Shown one piece after another: positions 1-64,000 of a stretch of DNA of 64,000 bases. Made by a program: the position numbers and the translations under genes. The stretch is from NCBI GenBank assembly GCA_022821645.1, contig JAJEDE010000019.1:41862-105861 (forward strand). Reading direction: 5' to 3'. A model generated the notes under the pieces. It saw nothing but the letters and a program-made list of their open reading frames with translations. It did no database searches and was not told the DNA's origin. This DNA comes from Chloroflexota bacterium. GTDB lineage: Bacteria; Chloroflexota; UBA11872. Position 1 is the first letter of the stretch. Each line of letters starts with the position of its first letter.

Positions 1-702
1 GTTGTTGTTACCCCAGCAGGTGATGCCGCCGTCCATGCGAATTCCGCACGTAAAGCGATTCCCGGCCGAAATCTGACTAAACCTGACATCGGCGGGTACG
101 TCCAGATGTCCGTCGTCATTGTTCGGACCCCAGCAATGAACTTCACCCCCGGACACGAGTGCGCACGTGTGGTCCCTGCCCGGCGACACGCTCGTGAAGA
201 CTGCCGGCGGCGGCGTTGCTATCGGAGTAGCGGCCTCCGTTTCGACCGCTGACGGCGTCGGCTGCGACCCCGTGGCCGGCGTTGGCGTGGGTGCTGTCTC
301 CGACCTCTCGGGCGCCACCGGCGCTGGACTGGATGCTGCAGTTGCACGAGGCCCGGCGCCCGGAGACGTTGGCACGGATCGAGGCTCGGAGCGGCCGACG
401 GTCGCGAGCGTCGGCAACGCGATAGCTGTCGGCGATGGCTGCCCGCTTGTTGTCTGCGATGCGGGCGCCGCTGACTCAACGGCTGGTGCCTCTCCCGCCA
501 CAGCTGTTGGATGCACCATTCGCGGCCGAAGCCCGGGCTGCGGTGCCGTGACCTCATTGCGTGGCTCAGGTGCTGGCCGCGGTCTCTCGCCGCAACCGCC
601 AAGAAGCAGCACTGCCAGGACGAGTCCTGCGACCGCCCCAACTCGCCAGCAACTGGCCCGCAGGCCAACGCCAGCGAGCGCCGGCGTTACGTTCAGGCGC
701 AA
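1..702 (-). CDS. RCC1-repeat secreted lipoprotein with long Pro/Thr/Ala-rich linker (runs off left edge)
   Basis: Open minus-strand frame missing from the ORF track (no stop in window, likely TTG start). Translates as ...AVAGLVLAVLLLGGCGERPRPAPE...TPTPATGSQPTPSAVETEAATPIATPPPAVFTSVSPGRDHTCALVSGGEVHCWGPNNDDGHLDVPADVRFSQISAGNRFTCGIRMDGGITCWGNNN; lipobox LGGC and RCC1 motifs (HTCAL, CWG). Confidence 0.75.
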   Translation of the reverse strand, partial: MRLNVTPALAGVGLRASCWRVGAVAGLVLAVLLLGGCGERPRPAPEPRNEVTAPQPGLRPRMVHPTAVAGEAPAVESAAPASQTTSGQPSPTAIALPTLATVGRSEPRSVPTSPGAGPRATAASSPAPVAPERSETAPTPTPATGSQPTPSAVETEAATPIATPPPAVFTSVSPGRDHTCALVSGGEVHCWGPNNDDGHLDVPADVRFSQISAGNRFTCGIRMDGGITCWGNNN

Positions 703-718
703 CGGGCGCCCCCGTCTG

Positions 719-1504
719 CTATGTACGAGCCAGCCAGCGAACCCGCGCACGGTTCACAACCCATGCCGCGAACGCCAACATCGCTAGAACCCCGATGATC
801 TGCGACTGTTGCAGTCCCCACAATTGCTCCGCCTGATCGATGCGCAGGAACTGAAGTCCGAATCGCATGCCGCCGTAGCCCGCCAGCACCGTCCAGAACA
901 TGTACAGCCGCCCGATATGCCGACTCGCCAGCCACATGGCGATGCCGAAGATCGCAAAGTCGCCCAGCATTTCGTACGTCGTGGCCGGGTGCACGGGCGT
1001 GGTTTGGCCGATGGCGTTGGGGTGCGTGTAATACACCGCCCACGGCAGGTCGGTGGCCAGGGCGTGATGCTCGCCGTTGATCAGGTCGCCGATGCGGCCG
1101 ATCCCCATGCCCAGGATCAGCCCCGGCGCGCCGATGTCCAACCCGCTGCGCACGTCCAGTTTCATCCACCAGGCGGCCAGCGACAGCGCCAGCGCGCCTC
1201 CCAGCGGCGCGCCCCAGACGGTGATTCCCCCGTCATTCAGCGCAAAGATACGTCCCCAGTCGCTTGAGAACAGGTCCAGGTTGTCGATCACGAACAGGAA
1301 ACGGGCCGCCACGATGCCGCCGCCCACCGCCCACAGCGCCAGCGTGGTGACCTGATCGCTGGAGATCGTCGTCCGACGCCCCAGGCGCTGCGCCACCCAG
1401 ATACCCGCCAGGATGCCCAAGACCGAAAAGAGCGAGTGCCACGTAAACCGAAACGCACCAATCTCAAAAAGGTCCGGATCCCACGGTATGGCGACGGCTG
1501 GCAT
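719..1504 (-). CDS. lgt: Prolipoprotein diacylglyceryl transferase
   Basis: 261 aa multi-pass protein with Lgt-like features (FxWHSLFSVLGILAG, GMGIGRIGDLINGEHHALATDLPWAV, HPATTYEML). Confidence 0.92.
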   Translation of the reverse strand: MPAVAIPWDPDLFEIGAFRFTWHSLFSVLGILAGIWVAQRLGRRTTISSDQVTTLALWAVGGGIVAARFLFVIDNLDLFSSDWGRIFALNDGGITVWGAPLGGALALSLAAWWMKLDVRSGLDIGAPGLILGMGIGRIGDLINGEHHALATDLPWAVYYTHPNAIGQTTPVHPATTYEMLGDFAIFGIAMWLASRHIGRLYMFWTVLAGYGGMRFGLQFLRIDQAEQLWGLQQSQIIGVLAMLAFAAWVVNRARVRWLART

Positions 1505-1586
1505 GAACTGGGCTCGTCAGATGGAAGCGGTGTAATGGTACTGGCCGGCCCAAACCGTTGCCGGTCAGATTCCGGGCTATCCGCCC

Positions 1587-3038
1587 CTAGCCGCGAGCGG
1601 CTGTGGCTTGCGCGAATTCGGCTTCCAGTGCGGCTGCCGCATCGTGCACCGGCTGACCGAGGACGAGGGTGGACACTACGGCCGCGTCCAGGCTTGCCAC
1701 CTGCTGCCGCCACACAGAGTCCTCGGCCAGTGGCCTGGCCCACGCGTCCCTCGAATCCAATAGTTGCTCAAGGTCCAGTCCCAGTCGGATGGCGGTGTCA
1801 TCCAGCGCCGGCGTCCACGCGGGAGTACCTGAAGCCGAATCCGGAATCTTCGCGGGTCCAGCCAGCGTCACCGCCGCTTCCAGCGCCGTGACGTCGCTGT
1901 CACTCCTCGCCGCCGTAAAGGCAGCGGCCATCGGAACCTGTCGCGCTTGATCCATCCATGCTGGCAGCGGGAGCACCTCGCAGGTGGCGCGCGAATCGGC
2001 GGGCAGATCCACCAGCCGGCGCAGCGCCCGTCCGTGCGCTATTGCAAGGGCGACGCGACTCGCTGCTACAGCCTCACCAGCCCCGGCTTGGCCATCCCAC
2101 GCAACGGGCGGCGGCGACACTCGCTCCTGCAACCATAAGTCTGCGTACCACTGCCACGCAGCTACAGCCGAATCACTCCAGGGAACCTGTCCGGCCGATC
2201 GTGTCACTGTCTCCAGCTCTGGAAGCCCGGAGACCACACCAAACCCGTAGCGATGCGTCTCCGGATCGGTCAGTCGGCGTGCTGCTTCGCCCAGGTCGGC
2301 GTACCGGCTGCCGATGTCTGCGATGCCGGCGTGATCCAGCCGCTCGCGGCTGGCGAGCAAATACGTGGGATGTCCGGTGATCGGCATTCCAGCAAGTCCG
2401 CGCCTGCGCCGTCCCAACGCGGTCATTTCCGGCAGGAATTCTTGCTCCGGCCCCAACGCTGAATCCAGCGGAGCCAACATCTCCAACTCGTCCAGGCCTG
2501 TCACCAGGCTGCCGGGAATGCCGATCAGCACGTCTGGCAGATCGCCTGCAGCCGCCCGCGCCAGCAATCGCTCAGCTACGTTTCCGCTGTCGTCAAGCAC
2601 CTCCAGGTCCAGGTCGGCAAACGAGTCGACGGCGCTGAAGTCGGGCGTGCCATCCCCTACGAGAGCAGCGCTGATGGCGGCGCGGACCTTGATTGGAGCC
2701 GTCTGCGCCGGCCTCTCGGTCCCAGACGTCGCCGTTGACATCGTGATGCCGGGGGGGCCTGCAGTCGTCGGGGATGGCTCGTAACTCGGCAAAGGCGTGA
2801 CGAGTCGCGTCACGACCACCCTTTGCTCCACCACCACAGGCTTTTCGACAATCACGACGCGTTCCGTGAATACCGGTTGCTCAACCACAACCTCGCGTTC
2901 CACCACCTGAGGAACGACCACGACACGGTCGACCACGATTGGGTCGCCGCAAGCCGCCATGACCAGAGCGCTGCCGGCGGTCGGACCGACCTTCAACACG
3001 TCTCGTCGGCTCAAGACGCGGCCAGTCGCGGCAGCCAT
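1587..3038 (-). CDS. Extracellular solute-binding lipoprotein with Val/Glu-rich spacer
   Basis: Start [33 protein letters not shown] (Tat-like + lipobox), then [22 protein letters not shown]...VVVTRLVTP spacer and a solute-binding-like body. The 692-aa track ORF is over-extended upstream. Confidence 0.75.
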
Positions 3039-3155
3039 GCGAGCGCAGGCAATTCGATGTGTCAGGATTTGTGCAGAACCTGTGCTGTCGTCGTGCAACG
3101 ATGCTACGTGAGCAGGTTTCAGCCAATTCTCAAGCGTCAGGTACGGGAGGACTCG

Positions 3156-4106
3156 ATGCACGATGTCGCGATTATGGGTTCGGGGCCGGCTGGGCTGACC
3201 GCCGCGATCTATGCCGCGCGCGCCAACCTTTCCACGCTGGTGTTTACCGGTGATTCGCTGGGTGGGCAGATTGCCACCACCTATGACGTCGAGAACTACC
3301 CTGGCTTCGAGGAGATCACGGGCCCCGACCTGACCCAGCGCATGCAGGGTCAGGCCGAGCGCTTTGGTGCCGAGATCGTCTACGACCAGATCACCGAGGT
3401 CGACTTCGACGGCCCACCCTTCACCCTCACTGGCCGGTCGGACACGTACACAGCACGCGCCGTCATCGTCGCCACTGGCGCCAGTCCCCGGCTCCTGGGC
3501 ATTCCCGGCGAAGAGGAACTCTGGGGCCGCGGCGTCTCCGTCTGCGCCACCTGCGACGGCGCGTTCTTCAAGGATCAGCCCGTGGCCGTGGTCGGCGGCG
3601 GTGACAGCGCCCTCCAGGAAGGCCTCTTCCTCACCCGTTTCGCATCCAGGGTCACGGTCATCCATCGGCGCAATGAACTGCGCGCGGGTCCCTACCTCCA
3701 GGACCGAGCTCGCGCCGAACCCAAGATTGACTATATCTGGGACACCGTCGTCACCGGCGTTGCCGGTGATCAGGCCGTGGAGTCACTTCGGCTTCGAAAC
3801 GTCCACACCGGCGCAGAGTCAGACTTCCCCACCGACGGCCTCTTCATCTTCATCGGCCACGACCCCAACACCGAGATCTTTAGAGGAAAGCTGGAAATGG
3901 ACGACGATGGCTACATCATCTCCAGCCGCCAAATGCACACCAACGTGGAAGGCGTATTTGTGGCCGGCGAGGCTCAGGACCACTACTTCCGCCAGGCCAT
4001 CACGTCCGCCGGCGAGGGCTGTCAGGCCGCCATGGAAGCCGAGAAGTTCATCGCCCGTCTCGAAAGTCAGCAGCCCGTCGCCACGGCCGGTGTCGCGACC
4101 GCGTAG
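3156..4106 (+). CDS. trxB: Thioredoxin reductase / NAD(P)/FAD-dependent oxidoreductase
   Basis: [33 protein letters not shown], redox motif CATCDG, C-terminal [33 protein letters not shown] upstream of ATG 3156. Confidence 0.9.
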
Positions 4107-4112
4107 CACGAC

Positions 4113-4841
4113 GTGCTGAGGCGCATGCAGGCGGCGCGGCGGGGCGCCGGTCGCCGCCTGCCGCTGCCCGGCGGAACTCTGGCCGCCCTGATGGTCTTTG
4201 GTGTCGTTGCAGCCGCCGTCGCGCTGCTGGCGGTATTGGGCACGGCAGCACCCGGCGCGTCGGCCCGAGATCAGCGAGCGGTCACGCCGCGTTCAGTTCT
4301 TCAGCGGCCGACCCCGGGCCCGTCTACGCGATCGCCAACGGCACCCGACATTGAGGCCTCGGCCGTGCGGCGAGCCGGTCGAGCGCTGGGTGCCTCCACA
4401 GTGCCGCCGCCAACGCAGCGGCCCGTCGAAACCACCCTTGCTGCCTATACCGAGGCTACTGATCAGTTGCGCCGCCAATTCGAGAGCGGCGCCGCCTTTG
4501 TCAGTCTCATAAACGTGGCCCATCGGCGCGGCACGGTCAGCGATGAACGGCGGCTGGTGGCGCTGCTGGGACTGGCAGAGCTTGCAAAGGCGACCGAGCA
4601 GAGACTTCAATCACTTACGCCGCCGGGAATCGCCGTCGCCTATCACCAGAAACTGCTAAACGTACTCAGCAGCTATAGCGCGGCCGCCCGCCAATACTGG
4701 CAGGCCACCGTCCGGCCCACGGCCGATACTGTCGACGCCGGAACACGACGCCGGCAGTTGAATGGTGTCCTCGACGCCGCCTTCCGCTACAACACCCTCC
4801 CCAGAGGCCCTCTCGACGCAGACGCCCTCGGAGAACCATAG
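4113..4841 (+). CDS. Hypothetical membrane-anchored/secreted protein
   Basis: 242 aa with N-terminal hydrophobic segment LAALMVFGVVAAAVALLAVLG, directly downstream of trxB. Confidence 0.55.
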   Translation: MLRRMQAARRGAGRRLPLPGGTLAALMVFGVVAAAVALLAVLGTAAPGASARDQRAVTPRSVLQRPTPGPSTRSPTAPDIEASAVRRAGRALGASTVPPPTQRPVETTLAAYTEATDQLRRQFESGAAFVSLINVAHRRGTVSDERRLVALLGLAELAKATEQRLQSLTPPGIAVAYHQKLLNVLSSYSAAARQYWQATVRPTADTVDAGTRRRQLNGVLDAAFRYNTLPRGPLDADALGEP

Positions 4842-4893
4842 GTCCGTCAGTTACGGGCCCGGACCAACCTTGGCTATGTAGCCAGAGTCGGGC

Positions 4894-7200
4894 TTAGTTC
4901 ACCTCGTGTACGAACGGTCCGCCATGAATGTGGTGATACCAATGCCGAACCTCATCGCGCAATTCCGTCGGCGTGTGCGTGAGAAACGTATGATAAATGT
5001 CCCTATCGCTTGGGGTCAGAATGCCTTCGGCGTTCTTCCTCTCGCCATCCCCTTCCGCTAGGACATGGATGTCCCGCATGGCGAGCGACATCCGCTCCTC
5101 GCCGAGCGTCGTGAAAATCCTATAGAGCAGTATTCGCCCGTAAAGGTCCGCGCAATGACGAAGCGGTTCGGCCCGACTATATAGCACGGTTCTTTCCTGC
5201 AGCGATAGCTCGTATATGTTTGAGTATCCTCCCGCTGCGCACTTCGATTGCGCCTCCGTTACCCATTCGTGATTCTGATCAGCAAAACTACGCGATCCCT
5301 GCGAGTCATTAGCGAATGCGTTGATGAATTCATGGGCGCTGCGTGCCAGCCACTTCGGATTAAGCAGGCGAGCTCTGGGATCAGGATGCTCATAGTATGC
5401 GTAATTCGGACCTGCGCTCTCATCGAAGTAGAGGCTCGCTACAATCTGGTATATCAGATTAGTCCGAGTCTCATGGATCCTTATAATTCCATCCTGATTC
5501 ACCAGAACCGTCTGTGGCCATAAGCCTGAAATGCCAGTGAGAGACGTGGGCTCATCTCTCCCGAAGTCTCCTGTAGGCCCTCGTGTCATCAATATCACGA
5601 GGTCATTGAACGGCAATGCCGTATTCACAATTCGCTCCGCGCCGCGCAGTCCGTGGGCGAAGGTATTGAGGATGTTAAGATCCTCTGATATTGGTTTATC
5701 GTCGAATACCCAGACTCTGAACGGTCCGGTCAGTGGTAGCGAGAATGTCAAAGACTTGGTGTGCTGTTGCTCGAGCAGGCGGTCGAAGTGTGAGTTGTGG
5801 TCGATCTGAAGATCGATGTCCACCGAGTGGTTGTTAACTCCCACCATGCTCAGGGCATTGACCAGTGCTCGTTCTCGAGGATCAAGGCCGTCCGTGAACC
5901 ACGGCGTGCTCACAATCCGGTGGTGCCGGTCCGTCCTGTGCCCTTGTGCGTCAGTGTGGCTGGCAAAGTCCTCTAACGTCCCAATCACCCGAATATCGCT
6001 CGACCAAACTGGCGCATGCACGGTATTTGCTAACAGCTGCTTGGCTAGATCCGGGTTCGAAAGGAACAGTCGACCGAGCGACCCAAGTGCGTCCTCTTCA
6101 TAACCTACCAGTCCATCTCTAACCCACGGTGCGCGAGCCATGTCAAGCGTGAACTGTAAGTCTCGCTCTGCGATTCGATTTAGACTCCGAAGCGTGTCTG
6201 TCTCGTCGAATGTCAGATCGTCCTGAAGCCATGTGAAGGATTGAAGCAGATCGGCCAGGCTCTTGCTCTTCTGAGCTAGCAACTGAAGATATTGGAGGGA
6301 GTACATTTCGCCGCTGTACATATCGGTGGAGTTTGTTCCATCCGCAAACCAGTCGGCGCTCGCTACGAACATTGCGAGATCGCGGTTGATGCCGTCAGTC
6401 AAGAGCAGACCATTGAGTGCCATTTGGTCGGGATCTGAGATGCCATCGGCGAGCCATGGATACGTGAAACATCCAAGCCACGGCATCACGGAGAGCAGCC
6501 GCTCGAGCTGACGATTCGATGCGGAGAGGTCGCTCACAGTCGGTCCGGCGGCGTCGAATGCGCGGATGTGGCCGGGCCGAGCTGCGCGCGCAGTAGTGGC
6601 AGCTTCGCATAGCCCCGCCCATGCAAACGTCCCGCGAACGTCATTGGCGTGATCCTGTTGGCACCGGGCCTCGGCCTGATCGTCAAACGCCCGGGCATAT
6701 ATGCCCACGTTGTGATCGTTCCCCAAGTGCGCCTCAACCACGTCGTTCAGATACACACACGTCGTCGGCCATCCCCCAGCGAACTGTGACGTCGTCGATG
6801 CCGCCGTGGCCGCGGATGCTGCTGTCGCGGCAGCTGAGGTTTCGAACACCCAGGCAAAGGTCGTCTGAACATCCGTGCGGTGATCGCTGCGACAGGCCGT
6901 CTCAGCCTGGTCCCCATGTAGCCGCTGATAGATCCCAACATTACCCGTATTGCCTAGGTGTTGCTCAACAATGTCATTCAACTCCACGCACCCCGTCGGC
7001 CACTGCGCGCCCACGTTGACCGTCGTGGCAACCAGCAACACCGCGCCCAGCACTACGGAAACAAGGAGTCGGCAACGAAGTCTGGATGCAGAGGTCACGG
7101 GGAATGTTCTATGCCTGGAGTCGGCAGAATACTGCTTCAGTTTGCACGATATATGGTCCGTTCGAACCAGTCGAACTAGAGTCCCGCCTGTCGGCGACAC
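4894..7200 (-). CDS. Secreted protein with two tandem WPTxCxxLND domains and W-x-x-DG repeats
   Basis: 768 aa; signal-like LLVSVVLGAVLLVATTVNVGAQ; two copies of WPT-C--LND-VE-HLGN--NVGIY-R--DQAE--C--DH--DV---FAW; no confidently recognised catalytic domain. True start may be internal. Confidence 0.7.
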   Translation of the reverse strand: MSPTGGTLVRLVRTDHISCKLKQYSADSRHRTFPVTSASRLRCRLLVSVVLGAVLLVATTVNVGAQWPTGCVELNDIVEQHLGNTGNVGIYQRLHGDQAETACRSDHRTDVQTTFAWVFETSAAATAASAATAASTTSQFAGGWPTTCVYLNDVVEAHLGNDHNVGIYARAFDDQAEARCQQDHANDVRGTFAWAGLCEAATTARAARPGHIRAFDAAGPTVSDLSASNRQLERLLSVMPWLGCFTYPWLADGISDPDQMALNGLLLTDGINRDLAMFVASADWFADGTNSTDMYSGEMYSLQYLQLLAQKSKSLADLLQSFTWLQDDLTFDETDTLRSLNRIAERDLQFTLDMARAPWVRDGLVGYEEDALGSLGRLFLSNPDLAKQLLANTVHAPVWSSDIRVIGTLEDFASHTDAQGHRTDRHHRIVSTPWFTDGLDPRERALVNALSMVGVNNHSVDIDLQIDHNSHFDRLLEQQHTKSLTFSLPLTGPFRVWVFDDKPISEDLNILNTFAHGLRGAERIVNTALPFNDLVILMTRGPTGDFGRDEPTSLTGISGLWPQTVLVNQDGIIRIHETRTNLIYQIVASLYFDESAGPNYAYYEHPDPRARLLNPKWLARSAHEFINAFANDSQGSRSFADQNHEWVTEAQSKCAAGGYSNIYELSLQERTVLYSRAEPLRHCADLYGRILLYRIFTTLGEERMSLAMRDIHVLAEGDGERKNAEGILTPSDRDIYHTFLTHTPTELRDEVRHWYHHIHGGPFVHEVN
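6619..6771 (-). repeat. WPT/LND domain copy 2 (coding repeat)
   Basis: WPTTCVYLNDVVEAHLGNDHNVGIYARAFDDQAEARCQQDHANDVRGTFAWA. Confidence 0.8.
6844..7002 (-). repeat. WPT/LND domain copy 1 (coding repeat)
   Basis: WPTGCVELNDIVEQHLGNTGNVGIYQRLHGDQAETACRSDHRTDVQTTFAWVF. Confidence 0.8.
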
Positions 7201-7309
7201 TCACGCATTTCTACGGTCCGCGTTCAACTGATGAGCAGTATCATCTGAGGTCAATGGTTCATGGGGACGTTGCCGCAGATGCGTCGACTCTCCGCGGACA
7301 TCTGGCGAA

Positions 7310-7936
7310 TCAAGCTGATTCCAAATCTGCTCCGGTCTTTTCAATCCACGCCACCGAAGCCGACACGCAAGCCGTAGCCCCCGCGACCTCAAACCCAAGA
7401 TCTTCCAACGTCTCCACCGCCACTTCCGGCGTGGCCGAGGTCCCCTGGCCGTATATCGAAACGACCAGGCGGCCCGGCGACGCCACCATCTCGCGCAGAA
7501 CTCTGGCCACGTAGGCGCGCTCGTCAGCCGGCGGCACGGCATCCAGCAGCAATTGCACGAAGCGGTAGCGCTGGGGCGGCTGCCAGAAGAAGGCGTTGGC
7601 CACGTGAAAGTTGGCCGCGTAGTCGGGGAGTCGCTGTTGCGCCAACTCAACCAGTTCCGGGACGAAGTCGACGCCGTGTGGCGTGATGCTGAACCCACGC
7701 TCGTCGCACCAGCGCAGCAGCGACTCGAGCAGTAGACCGTTCGCACAGCCCAGGTCCAGGTAGTCGCCGTCGGCATTCACGGCCTCCGCAATGCAGCAGC
7801 GCGTGATCTCCCAGTGCTTCGCACCGCCGGTTCTGCCGGACTGCCGATACGGGCTGGCTGAGTCGACCAGGTAGTAGTCGCGAATGGCCCGATGGCCCTC
7901 CCGGAAATACGCCTCTCGTGCGGCGTCGTCTGTCAC
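7310..7936 (-). CDS. SAM-dependent methyltransferase family protein
   Basis: 208 aa; DYLDLGCANGLLLESLLRW resembles class I MTase motif I. Confidence 0.75.
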   Translation of the reverse strand: MTDDAAREAYFREGHRAIRDYYLVDSASPYRQSGRTGGAKHWEITRCCIAEAVNADGDYLDLGCANGLLLESLLRWCDERGFSITPHGVDFVPELVELAQQRLPDYAANFHVANAFFWQPPQRYRFVQLLLDAVPPADERAYVARVLREMVASPGRLVVSIYGQGTSATPEVAVETLEDLGFEVAGATACVSASVAWIEKTGADLESA

Positions 7937-8155
7937 CCGTTACCCCCGTCGAGCTGGTCTGCCATCCCCATCTGTCGTGATATCCGAGGCGCCTCACCGA
8001 TGGCGGCCTGCCTCCGCAGCATCGGCGCACCACACGCCGCCACGCAAGACAAATTGTCCAACCCGGCCCGCCGCTTGCGATGATGGGAGTATTCACCACA
8101 GACAGCCGTTCCGGCGTGCGCGACGCTATGTCGCGTTGAGGACGGGTCATTTGGA

Positions 8156-8998
8156 ATGGGCGAGCTCATGAACAACCGTTTGGTCCGGACGGCTGCAATA
8201 GCCGTCCTTCTGGGCATCGCCGTCGCCGGTGTAGCCTGGCTCGTCGTTTTCTTCACCGGCGGCACCGGTGAGGCCAGCGAGCCCATTTCCGCGCCCCAAC
8301 TCACCCTGCCACCGGCCACGGCCGCGCCGGCCACCGCTGCGCCCGCGACGGCTGCCCCCGCCACGGCCGCTCCGGCGACTGCCGCTCCAGCCACGGCCGC
8401 ACCCCAGGCTGAGGCCACCCAGGCACCCGCGGCCGCCCAGCCCACCGGCGACGCCACCCTCTACCGCATCGTCCCCGAAGAGTCCGAAGCCCGCTACGAG
8501 ATCGACGAAATCCTGCGCGGCGAGCCCTTCCGCGTCGTCGGCCGCACCGACCAGGTCGCCGGCGACATCATCCTGGACTTCGCCAATGCCGCCTCCTCCC
8601 AAATTGGCGTCATCCGCATCAACGTGCGCACCCTCATGACCGACGAGGAACGCCGCGACCGCGCCACCCGCTCCCGCATCCTCCAGTCCGCCGAAGACGC
8701 CTACGAGTTCGTGGACTTCACGCCCACCGCGCTCGAGGGGCTGCCTGACACGGTTTCAGTTGGCGACACCGCCACCTTCACCATCGTCGGCGACCTCAAG
8801 ATCCGGGAGATCACCGCCGAAGCGCGATTCGCAGCCACGGTCAACGTCGTCGCCGAGGACCGACTTGAAGGCACGGCCGAAGCCACCGTCCTACGGTCCA
8901 CCTACGATCTCATCATCCCGAACGTGCCGTTCGTGGCCGACGTCAGCGACGAAGTCCTCCTCGGCATCGAGTTCGTCGCCACCGCCGTCGCTCAGTAG
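8156..8998 (+). CDS. YceI-family protein with N-terminal anchor and Ala/Thr/Pro linker
   Basis: N-terminal TM, PATAAP repeats, then YceI-like domain (VPEESEARYEIDEILRG, VVGRTDQVAGDIILD, FTIVGDLKIREITAEARF). Confidence 0.85.
   Translation: MGELMNNRLVRTAAIAVLLGIAVAGVAWLVVFFTGGTGEASEPISAPQLTLPPATAAPATAAPATAAPATAAPATAAPATAAPQAEATQAPAAAQPTGDATLYRIVPEESEARYEIDEILRGEPFRVVGRTDQVAGDIILDFANAASSQIGVIRINVRTLMTDEERRDRATRSRILQSAEDAYEFVDFTPTALEGLPDTVSVGDTATFTIVGDLKIREITAEARFAATVNVVAEDRLEGTAEATVLRSTYDLIIPNVPFVADVSDEVLLGIEFVATAVAQ
8312..8408 (+). repeat. In-frame low-complexity repeat encoding (PATAA)n
   Basis: Reiterated gccacggccgc/gccaccgctgc units encoding PATAAPATAAPATAAPATAAPATAAPATAAP. Confidence 0.85.
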
Positions 8999-9005
8999 AC
9001 CCACA

Positions 9006-9038
9006 CGGCCGCGCCGCACGAACCTTGCGGCGCGGCCG
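9006..9038. terminator. Putative bidirectional terminator hairpin between convergent genes
   Basis: cggccgcgccgca-cgaacct-tgcggcgcggccg: perfect 13-bp inverted repeat with 7-nt loop. Confidence 0.6.
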
Positions 9039-9075
9039 AAGCTGGAAACCTCAGCAGAGGCGGCTTTCCGCCCCG

Positions 9076-10200
9076 TCAGGCGTTCAGGATCACCTGCGCG
9101 GTCACCTGCGTCAGCCTCCGCAACTCCTCGTGCGGCATCCACTCGTTCACCGAGTGGATGTCCTGGTAGCCCGTCCCCAGGATCGCCGAGTCAATCCCCT
9201 TCTCGTTGAAGTTCTGCGCGTCGCTCCCGCCAAACGTATGCACGAACCGCGGCTCCAGCCCGGCTGACTGAACGCCCGCGTAGGCCACCTGGAGCGCCGG
9301 ATGATCGTGCTCAAACCTTGTCGGCTTGAACCGCTGCTCCGACTTGATCTCCGCCCGTCCCCCGAACGCCGCCGCCGCCTCGTCCACCGCCTGCCGCATC
9401 GCGGCCACCTGCCGGTCCAGCGCCGCCTGCGTCAGCGCCCGCGCCTGTGCCACCAGCTTCGCCTCGGGCGGAATGATGTTGCGCGCCTCCCCGCCTGAGA
9501 CGAGCCCCACGTTCGCCACCGTCAGCTCGTCCACCGGCCCCAGCGGCATCCGGTCGATGGCTCGCGACATCATGCTCACCGCGCTCTTTCCGGTCTCCGG
9601 ATGGGCCGCTGCAGCCGCGTTTCCGTGGAACGTGACGTTCAGATTGCACGACGCCGCCTGCCGGTCGCAGATCACGCCCACCGGACCGCCAAAGTCCAGC
9701 ACCAGCGCCACCCGCGACTCCACGTCATTCGGATCGAAAGCCGCCGCCCCGAACTGCCCAACATCCTCACCAACCGTGAACACCAGGTCGATCGGCCCGT
9801 GCGGCAGCCCGGCTTCGTCCACCATCGCCACGGCTTCCATGATCGCCGCCACCCCTGCCTTGTCGTCCGCCCCCAGCACGCTCGACCCGTCCGAATACAC
9901 CGCGTCCGCCTTCACCACTGGCGTCATCTCCGGCGTCGGCAGCACTGTATCCATGTGCGCGTTCAGCATGATCGGGGTCGAGTCTTTGCCCTTCGCCGGC
10001 CAGTGACAGATCAGGTTTCCAATCTGGTCCTGCCGGCACACCACCCCCGCCGCCTCCAGCCGCGGCTGGATGATCGCCACCACCCGATCCTCGTTCCCCC
10101 AGTAGCTGTCCACGCTCAGAATGTCCACAAACCCCTGCAACAACCGCTCCCAATTCACCGGCAGCAACGGCGTCGTTTCACTCGAGTTGGGATTCGACAT
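9076..10200 (-). CDS. M20-family metallopeptidase (peptidase T-like)
   Basis: 374 aa; MLNAHMDTVLPT, GADDKAGVAAIMEA, FTVGEDVGQFGAAAFD, HTFGGSDAQNFNEKGI. Confidence 0.88.
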   Translation of the reverse strand: MSNPNSSETTPLLPVNWERLLQGFVDILSVDSYWGNEDRVVAIIQPRLEAAGVVCRQDQIGNLICHWPAKGKDSTPIMLNAHMDTVLPTPEMTPVVKADAVYSDGSSVLGADDKAGVAAIMEAVAMVDEAGLPHGPIDLVFTVGEDVGQFGAAAFDPNDVESRVALVLDFGGPVGVICDRQAASCNLNVTFHGNAAAAAHPETGKSAVSMMSRAIDRMPLGPVDELTVANVGLVSGGEARNIIPPEAKLVAQARALTQAALDRQVAAMRQAVDEAAAAFGGRAEIKSEQRFKPTRFEHDHPALQVAYAGVQSAGLEPRFVHTFGGSDAQNFNEKGIDSAILGTGYQDIHSVNEWMPHEELRRLTQVTAQVILNA

Positions 10201-10230
10201 GCGCTCAATTACTCCTGAAGCGGTCGCTCG

Positions 10231-11478
10231 TCACGCGAGCAAGTCGTTCAAGATCTTGCCCACCAGGTAGTGCTTCCGGTCCGGATACCACCAGATGGTT
10301 CGTCCCTCGTGCTCCAGCAGGCTGCCGTAGGTCGCGACCTGGGTGTGACCTTCCGGCGGCAGTTCCACCCCGTCGTTGTCCGCCAGCACCCGCGGCTCGC
10401 TGAACGCCAGCGGCTGCCCCTCCGCCGACTCGCGCACCGTCCCGATGCTGAACCACGCCGGCCGCCGGTTCCGCTTCGAGTCGTGCGGCCCCTCGCCCCC
10501 GTGCGCCGTCCCCACGTTGTTGTGAAAGATCAGCAGGTAGCGCCCATCGCTCAGCCGGTACAGGGGACACGGCGATATCGGGTGTGGCACCGGCCGCCCG
10601 TCCGAGGCGAACCGCAGCACCTCCGCGTCCGACCACGTCTCTCCCGCGTCCTCCGACACCGACCACCACGCATACCCCGTCAACGTCCGCAGCAGGCAGA
10701 TCATCCGCCCGTCCGGCAGATTCTGGATCGCCGGCTCCTGCGCAATGCTGTGCTCCGGATCCCCCGGCTTCGGCACCCGGATCCCGTGCGGCGACTTCGG
10801 CCAGGTGCTCACCCGCAGTCGCTCCGGATCGGCCTCCGTCAGGATGTTCTCGAACCGCAGGAACCAGCACTCCGAGTGCCGCTGAAACAGGTGTGGCTCC
10901 ACGTGGTACTCGGTACTCGCCCAGCGCGTGAACCCGCACACCACCTCGCCCTGCGGATTCAGGATCGGCGTCTGGTAGCAGATCCAGTTCTCCGGCGTGC
11001 CAGGGTCCGTCGGACTGATCGCCGAGCGCTCGATGGGCAGGCTCAGCCGCTCGCTCCAGGTCGCCCCCTCATCGTCCGAATACTTGTACGCCAGCAGCCC
11101 CGTCGTGTCCTCGCGCACGTCCACCACGCCGACATTCTTCGTATAGAACACGTACACCCGCCGCAATTCCGGCGCCAGCACCGGGAATCCCCACGAGGCA
11201 ATCCGTCCGTCGTCGCCGCTCGGGCCGTCCACGACCCGAGGCTCGCTCCACGTCACCCCGGCGTCGTCGCTGCGCGCAAACACCACCCGCTGGTCCGGCT
11301 TGCCCTCAAAGGTCGCCATCGTCCACACCGCCAGGAACGCCCCGCTCCATGACCGCACCACCAGGAAGTGCTGGTTCGTCCAGTCGTTGGCCGCCCCGCC
11401 CCGTGGTACGTACGCCACGTAGTCCGGCGACGTCCGCAGTACGTCCTCGCCATACGACGACAGGTCCGAAGCGCTCAA
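10231..11478 (-). CDS. Exo-sialidase / BNR-repeat family protein
   Basis: 415 aa with Asp-box-like motifs (SDDAGVTWSEP, SDDEGATWSERL, SEDAGETWSDAEVL). Confidence 0.85.
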   Translation of the reverse strand: MSASDLSSYGEDVLRTSPDYVAYVPRGGAANDWTNQHFLVVRSWSGAFLAVWTMATFEGKPDQRVVFARSDDAGVTWSEPRVVDGPSGDDGRIASWGFPVLAPELRRVYVFYTKNVGVVDVREDTTGLLAYKYSDDEGATWSERLSLPIERSAISPTDPGTPENWICYQTPILNPQGEVVCGFTRWASTEYHVEPHLFQRHSECWFLRFENILTEADPERLRVSTWPKSPHGIRVPKPGDPEHSIAQEPAIQNLPDGRMICLLRTLTGYAWWSVSEDAGETWSDAEVLRFASDGRPVPHPISPCPLYRLSDGRYLLIFHNNVGTAHGGEGPHDSKRNRRPAWFSIGTVRESAEGQPLAFSEPRVLADNDGVELPPEGHTQVATYGSLLEHEGRTIWWYPDRKHYLVGKILNDLLA

Positions 11479-11488
11479 AGACTGCCCC

Positions 11489-13609
11489 TCATTCCTCCGT
11501 GCAATGCACCACCGCTACGTCCCACTGCGGAATCACCAACTCGAACCCGTTGTCCTCAACCTCGATTGCGCAACCCGTCAGCAGGTCCATCGCCCCGCCA
11601 ATCCGCTCCCGCGTCCGCAACCGGCACTGAGCCTCAGCCCGCTCTACGTTGAACACGAAGACCAGCCACCCGCCCAGCCGCGACCGCCGCACGATCGGAA
11701 CGGCCCGGTCGCCCTCCATCGCCACCAGCGGCGTCACGCCCGCCTCTTGCGCCAGCCCCCGAACCAGGTCCGGCTGCCCCAAATCCCCGAACCCCGCCGA
11801 TAGCGTCAACCCGTACCACGTAAACCGCCCGTCCGCGCTCCGCACCGCTACCGCCTGACCCTCCAGCGACGCGATTCCCCGCGTATCCCCCAGCGGCTCC
11901 AGCACCGCGTACCCGCACGGCGAGGTAATCGCCACCGGCCCACACGGCGTCTCCAGCACGTTCCGCCCCTGCTCGATGTCATACGCCGTGACCGCCGACA
12001 CGTCCGCCACCCGCACGCCCAATTCCTCGGCCAGCCCGTCCGGCGGCCCGTAGCTCGACTGCCCGTCCGCCGAGTACATCCCGAAGCTGCCTTCGGCCAC
12101 CAGTCGCGGCCCTTCGGAGTCAGCCAGCGTCCGCCGCACGTTCTCCCGCGTCGCCTCGTCCATCAGCGCCACGTTCGGCAGGAACAGTTGCCAGTATCCC
12201 GACCAGTCCATCCGCGGCGAGACCACGTCCGGCGTCAACCCCTGCGTCCACAACGCCCGGTACGTCCCCCGCATGTCCGCCAGGAACCGGTCGTCCTCGT
12301 CGTTGTAGTCGAACATCTCCTGCGATTCGGGGTGATAGACGACGCCCACCTCCGCCTGCGGGCATTTCAGCGGCAGGTGCTCGCTCAGCCCTTCGATCTG
12401 CTCGGTCGCCCGCGCCACCGCCTCGAACCGCTCGGTCGGCTGCCCGTCCAGCGCCGCCAGGTTGTAGCCGGGCGACTCGAAGCTCATGTACTCCGGCCGG
12501 TACTGCCAGAACATCGCCCCCGCCGCCCCGCAGGCCAGCGTCATCCACAGCAGCGTTGTCAATTCGCGCGGGTCCGCCTGCTTCTTCCAGGTCACCCCGC
12601 CCGGCGACATCCCCGCGTAGATCTCCTCGTTCCACCAGCGCCCGTGCTTCCCCGCGCTCCGCGACCAGTCGAAGCTGAACGCCCGGTCCGCGATCTGGTA
12701 CGGGTCCTCCACCGTCAACAGGTTGCTTGAGGGCATCGACATCCCCCAGCTGTCCGCCACCGCCGCGCAGCGCTCGTCCCACGGCCGCGGATACCACGCC
12801 CCATGCGTCCGCGTCTCGTGCACCGGGTCCAGCCGCTTCGTCTCGTCGATCATCCACCGCAGGTGGCCCGCCAGGTTCTCGTAGTGAAACTGCCGGTACA
12901 GCAGCATCTCCACCAGGCTCGCGTTCGAACGCGGCGGCTCCACGTCCTCCCAGCGCCGGAAGCGACGCAGCAACCGTTCGTTCAACTCGTCCAGCGTGAA
13001 CCGTTCCCGCAGCCAATTCTCGTAGCGAGCCAGGGTGTGCGGGCAGTAACACGGCAGCCCGTCCGTCTGCCGGCTGAACGCCGACGAGATCGCAATCCCG
13101 TCCCACAACCCCCAGATCAGCAAGCTCGGCCGATCCCGGTACCGCGTTACCACGTGCTCGATCAACGCTCCGCCGAACTGCCGCCACAGCGGATGGTCGT
13201 AACAGTGAATCTGCGACCCCTGCGGCATCGCCGCGCTGGCCACCGGCGTCGCCGCCCGGCCCCGCTGGTTGACCACCCGCATGTCCGGGAAGTCGCGCGT
13301 CATCCACTCCGGCCCCGCCCCATGCGTCGCCAGCGCCATGTCCAGCCAGACGTAGAGGTCGTGCTTCTCGGCCAGGTCGAACAGCCGGTCGAATTCGTCC
13401 AGTTCGTACTGACCCGGTCGCGGCTCCATCCAGTTCCACATCGTGAAACTGCGCACGATCCGCATTCCCGAAGCCCGGATCCGCCGCAGATCCTCGTCCC
13501 ACACCTCCGGCTTCGGCGTCGGCGCCCGGTAATACTCCACCCCCACCGGAAACGGAACCCCGGGGATCCCAAACCCCTCGTCGGCAGCCATGGAACGACT
13601 CGCCTCCAA
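11489..13609 (-). CDS. GH42-like beta-galactosidase family protein
   Basis: 706 aa; (V)EYYRAPTPKPEVWDEDLRRIRASGMRIVRSFTMWNWMEPRPGQYELDEFDRLFDLAEKHDLYVWL, AMFWQYRPEYMSFESPG. Confidence 0.8.
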   Translation of the reverse strand: MEASRSMAADEGFGIPGVPFPVGVEYYRAPTPKPEVWDEDLRRIRASGMRIVRSFTMWNWMEPRPGQYELDEFDRLFDLAEKHDLYVWLDMALATHGAGPEWMTRDFPDMRVVNQRGRAATPVASAAMPQGSQIHCYDHPLWRQFGGALIEHVVTRYRDRPSLLIWGLWDGIAISSAFSRQTDGLPCYCPHTLARYENWLRERFTLDELNERLLRRFRRWEDVEPPRSNASLVEMLLYRQFHYENLAGHLRWMIDETKRLDPVHETRTHGAWYPRPWDERCAAVADSWGMSMPSSNLLTVEDPYQIADRAFSFDWSRSAGKHGRWWNEEIYAGMSPGGVTWKKQADPRELTTLLWMTLACGAAGAMFWQYRPEYMSFESPGYNLAALDGQPTERFEAVARATEQIEGLSEHLPLKCPQAEVGVVYHPESQEMFDYNDEDDRFLADMRGTYRALWTQGLTPDVVSPRMDWSGYWQLFLPNVALMDEATRENVRRTLADSEGPRLVAEGSFGMYSADGQSSYGPPDGLAEELGVRVADVSAVTAYDIEQGRNVLETPCGPVAITSPCGYAVLEPLGDTRGIASLEGQAVAVRSADGRFTWYGLTLSAGFGDLGQPDLVRGLAQEAGVTPLVAMEGDRAVPIVRRSRLGGWLVFVFNVERAEAQCRLRTRERIGGAMDLLTGCAIEVEDNGFELVIPQWDVAVVHCTEE

Positions 13610-13623
13610 CTGGCCGTAAACCG

Positions 13624-13848
13624 CTACAGGGTCTGCGACGACTTGAACCGGCCCGCGCCGTCCTTCTCGGCGCCGGGGAAGTCGTAGCCGCCCGGCTTGC
13701 GTTTCCCCTCTTCGCCGCAGCCCGCCACAACCGCCAGCATGGCGCTACCAACAGCCAGCAACACCGCCAGCCGGCGTCTGGACAGCCGGCCGCCGGTCGC
13801 AGCCGGGTCGGCGTGAAGATCGGATGCCTTAAGCCGGTCAGGTGCCTT
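13624..13848 (-). CDS. Small Tat-type lipoprotein, YDFPGA family (paralog 1)
   Basis: ...GGRLSRRRLAVLLAVGSAMLAVVAGCGEEGKRKPGGYDFPGAEKDGAGRFKSSQTL; lipobox VAGC; 31 residues from Cys to C-terminus. Confidence 0.75.
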   Translation of the reverse strand, partial: KAPDRLKASDLHADPAATGGRLSRRRLAVLLAVGSAMLAVVAGCGEEGKRKPGGYDFPGAEKDGAGRFKSSQTL

Positions 13849-14066
13849 CATCTCTTCACTCCCGTGCGAGTGCGTGGGCAATCAGGTCGGCGTTCGGTGC
13901 ATGCACGTCGGACCCATCCATGCACCCCTGCGGCGACCTGACCGGGGCTGCACGGTCTACAGCGTACGCCGCTGGACATTGCGCATCCACGACCTCGCCC
14001 GACGAGCCGGATATAGTGGCTATTCGGGCTACGAAACATCGGCCCGTCACCCCGGGGGGCGCAGCC

Positions 14067-15113
14067 ATGCTCCGCGTTGGAATCATCGGGCTCGGCGGCA
14101 TCTCCCGGTCCCACGGCGACGCCATCGAAACTCTCCCCAACGTCGAAATCGTCGCCGCCGCCGACCTCCTCGAAGCCCCGCGTCAGGCCTTCTGCGACCG
14201 CTACGAAGTCCCCCGCGCCTATCCCAACCACCCTGAGCTTCTGAAGGACGACGAAGTCGACGCCGTCGCTGTCACCCTCGGCCACCAACTCCACCACCGC
14301 CTCACCGTCGACGCCCTCAACGCCGGCAAGCACGTGCTCGTCGAGAAGCCCATGGCCCTCTCGCTCGAGCAGTGCGACGAAATGATCGAGGCCGCCCGCC
14401 GCAACGGCGTCAAGCTCATGATCGGCCTCACCCAGCACTTTCTCGGTCCCAACATGAAGGCCAAAGAGATCCTCGACTCCGGCGAGCTTGGCCCCCTCAT
14501 CACCGTGGTCTGCTACTCCGTCAAGAACTGGGGCTACGCCAACCGCCGGCCCCAGTACCGCAGCCGCTTTCACGGCGGCGGCTACTGGATGACCAACGGC
14601 GTCCACATGGTCGACCGGCTCACCTGGCTCGTGGGCTCCCAGGCCGCTCGGGTCAAGGCCCGCATCGGAACCAAGAGCCACTACCAGGCCGGCGACGACT
14701 ACGGCGTCGCCTTCGTCGACTACAAGAGTGGCGTCCCCGGCATCGCCATCGCCATCGGCTACCGGGATGGTGCGCCGAACTACCAGTCCGAGATCATCTG
14801 CGCGAGGGGCGGAATCCGCATCAGCGGCTCGGGCGACCGGTTCGTCGCCGTCGGCCGGGGCAACGAGTGGACCCGCGTCCCCTTTGAGGATCCACCCGCC
14901 GGCATGACCGCGGAGTGGCACGCCTTCGCCCGCTCAATCGAGGAAGACCTGGAACCGCCAACCTCCGGAGAGTGGGGTCGCCACATCATGGAAATTCTCT
15001 TCGCCGCCGAACGCTCGTCCATCACCGGCCAGCAGGTCACGCTTGCCAGCGGAACTCACTACAACGTCCAGACCACCGGCCAGGTCGTCTCGCGGGACCA
15101 CGGCTGGATCTGA
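14067..15113 (+). CDS. Gfo/Idh/MocA family oxidoreductase
   Basis: MLRVGIIGLGGISRSHGDAIETLPNVEIVAAADL Rossmann start; NAGKHVLVEKPMALSLEQCDEMI. Confidence 0.92.
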   Translation: MLRVGIIGLGGISRSHGDAIETLPNVEIVAAADLLEAPRQAFCDRYEVPRAYPNHPELLKDDEVDAVAVTLGHQLHHRLTVDALNAGKHVLVEKPMALSLEQCDEMIEAARRNGVKLMIGLTQHFLGPNMKAKEILDSGELGPLITVVCYSVKNWGYANRRPQYRSRFHGGGYWMTNGVHMVDRLTWLVGSQAARVKARIGTKSHYQAGDDYGVAFVDYKSGVPGIAIAIGYRDGAPNYQSEIICARGGIRISGSGDRFVAVGRGNEWTRVPFEDPPAGMTAEWHAFARSIEEDLEPPTSGEWGRHIMEILFAAERSSITGQQVTLASGTHYNVQTTGQVVSRDHGWI

Positions 15114-15114
15114 C

Positions 15115-15324
15115 ATGCGCCCACCAGCCGTCGGTCATTTCAAGTCACGCTCTTCCGGCCAACTCCCCCGCCGCCGCTTCATGGTCGTGCTCGCCGCCTC
15201 CGCCGCCAGCCTCGTCACCCTGGCCGGTTGTGGAGGCGAGAAGAAGCTCACCCGCGACAGCTACGACTTCCCTGGCTCCAGGAAAGACAGCACCGGCAAC
15301 TACCAGATGCGCAACGCTCAATAG
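15115..15324 (+). CDS. Small Tat-type lipoprotein, YDFPGA family (paralog 2)
   Basis: ...GQLPRRRFMVVLAASAASLVTLAGCGGEKKLTRDSYDFPGSRKDSTGNYQMRNAQ; lipobox LAGC; 31 residues after cleavage. Confidence 0.75.
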   Translation: MRPPAVGHFKSRSSGQLPRRRFMVVLAASAASLVTLAGCGGEKKLTRDSYDFPGSRKDSTGNYQMRNAQ

Positions 15325-15453
15325 CGGCGTCCGTGAGCCGCTCAAGTGCACCTATCGGCCTCAACGCCAACCCTTTCTCGTTCTGCGGCCAGTACATTAG
15401 GCTCAGTAACCACCTCCTGCCTCGCCGCAGCATTCACGCGCTGGAGTGATTGA

Positions 15454-15678
15454 ATGACCGTGCCCGCTCAGCGAACCGTGTCCACCCGTCACGCCGGACT
15501 GGCTTCCGAAAGTCGCTTGTCCCGTCGCCGGCTCATCGTCCTGCTCGCCGCGTCGGCCAGCGCAATGGCCGCCGTGGCCGCGTGTGGCGGGGAAGAGAAA
15601 CTCACCCGCGACAAATACTCATTCCCCGGCGCCGAGAAAGACGCCCAGGGCAACTTCAAGATGCAAACCTTCCGCTAG
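15454..15678 (+). CDS. Small Tat-type lipoprotein, YDFPGA family (paralog 3)
   Basis: ...SRLSRRRLIVLLAASASAMAAVAACGGEEKLTRDKYSFPGAEKDAQGNFKMQTFR; lipobox VAAC; 31 residues after cleavage. Confidence 0.75.
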   Translation: MTVPAQRTVSTRHAGLASESRLSRRRLIVLLAASASAMAAVAACGGEEKLTRDKYSFPGAEKDAQGNFKMQTFR

Positions 15679-15806
15679 ACCGGGGACCCACCGCCCACCG
15701 CATCCAATCTTCCAGCCTCCCGGTCGGGCGACTCCGCGTACAGTAGGGCTGCGCGGAGTTCAGTCGTGCGAGCCGGTCACGTGCCCGCAACTCCAAAAGC
15801 AATCAA

Positions 15807-17453
<1,647 letters not shown>

Positions 17454-17623
17454 CGTCCCTCGAACTACGCGGCGTCGACTGCTGCACCAGTAGGGCCACG
17501 TCCCAGCAGACGCGGCTTTCTGCACCCTCTCGTAACTGCCAAGCTGCCGGGAATCCCGGCCATGTCCCGCTCGCGCATTCACGCTGGAATCTCACCTGGC
17601 GAAGACGCAAATGCCAACCGAAA

Positions 17624-18019
17624 TCAATATATGAACTGGTTGCAAAAGACGTCGCGAAACCGCAGGCCGCACGTTGGGCACGAAACGCGACGATCGGCCC
17701 CAATGTTGATGCAGCGGGTCTCACAGCGCGGACACTCAACAGAGGGTTCGTCGCTGGCCAGCCCGCGAATCGCGGACCAAAGGCGATGGGCAACCGCCTG
17801 CACTCGTTCAGCCGCGGACAGATGCTTGGCGGGCCTTGCGATTGGATTGGCTGGCATTCCGGCAACGGCCGCCAGCGCGGCCAGTCCAAAGCAGAGACAG
17901 CCCAAAACGGCCCAGCCCGATTCGTAGCCCTTGAATCTCACCACGCACGCCGCAACCACACCGGGCGTGACATGTCCGATCAGCAGCACCAACAGGAGAC
18001 CCAGGTCAGCCGCCGACAT
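17624..18019 (-). CDS. Small membrane protein with C-terminal zinc-ribbon-like CxxC pairs
   Basis: Hydrophobic N-terminal half; VECPRCETRCINIGADRRVSCPTCGLRF. Start chosen at internal Met. Confidence 0.45.
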   Translation of the reverse strand: MSAADLGLLLVLLIGHVTPGVVAACVVRFKGYESGWAVLGCLCFGLAALAAVAGMPANPIARPAKHLSAAERVQAVAHRLWSAIRGLASDEPSVECPRCETRCINIGADRRVSCPTCGLRFRDVFCNQFIY

Positions 18020-18038
18020 CAGCGTTGAGCGCTCCTTA

Positions 18039-18713
18039 TCAGCTTCCGCACCCCCAGTTAGTCTCCTTCCAATACCTCTCTTGCCGCCTTCGTAGACGTT
18101 CGCGCTTTCTTCGCTCACCTACAGTTTCAGTCCCGTGTCGATCGTAGGCGTCATCCTCGGCCGCGTACTCTCGGCCCTGCTGGATTCGCAGCTCCTGCTG
18201 GCGCTCCATGGCTGCCGACGAGATACGCGGACGACTGGACGGCCGGGCACGAGAACGACCGACGCCCTGCAGGTGCTTACGGCCAATGGGCGCTAACTCG
18301 TCAGTCCACCAGTCGATTTGCTCGCGACGTGGCTTGACGTTCGACCGTTCCCGGTTGGCCCTTCGCCGTCCCTGCGCAACTCGCAAATCGGCCTGCCGTC
18401 TCAGGCTTGCCGCCGGGACTCGGGCCGTGCGCGAGACCCGACTCGACCCGGTCCGTCTCGCCCGGCTACGTCCCCGCTGTCTCAGGTCCACTCGTCGATC
18501 CCGCGATGTCTGCCACCCGGCGTAACGGCGTTCGGCGCGTCGCGCTCGCCCCACGCGTTCCGCGCGCGACTTTAGGACGTCAACGCCCACCATCACGCCA
18601 AAGCCAGCCACGACCAGGGCCACAAGTCCCTGTCGATCATCGTAGATGCTGCCAGGCATGAGTCCGATGATCGTCAGGGCCACACCAGCGACACCGAGCC
18701 CTAACCAGATCAT
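18039..18713 (-). CDS. Hypothetical membrane-anchored Arg-rich protein
   Basis: Two N-terminal hydrophobic segments followed by highly basic tail. Confidence 0.4.
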   Translation of the reverse strand: MIWLGLGVAGVALTIIGLMPGSIYDDRQGLVALVVAGFGVMVGVDVLKSRAERVGRARRAERRYAGWQTSRDRRVDLRQRGRSRARRTGSSRVSRTARVPAASLRRQADLRVAQGRRRANRERSNVKPRREQIDWWTDELAPIGRKHLQGVGRSRARPSSRPRISSAAMERQQELRIQQGREYAAEDDAYDRHGTETVGERRKRERLRRRQERYWKETNWGCGS

Positions 18714-19054
18714 TGCAAGACTCTCACCAGCCGACTTGGGCGAATCTTACCCAAGAGGCAAGTGTCCGATCCCGAAATTGGCGAGTGCTCGACCCCGCCG
18801 ACTGCCGAGTGCATCAATGCCCCTACCCGGCCAACAAGCGCTGAACGCAAGCCTGGCCGCCATAACCCTTTGCCGGCCGCAGCCAGAATCGGGCCGAGTC
18901 CCGTTGCCGCCTAACACCACCGCCCCTCGCCCGTTATAAAGTAGAACCATCAACCGTCGGCCAACCGCGCGGACACCCCACCGGTCCCCATTTCCCGACC
19001 GCTCTCCCGTCCCGCCACCCTGACCAGCGGACCCCGGGCGGCGGAGGTATCACC

Positions 19055-20578
19055 TTGACCACGCATCACCCAACTGAATCCACCCACCCACCCGCGGCCT
19101 GGCGCGTCCTCACCCGCCGCCGCGCTCTGGGTCTGGCCGTCGCTGCCGGTGCCGGCGCCCTCGCCGCTGCCTGCGGCGAACCTGACATCCCCACCATCCA
19201 GCCCCCCGTGCTTCCGTCCACCCAACGCACCCAGGCCGTCGCCACCCAGGGCGCCGAAACCGCCGCCACGCCCCCACCCACCGTCATCGTCACCGCCGGC
19301 GACCGCGCCCCCAGCCGCGAGGGCAGCCTCCCCCAGGCCGGCGCCGACCGCCCCATCTCCATCGCCCTGCCCACCTTCGCCGGGGGCAACTGGGACGTCG
19401 AGCCCATCCTTCTCTCGGCCGAAGTCGCTGCCCGTCAGGACACCGACTCCCGCTACAAGTACTCCCGCACCCCCCTGCCCTCCAACTTCGGCTACCGCTG
19501 GGACTACGCCTCAACCGTGGACGACGGCTCCGGCAACTCTCGCACCGACCTCGTCATGCTCGAGCAGTGGGACCTCGCCAACCTCGTTGCTGGCAACAAG
19601 CTCCTGCCTCTCGACGAACACCTCACCAGCGACTCCACCTTCAATCCCGGCGCCTACTGGCCCGGCATCCTCGAGACCGGCAAGGTCGAAGGCGTCCAAT
19701 ACGCCCTCCCCGTCGCCGCTGCCCCCTGGATCACCATCGTCAACCGCGACCTCGCCGCCGCCGCCGACTACCAGATCCCGCCCCGCAGCGCCTGGGACGG
19801 CCAGGCCTTCATCGAAGCCGCCCTCGCCATGCACGGCGACCCCGAGGTCCCCGGCGGCAGCGACGCCCTCGGCCTCCTCCTCAACGTCGAACCCATGTGG
19901 GGCGCCCCCGACCAGCTGTGGAGCTGGACCCCCAGCTTCCTCTTCCTTCAGTCCGCGTTAGGCGCCCTCCCCGACAGCCAGGGCACCTTCGCCCCCTTGC
20001 GCTCGGACCCCGCAAAGGCCATTGCCGAGACCTACTACGACCTCGCCACCACCTACGGCCTCGCCGAGAGTGCACAGAACAGTAGCGGCACCCTCTGGTA
20101 CCGCTACACCCAGGGCCAGATCGCCATGCTCATCATGTCCCTCGGCGGCCTCAGCTTCGGCTGGATGACCCGCAGCGCCGGCCCTGACAACGTGCTGTAT
20201 CCCTTCCCCCGCTTCGGCTCCGGCGGCGCCCCCGTCAGCGTCTGGATGATGATGGGCATCGGCAACGGCACCCAGGAACCCAAAGTCGCCTACGACGCCC
20301 TCCGCGCCCTCGACCGCAACACCCAGCGCGTCGCCAACGTCCCCGCCCAGCGCCTGGAGCCCGACCAACTCCAGCGCCTCTTCGCCAGCTACAGCGACGA
20401 AGCCGCCCAGATGGTCGTTGACATAATGCAAACCGCCAACTACGTCACCATCGACCGACCCCAATGGGGCGCCTTCGTCAACCAACTCGACGCCGGCATC
20501 ATCCGCGACGACCTCTCCGCCAACGAAGCCCTCACCAACCTCACCCACCGCTTGGAAGAGCTAGGCGCGAAGGTCTAG
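19055..20578 (+). CDS. Extracellular solute-binding lipoprotein (family 1-like)
   Basis: 507 aa; LTRRRALGLAVAAGAGALAAACGEPDIP (Tat-like + lipobox) and solute-binding body. Confidence 0.8.
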   Translation: MTTHHPTESTHPPAAWRVLTRRRALGLAVAAGAGALAAACGEPDIPTIQPPVLPSTQRTQAVATQGAETAATPPPTVIVTAGDRAPSREGSLPQAGADRPISIALPTFAGGNWDVEPILLSAEVAARQDTDSRYKYSRTPLPSNFGYRWDYASTVDDGSGNSRTDLVMLEQWDLANLVAGNKLLPLDEHLTSDSTFNPGAYWPGILETGKVEGVQYALPVAAAPWITIVNRDLAAAADYQIPPRSAWDGQAFIEAALAMHGDPEVPGGSDALGLLLNVEPMWGAPDQLWSWTPSFLFLQSALGALPDSQGTFAPLRSDPAKAIAETYYDLATTYGLAESAQNSSGTLWYRYTQGQIAMLIMSLGGLSFGWMTRSAGPDNVLYPFPRFGSGGAPVSVWMMMGIGNGTQEPKVAYDALRALDRNTQRVANVPAQRLEPDQLQRLFASYSDEAAQMVVDIMQTANYVTIDRPQWGAFVNQLDAGIIRDDLSANEALTNLTHRLEELGAKV

Positions 20579-20690
20579 CCTGGGGCGGGCCCTGAATTGA
20601 TCGCGATGTCTGGATCGTAGACCGGGGCCGGCGCTCCGCTACACTTTCCGGCGCCGTCAAATCGGACACTCCAATCGAGACCTGATCCGC

Positions 20691-21515
20691 GTGCGCACAC
20701 GTTCTTTACCAGGAGCCGCCGGCGCGCTGATCGTCGCAATTCTGGCCGTCGCAGCCGCGCTTATGGTCATTCGTCAGCCATTCGCTGTCATCTATCCGCC
20801 GCCCGAGTTGCGCAGCTTTGAAATGGTGCCCACCGCCATTGCGTTTCCGGCGTTCTATGCCGGACCAATTCAGGCCGGCAATGTCGTGGATCAAGAGTTG
20901 CGATTGTCGCCGGACGACGGGGCTGTCCGCGTGTGGCTCGGCCCGGCTCAGGTCGGGGTGTTGACGCGCGCACGGATTGAACTGCTGGATAGTCCTCGTG
21001 GCCCCAGCCGTCGGTCAGGCGTTCTGGATCTCCAGGGTCAATCTGGACCCGTAACAGCTCGTATCGTGCCGCCGCTTCGTCCATCGGAGGTCGGCGACGA
21101 TGGGGTTGCCGTACTGCGCGTCGCACCGGTCGAAGGATCGCAGGCCATTCGTGTGGGAATGGCGAAGGGTAAGACGTACCGTCCGGGCCGCGCCTTTATC
21201 GTCGGCCAGGCGGCGCCCGAGGATCAAGACGTGATGTTCGAAGTCGCGCGGGAATTATCGCCCGGCGGCGTTTGGTCCGTGATCTGGTCGCAGATCGAAA
21301 GTGAGACCCTTGCCGTTCGCGCCGTGGCGGCGGCCGCGCCGATTGTCCTGGTCGCGGGCCTGGCTACGTGTGTGACTGGACCGGGTCGACGCCGACGCTC
21401 CGCCCTCCTGACGTTTCTTGTGGCGCTGGCGGCCGCGACGCTCGTCGTGGTTGACCGTACAACCCTGAGCCTGATGCCGGGGCCAGACTTTAATCCAACC
21501 GTATTCCTCCGCTAA
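20691..21515 (+). CDS. Membrane protein A1 (paralog of 24070..24894)
   Basis: N-terminal TM, (F)(A/S)VIYP..ELRS motif, VGMAKGKTY, two C-terminal TM segments; shares PDF(N/G)PTV(F/I)LR end with paralog. Confidence 0.7.
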   Translation: MRTRSLPGAAGALIVAILAVAAALMVIRQPFAVIYPPPELRSFEMVPTAIAFPAFYAGPIQAGNVVDQELRLSPDDGAVRVWLGPAQVGVLTRARIELLDSPRGPSRRSGVLDLQGQSGPVTARIVPPLRPSEVGDDGVAVLRVAPVEGSQAIRVGMAKGKTYRPGRAFIVGQAAPEDQDVMFEVARELSPGGVWSVIWSQIESETLAVRAVAAAAPIVLVAGLATCVTGPGRRRRSALLTFLVALAAATLVVVDRTTLSLMPGPDFNPTVFLR

Positions 21516-21518
21516 TCC

Positions 21519-22808
21519 ATGAGCGGACAGGCGTACCTGCTGCTTGTTTTTGTCTGCGCCCTATGGCTCGGCGTTCGCGCCGCAACACAGCCGGCTTTGC
21601 ACGATTTCGATGAACATTCGCACTTGCTAACAGTGGCCCAGGTTCGCCAGTTCGGTGGAATGCCACCTGCAAGTCTCGCGCAAGACTTGATCTTTAGCCG
21701 CGAAAGAAACGAGGTCACCTACCATCACTTCCAACCTACGCCGTACTTGGTCATGGCGGGTCTCACGTCAATGGCCCGCACCGAACCATCCACGGCCGGA
21801 GTATTGGGCATTGGGCGCGCCCTGTCAGCTTTACTTGCCCTAAGCGCGGTAACGGCAGCCGGGATCGCCGTACGCAACTTACAGCGCTCAGGCTCCGACT
21901 GGCGGGCACCGGCGGTTGTAACGGCTGGGATGTCGCTCATGCCGGCGGTCCATTCGTTGGGCGCAAGTGTGACAGCAAGCACCTGGGCTCTGTCCGCCGT
22001 GGCGCTGACGACTGTTGCAACAACGTGGGCCGTTCGCCGAAATTGGTCACCGTGGTCGAGCATGGCAGTCGCCGCGGCGGCCGCGTTTACCTTGGCGGTT
22101 CGAGCCAGCGCATATCCGATTCTCTTGCTGATTCCGTTGGCCATGATCGAGTCGCGGCTGAGCGCCCTGGAGATAGCCCGAAAGCTCGTCGCGATCACGG
22201 CACTCAGTCTGGCGGTCAACGGTTGGTGGATCATTCGCAGCATCCTGGTAAATGATGATTGGCTTGGAGCTTCGGTGCATGTGCACGCTCACGTCGAGGG
22301 TGGTTATCTGGAGACAGTTCGAGAAGCTGTTTTGTGGCGCGAGGTAAGTCTCGATCCGTGGCCCATATGGTCGCTCTTGACTTCGACGGATTGGCTCTGG
22401 CTGACGCTCTCGCGGATTCTCAGTCGCGGCTTATGGCTCCACCGAATTGAATGGGTCGATCCTGTCACGATAGCACTGTGGATTGGTATGGTCGTGGCGC
22501 CTACGTCAGCAGTCTTAATCCACCGTCTGAGTCGTGCGAAGGAATCCCGTCGTTCATTTATCTACCTGATGCTGTTGGGTGGATTGATTATGACGTCAGT
22601 AAGCCTGTACAGCGCCGCAAATCTCTCGGCTCAACTTGGTTGGTTTGCACACATACGCGACACATTCATCGTTTCGTTGCCGGTAGTTGTGGCGTTGGCC
22701 GTCTTGGCGGATGAGCGTCAGGATACGCTCCGTGATATCTGCTTTCTGTCCGGCATCGGGTTCGCCTGTGCGGCAAATGCAGGATTCGTCCTGCTCATGC
22801 TTCCATAA
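21519..22808 (+). CDS. Multi-pass membrane protein B1 (possibly DUF2142/GT-C-like)
   Basis: 429 aa; LGVRAATQPALHDFDEHSHLLTVAQVRQFGG, ASVTASTWALSAVALTTVATTWAVRR, NGWWIIRSILVN; paralogs at 22943 and 24899. Confidence 0.7.
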   Translation: MSGQAYLLLVFVCALWLGVRAATQPALHDFDEHSHLLTVAQVRQFGGMPPASLAQDLIFSRERNEVTYHHFQPTPYLVMAGLTSMARTEPSTAGVLGIGRALSALLALSAVTAAGIAVRNLQRSGSDWRAPAVVTAGMSLMPAVHSLGASVTASTWALSAVALTTVATTWAVRRNWSPWSSMAVAAAAAFTLAVRASAYPILLLIPLAMIESRLSALEIARKLVAITALSLAVNGWWIIRSILVNDDWLGASVHVHAHVEGGYLETVREAVLWREVSLDPWPIWSLLTSTDWLWLTLSRILSRGLWLHRIEWVDPVTIALWIGMVVAPTSAVLIHRLSRAKESRRSFIYLMLLGGLIMTSVSLYSAANLSAQLGWFAHIRDTFIVSLPVVVALAVLADERQDTLRDICFLSGIGFACAANAGFVLLMLP

Positions 22809-22942
22809 AGGTCTCGGCTACCAATGGTGAGTCTGATTGCACGGACCCTTGCGGCAAGCTATAGAGTGACGAATGCAACGCACGGTTGGGTCGCTCAGGC
22901 GCGGAGCCAGCGGTCATTAGACCGGCGTCTCAAGTCAGTCGC

Positions 22943-23906
22943 ATGACTCAACGAGGCTACCTTTTCACGTTGCTCCTCTGCACCGTCTGGCTCGGCGCGC
23001 GCGCAGCCACACAACCGCCAGGCTTTGACTTCGATGAGCAGGCTCACCTGGGAACTATCGCCGAAATGCGTCAATTCGGCGGCCTGGCGCCAGCCGACGC
23101 GTTTCCGGACATCATCGTCAATCCCCAGACTGTCGAACCGCGCTTTCACATGTTTCCGTCCTTGCCGTACTTGGCAGTGACAGGTGCAACGGCTGTTGTC
23201 CAGACGAACCCCACCAAGGACGGCGTATTGGGCATCGGGCGTGCTTTCGCTGCACTCATGGCACTCCTAACGGTCCTGTCGGTTGGACTCGCCGTACGCA
23301 ACCTGCAGCAGCCCGGCTCAAGCTGGAGTGTTCCGGCGCTCGCAACGCTCGGCTTGGCCCTCACCCCAGGGGTGCACTCCATGGGCGCCAGCGTGACCGC
23401 AAGCACCTGGGCGCTGGCTGCCGTAGGCATGACCTGCGCCGCGACGTCCTGGGCGGTACGCCGTGACTGGTCACTTAGCGCCACCTCGGCCGTGGTAGTC
23501 GTTGCAGTTTTCGTGGTGGCATCCCGTGCAAGCGCCTATCCCTCGCTTCTGCTCATCCCACCCGCAAATGTTCGCCTCTCGAATCTCGCTCAAGGCCGCC
23601 GTTCTGCGGCTGGGCGCGGTAGGAGCGGCCATCATTCTGGTAAACGGCTGGTGGATGGTCCGCAACGTCCCCGCCCAGCGCCTGGAGCCCGACCAACTCC
23701 AGCGCCTCCTCGCCAGCTACAGCGACGAAGCCGCCCAGATGGTCGTTGACATAATGCAAACTGCCAACTACGTCACCATCGACCGACCCCAGTGGGGCGC
23801 CTTCGTCAACCAACTCGACGCCGGCATCATCCGCGACGAACTCTCCGCCAACGAAGCCCTCACCAACCTCACCCAGCGCCTCGAAGAACTCGGTGCCCAG
23901 GTCTAA
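22943..23906 (+). pseudogene. B2: truncated, frameshifted B-type membrane gene fused to the 3' end of a solute-binding-protein gene
   Basis: B-type N-terminus (MTQRGYLFTLLLCTVWLGARAATQPPGFDFDEQAHLGTIAEMRQFGG) breaks frame near 23565-23580; other frame continues SRISLKAAVLRL...NGWWMVRN then NVPAQRLEPDQLQRLLASYSDEAAQMV...LEELGAQV, matching the C-terminus of 19055..20578. Confidence 0.85.
23666..23903 (+). repeat. Second copy of solute-binding-protein 3' end (homologous to ~20338-20575)
   Basis: About 240 nt nearly identical to 20338-20575, roughly a dozen differences by eye, frame preserved. Confidence 0.9.
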
Positions 23907-24069
23907 GGCACTTCTTGGCGGGCCCCCATGCCTATCGGGTTCCCTCGCATCTGCGCGTTCCCTTGCTCGCTGGTTCTATGGCGCCTACCGCCCGGCCAGG
24001 AACTCAGTTCAACACTGGCGCTCCGCTAGACTTCTCGGCGTCCAGGTAGTCGCAGGAAACTAGCGTCGC

Positions 24070-24894
24070 GTGCGGATGATTTCCGTGTCGGGAGTTGCGG
24101 GCGCCCTGGTCATTGCAATCGCCGTCGCCTGCGCCGTCCTAGTTGTAATCCGTCAGCCGTTCAGTGTCATCTATCCGGCATCCGAGCTACGCAGCTACGA
24201 CTCTCTTCCGACTGTGATTGCTTTCCCGGCATTTCGTGGCGGTCCCATTCCGGCCGGCCGAGTAGCGGACCAGGAGATTCGTCTGACCGAAAGTGACGTG
24301 GCCATCAGGCTCTGGATGGGCCCGGCTGCGGAAGGCGCTGACGCCAAACTAAGGATCGAGCTACTCGCTGGACCGCAGGGACCAAGTCTCAGGTCGGGAG
24401 TCCTTGATTTGCCCGATCGCTCTGGCCCCATCGTCGCCCGCATCGTCCCACCGCTGAGTCAGTCTGATCTCCCGGGTCAGCGCGGAGTCATTCTTCGCAT
24501 CGCCCCTCTCGCCGAGTCCGAACCGATTCTTGTGGGAATGGCGTTGGGCAAAGCCTATCCAGAGGGTCGGACGTCCTTGAATGGGGATGCTCTGCCCAGT
24601 GATCAGGCCTTCATGTTCGAAGTCGCTCGAAAGTTGTCGCCCCTCGACGTGTGGCACCGTACATGGACATTGGTAGACAGCCAGACGCTTCCCTTGCGTG
24701 CTGCGGCGGTAGCTACGGCCGTCCTACTCGCTGCGGGCCTTGCTATGGCGATCGAAGTGCCGGGTAGCCGCATTCGCACTGCAATTGGCGTGGCCGTCGT
24801 TGCCGTGGTCGCGATAGTCATTGTCCTGATAGACCGAACGAGCATCAGCTTGTTTCCTGGCCCTGACTTCGGCCCGACCGTGATTCTCCGCTGA
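24070..24894 (+). CDS. Membrane protein A2 (paralog of 20691..21515)
   Basis: 274 aa, same length and layout as A1; FSVIYPASELRSYDSLPTVIAFPAFRGGPIPAGRVADQEIRL. Confidence 0.7.
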   Translation: MRMISVSGVAGALVIAIAVACAVLVVIRQPFSVIYPASELRSYDSLPTVIAFPAFRGGPIPAGRVADQEIRLTESDVAIRLWMGPAAEGADAKLRIELLAGPQGPSLRSGVLDLPDRSGPIVARIVPPLSQSDLPGQRGVILRIAPLAESEPILVGMALGKAYPEGRTSLNGDALPSDQAFMFEVARKLSPLDVWHRTWTLVDSQTLPLRAAAVATAVLLAAGLAMAIEVPGSRIRTAIGVAVVAVVAIVIVLIDRTSISLFPGPDFGPTVILR

Positions 24895-24898
24895 GATC

Positions 24899-26251
24899 AT
24901 GACCCGCGGCGGATACATTCTGTTGGTCGTGCTGTGTGCCGTTTGGCTGGGTACACGTGCCGCGACGCAGTGGGCGGGCTTCGATTACGACGAACCAGCA
25001 CATGTGGGCACGGTCGTTGAGGTCAGGGCGTTCGCAGGACTCGCGCCGGCAGATCGATTCCCGGAGATCATCGTAAATCCTCAGACCGTGGAACCGCGAT
25101 TTCACATGTTTCCGCCGCTGCCGTATCTGCTGATGGCTGGGGCCACATCCGCAATGCAGAGCGACCAACGAGCAGTTGCCGCGATCCAGTTCAAGACCAT
25201 CCACGGCAAGGGCATCGCTGAAGCGGCGAGCGTCGACCCGGTGGCAACCTCGGTGTTACTGGTGTCGCGTGCGTTCTCGGCGCTCATGGCGCTTGTCGCC
25301 GTCACCTCGGCGGGATTGGCCGTGCGGGCTCTGCAACGTCCCGGATCCACCTGGACTGTGCCCGCAATTGTCACCGTGGGAATGTCGCTAATGCCCAGCG
25401 TCCACTCCATGGCCGCGAGCGTCACGGCGAGCACGTGGGCACTGGCGGCCGTTGGACTCGTGTGCGCGGCAACGGCCTGGGCCGTGCGATGCAACTGGTC
25501 TCGCGAAACAACAGCGGCCGTGGTTGCCGTGTCGGCCTTCGCCGTGGCGGTCCGCGCCAGCGCCTACCCCGCTTTGATACTGGTGCCACTGGCCATGCTT
25601 GTCTCGCGTCTCTCGATCCGGGCCTCTGTCATTCGGCTGGGGCTCATCGCCACTGCTGTCGCCGTGGCCAACGGCTGGTGGATCGTTCGCAACATCTTGG
25701 TGAACGGAGATCCTCTCGGGGCAAATATCTATCTCAGTACGGTGGCCGATGTCGCTGCCTGCGATATCGCACGCGAGAGTCACGTGTGGTGCGCGGCGGC
25801 GTCCGGCCCCTGGCCGGCTTGGACGCTGCTTACGTCCACCGATATCTTCTGGGTCTACCTTTCCAGGATGTTAGTACGAAGGACTTGGATTGACAGTCTC
25901 ACGTTGGTGCTCTGGGTTGGAATGGTAGTCCTTCCCGCAGTCTTGGTAGTTGCCGATCGATTCCGGCCCCGTCTCCGCGGATCACGATACGAGTTTGCCC
26001 AACTGATGGCCCTTAGCAGCGCCGGCATGGCGATGCTCGCATTCGTTCTCGCCGTAACCCTGGCTGGTCAAATCGGTTGGTATATCTACTCGCGCGACAC
26101 CTTCATCGCGCTGATCCCCCTCGTCATCGCCGTCGCCGCGCTCGCTGACCTCAGGCAGGATCGGCTTCGTACCATTTGCTTCGGATTGGGACTCGCCTTC
26201 GCTGCTGCCGCCAATGCCGGATTCATGCTCGCCGTTCTCCCAAACGTCTAG
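24899..26251 (+). CDS. Multi-pass membrane protein B3 (paralog of B1)
   Basis: 450 aa; LGTRAATQWAGFDYDEPAHVGTVVEVRAFAGL, SVTASTWALAAVGLVCAATAWAVR, NGWWIVRNILVNGD. Confidence 0.7.
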   Translation: MTRGGYILLVVLCAVWLGTRAATQWAGFDYDEPAHVGTVVEVRAFAGLAPADRFPEIIVNPQTVEPRFHMFPPLPYLLMAGATSAMQSDQRAVAAIQFKTIHGKGIAEAASVDPVATSVLLVSRAFSALMALVAVTSAGLAVRALQRPGSTWTVPAIVTVGMSLMPSVHSMAASVTASTWALAAVGLVCAATAWAVRCNWSRETTAAVVAVSAFAVAVRASAYPALILVPLAMLVSRLSIRASVIRLGLIATAVAVANGWWIVRNILVNGDPLGANIYLSTVADVAACDIARESHVWCAAASGPWPAWTLLTSTDIFWVYLSRMLVRRTWIDSLTLVLWVGMVVLPAVLVVADRFRPRLRGSRYEFAQLMALSSAGMAMLAFVLAVTLAGQIGWYIYSRDTFIALIPLVIAVAALADLRQDRLRTICFGLGLAFAAAANAGFMLAVLPNV

Positions 26252-26639
26252 CGTCGGCAGCATCCGCAGTCGCGCCTCCATGCTCGTGCCAGGTCGCTAA
26301 CCTTCACGACTATCGTTCGCTCGAGTCCGGCAAGAACCTCTCCTCTGGCCGAGGCCCTACCGCTGTCTTTCCACCGGAATCAGCATCTCGGCACTGAGGG
26401 CCCGACGGTCATGCTGACATGTCGACACTCGCCGGCTGCGGTCACATCCACGCTCCCAGCTCAGCTCCATTCACCGCTTCACCGGCTTGCGCCGGATGGA
26501 AGACAAGCGCCGTGCGAACTGGCGGCCGTGTTGCAAGTACCATCAACCTCCCCTGGGTCTGAGATCGTGCGGTTTTCGCGGCTTCGCCGGGGATTTGATG
26601 CGGGCGAGGGCCCTGCCGATCCGCAAAGGGCGCTGATGA

Positions 26640-27092
26640 ATGTCTGACCAGCACACCCTCGGCTTCACCTTCTCCTGCATCATCGACGCGCCGGTAGAAC
26701 GGGTCTTCACCACCATCACCGACCAGCACGCCATCAGCACCTACTTCACCGACGCCTCCAGCGGCCCGCTAGCCCAGGGAACCACCGTCCACTGGCGCTT
26801 CGCCGACCTCGAAATCGACGTCCAAGTCGAAGAAGTCATCCCCAACCAACGCATCGTCTGCAACTGGCCTGCTTCCAGGGGCGTCGGCCACCGAACCCAA
26901 TTCACCTTCACCTTCCAATCACAAGGCGACAGCACCGTCATCCACGTCACCGAAACCGGCTGGCGCCGCGACGCCCCCGGCCTCGCCAGCGCCTTCGACC
27001 AATGCTCCGGCTGGACCCACTTCTTCGCCAGCCTCAAAGCCCGCCTCGAACATAACGTCCACCTCAAACACTTCTACGTCGACGCCGACTAG
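26640..27092 (+). CDS. SRPBCC / AHSA1-like protein
   Basis: 150 aa; FTFSCIIDAPVERVFTTITDQHAISTYFTDA...THFFASLKARLEHN. Confidence 0.78.
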   Translation: MSDQHTLGFTFSCIIDAPVERVFTTITDQHAISTYFTDASSGPLAQGTTVHWRFADLEIDVQVEEVIPNQRIVCNWPASRGVGHRTQFTFTFQSQGDSTVIHVTETGWRRDAPGLASAFDQCSGWTHFFASLKARLEHNVHLKHFYVDAD

Positions 27093-27254
27093 TCAGACCA
27101 GCTCGACTGGACTGGTAGCCCTACGCTCGGCAGGTCTTCAGGGCACGCAACGCTCGGCCCGCAATTCGCGCGCTGCACACTGAGAGTGTTCCGAGCGGTC
27201 CCAACGCACGGACGGTGCACGAATAACCACCCGTTAAGACTCCGTCGAGTGGCG

Positions 27255-28268
27255 TCAGCGCGCGATTAGCAATACCTCTGCCAGCGACACGTAGGCGCCC
27301 TCTCCAAACGCTTGGCTGATCCGAAGCGTCAGCGTCGTCGCAACGTCGTCGGGCATATCGACCACGTTCTCCACGTCCGGACGCAGCGGCTGCCGCCGAA
27401 CCCACTCGGACGTTCCGTTTCCGCGCTCGATCGCGATCTCAATCTGTCGAGGCCATGTGTCCAACGGCTCATCGCTCGCGTTGTACAGCACCACGCGCTC
27501 CAGTGCGCGCGGCGGATTCAGCCGAATCGTGATGTCCTGCGGCAACCCGGACTCCGCTGACCGCCACGCCGGCGTCGTTCCATCAACCACGCTGTCGATA
27601 AGCAACGATGCCGGATGCCCGTCCGCCTCGCTGGTGACTGATTCGATGCTCCCGCCAACGGACCCAATGCCGAAGACCTTGTTCAAGGACGGATCGTCGA
27701 TGATCTGCGGCTCGTGCTCGGCGCCCACAAGCCGCTGCTCAACAAACTCGTAGCCGATCACCGCCGCAGGCAAGGCAAGCATCAGGGCCAGCGTCAGTAG
27801 CGGTATCGGCGCCGTGCCCCGCTCCCGCGTTTGCACCAGCACCAGCACCAGCGGCGTGAGCAGTAGAACCAGGATCAGAACTACCGGCGTGTCAAGAATG
27901 CTGTCCACGCCCCGCGCCCTCAGCAGCACATACGTGATCGGCAACGCGAGCGCGGCTGGCAGAAGGATGAGCCGGTGGCCCAGGAGCCCGAACCCGATGC
28001 GCTCGTGCGGCAAGATCACGACCACGACAAATCCAAGAACGAACCCAGCGAATGCCGGAATTGGACTGCGAACGTCAATCGACCAGACCACCAGCCAGGA
28101 GAGAAGCAACGCGAAGGAAGCCAGCGGAGCCGCGCTTCCCGGTGGCCGTGCCTGGTCGAGCAGCACCGGCTCATGCTCGAGCGAATGCCCCGCGGCGTAG
28201 CGCCGCGGTCGGTACAGGCCCTCGCGAGGTGGACGGGTTGCGGGCGACGGCTCGTTCTCATCCGTCAT
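27255..28268 (-). CDS. Multi-pass membrane protein with C-terminal discoidin-like extracytoplasmic domain
   Basis: 337 aa; several TMs, then PASLLIDSVVDGTTPAWRSAESGLPQDITIRLNPPRALERVVLYNASDEPLDTWPRQIEIAI (F5/8C-like pattern). Confidence 0.6.
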   Translation of the reverse strand: MTDENEPSPATRPPREGLYRPRRYAAGHSLEHEPVLLDQARPPGSAAPLASFALLLSWLVVWSIDVRSPIPAFAGFVLGFVVVVILPHERIGFGLLGHRLILLPAALALPITYVLLRARGVDSILDTPVVLILVLLLTPLVLVLVQTRERGTAPIPLLTLALMLALPAAVIGYEFVEQRLVGAEHEPQIIDDPSLNKVFGIGSVGGSIESVTSEADGHPASLLIDSVVDGTTPAWRSAESGLPQDITIRLNPPRALERVVLYNASDEPLDTWPRQIEIAIERGNGTSEWVRRQPLRPDVENVVDMPDDVATTLTLRISQAFGEGAYVSLAEVLLIAR

Positions 28269-28357
28269 CTGAAGCGCCGCCCCTCGCCTCGACAGCTACA
28301 TTGAGTTGGCAAGCGTAGCGAAGCCGGTTCGGCGTCTTCGTCTCTACCGCGAATGCC

Positions 28358-30277
28358 ATGAGCGAACCCAACAACCCGTCGTGGCCGAACGGGCACGGAA
28401 AACTGCCGGTCAACCTGCCCGTCCACGAGCCCGGCGACATTCCGCTTCCCGCCGATTTCGGTCTGGACGCGTTCATCGACGCAATCGCGGCCGTCGAGGA
28501 GGACGCTTCGCGGATCAATCCCCTCACCGCCGCTGAACGTGTTCGCTCGGCGCTTCAGATCTGGATCCTCGGCTTCGAGACGAACGCCGCCGCGATCCGC
28601 CAGCGACAAGACGTCGTTCGGACCTTCTGGGACCGTCCCGCCCTCGGTGACCTTGTCCAGCACCTCGACATTGCGCCCTACGACGCCAATCAGGAATCGC
28701 GCGGCGGTTACCAGTACAACCTCGAACGTTTTGAGTCCTACGCCGCGGCGCTCACCAGCCTGCGCGCCGCGCTCGATGGCGCACTCCCGCAATGGCTCGT
28801 CGGCGTGCGCGGCGCCCTTGACGACGCCGCGGCCGAAGCGTCCGGCACGACGCGCAAGCTCAACCCCCGGCTGGCCCTTGAAGTCAGCCTTTCTGGACGT
28901 GTACACATCTCAAAGCGGGAAAGCCTGATGGGCGGAAGCACCCAGCAGGGTCAGCTCAACTACACCTACGCGCTGGTCAACGAATCAACGGGCGAATCCT
29001 TGGAGCGCGTTACGCCCGGTGGCTTCGGCGTCGGTGACGTGCTTAACCCTTGGGATCCGGCGCCCCAGCGTCGATCGGCGTTCGAATACCAGATGGACAG
29101 CGAGATCTTTCGCCTGCTAACTCGAGTAGTGAAAGAGTCGATTTTCACCCGTGCCTACCACCTGTCAGGCGTGATCGGCGTTGACGAAGCCGCTGGCGTC
29201 GCCAAGAGCACGGTCTATTTTCGTCGCACATCGCGTGAGCCGCTGCTCAAAGTCATCGCCAACAACACCCTCGGGTTCATACCGGGGGCGCCGAGACTCG
29301 GCTATGCGTGGGAGAGCCTCAAGCCGTCGGTCGGGGAAGGAACGCTCTACGTCGAAATCTCCGCCGAGCCCACCGGCGCCATGCAGGACGAGAACACCCT
29401 GTTCCGCATCCTGGAAAAGGTCCGCTCCGATCACAACCTCTTCTACCTCCGCCAGTTCCCGCCCGCCATCCGCCGATTCGAGCGGCTGCTGGTCACCCTC
29501 AAGGCCGTTGCCGCCGCCGTGCGCTTCTTTCGCGGCCTCCAGGCGCGCGGAATGCCAATTGCCTTTCCAATGGTCGTCGATCCAGCCCCTGATGCGCCGA
29601 CCTACCTTCAAGGCCTCGTCCCGCCCGAACTCGCCGTCCTGCCCGGACTTGTCTGCGTTCCCAGCGATGTGAACTTCATCCCGCGACAACCCACCGTCCT
29701 CATCACCGGCGCCAACAACAACGGCAAAACCACCTACCTGGACTCCATCGGCATCTCGCAGGCGCTCTTCCAGGCTGGCCTCCCCGTCCTCGCGTCCGAG
29801 GCCGCCCTCGAACCGCGCGACAAGATCCTCTCCCACTTCATCCGCCCCGGCGATGTCCAGGCCGGCGAGTCCACATTCGCGCACGAATGCTCGCGCGCGG
29901 TCCGTTTTGTCGAGCAGCTCACCGCCCGCAGCCTGGCTCTCTGCGATGAGCTTTTCCGCGGTACCTCGCCCCAGGATGGATTGGTAGTGTCCGAACTGGC
30001 CCTGCGCTGCTTCATGCGCTCCGGCGCCGCCGTCTTCTTTGTCACCCACTACCACGGCCTGGTTCAACGACTCAACGGCGAGGACAGGTTGCGCTTCCTG
30101 GCTTGCAAGCTCGACCACTCCGTCGAACCCGCGCGCTACACGTACCGCATGCAACCCGGCGTCTCCACCGAGTCCGACGGCCTCCTCGTCGCCGCTCAGC
30201 ACGGCTTTAGCGCCGAGAGCCTCGACCGGATTCTGGCCTTCAAGGCCTCAAGGGGCGAGATTCCCGAATCGGACTGA
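28358..30277 (+). CDS. MutS-like ATPase (stand-alone MutS-family protein)
   Basis: 639 aa; VLITGANNNGKTTYLDSIGISQALFQAGLPVLASEA, CDELFRGTSPQDG, FFVTHYHGL. Confidence 0.82.
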   Translation: MSEPNNPSWPNGHGKLPVNLPVHEPGDIPLPADFGLDAFIDAIAAVEEDASRINPLTAAERVRSALQIWILGFETNAAAIRQRQDVVRTFWDRPALGDLVQHLDIAPYDANQESRGGYQYNLERFESYAAALTSLRAALDGALPQWLVGVRGALDDAAAEASGTTRKLNPRLALEVSLSGRVHISKRESLMGGSTQQGQLNYTYALVNESTGESLERVTPGGFGVGDVLNPWDPAPQRRSAFEYQMDSEIFRLLTRVVKESIFTRAYHLSGVIGVDEAAGVAKSTVYFRRTSREPLLKVIANNTLGFIPGAPRLGYAWESLKPSVGEGTLYVEISAEPTGAMQDENTLFRILEKVRSDHNLFYLRQFPPAIRRFERLLVTLKAVAAAVRFFRGLQARGMPIAFPMVVDPAPDAPTYLQGLVPPELAVLPGLVCVPSDVNFIPRQPTVLITGANNNGKTTYLDSIGISQALFQAGLPVLASEAALEPRDKILSHFIRPGDVQAGESTFAHECSRAVRFVEQLTARSLALCDELFRGTSPQDGLVVSELALRCFMRSGAAVFFVTHYHGLVQRLNGEDRLRFLACKLDHSVEPARYTYRMQPGVSTESDGLLVAAQHGFSAESLDRILAFKASRGEIPESD

Positions 30278-30290
30278 CGCCTCGCCCTGA

Positions 30291-31508
30291 TCAGGCCCGA
30301 CGCAGCTTCGGCGCCAGGGCCAGCACCGCCAGGCTCGTCGCCATCACCACCAACCCGGCCCCGCCTATCGCCCAGCGCACGCCAAAGGCCTCGCCAACCG
30401 CGCCCATCGCCAGGTGGCCCACCCAGCCGAAGCCGATGGCAAACAGCCAGCCTCCCACCACGCGCCCGCGCATCTGGTCCGGAACCGTCGCCTGCAGCAA
30501 CGTCAACTGAATGGCGTCGAACGCCGCGGCCATGGCGCCCACCAACGTCACCAGCATGATGGCCACCGCCAGGCTGGGGCTAAGTGCCACGCCCACCAGT
30601 CCCAGCCCGTACACCATGGTCACGCTGAGCAGCAGGCGGCCCTTGCGCCGGAAGTCGCCCAGTAGCGACAGCGCCACCGCCCCGATCACGGCTCCCATGC
30701 CGGCGGCGAACTGCAATGTCCCAAGTCCCGACTCCGTGACCTGCAGCTCGCCCCGCGCCATCGCCGGCATCACGGATTGATAGGCGAATCCAAAGATCTC
30801 AACCGCAATCGCCATCAGCAGCAGCGTGGCCACCACCGGGAGCCCTGCCATCAGCCTGATGCCGTCGGCGGTGTCTTGGAGGACCATGCGCAGCGGCGTC
30901 TGCTGGTCACCGGTTGCCGGCTGCACACGTGGAATCAGCAGCACGACCGCGCCTCCGATCAGCACCAGCACGGCCGCCGCCGTCAGCGCCGCGGGAATGC
31001 CCAGCAGTTCCGCCGTGATACCGCTGGCCAGCGCGCCGATGGCCCCCACGGCCAGGCTGCCCACCGCGTGCAGCGAAATGGCATTCATTCGCATCTCGCG
31101 CGGCACTAGGTCGGTAATCAGCCCTTGTCGGCCAGGCATATCGAACGAATTGACCACCCCGCCAAGCGCGATCAGCACAAAGATCGGCCAGGGATTGGAA
31201 AACCCTGCCCAGGCGATCAGCGCCAGCAGCACCTTCAGCACGGCTCGTATCAGGGCCGTGATCGGCAGCAACCGCGTTCTCGGATACCGGTCGGCCACGG
31301 CGCCTCCCAGTGGCGCGGCAAGAATCCCCGGCGCGCTGCGCACGGCGAAGGTCGCCGCCGACAGCAAAACCGACTCCGTCTCAACCAGCACCAGCCAGCC
31401 CACCGCCAGCCGCTCGGCCCACGTGCCCAGCGCCGTGAAGGTCGAACTCAGCCACAGCACGCGGTACGTCGGATAGGCAAAGGCCGTCAGCCCGCGCGGC
31501 ATTCTCAA
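30291..31508 (-). CDS. MFS transporter
   Basis: 405 aa with ~12 hydrophobic segments; GGAVADRYPRTRLLP loop motif. Confidence 0.85.
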   Translation of the reverse strand: MRMPRGLTAFAYPTYRVLWLSSTFTALGTWAERLAVGWLVLVETESVLLSAATFAVRSAPGILAAPLGGAVADRYPRTRLLPITALIRAVLKVLLALIAWAGFSNPWPIFVLIALGGVVNSFDMPGRQGLITDLVPREMRMNAISLHAVGSLAVGAIGALASGITAELLGIPAALTAAAVLVLIGGAVVLLIPRVQPATGDQQTPLRMVLQDTADGIRLMAGLPVVATLLLMAIAVEIFGFAYQSVMPAMARGELQVTESGLGTLQFAAGMGAVIGAVALSLLGDFRRKGRLLLSVTMVYGLGLVGVALSPSLAVAIMLVTLVGAMAAAFDAIQLTLLQATVPDQMRGRVVGGWLFAIGFGWVGHLAMGAVGEAFGVRWAIGGAGLVVMATSLAVLALAPKLRRA

Positions 31509-31635
31509 GAGAGTTCGATCAAATCCTGTTGGCCACCGTCGGCGATACGGCTATGGTCGAGGGTCAAGCGACGCCAGTCCACATTGCCGCGGGGCGGGAC
31601 GGTCGCGTCGGACGCAAGCGGAGGTTGGCGGCGCG

Positions 31636-32193
31636 GTGAACCCCCTGACCCACGTGACTCCTCAGGAGTTAGAAGCCGGGCTTGGCCATATTCGGCAGTC
31701 GCCCGCCGACAACGGATCCCTCCGGATGATTGTTCAGCGACCTGGCGTCGACCAGCGCACCCTCGTTTCAGAGGGCAACCTGGATGTCGACGCCGGCCTG
31801 GTCGGCGACAGCTGGCTCACCCGCGGCAGCCCCCGCACCCCCGATGGCGGCCCCAACCCCGCCGCCCAGGTCACCATCATCAACGCCCGCCTCATCGCCC
31901 TGCTCGCTCGGACCGAGGACCGCTGGCCCCTCGCCGGCGACCAACTCGTCATCGACATCGACCTGAGCGAGAACAACCTGCCGCCGGGCGCCCAGCTCGC
32001 CGTCGGCTTAGCCGTGCTGGAGATTTCCGAGGAACCCCACACCGGCTGCGCCAAATTCGCCCAGCGCTTCGGAAACGACGCCCTCCGCTTCATCAGCACC
32101 CCAACCGGCCAGGCCATGCGCCTCCGCGGCGTCAACACCCGCGTCATCCAATCCGGCTCAATCCAAGTCGGCGACCTCGCAACCAGGCTCTAG
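31636..32193 (+). CDS. MOSC-domain-like protein
   Basis: 185 aa; GDSWLTRGS, VTIINARLIALLA, LSENNLPPGAQLAVG, EPHTGCAKFAQRFGNDALRFI. Confidence 0.75.
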   Translation: MNPLTHVTPQELEAGLGHIRQSPADNGSLRMIVQRPGVDQRTLVSEGNLDVDAGLVGDSWLTRGSPRTPDGGPNPAAQVTIINARLIALLARTEDRWPLAGDQLVIDIDLSENNLPPGAQLAVGLAVLEISEEPHTGCAKFAQRFGNDALRFISTPTGQAMRLRGVNTRVIQSGSIQVGDLATRL

Positions 32194-32247
32194 CCCAAAG
32201 CCACCCGCCCTTTTTTCCGACCGCACCCCAAGCCGACGGCTCTGGAG

Positions 32248-33987
32248 TCAGGCGTTCCCCTCCACCTGCACCGTGACGATATCCACGCCGTGAAACTTCT
32301 TGTGGCGCACGGCACTCGCGCGGTAGCGCAAGAGGCGTAGCGAAAGTTCTTCCGCCGACGGCAGGGCGGCATCATCGGTCAGAAACGCCAACTGGTCCTC
32401 GATGTTCTCATGCCGGGTTGTCGCCACGAACTCCAACTCAACCATCGTGTCCTGCGGCCGCGCCACAACGACCAGTCTCGGTCGTTCGGTCCCCGCATGA
32501 GACTCCTCCTGCGACAGCAGCACCGCCAGCGTCTCTTCCCCGGCCGACCGCAGCCGCAGCGTTGAGGATTCGTTCCAGCCCAGCCTCGACGCCAGCCCGG
32601 CCAGGAAGTCGTCGATCGCCGCGAGCGAGGCCATGTCCAGCGTCACGTCCAGCCGTGAGCGCCGCGTGCTTGTCGCTTCCAGCAGCAACGTCATCCCAAT
32701 CGCTACCAGGGCGCCAATCGTCACGCCGCTACCCAGCAGCCCGCCGAGCTCCTCGCCAAAGAGATCGCGCGTCACTGGGTGACCGTGCAGCCCCAGGCCT
32801 AGCGCGCTCGCCAGCGCCACCACTAGCACGCGCTTCGGATCCAGGCCGTCGCGCATTATCGTCTGGCAGCCGCTGACCAAGAGGATGCCCATCGCCAGCA
32901 TCAGGTAGGCGCCCAACACGGGTCCGGGGACCGTCAGGAGGACGGCGGCAAACTTGGAAAAAAACGCCAGCGCCGCGATTACGATCGCCACGCCAACGCC
33001 GACTCGTCGGGCCGCGACCCCGGTCAGATTGATCAGCGACAGGCTGTATGAGGAATTGGACATCGGCGGCAGCGTGCCGGCGATTCCCGCGAGCAGCATC
33101 CCAAGGCCGTTGACGCTGACCATGCCCTGGATCTGGCGGAAATCGATAGCCCGCGGCTGTCGGCGGGAGCCCTGCTGAATCACCACACCGTCGCTGATCG
33201 TCTTGATCCCGAGCACCAGGGTCAGAATCGCGAACGACGGCAGGAGCGCCCAGAACTCCGGGCCCGGCGTGAGATCGAAGCCCAAGTCCGGCACCGCGGG
33301 AATTCCAAACCAGTTGGCGCTGGCGATTCGCTCCCCATCCAGCACGCCGAATCCAGCGGCAACGGCGCACCCGACCAGGATGCTGATGAACGGCGCGACC
33401 AGGCGCCAGCGTCCGCTGGCCCGCATGGTCACGATCGCTGAGACCAGCAGTGTCACACCGGCGATAGCCGGACCCGCCACCGGTGGGGTGCCGGCAGGAA
33501 GGTCCCGGACGCTATCGAACGCGATGGGCAGCACGCTGACGGCAATCAGCATCGTCACCGTGCCGGAGACAGCCGGCGTAATGATTCGCCGCAGCGTCGG
33601 CAGCCACCACGCCAGCCCAACCTGGACCAGGCTGCATACCACCATCAGGCTCGCGAACATCGCGGGCCCGCCCGCGGAGACCGCCGCCACCATGATCGCG
33701 ATGAACATCGCCGCGGGCCACGTAAGCACCAGGTGGCCGGCGCCGAAGCGGCCCCGCTGAATCGCTTGCAGCGCGGTAATGGCGGCACAAATCAGCATCG
33801 CGGCAAATACGCCCCAGGTGAGATAGCGGTCGTCCAGTCCCGCGGCTCGAATCGCGATCGCCACCGTCAGCACGATCGGCGCGAGCCCCAGGGCGGCGCC
33901 CTGGAACCCGACCGCCAGCGCGATCAATGGAGGACAGGCCTCCTCGGGCTCGTATTGGATCGGCTGTTCCGAGGTCCCGGCAGTCAA
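32248..33987 (-). CDS. NCS2/SLC23-like permease with C-terminal cytosolic GHKL/anti-sigma-like domain
   Basis: 579 aa; ~12 TMs, GLGMLLAGIAGTLPPMSNSSYSLSLINLTGVAARRVG; C-terminal ~140 aa soluble region. Confidence 0.72.
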   Translation of the reverse strand: MTAGTSEQPIQYEPEEACPPLIALAVGFQGAALGLAPIVLTVAIAIRAAGLDDRYLTWGVFAAMLICAAITALQAIQRGRFGAGHLVLTWPAAMFIAIMVAAVSAGGPAMFASLMVVCSLVQVGLAWWLPTLRRIITPAVSGTVTMLIAVSVLPIAFDSVRDLPAGTPPVAGPAIAGVTLLVSAIVTMRASGRWRLVAPFISILVGCAVAAGFGVLDGERIASANWFGIPAVPDLGFDLTPGPEFWALLPSFAILTLVLGIKTISDGVVIQQGSRRQPRAIDFRQIQGMVSVNGLGMLLAGIAGTLPPMSNSSYSLSLINLTGVAARRVGVGVAIVIAALAFFSKFAAVLLTVPGPVLGAYLMLAMGILLVSGCQTIMRDGLDPKRVLVVALASALGLGLHGHPVTRDLFGEELGGLLGSGVTIGALVAIGMTLLLEATSTRRSRLDVTLDMASLAAIDDFLAGLASRLGWNESSTLRLRSAGEETLAVLLSQEESHAGTERPRLVVVARPQDTMVELEFVATTRHENIEDQLAFLTDDAALPSAEELSLRLLRYRASAVRHKKFHGVDIVTVQVEGNA

Positions 33988-34097
33988 CAGTTAGCCAATC
34001 ACCACTTCGTTCCCCGGCAGTGACAGCTTCTGGAAACGCTCAGCCGCAATCAACCTGGACGAAGAACCACCTTCGAATCCGAAGCTCGCTCCGGGTT

Positions 34098-35063
34098 CTA
34101 GCCCGTTTCCTCCAAGACGTTTCGCAAATCCACCGGAACCGGCACCCCCTCGCTCCACACAATCCCCCCAAGACACAGCCCCTGCAGCGGCCCGATCAGC
34201 GGTCCCAGCCGCGTCGAAGGCTGCCCGAACGGCCGCAGCGCGTGCGTAATGAACCAGCGGTCTTGCTCGTCGCTGAACACACTCGCCCCGTGCCACGGCC
34301 CCAGCACCGTCCACTCGCCAAAGTGATACGGGTCGTCCCCGCTCGCGTACTGCGTCCCCCAGAAATTCATCACGAAGATGTAATACCGCCCGTCCCGCTC
34401 AAAAACTCGCGGCACCTCGAATCCCGACGGTCCCTGCAGTTCGTTCTCGATCCGTTGAAACGTCATCAGCGGCCCCCGGTCCTCCCAATGCACCAGGTCC
34501 TTCGACTCCGCCAGCGCCAGGCACGAGTCGCCCCAACGGTTCTGGCTTACGAAAAACATCAGAAACCGGTCTTCGAAGCGGATCAGCCACGGGTCCTTGC
34601 ACTCCAGCACCCCGTCCTCCGTCCACCCCGACCACTCCGGCAGCGGAATGAACACCGTCGATCCGTCCCCCGGCACCTTCTCCCAGTGCCACAGGTCGTC
34701 CGAGACCGCCAGCGCAAACCGTCGGCTCGCTTCCGGCCGCGGACGGCACTGGTAAATCATGTGCCAGCGTCCCTCGTGCTGGATCACGCTCGCCTCGCTG
34801 ATCTCTGCGTGATCGCACTCCCCGGGCCTGCCCGGCAGCAACACCGACTCTTCCCGAGTCCACACCACCAGGTCGTCCGACGTCGCGTGCCGCTTCTCGA
34901 AGTTTCGACCGCCCGGCCCCGGCCCATAGAACAGGTGCCAGCAATCCGGCCCCCGCACGATCGTGTGCGAATTCACCGTATCCTGCCCCGCCCCGTAAAC
35001 CTCCTTCATGGCGCTGCGCTGAGCCAGGATCTCTCGACGGCGCTCGTCGGACGCGGGGTGCAC
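34098..35063 (-). CDS. Five-bladed beta-propeller glycoside hydrolase-like protein (GH32/43-like)
   Basis: 321 aa; HLFYGPGPGGRNFEKRHATSDDLVVWTREE, CKDPWLIRFEDRFLMFF, WGTQYASGDDPYHFGEW. Confidence 0.7.
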   Translation of the reverse strand: MHPASDERRREILAQRSAMKEVYGAGQDTVNSHTIVRGPDCWHLFYGPGPGGRNFEKRHATSDDLVVWTREESVLLPGRPGECDHAEISEASVIQHEGRWHMIYQCRPRPEASRRFALAVSDDLWHWEKVPGDGSTVFIPLPEWSGWTEDGVLECKDPWLIRFEDRFLMFFVSQNRWGDSCLALAESKDLVHWEDRGPLMTFQRIENELQGPSGFEVPRVFERDGRYYIFVMNFWGTQYASGDDPYHFGEWTVLGPWHGASVFSDEQDRWFITHALRPFGQPSTRLGPLIGPLQGLCLGGIVWSEGVPVPVDLRNVLEETG

Positions 35064-35120
35064 GACCTTGCTCCTTAACCGATGTGCCAGTCGGGACAGT
35101 CGGTGCCTTCGGTGTGCGGT

Positions 35121-36092
35121 CTACTCCCAGCGCACCGTGCTGTCCGCCGGCACATGCGCGCGGCGAACTTCGTTGAACTCCCGCCACGTCCGCACCACGG
35201 CCTCTGGCCGCGACCGGCTGCGCACCAGGAAGTCCGACTCTGGTGGATAGCAGGTGAGTTCCGCCTCGGGCATCGACCCGTTCGCGTCGTTTGCACCGTT
35301 ACCCGAGGCCGAGCCGTTCCGATCCATCGCCAGCGGCGGGAAGTTCGTCGGCAGGTCCGCGCTCTGGTAGCGGATGTCGATGCTCCATCGAATAACGTCG
35401 CTGCGATTCGGCGTGGAGCGGTGTGGTGTCCGGTTTGTCAGCAGGACCACGCCGCCGCGGTCCACCGGCGTGGCCACAACGCGATCTCCTGGCAGGTCTG
35501 TTTCCAGAATCTCCAGATACGAACGCCGGCCTTCTTCGCCTGGATCCAGTTGCGTATGCCGAACAACCCCGCCCTTATGCACGCCCGGCATCACCTCCAG
35601 GCACCCGCGCTCGACCGTCGCGTCCACAAACGGCACCCAGACCGTCAGGATCAACTCGTCGTCGCAAACGGGCTCGAAGTAGCCCGAGTCCTGGTGCCAC
35701 GGCACTTCCCCGTGCCAGTGACCCGGCAGCTTCGGACGCAGCCGGTACACCGCCGACCCAATGATCTCGGGGCCCACGACCGATTCGGCGACATCCAGCA
35801 ACTCCTCGTTCGACACGAGCGCGAAGATCCCGTGCCCCTGCAGTTGTCCGTAGATCACCGACCAGTACAGGTCCTCGTATTCCTGGTGAATCTTCCACAA
35901 CCGAGTCTCGAATGGCTCGTCCGCGTAGATGTGACTGAGCTTCCCGTCTGCCACCGCCGCTTCGGCGTGCGTGTCAATGGCCTCGGTGATCTCGTCGATG
36001 GCCGGCTGCAGGCCCGCCGGATCCAGCGCGTTCGGCACCACCAGATACCCCTCGCGCTTGAAGAACGCCAATTGCTCGCTATTCAGCGACAT
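35121..36092 (-). CDS. Phytanoyl-CoA dioxygenase (PhyH) family protein
   Basis: 323 aa; FFKREGYLVVPNALDP, WHQDSGYFEP, H...D motif and LLTNRTPHRSTPNRSDVIRWSIDIRY. Confidence 0.88.
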   Translation of the reverse strand: MSLNSEQLAFFKREGYLVVPNALDPAGLQPAIDEITEAIDTHAEAAVADGKLSHIYADEPFETRLWKIHQEYEDLYWSVIYGQLQGHGIFALVSNEELLDVAESVVGPEIIGSAVYRLRPKLPGHWHGEVPWHQDSGYFEPVCDDELILTVWVPFVDATVERGCLEVMPGVHKGGVVRHTQLDPGEEGRRSYLEILETDLPGDRVVATPVDRGGVVLLTNRTPHRSTPNRSDVIRWSIDIRYQSADLPTNFPPLAMDRNGSASGNGANDANGSMPEAELTCYPPESDFLVRSRSRPEAVVRTWREFNEVRRAHVPADSTVRWE

Positions 36093-36168
36093 AACGGGCC
36101 CGGTTCCACATGAGTCGTGTCGTCCGTAGTCTCGCCCCTTGGCGGTTTCCTGTCACCCTCGCGGGTCG

Positions 36169-37077
36169 CTACAGCGGCCCGCTGACCGGCCTTCTGAACA
36201 TCGCCGCAGCCACCCGCGGCGGCCACCACGAGACGTCAATCAACCAACGCACCAGCGATGGCGTCGCCGGATGGCCCTCCCGGCCTCGGCGTGCCAACTC
36301 ACCCGCCCAGACGTCCGTATACAGCGCGTACGTCGCCGCCACCAGTGGTGGCCGTATCAGCTTGATCGCAATCCACACCTGCGCAGCCAGCGTCGCGGTA
36401 AACACCTCCAGCGCCGGCCCCGTCAACGTTAGGTAGAACCCCATGAACACCGCTGCTAGCGGTACCGCAATTGGCCCCGCGGTAATCAAAAAGGTGGCGA
36501 ACACCGGTCCAAACACACGCCCGCTCACCCGCCACGACTCCAACGCCGCCAGCGACCCCGGCACGTTCCCATGCACCGCGATAAACGGTGCCAGCAACGT
36601 CCGCGAGTGCACATAGATTCCGGTTCCTCCAATCGCCACGATCCACAGGACCGAGACCACAACACCCGGGAACGACTCGGCAATCGCCGTCCGCTGGAAG
36701 CTGATGAGCCCCAGCGTCAGGATTCCCACCGGCACCCAGAAAACCACCGTCGTGTGCAGGTTGGTCCAGATGTACCGGGGCAACCAGCGCGTGCCGTCGT
36801 CCAGGTGGTGCCACAACCCGGGACGCTGCCCCTCGTGCGCTGCCGCCACCGCCTTCATGAACATCACCGGCGCAACCGTGCCCGACAACAGATTTAAGAC
36901 CGTCGTCCCGGCCGTCCGGCCGAAGCCCTCGGGCAGATCGGCCGCCGTTATCCAGATCACGCCGGCCGCGGGCAGCGCGAACAGCACCATGATCGCCACG
37001 ATCACGAACGGCGTGACCCGCAGCGTGACCAGCCCACGAACCGCGTAGCGCCTTCCCTGACGCCAGGCGGCCGTCAC
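36169..37077 (-). CDS. Hypothetical multi-pass membrane protein
   Basis: 302 aa with ~6 hydrophobic segments. Confidence 0.6.
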   Translation of the reverse strand: MTAAWRQGRRYAVRGLVTLRVTPFVIVAIMVLFALPAAGVIWITAADLPEGFGRTAGTTVLNLLSGTVAPVMFMKAVAAAHEGQRPGLWHHLDDGTRWLPRYIWTNLHTTVVFWVPVGILTLGLISFQRTAIAESFPGVVVSVLWIVAIGGTGIYVHSRTLLAPFIAVHGNVPGSLAALESWRVSGRVFGPVFATFLITAGPIAVPLAAVFMGFYLTLTGPALEVFTATLAAQVWIAIKLIRPPLVAATYALYTDVWAGELARRGREGHPATPSLVRWLIDVSWWPPRVAAAMFRRPVSGPL

Positions 37078-37211
37078 TGCGGCATGCGCGGCGATGGTCC
37101 TGCCATAGCCCTGACCATCGGTCCCGCTCCCGGCTCAAGCGTCGCTAATGCCAACTCTACGCCCTCCGTCCGCATGCCAGAATGACCACCCTTCATACCC
37201 GGCGTCCACCC

Positions 37212-37652
37212 ATGCAGGAACTCGCACGTATCCGGATCGATGCCTCCCCCGAGGCTGTCTTCGAGCTCCTCGCCGACAACACACGTCGCGGCGAATGGGC
37301 GGAAGGTATGGAAACCTTCGACTACACCTCCGACTTCGACCCCGACGACCCCGTCGGCACCACCTTCACCCAGCACATCCGCGAAGGCGGCCGGATCACC
37401 GAGTATCACGGCGAAATCACCACCTACGACCCGCCAAACGCCTACGGCTCGCAGGTGACCGGCGGCTCCTACTCGATGGTTGTCGAGTATCACCTCACCG
37501 CCGTCGACGGCGGCACCGAGGTCGTCAACGTCTGCGACGTCGACTCCTCGTCCCGGTTCGTCCGGATCATGGGCTTCCTCTTCAGCTGGTTCACCAGGTA
37601 CCTGGGACGCAAGCAACTCCGCAAGCTCAAGGAACTCGTCGAAGCGGCCTGA
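37212..37652 (+). CDS. SRPBCC family protein
   Basis: MQELARIRIDASPEAVFELLADNTRRGEWAEGMETFDYTSDF...; start placed at internal Met. Confidence 0.75.
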   Translation: MQELARIRIDASPEAVFELLADNTRRGEWAEGMETFDYTSDFDPDDPVGTTFTQHIREGGRITEYHGEITTYDPPNAYGSQVTGGSYSMVVEYHLTAVDGGTEVVNVCDVDSSSRFVRIMGFLFSWFTRYLGRKQLRKLKELVEAA

Positions 37653-37660
37653 TCCGCCGC

Positions 37661-37696
37661 CCACCGCGGCCGCTGGCTAGGCCAGCGGCGCGGTGG
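37661..37696. terminator. Convergent-gene hairpin containing the stop codon of the minus-strand gene
   Basis: ccaccgcggccgctggc-tag-gccagcggcgcggtgg: near-perfect inverted repeat (1-nt bulge). Confidence 0.6.
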
Positions 37697-38522
37697 CGAA
37701 CACGACGTGGAACGGTACGCAGTAGATCACCACGGTCTTGTACTCGCTCACGTCGGTCCCGGACGGAACCTCATAGTTCTGGTTGCCCACGTTCCCCTTC
37801 AGCGGCCCCAGGTCCAGGTACTCGCCCAGGTTCTCGCTGCTCGTAATCCCCTCGGCCTTTGAGATCAGCACGCTCAGCGCTGGGCCGTTGGTCACCATGA
37901 AGTCCTCGAACCGCAGGATGTGACTGCCGTCCGGGCCGCGGAACATCGTGGCCGAGCCGGAACCCCGGTGAAAGTCGTCGGCGTCCATGAACATCCCCAT
38001 GGCCACCGCCGCCGGTCCAGTGTCAGGCATGGCCGTGGGCGCCGGCGCAGCCGTTGCAGTTGCCGTCGCTGCGGCAGTCGCCGTGGCGGCCGGTGTCGCC
38101 GCCGGCATCGCGGCCACTGCCACCCCGGCCAGTCCGGCCGGCATCGGCTCGTCCATCATCGTGTCCGGCATCTGCGCCGCAACTTCCATCACCCGTTCCT
38201 GGACCTTGTCGCGGTCATCCGCGCTCAGGGACTCAATGGTCTCGGCGCTCGGCATCGCCGCGTCAAACTCGGCTTTCAGCTCCTGTTTCTCTTCAGCCGG
38301 CATGCTCGCCATGGCCGCCGACTCCGGCATCTCGAACGGAAACGCCTCGTCCACGACATTGGTCACGAACAGTGGCGACACCAGCCACCAGCCCACCGCA
38401 ATCGCCACGATGGCCCCCACGCCGCCGCCGGCCAATATGATTCGTCGTCGCATCGACATGTCAGCGCCCTCCTGCCCTCCGGCCTGTGGTTGAACTCGTT
38501 GTTGCAGCGCCACAGCCGGCAA
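37677..38522 (-). CDS. DM13-domain-like membrane-anchored protein
   Basis: 281 aa; N-terminal TM, Ala/Thr/Pro linker, C-terminal GSGSATMFRGPDGSHILRFEDFMVTNGPALSVLIS...LKGNVGNQNYEVPSGTDVSEYKTVVIYCVPFHVVF. Confidence 0.8.
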   Translation of the reverse strand: MPAVALQQRVQPQAGGQEGADMSMRRRIILAGGGVGAIVAIAVGWWLVSPLFVTNVVDEAFPFEMPESAAMASMPAEEKQELKAEFDAAMPSAETIESLSADDRDKVQERVMEVAAQMPDTMMDEPMPAGLAGVAVAAMPAATPAATATAAATATATAAPAPTAMPDTGPAAVAMGMFMDADDFHRGSGSATMFRGPDGSHILRFEDFMVTNGPALSVLISKAEGITSSENLGEYLDLGPLKGNVGNQNYEVPSGTDVSEYKTVVIYCVPFHVVFATAPLA

Positions 38523-38538
38523 CGCTCACTCCATTAAT

Positions 38539-39090
38539 CTACTCTGCCCGGCCTTCTGTCGTGATCTGCCCTACAAGTCGCAGGCGATGCCTCGGGTTGT
38601 AGGCCCGCGAATCGCAGCGTCGACAACTCACCCGCCGCCGCCCATAGCGCCGCAGGCGCGTCACCTCGTGACCGGCCGGACAGCGGTACAACCATCGGCC
38701 CTTCACCTCAAGCTGCACCGTCGGACAAGCCCGCGGACGCGCCCCGATCGCCTGCATACGCTCGCGAAACCACGGCCCGTGCGGTGCCTCATCCGGCGCG
38801 CTGATGAACTGCTCCACGTGAACCAGCTCATGCACCAGCACCTCATCGCGCAAGTTGAACCGCGAGCCTTCCACGGCGGCATCGCCGGCCGGCCCATCCA
38901 GCAGACGGGCAATTCGCATCACAAAGGCCGACCGGTCCGCATTCGTACGGACCGACCCAAGCTGCCGCACCGCGGCCGATGGCAGGAACTGGACCTTCGC
39001 GAGCGGCAACCTGTTGCCAAAGAGTTCGCGGTTAAACGCCTCCGCCCGCACCTGCAGCGAGGCGACCAGGGCGGCGTCCGGACTGCTCAA
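38539..39090 (-). CDS. SprT-like zinc metalloprotease-family protein
   Basis: 183 aa; VLVHELVHVEQF zinc motif, C-terminal zinc ribbon YRCPAGHEVTRLRRYGRRRVSCRRCDSRAYNPRHRL. Confidence 0.8.
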   Translation of the reverse strand: MSSPDAALVASLQVRAEAFNRELFGNRLPLAKVQFLPSAAVRQLGSVRTNADRSAFVMRIARLLDGPAGDAAVEGSRFNLRDEVLVHELVHVEQFISAPDEAPHGPWFRERMQAIGARPRACPTVQLEVKGRWLYRCPAGHEVTRLRRYGRRRVSCRRCDSRAYNPRHRLRLVGQITTEGRAE

Positions 39091-39236
39091 GTCGGTGCGG
39101 CGTCGAACGCGGATTTGCTGCCGAATCAGCCAGCCTCCAGCCTTCGCGCCAATTCCAGGTGGCCGCCCTCCCGCGCATAGTCGCCCGCCTCCACTAGGTC
39201 AAAGATGTCGTCGGCCATTCGGCGCTTGCTCGGCGG

Positions 39237-40001
39237 CTACTCGCGCGGACCGTGCGCGACCCACCCGCCGTCCACCGTCAGGATGTGCCCGGTCACAAAG
39301 CCGGCCTCATCCGACAGCAGGAAAACCGCCGCGCCCGCAATCTCCTCGGGTACGGCCAGTCGCTTGAACGGAACGTGCGCAATCAGGCGGTCCATCTCGA
39401 CGCTGTCCCGCTCCTTGCCGGCGTTGAACAGCGGCGTGTCCGTGTACCCGGGCGCCAGCGCATTGACCCGCACGCCGTGTTCGGCGACTTCCAGCGCCAT
39501 CACCTGCGTCAGCATCACCACCGATGCCTTGGACGTGCAATACGCCGCCCGCTGCTTCACCGCGCGTTGTCCGTACATCGAGGCCACGTTCACGATCGAC
39601 CCGCTGCCGCTCGCCACCATGTGCCGCGCCGCCGCTTGCGCGCCGAAGAACACGCCCTCCACGTTCACCTCCATCACCCGCCGCCACTCGTCGCGGGTGT
39701 GCTCCAGCGCGAACTGGCCGGAACCGGTCCCCGCGCTGCCCACCCAGCCATCCAGCCCGCCAAGCTCGCTGACCGCCAGCTCCACCAGCGCTTCCTGGTC
39801 ATCGTCGGCAGTCACGTCGACGATCCGTGTCACCGCCCGCCGCCCCAGGTCCTGGATTGCGTCCGCCGTCTCCGCCAGCCCGTCGCCGTCGATGTCCCCC
39901 AGCGCCAGGTCCGCCCCCTCCTCTGCGGCGGCCAGCGCGCAGGCCCGGCCGATCCCCGAGGCGCCGCCGGTGATCCCAATGACCCGATTCGCCAGCCGCA
40001 T
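39237..40001 (-). CDS. SDR-family oxidoreductase
   Basis: 254 aa; VIGITGGASGIGRACAL, YCTSKASVVMLTQVMALEVAEHGVRVNALAPGYTDTPLF, ILTVDGGW. Confidence 0.92.
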   Translation of the reverse strand: MRLANRVIGITGGASGIGRACALAAAEEGADLALGDIDGDGLAETADAIQDLGRRAVTRIVDVTADDDQEALVELAVSELGGLDGWVGSAGTGSGQFALEHTRDEWRRVMEVNVEGVFFGAQAAARHMVASGSGSIVNVASMYGQRAVKQRAAYCTSKASVVMLTQVMALEVAEHGVRVNALAPGYTDTPLFNAGKERDSVEMDRLIAHVPFKRLAVPEEIAGAAVFLLSDEAGFVTGHILTVDGGWVAHGPRE

Positions 40002-40138
40002 GCTCCGCTTCCCGTCCCGGTAGTGCCCTCCTAGCGCCGCTCAGCCTAAGTCACACGCGCCCGTGTGGCCTTTCGCACGACACGCCCGCGTCCTCACCCC
40101 CTAAGCTGAGGCAAGCGACCACGACGCGGATACAAGGA

Positions 40139-41596
40139 ATGAAGACTCCCCAACTGTCCCGGCGCCGCGCGCTTGCCCTGGCAGGGATGGCCGGTGTGCT
40201 CGCCGCCTGCGGACCGGAGTCGGAGGAACAATCGCAAGCGGAAGCCGCTGAGGACGACCTCGCCACCCGCATGTTCACGTCCCTGCAATCAACGACCAGC
40301 CTCGACGAGCTCGAAGCTGCCATCGAAGAGGCCGGCGCCAGCGGCGACCAGCGCTTCGTCTCGGTCCTGATCGAAGTCCTGCGCGCCCAGGAAATCGGCA
40401 TCTTCCCCGGCGAGGGAGCCTCGGCCATTCGCGCCCTCAGTCTGCTCACCGGCCTCCCCGAACAACCCTGGCCCGACTGGGTCACCTGGTACGCCACCAC
40501 CGACCTCGAACCCCCGCCCGGATTCCGCACCTGGAAAGGCCGCATCTACAGCCGCATCGACGAAGAGTTCCCGTCCTTCTTCCGCGAGGATGCGCCCTCC
40601 ACGATTCGCGTTGAGGAAGTCGTCTGGGGCGGCGTCGCCTTGGATGGCATCCCGGCCCTCGTCAACGCCCGAATGCTCCCGGCGGCCGAAGCCGACTACA
40701 TCACCCCCACCGAGCTCGTCTTCGGCGTCGAGATCAACGGCGACGCCCGCGCCTACCCGCTCCGCATCCTCGACTGGCACGAAATGGCCAACGACGTCGT
40801 CGGCGGCGTCCCCGTGGCCCTGGCCTACTGCACCCTCTGCGGTGCCGGCGTGCTTTTCGACACCCGCGTCGGCGACGCCACGTATGAGTTCGGCTCGTCC
40901 GGCTTCCTCATGCGCAGCAACAAGCTCATGTACGACCGCACCACCTACACGCTCTGGAATCAACTCACCGGCGAGCCCGTGCTGGGCAAATTGGCCGACG
41001 GCGCCATCGAACTCAAGCGACTTCCGGTCGTGGTGACCCGCTGGCAGGCCTGGCTCGAGCGCCATCCCGACACCCAGGTCCTCAGCCTCGAAACCGGCCA
41101 CCTGCGCGACTACACCCCCGGCAACCCCTACGGCAGCTACTTCGCCAGCCCCGAGACCATGTTCCCCGCCGGCGATCCCGCCCAGCGCCTGCCGGACAAG
41201 GCGCGCATCTACGCGCTCCACATCGATGGTCAGCCCCACGCCCTCGCCACCGCCGACGTGGTCCGGGAGCGAGTCGTCAACGACAGCGTCGGCGACACGC
41301 CTGTTGTCGTCATCGCCGGCGGTCCCGACCTCAAGGGCGTTGGCATCGACCGGCGAGTCGGTCCGGTCGTCTGGGACGCCGGCGCGGAAATCCGCGCCTA
41401 CGAGCGCACAGACCACACCTTCCAGCCCACCGATGGCACCGAGCAGGTGCTCGATGCGCAGGGACGCCCCTGGCGCATCACCGAGGACGCCCTCGTTGGC
41501 CCCGACGACCAGATGCTCATGCGCCTCGGCGGCCATCTCGCCTACTGGTTCGGCTGGGTCAGCTACTTCCCGCGCACCACGCTCTACGGCGATTAA
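40139..41596 (+). CDS. DUF3179 domain-containing lipoprotein
   Basis: 485 aa; LSRRRALALAGMAGVLAACGPE; VFGVEINGDARAYPLRILDWHEMANDVVGGVPVALAYCTLCGAGVLFD. Confidence 0.85.
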   Translation: MKTPQLSRRRALALAGMAGVLAACGPESEEQSQAEAAEDDLATRMFTSLQSTTSLDELEAAIEEAGASGDQRFVSVLIEVLRAQEIGIFPGEGASAIRALSLLTGLPEQPWPDWVTWYATTDLEPPPGFRTWKGRIYSRIDEEFPSFFREDAPSTIRVEEVVWGGVALDGIPALVNARMLPAAEADYITPTELVFGVEINGDARAYPLRILDWHEMANDVVGGVPVALAYCTLCGAGVLFDTRVGDATYEFGSSGFLMRSNKLMYDRTTYTLWNQLTGEPVLGKLADGAIELKRLPVVVTRWQAWLERHPDTQVLSLETGHLRDYTPGNPYGSYFASPETMFPAGDPAQRLPDKARIYALHIDGQPHALATADVVRERVVNDSVGDTPVVVIAGGPDLKGVGIDRRVGPVVWDAGAEIRAYERTDHTFQPTDGTEQVLDAQGRPWRITEDALVGPDDQMLMRLGGHLAYWFGWVSYFPRTTLYGD

Positions 41597-41649
41597 CCTA
41601 GAGACGGCTCCGGCTAGAATCCGCCCGCCCAGGGCCCGGGACTCTGTAC

Positions 41650-42864
41650 GTGGCAGCCCAAATCCAGACCGCACGGGGCGTCAATGTTCGTCGGGTCACG
41701 TCGGGCCCCGCCAGCCACTTCTTCGGCTACTACGACATGCCCTCCTGGGACGCCTCGGGCCGCTACCTCTTGACGCAACGCGTGAACCTCGACGTCAAGA
41801 TCCCCTCTTCTGACGATGCGGCCACCATCGGCACAGTCGACCTTGAGGACGGCTGCCGCTTCCAACCCGTGGCGGCCACCCGCACCTGGTCCTGGCAACA
41901 AGGCGCCATGCTCCACTGGCTCCCCAAACACGGCCCGACCACCGTCATCTACAACGACAGCGATAACGATCGCTATGTGGCCCGCGTCGCCGACATCGAG
42001 TCCGGAACATCCCGCGTCCTCGACCGTCCCATCGCCGCCGTCAGCCACGACCAGCGCCGCGCCCTCAGCCTCAACTTCGCCCGCCTGCGCGTCCGCCCCG
42101 AGGTCGGCTATCCGGGCCTCCCCGATCCCTGGGAAGGCGTGGACCATCCCGATCAGGACGGCATCTACCTGGTCGACCTGCACACCGGCGCCGCCGAGCT
42201 AACGGCGTCCCTCGACCACATCGCCTCCGTACGCCCACACCCCTCCATGCACGGCGCCATCAACTGGGTCAACCACCTCATCTTCAGCCCCGACGATGCC
42301 CACGCGATGTTCGTCCACCGCTGGTGGCCGCCCGGCGCCCCCCGCTTCCGCACCCGCTTCATGCTGCTGCGGATCAACGACGGCTCGGTCCGCGAAATCT
42401 GGCCCACTCGCGCATCGCACATGTGCTGGCGCTCGCCCACCGAAATCTTGTTCTCGGCCATACCGGCGGACGTACCCGACAACCCGGAATCCGGGTCGGC
42501 GCCGATGGGCTTCTGGCTGCTGGACTTGACCACCGGCGCCGCCCGCGCCGTCGGACGCAACGTCCTCCCGCCCGACGGCCATTGCAGCTACCGTCCCGGC
42601 GGCCGCTTCGTCCTCATGGACACCCAACCGGATTCCAGTCGCTTGTGCCGCCTGCTGGTCTATGACGAAGTCACGCAACGCGCCCTGGAACTCGGTCGCC
42701 TCCACTCCCCGCCGCGCTACGCTGGCCCGGTCCGCTGCGACCTGCATCCGCGCTGGAGCCGTGACGGCCGGCAGGTCTGCATCGACTCCGTCCACGAAGG
42801 TAGCCGCCAGATGTACGTGATCGACGCCGCCGAGGCGCTGGACGCCTGGCTCGAGGAGGCCTGA
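41650..42864 (+). CDS. TolB/WD40-like beta-propeller protein
   Basis: 404 aa, GTG start; HFFGYYDMPSWDASGRYLL, MFVHRWWPPGAPRFRTRFMLL, DLHPRWSRDGRQVCIDSVHEGSRQMYVID. Confidence 0.65.
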   Translation: MAAQIQTARGVNVRRVTSGPASHFFGYYDMPSWDASGRYLLTQRVNLDVKIPSSDDAATIGTVDLEDGCRFQPVAATRTWSWQQGAMLHWLPKHGPTTVIYNDSDNDRYVARVADIESGTSRVLDRPIAAVSHDQRRALSLNFARLRVRPEVGYPGLPDPWEGVDHPDQDGIYLVDLHTGAAELTASLDHIASVRPHPSMHGAINWVNHLIFSPDDAHAMFVHRWWPPGAPRFRTRFMLLRINDGSVREIWPTRASHMCWRSPTEILFSAIPADVPDNPESGSAPMGFWLLDLTTGAARAVGRNVLPPDGHCSYRPGGRFVLMDTQPDSSRLCRLLVYDEVTQRALELGRLHSPPRYAGPVRCDLHPRWSRDGRQVCIDSVHEGSRQMYVIDAAEALDAWLEEA

Positions 42865-42867
42865 CCC

Positions 42868-44523
42868 ATGCCAGCACGACCCGGCCGCGACGTCTTGATG
42901 GAAGTCCTCGAAGCCGAGGGTGTCCAGTACATCTTCGGCAACCCCGGCACCACCGAGGGCGCCATCATGCACGCCCTCGAGGACCGGCCGAACCTCGAGT
43001 ACATCCTCGTCGCCCAGGAAGGCGTGGCCGTGGGCATGGCCGACGGCTACGCCCGCGAAAGCGGCCGGCCCGGCTTCGTGAACCTCCACATTGAAACCGG
43101 CCTCTCCAACGGCCTCAGCCTCATGTGCAACGCCTACGCCGGCGGTACCCCCATGGTCGTCACCGCTGCCAACAGCTCCATCGGCAAGGTCGCGGAAGGT
43201 CGCACCGACCTGGTCGACCTCGCCAGCCCCTTCAGCAAGTGGGGCGCCGAAGTCACCAGCGCCGAGCAGATTCCGGCCGTCATGCGCCGCGCGTTCCGCG
43301 AAGCCAAGACGCCCCCCACCGGTCCCACCTTCGTCTCCCTCGCCCAGAACGCCCTCGACGAAATGACGGACGCCCGCGTCGCCCCCTCCGGCGACCTCAG
43401 CACCGTCCTCACTCCCGACCCCCGGGAACTCCAGGCCGCGGCCCGCTTACTGGCGTCGGCCGAGCGCCCGGCCCTTCTCGTCGGCGATCGCGTCGCCCAG
43501 TACGGCGCGGTCGAGCAGATGGTCCGCGTGGCCGAACTGCTGGGCACGCCCGTCTACGGCGCCTCATACCCCACCATGATGTTCCCCACCTCGCATCCCC
43601 AGTGGATGCACCAGCTCCCGCCCTACGTCGGGCTATATCGAGAAGCCTTCGCCGACACCGACGTCCTCCTGGCCGTCGGCGCCCGCGTCTTCCACGACTT
43701 CTTCGCCCCCGCCACCGGCATCCTGGCTGACGACGCCCGCCTCGTTCACCTTGACATAAATCAAGACGCCATCGGACGGGTCGAACCGACTGACGTAGGC
43801 CTCTGGTCAGACCTCGGCATCGGCCTGGACGAGCTCTACGCTGCCGTCAGCGAACTCCAAACGCCCGCGCAGGCCGACGCAGCCCAACTCCGTGCCGAGA
43901 CCCTGGCCACCGGCTACCCCGGCCGCCGTGCCGCACCGCCAGACGCCGACGGCGCCCGCCCAATGCCCTCCACCGCCATGATGGCCGCCCTTTCTGATGG
44001 CCTGCCCGACGACGTCATCGTCGTCGACGACAGCATCTCCTGCCGCCCCGACCTGCACGCCGTCGTCACCTTCGACCAACGCCGCCGCGTCCAGGCCGAA
44101 CGCGCCGGCGGAGCCATCGGCTGGGGCATGGGCGGAGCCTTGGGCGTCGCCCTCGCCGCGCCCGACCAGCGCGTCGTCGCCGTTATCGGCGACGGCAGCG
44201 CCATGCTCACCGTCCAGGCCCTCTGGACCGCCGCGGCCTACCGGATTCCCGTTGTCTTCTGCATCTGCAACAACGCCGGCTACCGCGTCCTCAAGCTCAA
44301 CCTGCGCCGCTGGTTCGCCGACGTCCTCCACGAACCCGACCGCCCCAGCCAATACCTCGGCATGGACCTCAACCAACCCTTCGACCTCGCCGCCATCGCC
44401 CAATCCATGGGCGTCCCCTCCGAACGCATCGAAAACCCAACCCGCATCCCCCCCGCCCTAACCCAGGCCCTCCACCACCCCGGCCCCACCCTCCTCGACA
44501 TCATCATCGACGGCACCGTCTGA
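42868..44523 (+). CDS. Thiamine-pyrophosphate-dependent enzyme (benzoylformate decarboxylase / acetolactate synthase-like)
   Basis: 551 aa; YIFGNPGTTEGAIMHALED, QEGVAVGMADGYARESGRPGFVNLH, VIGDGSAMLTVQALWTAAAYRIPVVFCICNNAGYRVLK. Confidence 0.9.
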   Translation: MPARPGRDVLMEVLEAEGVQYIFGNPGTTEGAIMHALEDRPNLEYILVAQEGVAVGMADGYARESGRPGFVNLHIETGLSNGLSLMCNAYAGGTPMVVTAANSSIGKVAEGRTDLVDLASPFSKWGAEVTSAEQIPAVMRRAFREAKTPPTGPTFVSLAQNALDEMTDARVAPSGDLSTVLTPDPRELQAAARLLASAERPALLVGDRVAQYGAVEQMVRVAELLGTPVYGASYPTMMFPTSHPQWMHQLPPYVGLYREAFADTDVLLAVGARVFHDFFAPATGILADDARLVHLDINQDAIGRVEPTDVGLWSDLGIGLDELYAAVSELQTPAQADAAQLRAETLATGYPGRRAAPPDADGARPMPSTAMMAALSDGLPDDVIVVDDSISCRPDLHAVVTFDQRRRVQAERAGGAIGWGMGGALGVALAAPDQRVVAVIGDGSAMLTVQALWTAAAYRIPVVFCICNNAGYRVLKLNLRRWFADVLHEPDRPSQYLGMDLNQPFDLAAIAQSMGVPSERIENPTRIPPALTQALHHPGPTLLDIIIDGTV

Positions 44524-44650
44524 ACTCGAGGCCACGCCTGTCGCTTCACCTGTCCTGACGTGATGTATCGTCCACAATGGCCAGCATCTATAACCTGCCG
44601 CCTACGTTTGGTGCCTTCAGTAGGCGAGAGCACTCGCTGGCCTGAGCATG
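44341..44650 (+). repeat. Left arm copy L1: TPP-gene 3' end plus downstream intergenic (homologous to ~48401-48710)
   Basis: cgccccagccaatacctcggcatggacctcaaccaacccttcgacctcgccgccatcg... through cctgagcatg; matched almost base for base in L2. Confidence 0.92.
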
Positions 44651-44853
44651 CGACAGAACTTTGGCTTTTGCCCTGGCACAAGCAAACCGCCTGGCTGGTA
44701 AGCCTTTGGCCGTTACTCTTCCGCCCTCGCGCCGCTTGGCCGAGGCGAGACCCTGCGCTGGACCCGGCCTAGCGCCAGCGCTTCAAGATCCGCGAGTTCC
44801 TTCATGTCTGCTCGCGCAATGAGTCGTCAGCACGCCTGCGCCTGCGGTTCGCG

Positions 44854-47800
44854 ATGAAAGTCCTCCTTGCACTAGCCGCAACCCTGACGCTGGCCGCCGG
44901 ATACGTAGGGCCAGACGCCGCGACTTCGAATCGGCCTCTCCACCAGCGGAAGGTGGCGCTAGGCGCTGTCCAAGCCACGCCGCCTTCGGATTCGATGCGC
45001 GTCGCAAGGCAGTCCCACAGTTCGCTGCAAGCTTCCGCCTCCGAGTCGGCGACGGCATGCGCCAATGGCATTGCCGTACCGGAGCCCCAAGCCAATCAAG
45101 GCCTGGTCCAGGACTGTGCAGCCTTGCTGGCCGCCCGCGACGCGCTCGCCGGCGAAGCCGAACTGAACTGGAGCGTCGACCGCGACATTCACGACTGGCG
45201 AGGCATCGCCGTGTTGCTTGTCGATCCGGAACCTCGCGTAGTCGCGCTTGAGCTGCCGCTAAGCGGTTTGACGGGCTCGATACCGCCGGAAGTGGGCGGG
45301 CTATCCATGCTGCGGGAAGTGAACCTGCGCGGCAACAAGCTGACAGGCGCGATACCGCCGGAACTAGGCGCGCTCACAATGTTGCAAGCGCTGGACTTGG
45401 AAGCCAACCAGCTGAGCGGTGCTATTCCATCGGAGGTGGGTGACCTCGAGTATCTGGAAGAGTTGCTGCTCAGGGAGAACCAGTTGACTGGTGTCATTCC
45501 GCCGACCCTGGGTGCCCTGCCCTTCCTGAGAGAGATCGAGCTATCGCAGAACCAGCTGACTGGCGCGATTCCTGGCGAGTTGGGCTCGCTTACCAGCTTG
45601 CGAGTGCTGTCCCTCGGAGGAAACCAGTTGACTGGTGCCATCCCAACGGAGTTGGGAAATCTCGCCAGGCTGGAAGCCCTGGACTTGGCGCGGAACGAAT
45701 TGTCGGGCGAGATCCCACCGTGGGTGGGCAACCTGTCCGATCTTCGAGTCCTTACCCTCGGCGGCAACCAATTGACGGGTGGCATCCCCGCGAGTCTGAG
45801 CCGCCTCACGCGCCTACACGCTTTGGACCTCGCGCTGAACAGGTTGTCTGGCGAAATCCCACCGTGGGTGGGCACGCTGCTCGATCTTCGAGTCCTATCG
45901 CTGAGCGGCAACCAGTTGGCGGGTGAAGTACCGGCCGAGTTGGGTGCGCTCGCCGAACTGGAGTATTTGCTCTTGGCCGTCAACCGGCTGACGGGCTCGA
46001 TTCCCCAGTCGTTGGGCGGACTGACCGAATTGAAGCACCTGCATCTCGCGGAAAACCAATTGACGGGGAGCATTCCGACCGAACTCGTCGCGCTGACCAG
46101 GTTGCGGAGCCTGCATCTCTGGGATAACGAGTTGACCGGCCGTCTTCCATCGGAGCTAGGCGAGCTGACCGGTTTGGAAGAACTGAATGCTTCTGGCAAT
46201 CAGCTTTCGGGAACCATCCCGCCGTCGATAGCCGCGCTCAGCAGCTTGCGTCGACTGGATCTCGGAGACAACCGGCTGGCGGGAGCGATCCCGGCAACGT
46301 TGGGCGCGCTCACGAGTCTCGAGCGACTGAGCGTGGCTCGGAACGAACTGTCGGGTGTTGTCCCGTCCACGCTGGGAAGTCTGACGTCCCTCACGCACCT
46401 GGACCTGTCGCTAAACCAACTGCGGGGATCAATTCCGCGGGAGCTAAGCGCGCTCACGCACCTACGTTCACTGTCCATCGCCGAAAACCGTTTGACGGGA
46501 GGGCTTCCACCGGAGTTGGGCGCACTCACAGAACTGGAATCACTGGACCTAAGAGCAAACCAGCTGACCGGCCAAATCCCACCAGAGCTGAGTTCGCTCA
46601 CCGCTCTAGAGTGGATGCTGCTCGGCGACAACCAGTTGACGGGACTAATCCCGCCTGAATTGGGCGCTCTTACGAGGCTAGTAGTACTGGACCTGAGTGC
46701 GAACCAGCTGACCGGCCAGATCCCGGCGGAGTTAGGCGAACTCCAGGGCTTGCAACTTCTACTCCTGCTGCAGAACCGGCTGCAGGGCGGAATCCCGCTG
46801 GAGTTGGCCGCACTCGCGAGCCTGGAAGGACTGGACCTGAGCGTGAACCAGCTAATCGGCGAGGTCCCGACGGAGTTGGGCGAGCTTGCCGGGCTGAATT
46901 TCTTGAACCTCGGGCATAACGAACTCACGGGCGACGTCCCCGCCGTGCTGGGCAACCTGACCGCTCTCACGCATCTGGACCTCTCGGCAAACCAGCTCAC
47001 GGGAGGCGTTCCTCCGGAGTTGGGTCGGCTCTCGAACCTGGCGTGGTTATTCCTCTACCAAAACGAGTTGGCTGGTGAGCTGCCGCGGGATCTGCGGGGC
47101 CTGACGAGCCTGCAGGCGCTGGACGTGGAAGGTAATCAGTTGACTGGCGAGATCCCGGCAGAGTTGGGCGAGCTAGCCGGGTTAACGCGTCTGTACCTGG
47201 CGGAGAACGAATTGACCGGCGAGATCCCGGCGGAATTGGGCGCGCTCGTCAACCTCGAAGCGCTGGATCTCAGGGGCAACCGGTTGAGCGGCAAGATTCC
47301 GGCGGCCCTGAGTGAACTGACCCGCTTGACTTTCCTGGACCTCTCGGAGAACGAACTGACGGGTGAGACTCCGGCAGAGTTGCGCGAGCTAGCCGGGTTA
47401 ACGCGTCTGTACCTGGCGGAGAACGAATTGACCGGCGAGATCCCGGCGGAATTGGGCGCGCTTGTCAATCTCGAAGCGCTGGATCTCAGGGGCAACCGGC
47501 TGAGCGGCGAGGTTCCGGCGCGCCTGGGCGAGTTGACGGCCTTGATCTACCTGGACCTTTCGGCGAATGAACTGACGGGTGAGATTCCAGCGGCCTTGGG
47601 CGAGTTAGCTGGGTTGACGCATCTGTACCTGGCGGAGAACGAATTGACGGGTGCGATCCCGGCGGAGTTGAGCGCGCTCGCCAACCTGGGAGCGCTCAAC
47701 CTAAGCCACAACCGATTGGACGGCGAGATCCCGGCGTGGCTGGGCGAGTTGGTGAAATTGCATTGGATGGCTCTTGCGGACAATCGGTTCACGGGCGGAC

Positions 47801-48174
47801 TTCCGGCAGCCTTGGGCGGGCTGAACGAGTTGACGTATCTGGACCTCAATAACAACCAGCTGACGGGCCGGATCCCGCCGCAGTTGCGATCGCTCGGCAA
47901 CCTGGAAACGCTGAATCTCAGCCGCAACGAGTTGAGCGGCGGAATCCCGGCGGCGATGGGCGAACTCGCCAGCCTTGAATGGCTATCCTTCGAAGCCAAC
48001 CAGCTGTCGGGCCGAATCCCCGTCGAGTTGGGACGACTCACCAACCTCAAGTGGCTCTCCCTCGCGAACAACCAACTCACGGGACCTGTTCCTCAGGAGT
48101 TGGAGCAGCTCCCCAATCTGGAGACGCTCGACCTCAGCGGAAACGACCTGACGGAGCCCGTGCCGAGCCGCTAA
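44854..48174 (+). CDS. Secreted leucine-rich-repeat protein (roughly 40 x 24-aa LRRs)
   Basis: 1106 aa; signal-like MKVLLALAATLTLAAGYVG; LRR N-cap-like CAALLAARDALAGEAELNWSVDRDIHDWRGIAV; continuous LxGxIPxELGxLxxLxxLxLxxNxL repeats. Confidence 0.92.
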   Translation: MKVLLALAATLTLAAGYVGPDAATSNRPLHQRKVALGAVQATPPSDSMRVARQSHSSLQASASESATACANGIAVPEPQANQGLVQDCAALLAARDALAGEAELNWSVDRDIHDWRGIAVLLVDPEPRVVALELPLSGLTGSIPPEVGGLSMLREVNLRGNKLTGAIPPELGALTMLQALDLEANQLSGAIPSEVGDLEYLEELLLRENQLTGVIPPTLGALPFLREIELSQNQLTGAIPGELGSLTSLRVLSLGGNQLTGAIPTELGNLARLEALDLARNELSGEIPPWVGNLSDLRVLTLGGNQLTGGIPASLSRLTRLHALDLALNRLSGEIPPWVGTLLDLRVLSLSGNQLAGEVPAELGALAELEYLLLAVNRLTGSIPQSLGGLTELKHLHLAENQLTGSIPTELVALTRLRSLHLWDNELTGRLPSELGELTGLEELNASGNQLSGTIPPSIAALSSLRRLDLGDNRLAGAIPATLGALTSLERLSVARNELSGVVPSTLGSLTSLTHLDLSLNQLRGSIPRELSALTHLRSLSIAENRLTGGLPPELGALTELESLDLRANQLTGQIPPELSSLTALEWMLLGDNQLTGLIPPELGALTRLVVLDLSANQLTGQIPAELGELQGLQLLLLLQNRLQGGIPLELAALASLEGLDLSVNQLIGEVPTELGELAGLNFLNLGHNELTGDVPAVLGNLTALTHLDLSANQLTGGVPPELGRLSNLAWLFLYQNELAGELPRDLRGLTSLQALDVEGNQLTGEIPAELGELAGLTRLYLAENELTGEIPAELGALVNLEALDLRGNRLSGKIPAALSELTRLTFLDLSENELTGETPAELRELAGLTRLYLAENELTGEIPAELGALVNLEALDLRGNRLSGEVPARLGELTALIYLDLSANELTGEIPAALGELAGLTHLYLAENELTGAIPAELSALANLGALNLSHNRLDGEIPAWLGELVKLHWMALADNRFTGGLPAALGGLNELTYLDLNNNQLTGRIPPQLRSLGNLETLNLSRNELSGGIPAAMGELASLEWLSFEANQLSGRIPVELGRLTNLKWLSLANNQLTGPVPQELEQLPNLETLDLSGNDLTEPVPSR
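47169..47506 (+). repeat. Internal 216-bp-offset near-identical duplication in LRR gene
   Basis: agctagccgggttaacgcgtctgtacctggcggagaacgaattgaccggcgagatcccggcggaattgggcgcgct... occurs at 47171 and 47387 (216 nt = 3 LRRs). Confidence 0.9.
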
Positions 48175-48232
48175 GCCGTCCGTCCGCCAGCGGCGAGCCT
48201 CGCCAGCGTCGCTCCGCCCGTCGGTGGAGCTG

Positions 48233-48408
48233 TCAGGGAGTCAGCACAACCTTCCCAATCGGCCGCCGCGCCTCAATCGCCGCATGCGCCGCCGCCGCTT
48301 CCCCAAACGGATACGGCCCTCCCACCAGCCTCCCCGCCTCTCCCAGGTCAATGAACTCACGCATGATCTCCGACGCATGCGCCTCCCCGTTACTCCTACC
48401 GCCCCAGT
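48233..48408 (-). repeat. Right arm copy R1: truncated 3' end of quinone-oxidoreductase gene (homologous to ~52661-52836)
   Basis: tcagggagtcagcacaaccttcccaatcggccgccgcgcctcaatcgcc... matches 3' end of 52660..53688. Confidence 0.9.
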
Positions 48409-48710
48409 CAATACCTCGACATGGACCTCAACCAACCCTTCGACCTCGCCGCCATCGTCCAATCCATCGGCGTCCCCTCCGAACGCATCGAAACCCCAAC
48501 CCGCATCCCCCCGCCCAAACCCAAGCCCTCCACCACCCCGGCCCCACCCTCCCAGACATCATCATCGACGGCACCGTCTGACGACGAGGCCATGCCTGTC
48601 GCTTCACCTGTCCTGACGTGAAGTATCGTTCACTATGGTCAGCATCTATAGCCCGCCGCTTACACTCGGCGCCTCAAGTCAGCGAGAGCACCTGTAGGGC
48701 TGAGCATGGG
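48401..48710 (+). repeat. Left arm copy L2: truncated TPP-gene 3' end plus intergenic
   Basis: cgccccagtcaatacctcgacatggacctcaaccaaccc...gacggcaccgtctga...gggctgagcatg. Confidence 0.92.
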
Positions 48711-50400
48711 GCGGACTGTTCGGCGTGGCGTACTGGCGGCGGTAATCGCGTTCGGAGCCTTCGCTGCTCTGGTGTCTGTATCTCTGGCGCAGTGGCCGAC
48801 TGCTTGCGTGGACTTGAACGACGTAGTTGAGCTTCAGCTTGGAAACAATCAGAACGCTGGCATCTACCAGCGCGTATATCTAGGCGCTGACGCCGAACGC
48901 GCTTGCCAGGTCGATCATCGAGACGACGTCCGAGCAACCTTCGCGTGGGCCTTCGACGGCACAGCTCCCGCTACTGACTTGCAATCCACGGTCTGGCCGA
49001 CCAGTTGCGTCGGTCTCAACGACTTCGTCGAAGCGCATCTTGGCAATACTGGAAACGTTGGCATTTATCAGCGTGCGTTCGGCGATGGCCCCGCTGCAGA
49101 GTCCGCCTGCCGTTCCGACCATCATGCCGACGTCCGGTCTGTGTTTGCCTGGGCATACGGTCCACCCGCCGCCCAACCCCCGCGGCTTACGTTGCCCGGT
49201 CGCTCGCCCATGGCCCTCGAAGACATGGCCGACATCATGTTGGCATCTCCATGGGCAGATGCAATGGTCTACTTGGAAGTTCCAGAGGGCGGTGATTGGA
49301 TCGGTTGCGGTAGCGGTTTCATTGTCACATCAAGCGGCTATGTAGTGACAAATCACCATATCATTAGTGAGGGTCCGGGTTGGGCTGACGTGCGAAATAC
49401 CAGTGGATTTCTCGGTCGAGCATCTGTCGTTGCTTCAGATCCTGAGATGGACATTGCGCTGCTTAAGTTACCGGACGAAGGTGATCCGTATTGGTTCTTA
49501 GGCTTCGGTTCTTCGGCTGCGCTGCAGAGTGGTGACGGGGTGATAATTCTAGGTTACCCTGGCTGTGGCTCATCGGGTACCCGACTCACGGCGGCTTGGG
49601 GCGGAGTGACAGTGGTAAGCGTCTGGGACACGAGCCGCGACACCGGCTGCGGCAGGCAATCGTTCCGGACAAATGCACCGGTGGAGAAGGGTAGTAGCGG
49701 CTCACCAGTCTTGAATCAGCGAGGTCGCGTTGTCGGCGTACACTGGGGATCAGGCGATGACTATGGCCCCCATGTACTGGGTGACCACGCGCGTCAAGTT
49801 ATTGCATCTTGGATTGCGGGAGCGCTGCCATCGATGCCAGGTCCTCCAAGATCGACGCAGACGCCCCCACAGGCCTCTTCACCAGTACCTGTTCCGCAAC
49901 CCACGCCTGCTCCCTACAATCCCTCGGCCAGCCAATCCGTCGTCAGTGCGTTGGGTCGTGCTAGCGACGCTATTCAGAATCACTTTGAGGCCACCGAAGA
50001 CTTCAACTATGAGCTTGACCGGGCGGTCAGTGCGTTGGATTGGGGCAATGAATTCACCGCTGCGTCCGCGCTTCGCTCGGCGGCGGGCTATCTTGAGACG
50101 GCGGCGCGTGAGTCGAGTACCGCTGCTAGTGAACTTGATACCGTCGTCTTTCTTCTTCGCGCTCACTCACTCCCGAATCACGATTGGGCCTTTTACCTCG
50201 AATCTGCCTCAAGCGACCTGCGCAGGGCCGCCAGGCACCTGCGCGACGCTGCTTTCAGCTACAGGCAGGCATCATGGAATCTGGCAAATTCTCAGGCCAT
50301 CAATGACATTAATGACGCAAACTGGGCGCTGGAGTCATACGAAAGCAATATATCCTCAGCCACTTCAAACCTAGAACTCTGGTCCATTTGGACATCCTAA
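48706..50400 (+). CDS. Secreted trypsin-like serine protease with tandem WPT/LND domains and C-terminal helical domain
   Basis: 564 aa; signal-like segment; two WPT domains; S1-like triad context VVTNHHII (His), DIALLKL (Asp), KGSSGSPVLN (Ser); helical Ala-rich C-terminus. Confidence 0.82.
   Translation: MGRTVRRGVLAAVIAFGAFAALVSVSLAQWPTACVDLNDVVELQLGNNQNAGIYQRVYLGADAERACQVDHRDDVRATFAWAFDGTAPATDLQSTVWPTSCVGLNDFVEAHLGNTGNVGIYQRAFGDGPAAESACRSDHHADVRSVFAWAYGPPAAQPPRLTLPGRSPMALEDMADIMLASPWADAMVYLEVPEGGDWIGCGSGFIVTSSGYVVTNHHIISEGPGWADVRNTSGFLGRASVVASDPEMDIALLKLPDEGDPYWFLGFGSSAALQSGDGVIILGYPGCGSSGTRLTAAWGGVTVVSVWDTSRDTGCGRQSFRTNAPVEKGSSGSPVLNQRGRVVGVHWGSGDDYGPHVLGDHARQVIASWIAGALPSMPGPPRSTQTPPQASSPVPVPQPTPAPYNPSASQSVVSALGRASDAIQNHFEATEDFNYELDRAVSALDWGNEFTAASALRSAAGYLETAARESSTAASELDTVVFLLRAHSLPNHDWAFYLESASSDLRRAARHLRDAAFSYRQASWNLANSQAINDINDANWALESYESNISSATSNLELWSIWTS
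48793..48954 (+). repeat. WPT/LND domain copy 1 in the protease
   Basis: WPTACVDLNDVVELQLGNNQNAGIYQRVYLGADAERACQVDHRDDVRATFAWAF. Confidence 0.82.
48994..49158 (+). repeat. WPT/LND domain copy 2 in the protease
   Basis: WPTSCVGLNDFVEAHLGNTGNVGIYQRAFGDGPAAESACRSDHHADVRSVFAWAY. Confidence 0.82.
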
Positions 50401-51176
50401 TGTCCGATCCTGACTTCGCACACAACCCACCGATGAATCCCGAACTCAAGCGGGATCGTTCCGTGCTTCTCTACATTCGCGACATTCTTACCGGAAGCGC
50501 ACCGCTGAACTGGAGCGAGAGGCTCGCGATGCCCGAATGGCAGGGAATCACACTCAAGGGATCACCACCTCGGGTCACCGAGTTAGACCTCAGATGCAGC
50601 CGCTTGACCGGACGTATTCCATCAGAAATCGGTTCCCTTGCTAGCCTTAGCAATCTGAATCTTGAAGGCAATCGCTTGACCGGAGGCATCCCGCCAGAGT
50701 TGGGCAACCTTCGCAACTTGAGACGACTTAACCTCGGCGGTAACCAGCTGACAGGATCTGTTCCTACGGAGCTAAGCGGGCTTCGTAGACTGATGTTGCT
50801 CAACCTCTCGGGCAACTCGCTAACAGGAAGTCTTCCACCTAGATTAGTAAAACAGCTGAGAGAGAGCGAATATTTCCGAGAACGTGGACGGCAATTGCGA
50901 AGAGAAAGTGCGCTTCTGGAAGCTCTTGCTTCCGGGCGTGCGGACATTGTTTATGATGGCTACGGCAACCTCGTATATGATGAAGATGGTTACATTTTGT
51001 ACGACTATGTTCCTGGCTCTGATGAAGATCATAATGACATAGAGAATCTTGACGACGAAGAGTATTTGATAGAGCAGGAAGACGAGGGGATTAGAGAGCA
51101 GGAAAGAGAGTTGGCAGATTGGTCAGGTTGGCCTTGGACTGACGAAGACAATTACAACAGAGAGGCCCCTGGATAG
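50400..51176 (+). CDS. Short LRR protein with acidic Tyr/Asp/Glu-rich C-terminal tail
   Basis: ATG at 50400 overlaps the protease stop (TAATG). LNWSERLAMPEWQGITL cap, four LRRs, then VYDGYGNLVYDEDGYILYDYVPGSDEDHNDIENLDDEEYLIEQEDEG. Confidence 0.8.
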   Translation: MSDPDFAHNPPMNPELKRDRSVLLYIRDILTGSAPLNWSERLAMPEWQGITLKGSPPRVTELDLRCSRLTGRIPSEIGSLASLSNLNLEGNRLTGGIPPELGNLRNLRRLNLGGNQLTGSVPTELSGLRRLMLLNLSGNSLTGSLPPRLVKQLRESEYFRERGRQLRRESALLEALASGRADIVYDGYGNLVYDEDGYILYDYVPGSDEDHNDIENLDDEEYLIEQEDEGIREQERELADWSGWPWTDEDNYNREAPG

Positions 51177-51333
51177 ATTCTCCGAACTCAGAACACATTG
51201 GAGAATGACCAGTGGTTATAGAATCATATGTCGTCTGTCAATTAGTGGTCTGCGGTGACACTTAGAACGTGTATGCCCTGAATGTATTCTGATTGGACCG
51301 AAAGTCGTGTGTGCATACGAATGCACAGAATGG

Positions 51334-52527
51334 CTATGTGCTAAGCCACGATGATTCCGGCATGATGCGCCTCATGAATTCATCGAACATCGGCACGGTG
51401 AAGGCGGTATCGCCGTAGCTCGGACTCCACACCATGCCCTTATTGATGAGTTGGCTCCGAGTGGGGCCTAGAGAGTTTGTGCGCCGCCCTAGAACATTGG
51501 CGACGCTTCCGGAGCGGTGCGGTCCCGGCCCGAGCTCCGCCATCGCGCGCAGATAGCGCTTCTCCAACGGCGTCAATCGATCGAACCTGACCAGGAAGAA
51601 GCTCTGATCTAGACCGGCAACGGCAAGTATCGAGGCGGCTTCGACGTCGGCTGCTGTTATCGGAGAGTCTTCGGCAACGTCCCACGTCTGCTTGCCCCAC
51701 TCTTGGAGAAAGTAGGGATAGCACTGCGTCTTGTCGATGATGAGGTCGAGGGCCTCCGGCTCGATTCGCACGCCTTCCGCCATCACCGGCTTGGCTATGG
51801 CCAGCTTGGCGTCGTCGGGCGACAGAGCGCCGATCTCCGGGAACTCGAACAGCCGTTCGGCGTATGACTTGGCCCGTCCCATCCATCCCCGCACCTGGGG
51901 CAATCCAGCCCCGATCATGGTCACCGGAAGCTGGCGCTGCGCCGCTCGATGCAGCGCCGTGATCAGTGCGGCCAGTTGCTCTTCTTCCACGTACTGGAGT
52001 TCGTCGATGATCAGTACTACGCAGCTCTCGTCTGCTCTCGCCGCCTCGCCGACGGTCTGCAGAAGGTCCTGAAGGTCGGTTTCCAGGTCCCCGTTGTCGG
52101 CCAGCCCGGGCTCTGGTTCCAGGTCCAGACCGACCTCGATGTCCTGATACTTCAGCTTGAGTGCCGTGGCGAACCCGGCAAGCGCCCGCAACCCGCGCTG
52201 CGCAAGGTTCCGAGCGGCCGCCTGGCGGGAGAGCCGTAGAAGGGCCTGTCGCAACTGTGGTGCCAGGATGGACGGAAGCGACCGTGTCTCAGGCGCTTCC
52301 ACCGACAGCGCGTACATGCCTTGGGCCTCGGCGTCTTCCCTGATTCGGTCCAGCAGCACGGTCTTGCCAACGCCCCGCAGGCCAACCATCAGCGTGCTCT
52401 GGCTCGGACGTCCTATCCGAATCCGGGCCAACGCAATCCGCGCGGCCTCGCGGACTTCGTTCCGCCCCGCCAACTCCGGCGGCCGCGTGCCCGCTCCCGG
52501 CGCAAATGGGTTCTGAATCGGGTCCAT
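51334..52527 (-). CDS. AAA-family ATPase (archaeal-ATPase/ORC-like) with likely C-terminal winged helix
   Basis: 397 aa; LMVGLRGVGKTVLLDRI (Walker A), VVLIIDELQY (Walker B), helical C-terminus. Confidence 0.82.
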   Translation of the reverse strand: MDPIQNPFAPGAGTRPPELAGRNEVREAARIALARIRIGRPSQSTLMVGLRGVGKTVLLDRIREDAEAQGMYALSVEAPETRSLPSILAPQLRQALLRLSRQAAARNLAQRGLRALAGFATALKLKYQDIEVGLDLEPEPGLADNGDLETDLQDLLQTVGEAARADESCVVLIIDELQYVEEEQLAALITALHRAAQRQLPVTMIGAGLPQVRGWMGRAKSYAERLFEFPEIGALSPDDAKLAIAKPVMAEGVRIEPEALDLIIDKTQCYPYFLQEWGKQTWDVAEDSPITAADVEAASILAVAGLDQSFFLVRFDRLTPLEKRYLRAMAELGPGPHRSGSVANVLGRRTNSLGPTRSQLINKGMVWSPSYGDTAFTVPMFDEFMRRIMPESSWLST

Positions 52528-52536
52528 GCAGGAGTC

Positions 52537-52591
52537 TATAGCAAAGTTAGCCGTTTTATGGAAAAACCATAAACTGCCTAAACTCGCTATA
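52537..52591. promoter_or_regulatory. Extended AT-rich dyad upstream of the ATPase gene (candidate operator)
   Basis: TATAGC...TTTATGG-AAAAA-CCATAAA...GCTATA; inner and outer arms are symmetric about the same centre (52564). Confidence 0.6.
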
Positions 52592-52659
52592 AACCAGCCG
52601 TTCCCGTCAGATCCTGACCAGGTAGGGCTGCCGCGAAGGCCGCATGCGCCGCCCGCAAA

Positions 52660-53688
52660 TCAGGGAGTCAGCACAACCTTCCCAATCGGCCGCCGCGCCT
52701 CAATCGCCCCATGCGCCTCCGCCGCCTCCCCAAACGGATACCTCCCACCCACCACCGGCCGCAGTCGTCCCGCCTCGGCCAGATCGATTAGTTCCCGCAT
52801 GATCTCCGGCGCATGCGCATCCGCGTTGCTCCGCCCGCCCCACCCGATCAGCCGCAGGTTCTTCACCCAGAACGACCAGAACTCCACCGTGCCCGTCCCC
52901 GTAAACGAGTTCGACCCCAGGCTCACCAACCGCCCGCCCTCCGCCATCGCCCGCGGGCTCTGCTCAAACACATCGCCGCCGACCGGATCCCAGACCACGT
53001 TCACGCCTTCGCCGTCGGTCAGTCGCAGCGTCTCCTCGATCACGTCGGCCTCAAGTGAGTTGATCGTGTGATCGGCGCCGAGTGACCGCACCACGTCCAG
53101 CTTCTCGTCGCTGCTCGCCACCCCGATAACCGTCGCCCCAAAGTGCTTCGCCAGTTGCACCGCCAGCACCCCGGTCCCGCCCGCCGCCGAGTGAATTAGC
53201 ACGGACTCGCCGGCAGTCAATCCGGCCGCCACCCGCAGCGTGTGGAATGCCACCGGCGCATAGTCAAACGCCGCCGCCTCCACCGGGCCAAAGTTCGAGG
53301 GAATCGCCGTAGGTCCAGGCGCGTCCCGGGTCCCCAGCGAAAGACCGCTGGCCGAAACCACCCCGTACTCCACGTACGAACCAGGCCGCAACCCTCCCGT
53401 CAGGTGCCGCTCGCCCACCGACACGTTGCTCACGCCCGCGCCGATCTCCACGACCTCCACGCAGGCGGTGCCACCCGGAATCCGCGGCAGCGGCGCCAGC
53501 CCATACGCCGGCTCCTTCGGCGATCCGATCCGCCCGGAACCCCCATGCCGGATGTGCAATTGAATGAAATCCACCGCCACCGCCAGCACCCGCACCAGCA
53601 CCTCGCCCTCGCCAGGTTCCGGCATTGGCACGTCCGCCAGGTGCAAGACCTCCGGACCCCCAACCTCGTCATACACGACGGCTTTCAT
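52660..53688 (-). CDS. Zinc-type alcohol dehydrogenase-like / quinone oxidoreductase
   Basis: 342 aa; MKAVVYDEVGGPEVLHLADVPMPEPGEGEVLVRV, GESVLIHSAAGGTGVLAVQLAKHFGATVIGVASS. Confidence 0.92.
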   Translation of the reverse strand: MKAVVYDEVGGPEVLHLADVPMPEPGEGEVLVRVLAVAVDFIQLHIRHGGSGRIGSPKEPAYGLAPLPRIPGGTACVEVVEIGAGVSNVSVGERHLTGGLRPGSYVEYGVVSASGLSLGTRDAPGPTAIPSNFGPVEAAAFDYAPVAFHTLRVAAGLTAGESVLIHSAAGGTGVLAVQLAKHFGATVIGVASSDEKLDVVRSLGADHTINSLEADVIEETLRLTDGEGVNVVWDPVGGDVFEQSPRAMAEGGRLVSLGSNSFTGTGTVEFWSFWVKNLRLIGWGGRSNADAHAPEIMRELIDLAEAGRLRPVVGGRYPFGEAAEAHGAIEARRPIGKVVLTP

Positions 53689-53700
53689 GGGACGCTCCCG

Positions 53701-54036
53701 CTATTCCTTCAACACCAGGTAAATCATCAACCTCACCCTGGCGCCCTCTCCATCCAGCCCGCAATCCAACCGCAACCACCCGCCAAAGTCCCGCACCGCC
53801 AGCGAATACATCCCCGGTTCCGACATCGGCTCGAACGCTGTCCCCTCGTCACACCAGAACAACCCATCCGGCGAAACCTGAACCCTGGCGCTCAGCCCGG
53901 CCCCATCGCCCTCCAGCTCCGCCACGTGAATGAACCACCGCGCCTCGCTGGCCCACGCGCACTCGTACGGCTCCGTCGCAAAGTCCTCCCGAAACGTCGC
54001 GTTCTTCTCGATAACCGCCGTAAATGAATGCCGCAT
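53701..54036 (-). CDS. Hypothetical protein
   Basis: 111 aa, immediately downstream of 54043..54951. Confidence 0.5.
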   Translation of the reverse strand: MRHSFTAVIEKNATFREDFATEPYECAWASEARWFIHVAELEGDGAGLSARVQVSPDGLFWCDEGTAFEPMSEPGMYSLAVRDFGGWLRLDCGLDGEGARVRLMIYLVLKE

Positions 54037-54042
54037 CCCCGC

Positions 54043-54951
54043 CTACCAGTCCGCCGAGATCACGACGGAGTCCAGGTACAGGAAATTCCGCACGTTGCTC
54101 GTCGTACGCACGTCCATGCACAGGTTCAACAGCCGGCTAATGCCCCAATACCCCTCGTCGAACCGCAGCACCGGGATGTCCCGCAGGTCCATCGTCAGAT
54201 CATTCACCTGCAACTCGGTATTCCGCCGCGTCGACAAGTCGAACAGCCACCGCAGGTAGTGCCAGTTCACCTTTGTTGGCACCTCGTTGAAGCACAGCTG
54301 CTGGTCGCCCCCGGGTACCGGCGCCCACATGTCCGGCTTCGCCACGTGCACGTCGTTCTGATTCGAGTCGAACCCCTCCCGCAGCATCCGCGTCGTCGGG
54401 TGCAGGCCCGTCTTATACAGCCACCGCTGCGTGAACTCGCCCTCTTCGTTCGTGTTCTCGTACCGCAGCGCCGCGTGGTAGCGGTCCCGCGGCTCGGTCC
54501 CTTCGCAGATGTCGTTCCACAGCGTGAACGACCCGAAGTGCGCCTCGGACGGGTGATAGTTGCCGTCCCACGCCCGCGCCCCCGCATCGTCGCCGGCAAA
54601 CGTCTGCTCCGCCTTATACGTGAACCACGCCTCGAACTGCACCAACCCGTCGGCCGCCGAGGTCAGCCGCTTGATCGCCACCGCCTGGTGAAACTTCCGC
54701 GGCCGCGTCGCCAGCTTCATCGAATACGTCCCGTCAACGGCCCCGTGCGTTCCCATGTCGAAAAACGTACAGGTGCTCAACTGCGCCGGCCGCATGTCCC
54801 TGAACACCGGCTGTAGCTCGTTCAGGTCCCCGTTGTGATTCCCAACCAGCTCGCACCAGCCGTGCAACCCGTCGTCAAAGTCGTCAAACGCCAGGATTCG
54901 CGGCAGCGGATTGAAGCGGCTCAGCCGGATGTCGGCATTGGCAAGTGCCAC
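54043..54951 (-). CDS. Hypothetical conserved-type protein (jelly-roll-like)
   Basis: Likely GTG start VALANADIRLSRFNPLPRILAFDDFDDGLHGWCELVGNHNGDL; track ORF extends too far upstream. Confidence 0.6.
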   Translation of the reverse strand: MALANADIRLSRFNPLPRILAFDDFDDGLHGWCELVGNHNGDLNELQPVFRDMRPAQLSTCTFFDMGTHGAVDGTYSMKLATRPRKFHQAVAIKRLTSAADGLVQFEAWFTYKAEQTFAGDDAGARAWDGNYHPSEAHFGSFTLWNDICEGTEPRDRYHAALRYENTNEEGEFTQRWLYKTGLHPTTRMLREGFDSNQNDVHVAKPDMWAPVPGGDQQLCFNEVPTKVNWHYLRWLFDLSTRRNTELQVNDLTMDLRDIPVLRFDEGYWGISRLLNLCMDVRTTSNVRNFLYLDSVVISADW

Positions 54952-55157
54952 GCGCAGCCCTCGGTGAGGCGAACCCGCGCAGTATCGCAACTCGCCACGC
55001 CCGCCGCCTCCAGCCCTTCTTTCATTCACGCATCCCACGCCTGCATTAACGCGCGTTGAACGCCGCCCCCGCCCCCGCCCTAGCCCGCCTCGCTCCTCCG
55101 TATAGTTGACAGCCGGAAGCAGCCCGCCCGAGCGTCGGGTGCGCACGGAGAAACACA

Positions 55158-55858
<701 letters not shown>

Positions 55859-55859
<1 letters not shown>

Positions 55860-57274
55860 TGCGTCCCGCCGGCGGCCTGCGCGCCCGCGCCGTCCTTGGA
55901 GCGGTGGCCGGCGTGCTCGCCACCGTATTGATCGTCGGGGTCGTACTGGCCATCCAGGCATCGCCCGACGGGACCCCGGGCCTGGCGGGAGCCCTCATCC
56001 TCGCCGCCCTGCTCGGCGGAACCCTCGCGGCGGCCCTCACCGCCTGCATCATGAACCGCGAAGTCCGCGCCCTCCGCCAGGTCCGCCGCTCCACCGAGAG
56101 CCTCCTATCCCCTGAAGGCCCTGAACCCTTCCCCCGCAGCGGCGGCCCCGAAATCAACGATCTGTCCCGCGCCATCTCCGACACCACCGACGCCCTCCAG
56201 GCCGAATCCCGCGCCCTCGAACACGACCACGCCCGCCTCGAAACCGTCCTGGCGTCCATGACCGACGGCGTCGTCATCGTCGAGACCGACACCACCGTCA
56301 GCCTCGTCAATCAGGCCGCCGCCGACTTGTTGGATGTTCGCGCCCGAATGGAAGGCCACGCCTCCCTCGCCGACGCCCTGCGCGACAACGACCTCGTCGA
56401 ATTCATCCGCGCCCCCGCCTCCAGCGATCAGCCCACCGCCCGCCTGCTGACCGTCGGCGCCACCGAACGCGAAGTCCACGCCATCGCCGTCCCGCTCGGC
56501 GTCCCCGGCCTGCGGCAGCGCCTGGTGCTCCTCCGTGACCTGACCGACCTCCGCCAGACCGAAACCGTCCGCCGCGACTTCGTCGCCAACGTCTCCCACG
56601 AACTGCGCACCCCCCTCACCGCCCTTCGTGCGCTAGTCGAGACCCTGCAGGACGGCGCCGCCGACGACCCCGCCGGCCGCGCCGAATTCCTCCACGGCAT
56701 CGAAGTCGAAGTCGAGCGCATGAGCCAGATGATCGCCGAGTTGCTGGACCTGGCCCGCATCGAATCCGGCATGGCCGATCTCGACCTGGCCACGGTGGAC
56801 CTCAATCAGGTCGTCGCCCCCGCCGCCGACCGCCTCCGTGCCCAGGCCGACCGGCACGAAGTCACGCTGGAGTTAGACACCGAAACCGAGCCGCTCCCCG
56901 TCCACGCCGACCCCGACCGCACCGCCCGCGTCGTCATGAGCCTCGTCCACAACGCCATCAAGTTCACCCCGCCCTCTGGCTCAATCCGTGTCTCCACGCA
57001 CCGGACGGACGACGAGGCCATCATCAGCGTCTCCGACAGCGGCGCCGGTCTCGCCCTGGATGAACTCGACCGCGTCTTCGAACGCTTCTACAAGGCCGAC
57101 CCCTCACGCAGCGGCGCCGGCGCCGGCCTCGGCCTCTCCATCGCCCGCCACACCGTCCGCCAGCACGGCGGACGCATCTGGGCCGAGTCCCTTGGCCTGG
57201 GTCGTGGGTCAACGTTCAGCGTCGCCCTGCCGCTCAATGAACCCGCTCCCCAGCCGGCCGAAGCGAAAGCTTAA
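55859..57274 (+). CDS. phoR: PhoR-type sensor histidine kinase
   Basis: TGATG overlap with phoB stop; TM segments, PAS-like domain, FVANVSHELRTPLTALRALVETL H-box, VHNAIKFTPPSG N-box, GAGLGLSIARHTVRQHGG. Confidence 0.88.
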
Positions 57275-57619
57275 GCACACGTTCAACCAGCGTTCGCCCC
57301 GGCTAACCGTCCGCTCAGACGGCCCCCGTACAGTTCCTTACGTCAGCCGGAGCCGCAGGAATCGCCCAGACGTGAAGCAGCCAGCCAGCGCCCAGCGCCT
57401 CGCTCGTGCCGCTTGCGTCAACCGTCATCCCGGTCGCTCCTGCCGGCGCCCCAACCTCGACAACCAGACGGGTTGTGGGCTCATCGGGGAATAGCGCCAC
57501 CCCGATCCACACCCCTCCCCACCCCTCTTTGGCCGTCGCGTGCCCCGCACGCGGCGGCCATTCTCTTTGAGACGAATCCAATCGGCCGCCGCCCGCCGCC
57601 GATCGCATTCACAGACCGC

Positions 57620-57695
57620 TAAGTCAACGCTAACCGCCCGTTAACTCTCCTGCGCCGCCCGTTGACGCTCACCCCCTAACGTTTCCTCGGTCGAA
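57620..57695 (+). promoter_or_regulatory. Candidate pstS promoter region with GTTAAC/GTTGAC-like repeats
   Basis: aagtcaacgctaaccgcccgttaactctcctgcgccgcccgttgacgctcacc, upstream of pstS. Confidence 0.3.
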
Positions 57696-57735
57696 TCTGA
57701 CCGCATGATCCTTTTTTGGAGAGGCAGGCCATTTC

Positions 57736-58890
<1,155 letters not shown>

Positions 58891-58962
58891 TATCCCGAAC
58901 GAACGCCGCGCGCGTAGGTCGCGAATCGGTGCCACGCCGATTCAGGACACACGCCGCACATC

Positions 58963-58998
58963 CCAGTGGTGGTCGGCTGCAAAGCCGACCACCGCTGG
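58963..58998 (+). other. Strong RNA hairpin with GCAA loop between pstS and pstC
   Basis: ccagtggtggtcggct-gcaa-agccgaccaccgctgg: 16-bp stem with one G-U. Confidence 0.7.
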
Positions 58999-59030
58999 CC
59001 TGACTCAGCGGCATTCGTCAGGGAGGCGCT

Positions 59031-60011
59031 TTGAATAACTGGAGGTCAGCGCCGCGCGCTCAGCCCACGGCTGACGCGGCGGCCCACCAACCCGACGGAT
59101 TCGAGTTCGCGAGTTCTCGCCGCGACTCGCTCCGACGCAAGCTCGTCGAGCGCAGCGTCCACGCCGTGCTGTTCCTCTGCGCGGTCATTTCCATCCTGAC
59201 CACCACCGGGATCGTCATCACCCTCCTGGGCGAGACCATCCAGTTCTTCGGCGAAGTCCCCATCGTGGACTTCCTCACCGGCACCCGCTGGACCCCCCTC
59301 TTCGCCTCCAAGAGCTTCGGCGTCCTCCCACTCGTCAACGGAACCATCGTCGTGGCGCTGGTCGCCATCGTCGTGGCCGTGCCGATCGGCTTGCTCACCG
59401 CCATCTTCCTTAGCGAGTTCGCCCCAGCCCGCCTCCGCAGCGTCGTCAAGCCGATCCTTGAGGTTCTGGCGGGCATTCCCACCGTTGTCTACGGCTACTT
59501 CGCCCTCCAGTTCATCACCCCGATCCTTCGAGACATCTTTCCTCAGACCCAGATCTTCAACGTTGCCAGCGCCGGCATCGTCATGGGCTTCATGATCCTC
59601 CCCATGATGGCTTCCATCAGCGAGGACGCCCTCCGCGCCGTCCCGCGCGACCTCCGCGAAGGCGCCTTCGCCCTCGGTGCAACCAGGTTCGAAGTCGTCA
59701 GCCGCGTAGTCGTCCCCGGCGCGCTCTCCGGCATCCTCGCCGCCGTCATCCTCTCCATCTCGCGCGCCATCGGCGAAACCATGATCGTCGCCATCGCCGC
59801 CGGCCTGCAGCCCCAGATGGGCTTCGACCTGCTCCGCTCCATGGAAACCATGACCGCCTACATCGTCCAGGTCAGCCTCGGCGACACCCCGCAGGGCGGC
59901 ATCGAGTTCCGCACCATCTTCGCGGTCGGCACCCTGCTCTTCGTCATGACCCTCGTCATGAACCTCCTCAGTGATCTGCTGGTCCGCCGCTATCGGGAGG
60001 CCTACGAATGA
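59031..60011 (+). CDS. pstC: Phosphate ABC transporter permease
   Basis: 326 aa; [58 protein letters not shown]. Confidence 0.92.
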
Positions 60012-60907
60012 GCGCCCAGGCCACCGCCGCCGTCCCGTCCGCCGATGTCTGGCGGGCCAGTCAGGCCCGTCGCCGCTGGTCCGGCTGGCTCTTCTACGGC
60101 CTCGCCGTCGTGTCGACCTTGATGGGCCTGGTCATGCTCGGCGCCTTGCTGTTCGACATCTTTACGGACGGCGCCCGCCAGGTGGACTGGCACTTCCTCT
60201 CCAACTATCCGTCGCGCATTGCCGACAACGCCGGGCTGCGCTCCGCCCTGCTCGGCAGCCTCTGGATGCTCGCCTTCACCGCCATCATCGCCTTCCCGCT
60301 CGGCGTCGGCGCCGCCATCTACCTGGAGGAATACGCCCCGGACAACTGGCTGACCCGCTTCATCCAGCTCAACATCGCCAACCTCGCCGGCGTGCCCAGC
60401 ATCGTCTATGGCCTGCTTGGACTTGGACTCTTCGTGCGCTGGCTCGCGCTCGGCCGGGTGGTGTTGGCCGGCTCCATGACGATGGCCTTGCTCATCCTGC
60501 CCCTCATCATCGTGGCTTCCCGTGAAGCCATCCGGGCAGTGCCGGACTCGCTGCGCGAAGGCTCCTACGCTCTTGGCGCAACTCGCTGGCAGATGGTGCG
60601 CCAAACGGTGCTGCCGTCGGCCGCCGGCGGCATCCTCACCGGCACCATCCTCGCCCTGGCCCGCGCCATCGGCGAAACCGCCCCCCTCATTACCATCGGG
60701 GCGCTCACCTACGTAGCCTTTGACCCCAACGGGCCGCTGGACATCTTCACGGTGCTTCCCATCCAGATCTTCAACTGGGTCTCGCTGCCCCAGAAGGAAT
60801 TCCACAGCCTCGCGGCCGGTGGCATCGTCGTCCTGCTGGTCGTGCTCCTGACCGCCAACTCACTCGCCGTCTATCTCCGATATCGCATGCAGAGGAGGCT
60901 TCAGTGA
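60008..60907 (+). CDS. pstA: Phosphate ABC transporter permease
   Basis: 299 aa; [47 protein letters not shown] overlap with pstC. Confidence 0.92.
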
Positions 60908-61734
60908 TCAACCTGCGCATCGACACGCGCGCATCTGACGTGGCGGTGTCGCCGTCGGAAAACGGGCAGTCCGACGTGATCCTGATGACCCGCAATCTCA
61001 ACTTCTGGTACGGAAACACGTTGGTCTTGGAGAACATCGACTGCGATATCGGGCCCCGCGAGGTCACCGCCATCATCGGCCCCTCCGGCTGCGGCAAGAG
61101 CACCTATCTCCGCTGCTTCAACCGGATGAACGAGCTCATTCCAACCGCTCGTATTGCTGGTTCCGTTGTTTTCCGTAATCGCGACATCTACGACCGCTCG
61201 GTCGACCCGGTCGAAGTCCGCCGCCAGGTCGGCATGGTCTTCCAGAAGCCCAACCCCTTCCCCAAGTCCATCTACGACAACGTCGCCTACGGGCCGCGCG
61301 TCAACGGTTACAAGGGCGACATGGACGAGGCGGTCGAAACCTCCCTCAAGCGCGCCGCCCTCTGGGACGAGGTCAAGGACGATCTGAAGAAGAGCGGTTT
61401 GGCCCTGTCTGGCGGCCAGCAGCAGCGCCTCTGCATCGCCCGCGCGCTCGCCGTCCAGCCCGACGTTCTCTTGATGGACGAGCCCTGTTCGGCCCTCGAC
61501 CCCATCGCCACCACCCGCATCGAGGACCTGATCCGCGAATTGCGCGAGCAACTCACCATCATCATCGTCACCCACAACATGCAGCAGGCCGCTCGCATCT
61601 CCGACCGCACGGCCTTCTTCACGGTGGCCGAATCCGGCGCCGGCATCCTTGTCGAGTTCAACGAGACCCAGAAGCTCTTCACCACCCCGGCCGACGAGCG
61701 CACCGAGGCCTACATCACTGGCCGGTTCGGCTAG
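60904..61734 (+). CDS. pstB: Phosphate ABC transporter ATP-binding protein
   Basis: 276 aa; [60 protein letters not shown]. Confidence 0.95.
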
Positions 61735-61751
61735 GACGCAGGAGGCCATCT

Positions 61752-62483
61752 ATGTCGCCACGAGAAGAGTACGTAGGCCAGCTCCAGCATGTGCACGACG
61801 AGCTCCTGCTCATCGGCAGCATGGTGGAAAAGGCCATCAAGCGTTCAGTCGAGTCGCTCCGCACGCGCGACGTCGAGTTGGCACAACGAATCGTCGATGA
61901 AGACGACGAAATCGACGATCGGTACCTGGCGCTCGAGGAACTCTGCATTGACATCATCGCCCGGCAGCAGCCCATGGCCAGCGATCTGCGCGCGCTCATC
62001 ACCGGCATGCAGGTCGGCTCGGAGCTCGAGCGCATGGGCGACTACGCCGAGGGCATTGCCAAGATCAGCATCCGCATGGGCGACGAACCCCCGCTCAAGC
62101 CGCTGATCGACATTCCCCGCATGGCCGACATCTCAATCGGCATGTTGCGCGACAGCCTGACCGCCCTGAATGAGCGCGACGATGCTCTCGCGCGCCGGGT
62201 CTGGCACACGGACGACGAAGTCGACCAACTCAACGACCAGGTCTATCGCGAGCTGTTGACCTACATGTTCGAGGATCCGCGCAACATCCAGCGCGCCACC
62301 TGGCTCACCTGGGTCGCCCACAACCTCGAACGCATCGGCGACCGCGCCACCAACATCGCCGAACGCGTCATCTACCTCACCACCGGCCAAACCCCCGCCC
62401 CCGACGAACGCTGGCCCGACGTCGGCGACCCCACCCCCCAGGACTCCGGCGGCCCACCCACCAACGGCTCAATGCCCGCCTAA
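61752..62483 (+). CDS. phoU: Phosphate transport system regulatory protein
   Basis: 243 aa; MVEKAIKRSVESLRTRDVELAQRIVDEDDEIDDRYLALEE...GSELERMGDYAEGIAK...LERIGDRATNIAERVIYL. Confidence 0.92.
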   Translation: MSPREEYVGQLQHVHDELLLIGSMVEKAIKRSVESLRTRDVELAQRIVDEDDEIDDRYLALEELCIDIIARQQPMASDLRALITGMQVGSELERMGDYAEGIAKISIRMGDEPPLKPLIDIPRMADISIGMLRDSLTALNERDDALARRVWHTDDEVDQLNDQVYRELLTYMFEDPRNIQRATWLTWVAHNLERIGDRATNIAERVIYLTTGQTPAPDERWPDVGDPTPQDSGGPPTNGSMPA

Positions 62484-62619
62484 TTGCCACTCCACCCCCG
62501 TGGCCAACCAAAAGACTTCACTCGCCTTCCCGCTCTCTTCCGAGCGAGAAGGCGAGGCCACAAATCGTCGTCCGCGAGGGCAATTCCGGCAGAAGCCAGA
62601 GGTTACGCAGATCCCCTCT

Positions 62620-63440
62620 TTCTCCCTCTCCCTTGAGGGAGAGGGCTGGGGTGAGGGTGGCTGCCTGGGCCCGCAACCATGCCCAGGGTCAAGCAACCCT
62701 CCACGGTCAACTCGCCTCTTCAAATGCTTGAACGGAGCTCGTCTGGCCCCGCTACCTGTCGCTTTTCTGAGCGAACAGGCGAGTCCACGAATCGCCGCCA
62801 GCCAAGCCGGTTCCGGCAGAAGCCAACGGTGACGCCGAGCCCCTCCTACTCCCTCTCCCTTGAGGGAGAGGGCTGGGGTGAGGGTGGCTGCCTGGGTCCG
62901 CAACCATGCCGAGGGCCAAGCAACCCTCCGCGGTCAACTCGCCTCTTCAAATGCTTGAACGGAGTTCGTCTGGCCCCGCTACCCGTCGCTTCTGAGCGAG
63001 CAGGCGAGGCCACCAATGCGCGTCCGCGAGGCCGGTTCCGGCCGAGGCCAAAGATGACGCCGAGCCCCTCTTTCTCCCTCTCCCTTGAGGGAGAGGGCTG
63101 GGGTGAGGGTGGCTGCCTGGGTTCGCAACCATTCAGGGGGTCAAGCAACCCTTCACGGTCAACTCGCCTCTTCAGTTTCCAGAGCGGAGCTTGTCTGGCC
63201 TCTCTACGCGTCGCGCTTAAGCGAGTAGGCGAGTCCACGAATCGGCGTCCGCGAGGGCGGTTTTGGCAAGAGCCAACGGCGACGCCGAGCCCCTCTTTCT
63301 CCGTCTCCCTTGAGAGACCCCTGCAAACCGTCCCTCGCGCCCCAAGCCTCGCCCGCTCTTGCTCCCTCTCCCTTGAGGGAGAGGGCTGGGGTGAGGGTGG
63401 CTGCCTGGGCCCGCAACCATGCCCAGGGTCAAGCAACCCA
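62620..63440. repeat. Four tandem copies of a ~225-290 bp intergenic repeat carrying a CCCTCTCCCTTGAGGGAGAGGG palindrome
   Basis: Palindrome at 62624-62645, 62851-62872, 63076-63097, 63364-63385 (degenerate half near 63301), each followed by gctggggtgagggtggctgcctgggN. Confidence 0.92.
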
Positions 63441-63502
63441 CCCCATTCACCTCGCCTCTTCGTCCGAGTGGACTGAACTTTTCGCACACCCCCAGTCACT
63501 CA

Positions 63503-64000
63503 ATGAACCCATCTCCATCCCTCCAAATCCGAACCCTCGCCGAATTCCTCGGTGCCGCCTGGCTCCTCATCGCCATCGTCGGCTCCGGAATCATGGCCCA
63601 GCGCCTCACCGACGACCCCGGCCTTCAACTCCTCCAGAACGCCCTCGTCACCGGCTTCGCCCTGGCCGCCATCATCGCCGCCCTGCGGCCCGTCTCCGGC
63701 GCCCACATCAACCCCGCCGTCACCCTCACCGCTGCCGCCGTCGGGCAACTCCCCTGGCGCGAGGCCGCCAGCTACCTCCCGGCCCAGGTCGCCGGCGGCA
63801 TTGCTGGCACAGTGCTAACCAACGTCATGTTCGGCCTGCCGCCCGCCGAAATTTCAACAACCGTCCGCGACGCCCCCATCACCTGGCTCGGCGACCTCGT
63901 CGCCACCGTCGGCTTGCTCAGCCTCATCTTCACCCTCGTCGCCACCAGGTCATTCAACTTCCTGCCCGGTGCTGTCGGTGCCTACGTCGCCGGCGCTTAC
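63503..64000 (+). CDS. MIP/aquaporin-family protein (runs off right edge)
   Basis: Absent from ORF track (no stop in window). MNPSPSLQIRTLAEFLGAAWLLIAIVGSGIMAQRL...SGAHINPAVTLTAAAVGQLPWREAASYLPAQVAGGIAGT; NPA motif. Confidence 0.85.
   Translation, partial: MNPSPSLQIRTLAEFLGAAWLLIAIVGSGIMAQRLTDDPGLQLLQNALVTGFALAAIIAALRPVSGAHINPAVTLTAAAVGQLPWREAASYLPAQVAGGIAGTVLTNVMFGLPPAEISTTVRDAPITWLGDLVATVGLLSLIFTLVATRSFNFLPGAVGAYVAGAY

Follow-up and report, generated by a model that had tools for sequence, protein, structure and literature searches.

LptM is a lipoprotein of roughly 6 kDa that binds LptDE (PMC10567701). Among described systems, LptM (YifL; NF047847, PF13627) of the enterobacterial LPS translocon resembles the micro-lipoproteins reported here in being a very short lipoprotein; its function is the binding of a larger transport machine. 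It differs in belonging to the outer membrane of Gram-negative bacteria and in its single copy, whereas the Chloroflexota peptides occur as many paralogs, and the mature sequences show no similarity; the NF047847 profile gives a weak match to copy B in the signal and lipobox region only (13.7 bits, cut-off 27.7). The formate dehydrogenase region TAT target family (TIGR02811) likewise consists of short proteins with a twin-arginine (RR) signal encoded beside oxidoreductase genes. By comparison, no formate dehydrogenase is present at the micro-lipoprotein locus, and the TIGR02811 profile reaches 15.0 bits with copy A, confined to the signal region (residues 19–46) and below the cut-off of 48.45; to our knowledge, the TIGR02811 protein is not a lipoprotein. 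The Streptomyces tyrosinase and its caddie MelC1 are a known two-protein Tat export pair. MelC1 would share with the present peptides the property of a small exported protein carrying an enzyme partner if these act as caddies, but it is much longer, has its own fold and is not a lipoprotein. Solute-binding lipoproteins of the SBP_bac_1 family (SBPs; PF01547) carry the same kind of RR lipoprotein signal, occur in the same loci and presumably reside on the same membrane face. They differ in having a binding domain and a length of about 500 aa, whereas the micro-lipoproteins are domain-free and start their mature part differently.

Three micro-lipoprotein genes and their neighbors

The window analyzed here, a stretch of 64,000 nucleotides from a Chloroflexota bacterium, contains three short ORFs that encode micro-lipoproteins: copy C (subfamily C; 13624–13851, minus strand), copy B (15115–15324, plus strand) and copy A (15454–15678, plus strand), with gene limits corrected relative to the initial annotation. 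The signal peptide of C, GGRLSRRRLAVLLAVGSAMLAVVAG, is followed by the mature peptide CGEEGKRKPGGYDFPGAEKDGAGRFKSSQTL, and the mature peptides of B and A are CGGEKKLTRDSYDFPGSRKDSTGNYQMRNAQ and CGGEEKLTRDKYSFPGAEKDAQGNFKMQTFR, respectively. As the initial annotation had quoted, each mature peptide comprises 31 aa and aligns without gaps from the lipobox Cys, and the three share the motif Y-x-F-P-G-x-x-K-D-x-x-G. The start of C is preceded by GGGAG, with GGGAGTGAAGAG before its ATG, and GGAG precedes the ATG of A, so that a GGAG-type ribosome-binding sequence is found in both. The ATG of B follows the stop codon of the Gfo/Idh/MocA gene after a single base. The exact length of 31 aa, previously regarded as a family constant, did not hold: B and C measure 30 or 31 aa and the extra member F 33 aa, and more distant members range from 23 to 61 aa. 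We therefore dropped the notion of a strict length.

Each of the three copies carries an SRRR or PRRR lipoprotein signal peptide. Nearly all A, B and C orthologs show SRRR[LF] or PRRR[LF], in line with the Tat motif S/T-R-R-x-[FL], and in all of them a charge-free hydrophobic stretch precedes a lipobox of the form [LVI][ASTVI][GAS]C, present as VVAGC, LAGC or VAAC. The earlier proposal of a twin-arginine signal thus fits the S-R-R-x-L pattern, but it does not extend to some distant members, in which RR is absent. The SRRR motif suggests export through the Tat pathway, and the lipobox points to lipidation of the Cys, cleavage of the signal and a location on the outer face of the cytoplasmic membrane. 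AlphaFold2 predicts a helix in the signal peptide only (mean pLDDT 67, pTM 0.30), which suggests that the mature peptide is probably unstructured when alone and would act by binding.

The neighbors reported previously, a GH42 gene, a Gfo/Idh/MocA gene and a Baeyer–Villiger monooxygenase gene, are confirmed by Pfam. The Gfo/Idh/MocA-family oxidoreductase (14067–15113, plus strand; PF01408, E 2.6e-30), in which no signal peptide was seen, is always encoded upstream of B. Downstream of A lies an FMO-like/Baeyer–Villiger-type monooxygenase gene (BVMO; 15807–17453, plus strand; PF00743), whose product also matches an NCBIfam pentalenolactone D synthase-like model below the cut-off. Downstream of C, a GH42-family protein (11489–13609; PF02449, E 6.2e-37) and a BNR-repeat (sialidase-like) protein (10231–11478; PF13088) are encoded in one gene string on the minus strand. 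All four assignments also rest on synteny. Further out in the window, Pfam recognizes BNR, M20 peptidase, YceI and SBP_bac_1 proteins, the nearest solute-binding lipoprotein (PF01547) being encoded at 19055–20578 on the plus strand.

The order Gfo–B–A–BVMO on one strand is found in 11 of the 11 genomes with the cluster, which is split over two contigs in G008 and G012. In G008, G009 and G011, A and BVMO are separated by one extra gene of ~750 aa that points the opposite way (L078:6380-8638, L075, L076). C is divergent and is usually followed by GH42–BNR–M20. Three genomes (G005, G006 and G008) contain the extra members D, E, F and G together with an SBP gene, arranged as F–SBP–G–Gfo–D–E, with F and G flanking the SBP gene within one operon; G011 has only D of these. 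GH42 does not adjoin C in G005, G010 and G012, and in G005 C sits inside the operon. Because the C peptide keeps its character where GH42 is elsewhere, C is not simply a GH42 helper, and its reading as the dedicated partner of GH42, which it outlives or leaves, was ruled out. By the same evidence, and because other members adjoin different genes, an exclusive tie to the three neighboring enzymes is not supported. Between E and C in G005 lies a decayed extra copy, GGYDLPGARQGGSGTYQL, with an early stop (L071:4119-4181; G005:C31), which indicates that copies also get lost.

Conservation and selection within the genus

With a profile built from the three copies, 10 other genomes of the genus matched strongly, and the A/B/C cluster is present in 11 of its 13 genomes. 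Homologs outside the locus, on which the initial annotation had made its claim depend, therefore exist: the wider family occurs in the 12 other genomes and the cluster in 10 of them, with one stop-containing fragment as the sole wider-family match in G003 (76% complete). Codon comparison of orthologs (A, 11 genomes; B, 10 distinct sequences; C, 11 genomes) gave pN/pS values of 0.29, 0.08 and 0.20 for the mature parts of A, B and C, respectively, and of 0.37, 0.57 and 0.50 for their signal parts, a contrast that is large in B and C and modest in A. By this measure, purifying selection acts on the mature parts, and more strongly so than on the signal peptides. The mature peptides of B are near-invariant, paralog-specific residues are fixed, and the stop positions of A, B and C are fixed across 11 genomes. 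Since A, B and C form separate ortholog groups, the duplications predate the spread of these species. Consistent with the initial suggestion of a real, constrained family, the recurrence in 11 of 13 genomes, the conserved order and the mature pN/pS of 0.08–0.29 make it almost certain that A, B and C are genuine lipopeptides under constraint. The home assembly (3.55 Mb, 28 contigs) has an estimated contamination of 7%, which is immaterial to the finding because the same cluster occurs in other assemblies.

A wider family confined to the genus

Searches with mature-only profiles revealed further divergent members across the genus, the member counts being those of profile searches and of the stretches around their matches. 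A longer form has the consensus GGYxFPxxRPxxxxYISxEERxKLxxQ and about 49–57 mature residues. Longer-form or further members of the home genome are located at C24:206288, C24:206540, C17:88864 and C20:5569, together with three members on C27, which carry PTPFAFP or PTPYSFP, and another three on C28. Looser kin without FP include a tandem group on C17 (CGGDFDYKISGDR...) and CEASDEFEYMK... on C12; the inclusion of the loosest members, which was decided by architecture and a C-terminal motif in common, is less certain. A search with the DNA pattern TGCGG...TWYNNNTTYCC performed overall no better than its reversed control, and in-frame reading of its matches gave a pointer to one further member on C27.

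The mature profile A2 matched only within the genus among 41 genomes of the class and had no match outside the genus among 399 Chloroflexota genomes across the phylum. In the same 399 genomes, profile A3 matched a single time, and weakly, in each of seven genomes from outside the genus (E 2e-4 to 0.01). None of these matches convinced us, as they lay in a long ORF, were partial or were stop-interrupted. Matches with named records were to Chloroflexi MAGs, and the one search that reached other phyla gave four non-Chloroflexi matches, all weak, with E values of 1e-6 to 7e-5 that are relative to the candidates only. Within the genomes searched, these profiles thus place the family in this genus alone. 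No curated Pfam or NCBIfam family scored above its cut-off for A, B or C, the best NCBIfam matches covering mainly the signal region and falling far below the cut-off, and our search of the literature found no description of the family. We regard it as a new small-lipoprotein family whose multi-copy, locus-linked arrangement is unusual. ORFs of this size readily escape annotation, so a multi-copy, strongly selected family can stay invisible in genome tables.

Linkage to solute-binding proteins

The home genome contains 20 SBP_bac_1 matches, 92 Gfo/Idh/MocA proteins, 32 sulfatases and 32 ABC permease domains. Eight of the 11 member loci in this genome have an SBP gene no more than about 5 kb away (binomial P 4e-8, with SBP surroundings as 6.5% of the genome and with some sampling bias). 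Without the two loci that came from reading flanking sequence, the figure is 6 of 9, with P about 5e-6 by the same formula, calculated by hand. No SBP is found near the member loci on C24, on C22 and at C1:238966. Unrelated-looking members immediately follow an SBP gene, in the same orientation, at L175, L177, L153, L149 and L082. In the home genome and in the stretches of relatives that were read, SBPs adjoining members have no permease gene nearby; at C12, permeases lie ~9 kb away beside another SBP. A member-like gene is also found 4 kb from the permease-linked SBP C1:222060.

In the SBP tree, 14 SBPs without an adjacent permease form one clade (local support 0.87), nine of which adjoin members, and the permease-linked SBPs fall outside this orphan-SBP clade. 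The contrast between members beside orphan and permease-linked SBPs is not significant alone (P 0.15). These data show the micro-lipoproteins, on comparative genomic grounds, as old paralogs that have been kept distinct and that recur, within glycan-catabolic loci, next to permease-less SBPs of one clade. A scan of the flanks of the other SBPs did not bear out the notion that every SBP has a micro-lipoprotein, as several orphan SBPs are without one. The window's own SBP (19055–20578) lies outside the orphan-SBP clade, and the window contains no permease gene; the proposed partner at this locus is thus missing or elsewhere. Three genomes of a sister genus have neither a close relative of the window's SBP (at E 1e-30) nor the lipoproteins. 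The SBPs of the genome also carry RR lipoprotein signals, and their mature parts start quite differently, with CGETQVVEK.

Proposed role and alternative explanations

Of the three roles offered by the initial annotation, the most fitting is that of an accessory subunit of an envelope complex, given the repeated position of the family beside permease-less SBPs. As the recurring neighbor class is a permease-less SBP, our best guess, held tentatively, is that the micro-lipoproteins are docking or accessory peptides for orphan SBPs and glycan-catabolic systems. The genus-specific peptides would be exported with the SRRR (Tat-type) lipoprotein signal peptide and, after lipidation of the Cys and signal cleavage, would leave a tail of roughly 30–57 residues on the outer face of the cytoplasmic membrane. 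The Y-x-F-P segment, together with EERxxLQ in longer members, may then bind an orphan SBP or its shared permease, so that the peptide would serve uptake as a docking or accessory element, much as LptM binds and steadies LptDE; paralogs within one locus might serve different partners or states. The precedent of LptM indicates that a lipoprotein this short can work by binding a transport machine. In a bolder form, which we consider unlikely, the lipid-anchored docking peptides would be a class not described before and would let an expanded set of permease-less SBPs share few ABC permeases in a modular glycan-uptake surface of sponge-associated Chloroflexota.

A less specific role is also conceivable but improbable, namely that of generic small surface lipoproteins for envelope spacing, charge or membrane stability, carried along in operons and free of any specific partner. 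The mostly charged and turn-forming composition, the mature part without a predicted fold and the wide length range outside the A/B/C groups would suit such a role. By comparison, the near-invariance of B, the fixed paralog-specific residues and the non-random genomic placement argue for specific contacts.

We consider it quite unlikely that the micro-lipoprotein is a Tat caddie that binds an adjacent folded cytosolic enzyme (Gfo/Idh/MocA, BVMO, GH42 or a sulfatase), escorts it through the Tat pore and keeps it anchored on the outside. So short a peptide would have no need to fold before its export, and its Tat-type SRRR signal would find an explanation here, as would the lack of a visible signal peptide, by eye, in the neighboring enzymes and the constant adjacency of B and A to Gfo and BVMO. 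Yet the same Y-x-F-P core occurs beside quite different enzymes, C is conserved in the three genomes in which GH42 no longer adjoins it (G005, G010 and G012), and some looser members lack the twin arginine. In addition, the RR signals of the genome's SBPs suggest that RR may be a mere habit of the genus.

Another reading is a lipopeptide signal, with the whole mature peptide or part of it acting on other cells or the sponge host. The peptides are short, putatively lipidated, strongly conserved and multi-copy, and the genus is presumed to be sponge-associated from the bin codes of the matching MAGs. Against this reading, which we regard as very unlikely, the flanking genes included no dedicated protease, exporter or receptor, and the placement of the peptide genes follows catabolic genes. 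Known lipoprotein-derived pheromones come from the signal part, which here is the more variable one, and a pheromone released from the signal peptide, also suggested initially, is therefore disfavored. An origin as chance ORFs or truncated starts of larger lipoproteins, to which the very short ORFs, the missing curated family match and the decayed copy in G005 might have pointed, has a negligible probability and is already ruled out by purifying selection on the mature parts, stops fixed over 11 genomes, conserved order and the quite different mature start (CGETQVVEK) of the genome's SBPs.

Sponge Chloroflexi are reported to show expanded carbohydrate uptake and arylsulfatase enrichment, and a massively expanded carbohydrate-degradation repertoire is described for these sponge symbionts (PMC6306507); the expanded uptake and the arylsulfatases fit the surroundings of the micro-lipoprotein genes. 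If the link with permease-less SBPs is true, it bears on how bacteria with more SBPs than permeases connect both, and it would offer a handle on glycan uptake by Chloroflexota sponge symbionts.

Additional observations at related loci

The orphan SBP_bac_1 clade, represented in G000 at C15:44864, C26:159, C28:171748, C22:139345 and C12:71221, is apparently expanded in the genus. Within the window, the SBP gene and the two following membrane-type genes, which have no Pfam match, appear partly duplicated (19055–26251): near 23658, a segment ~94% identical to part of the SBP at 19055 is followed by second copies of both neighbors (clusters 15 and 12). At least four genes for short lipoproteins of another type (CGGDFDYKISGDR... 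or CGGDFEYKTSGDR...) stand in tandem between an SBP gene and a sulfatase gene at L082:1245-2543 (G000:C17:80245-81543); the array is kept in relatives (L150, L151, L152 and L149). At L085:10017-10088 (G000:C1:239017), a lipoprotein with a mature part of 23 residues, CGGEEKKSGSFKMHKTIGDGPGM, and the same kind of signal peptide is encoded; it adjoins a chromosomal comM-like ATPase gene and not catabolic genes, and may be an outlier of the family.
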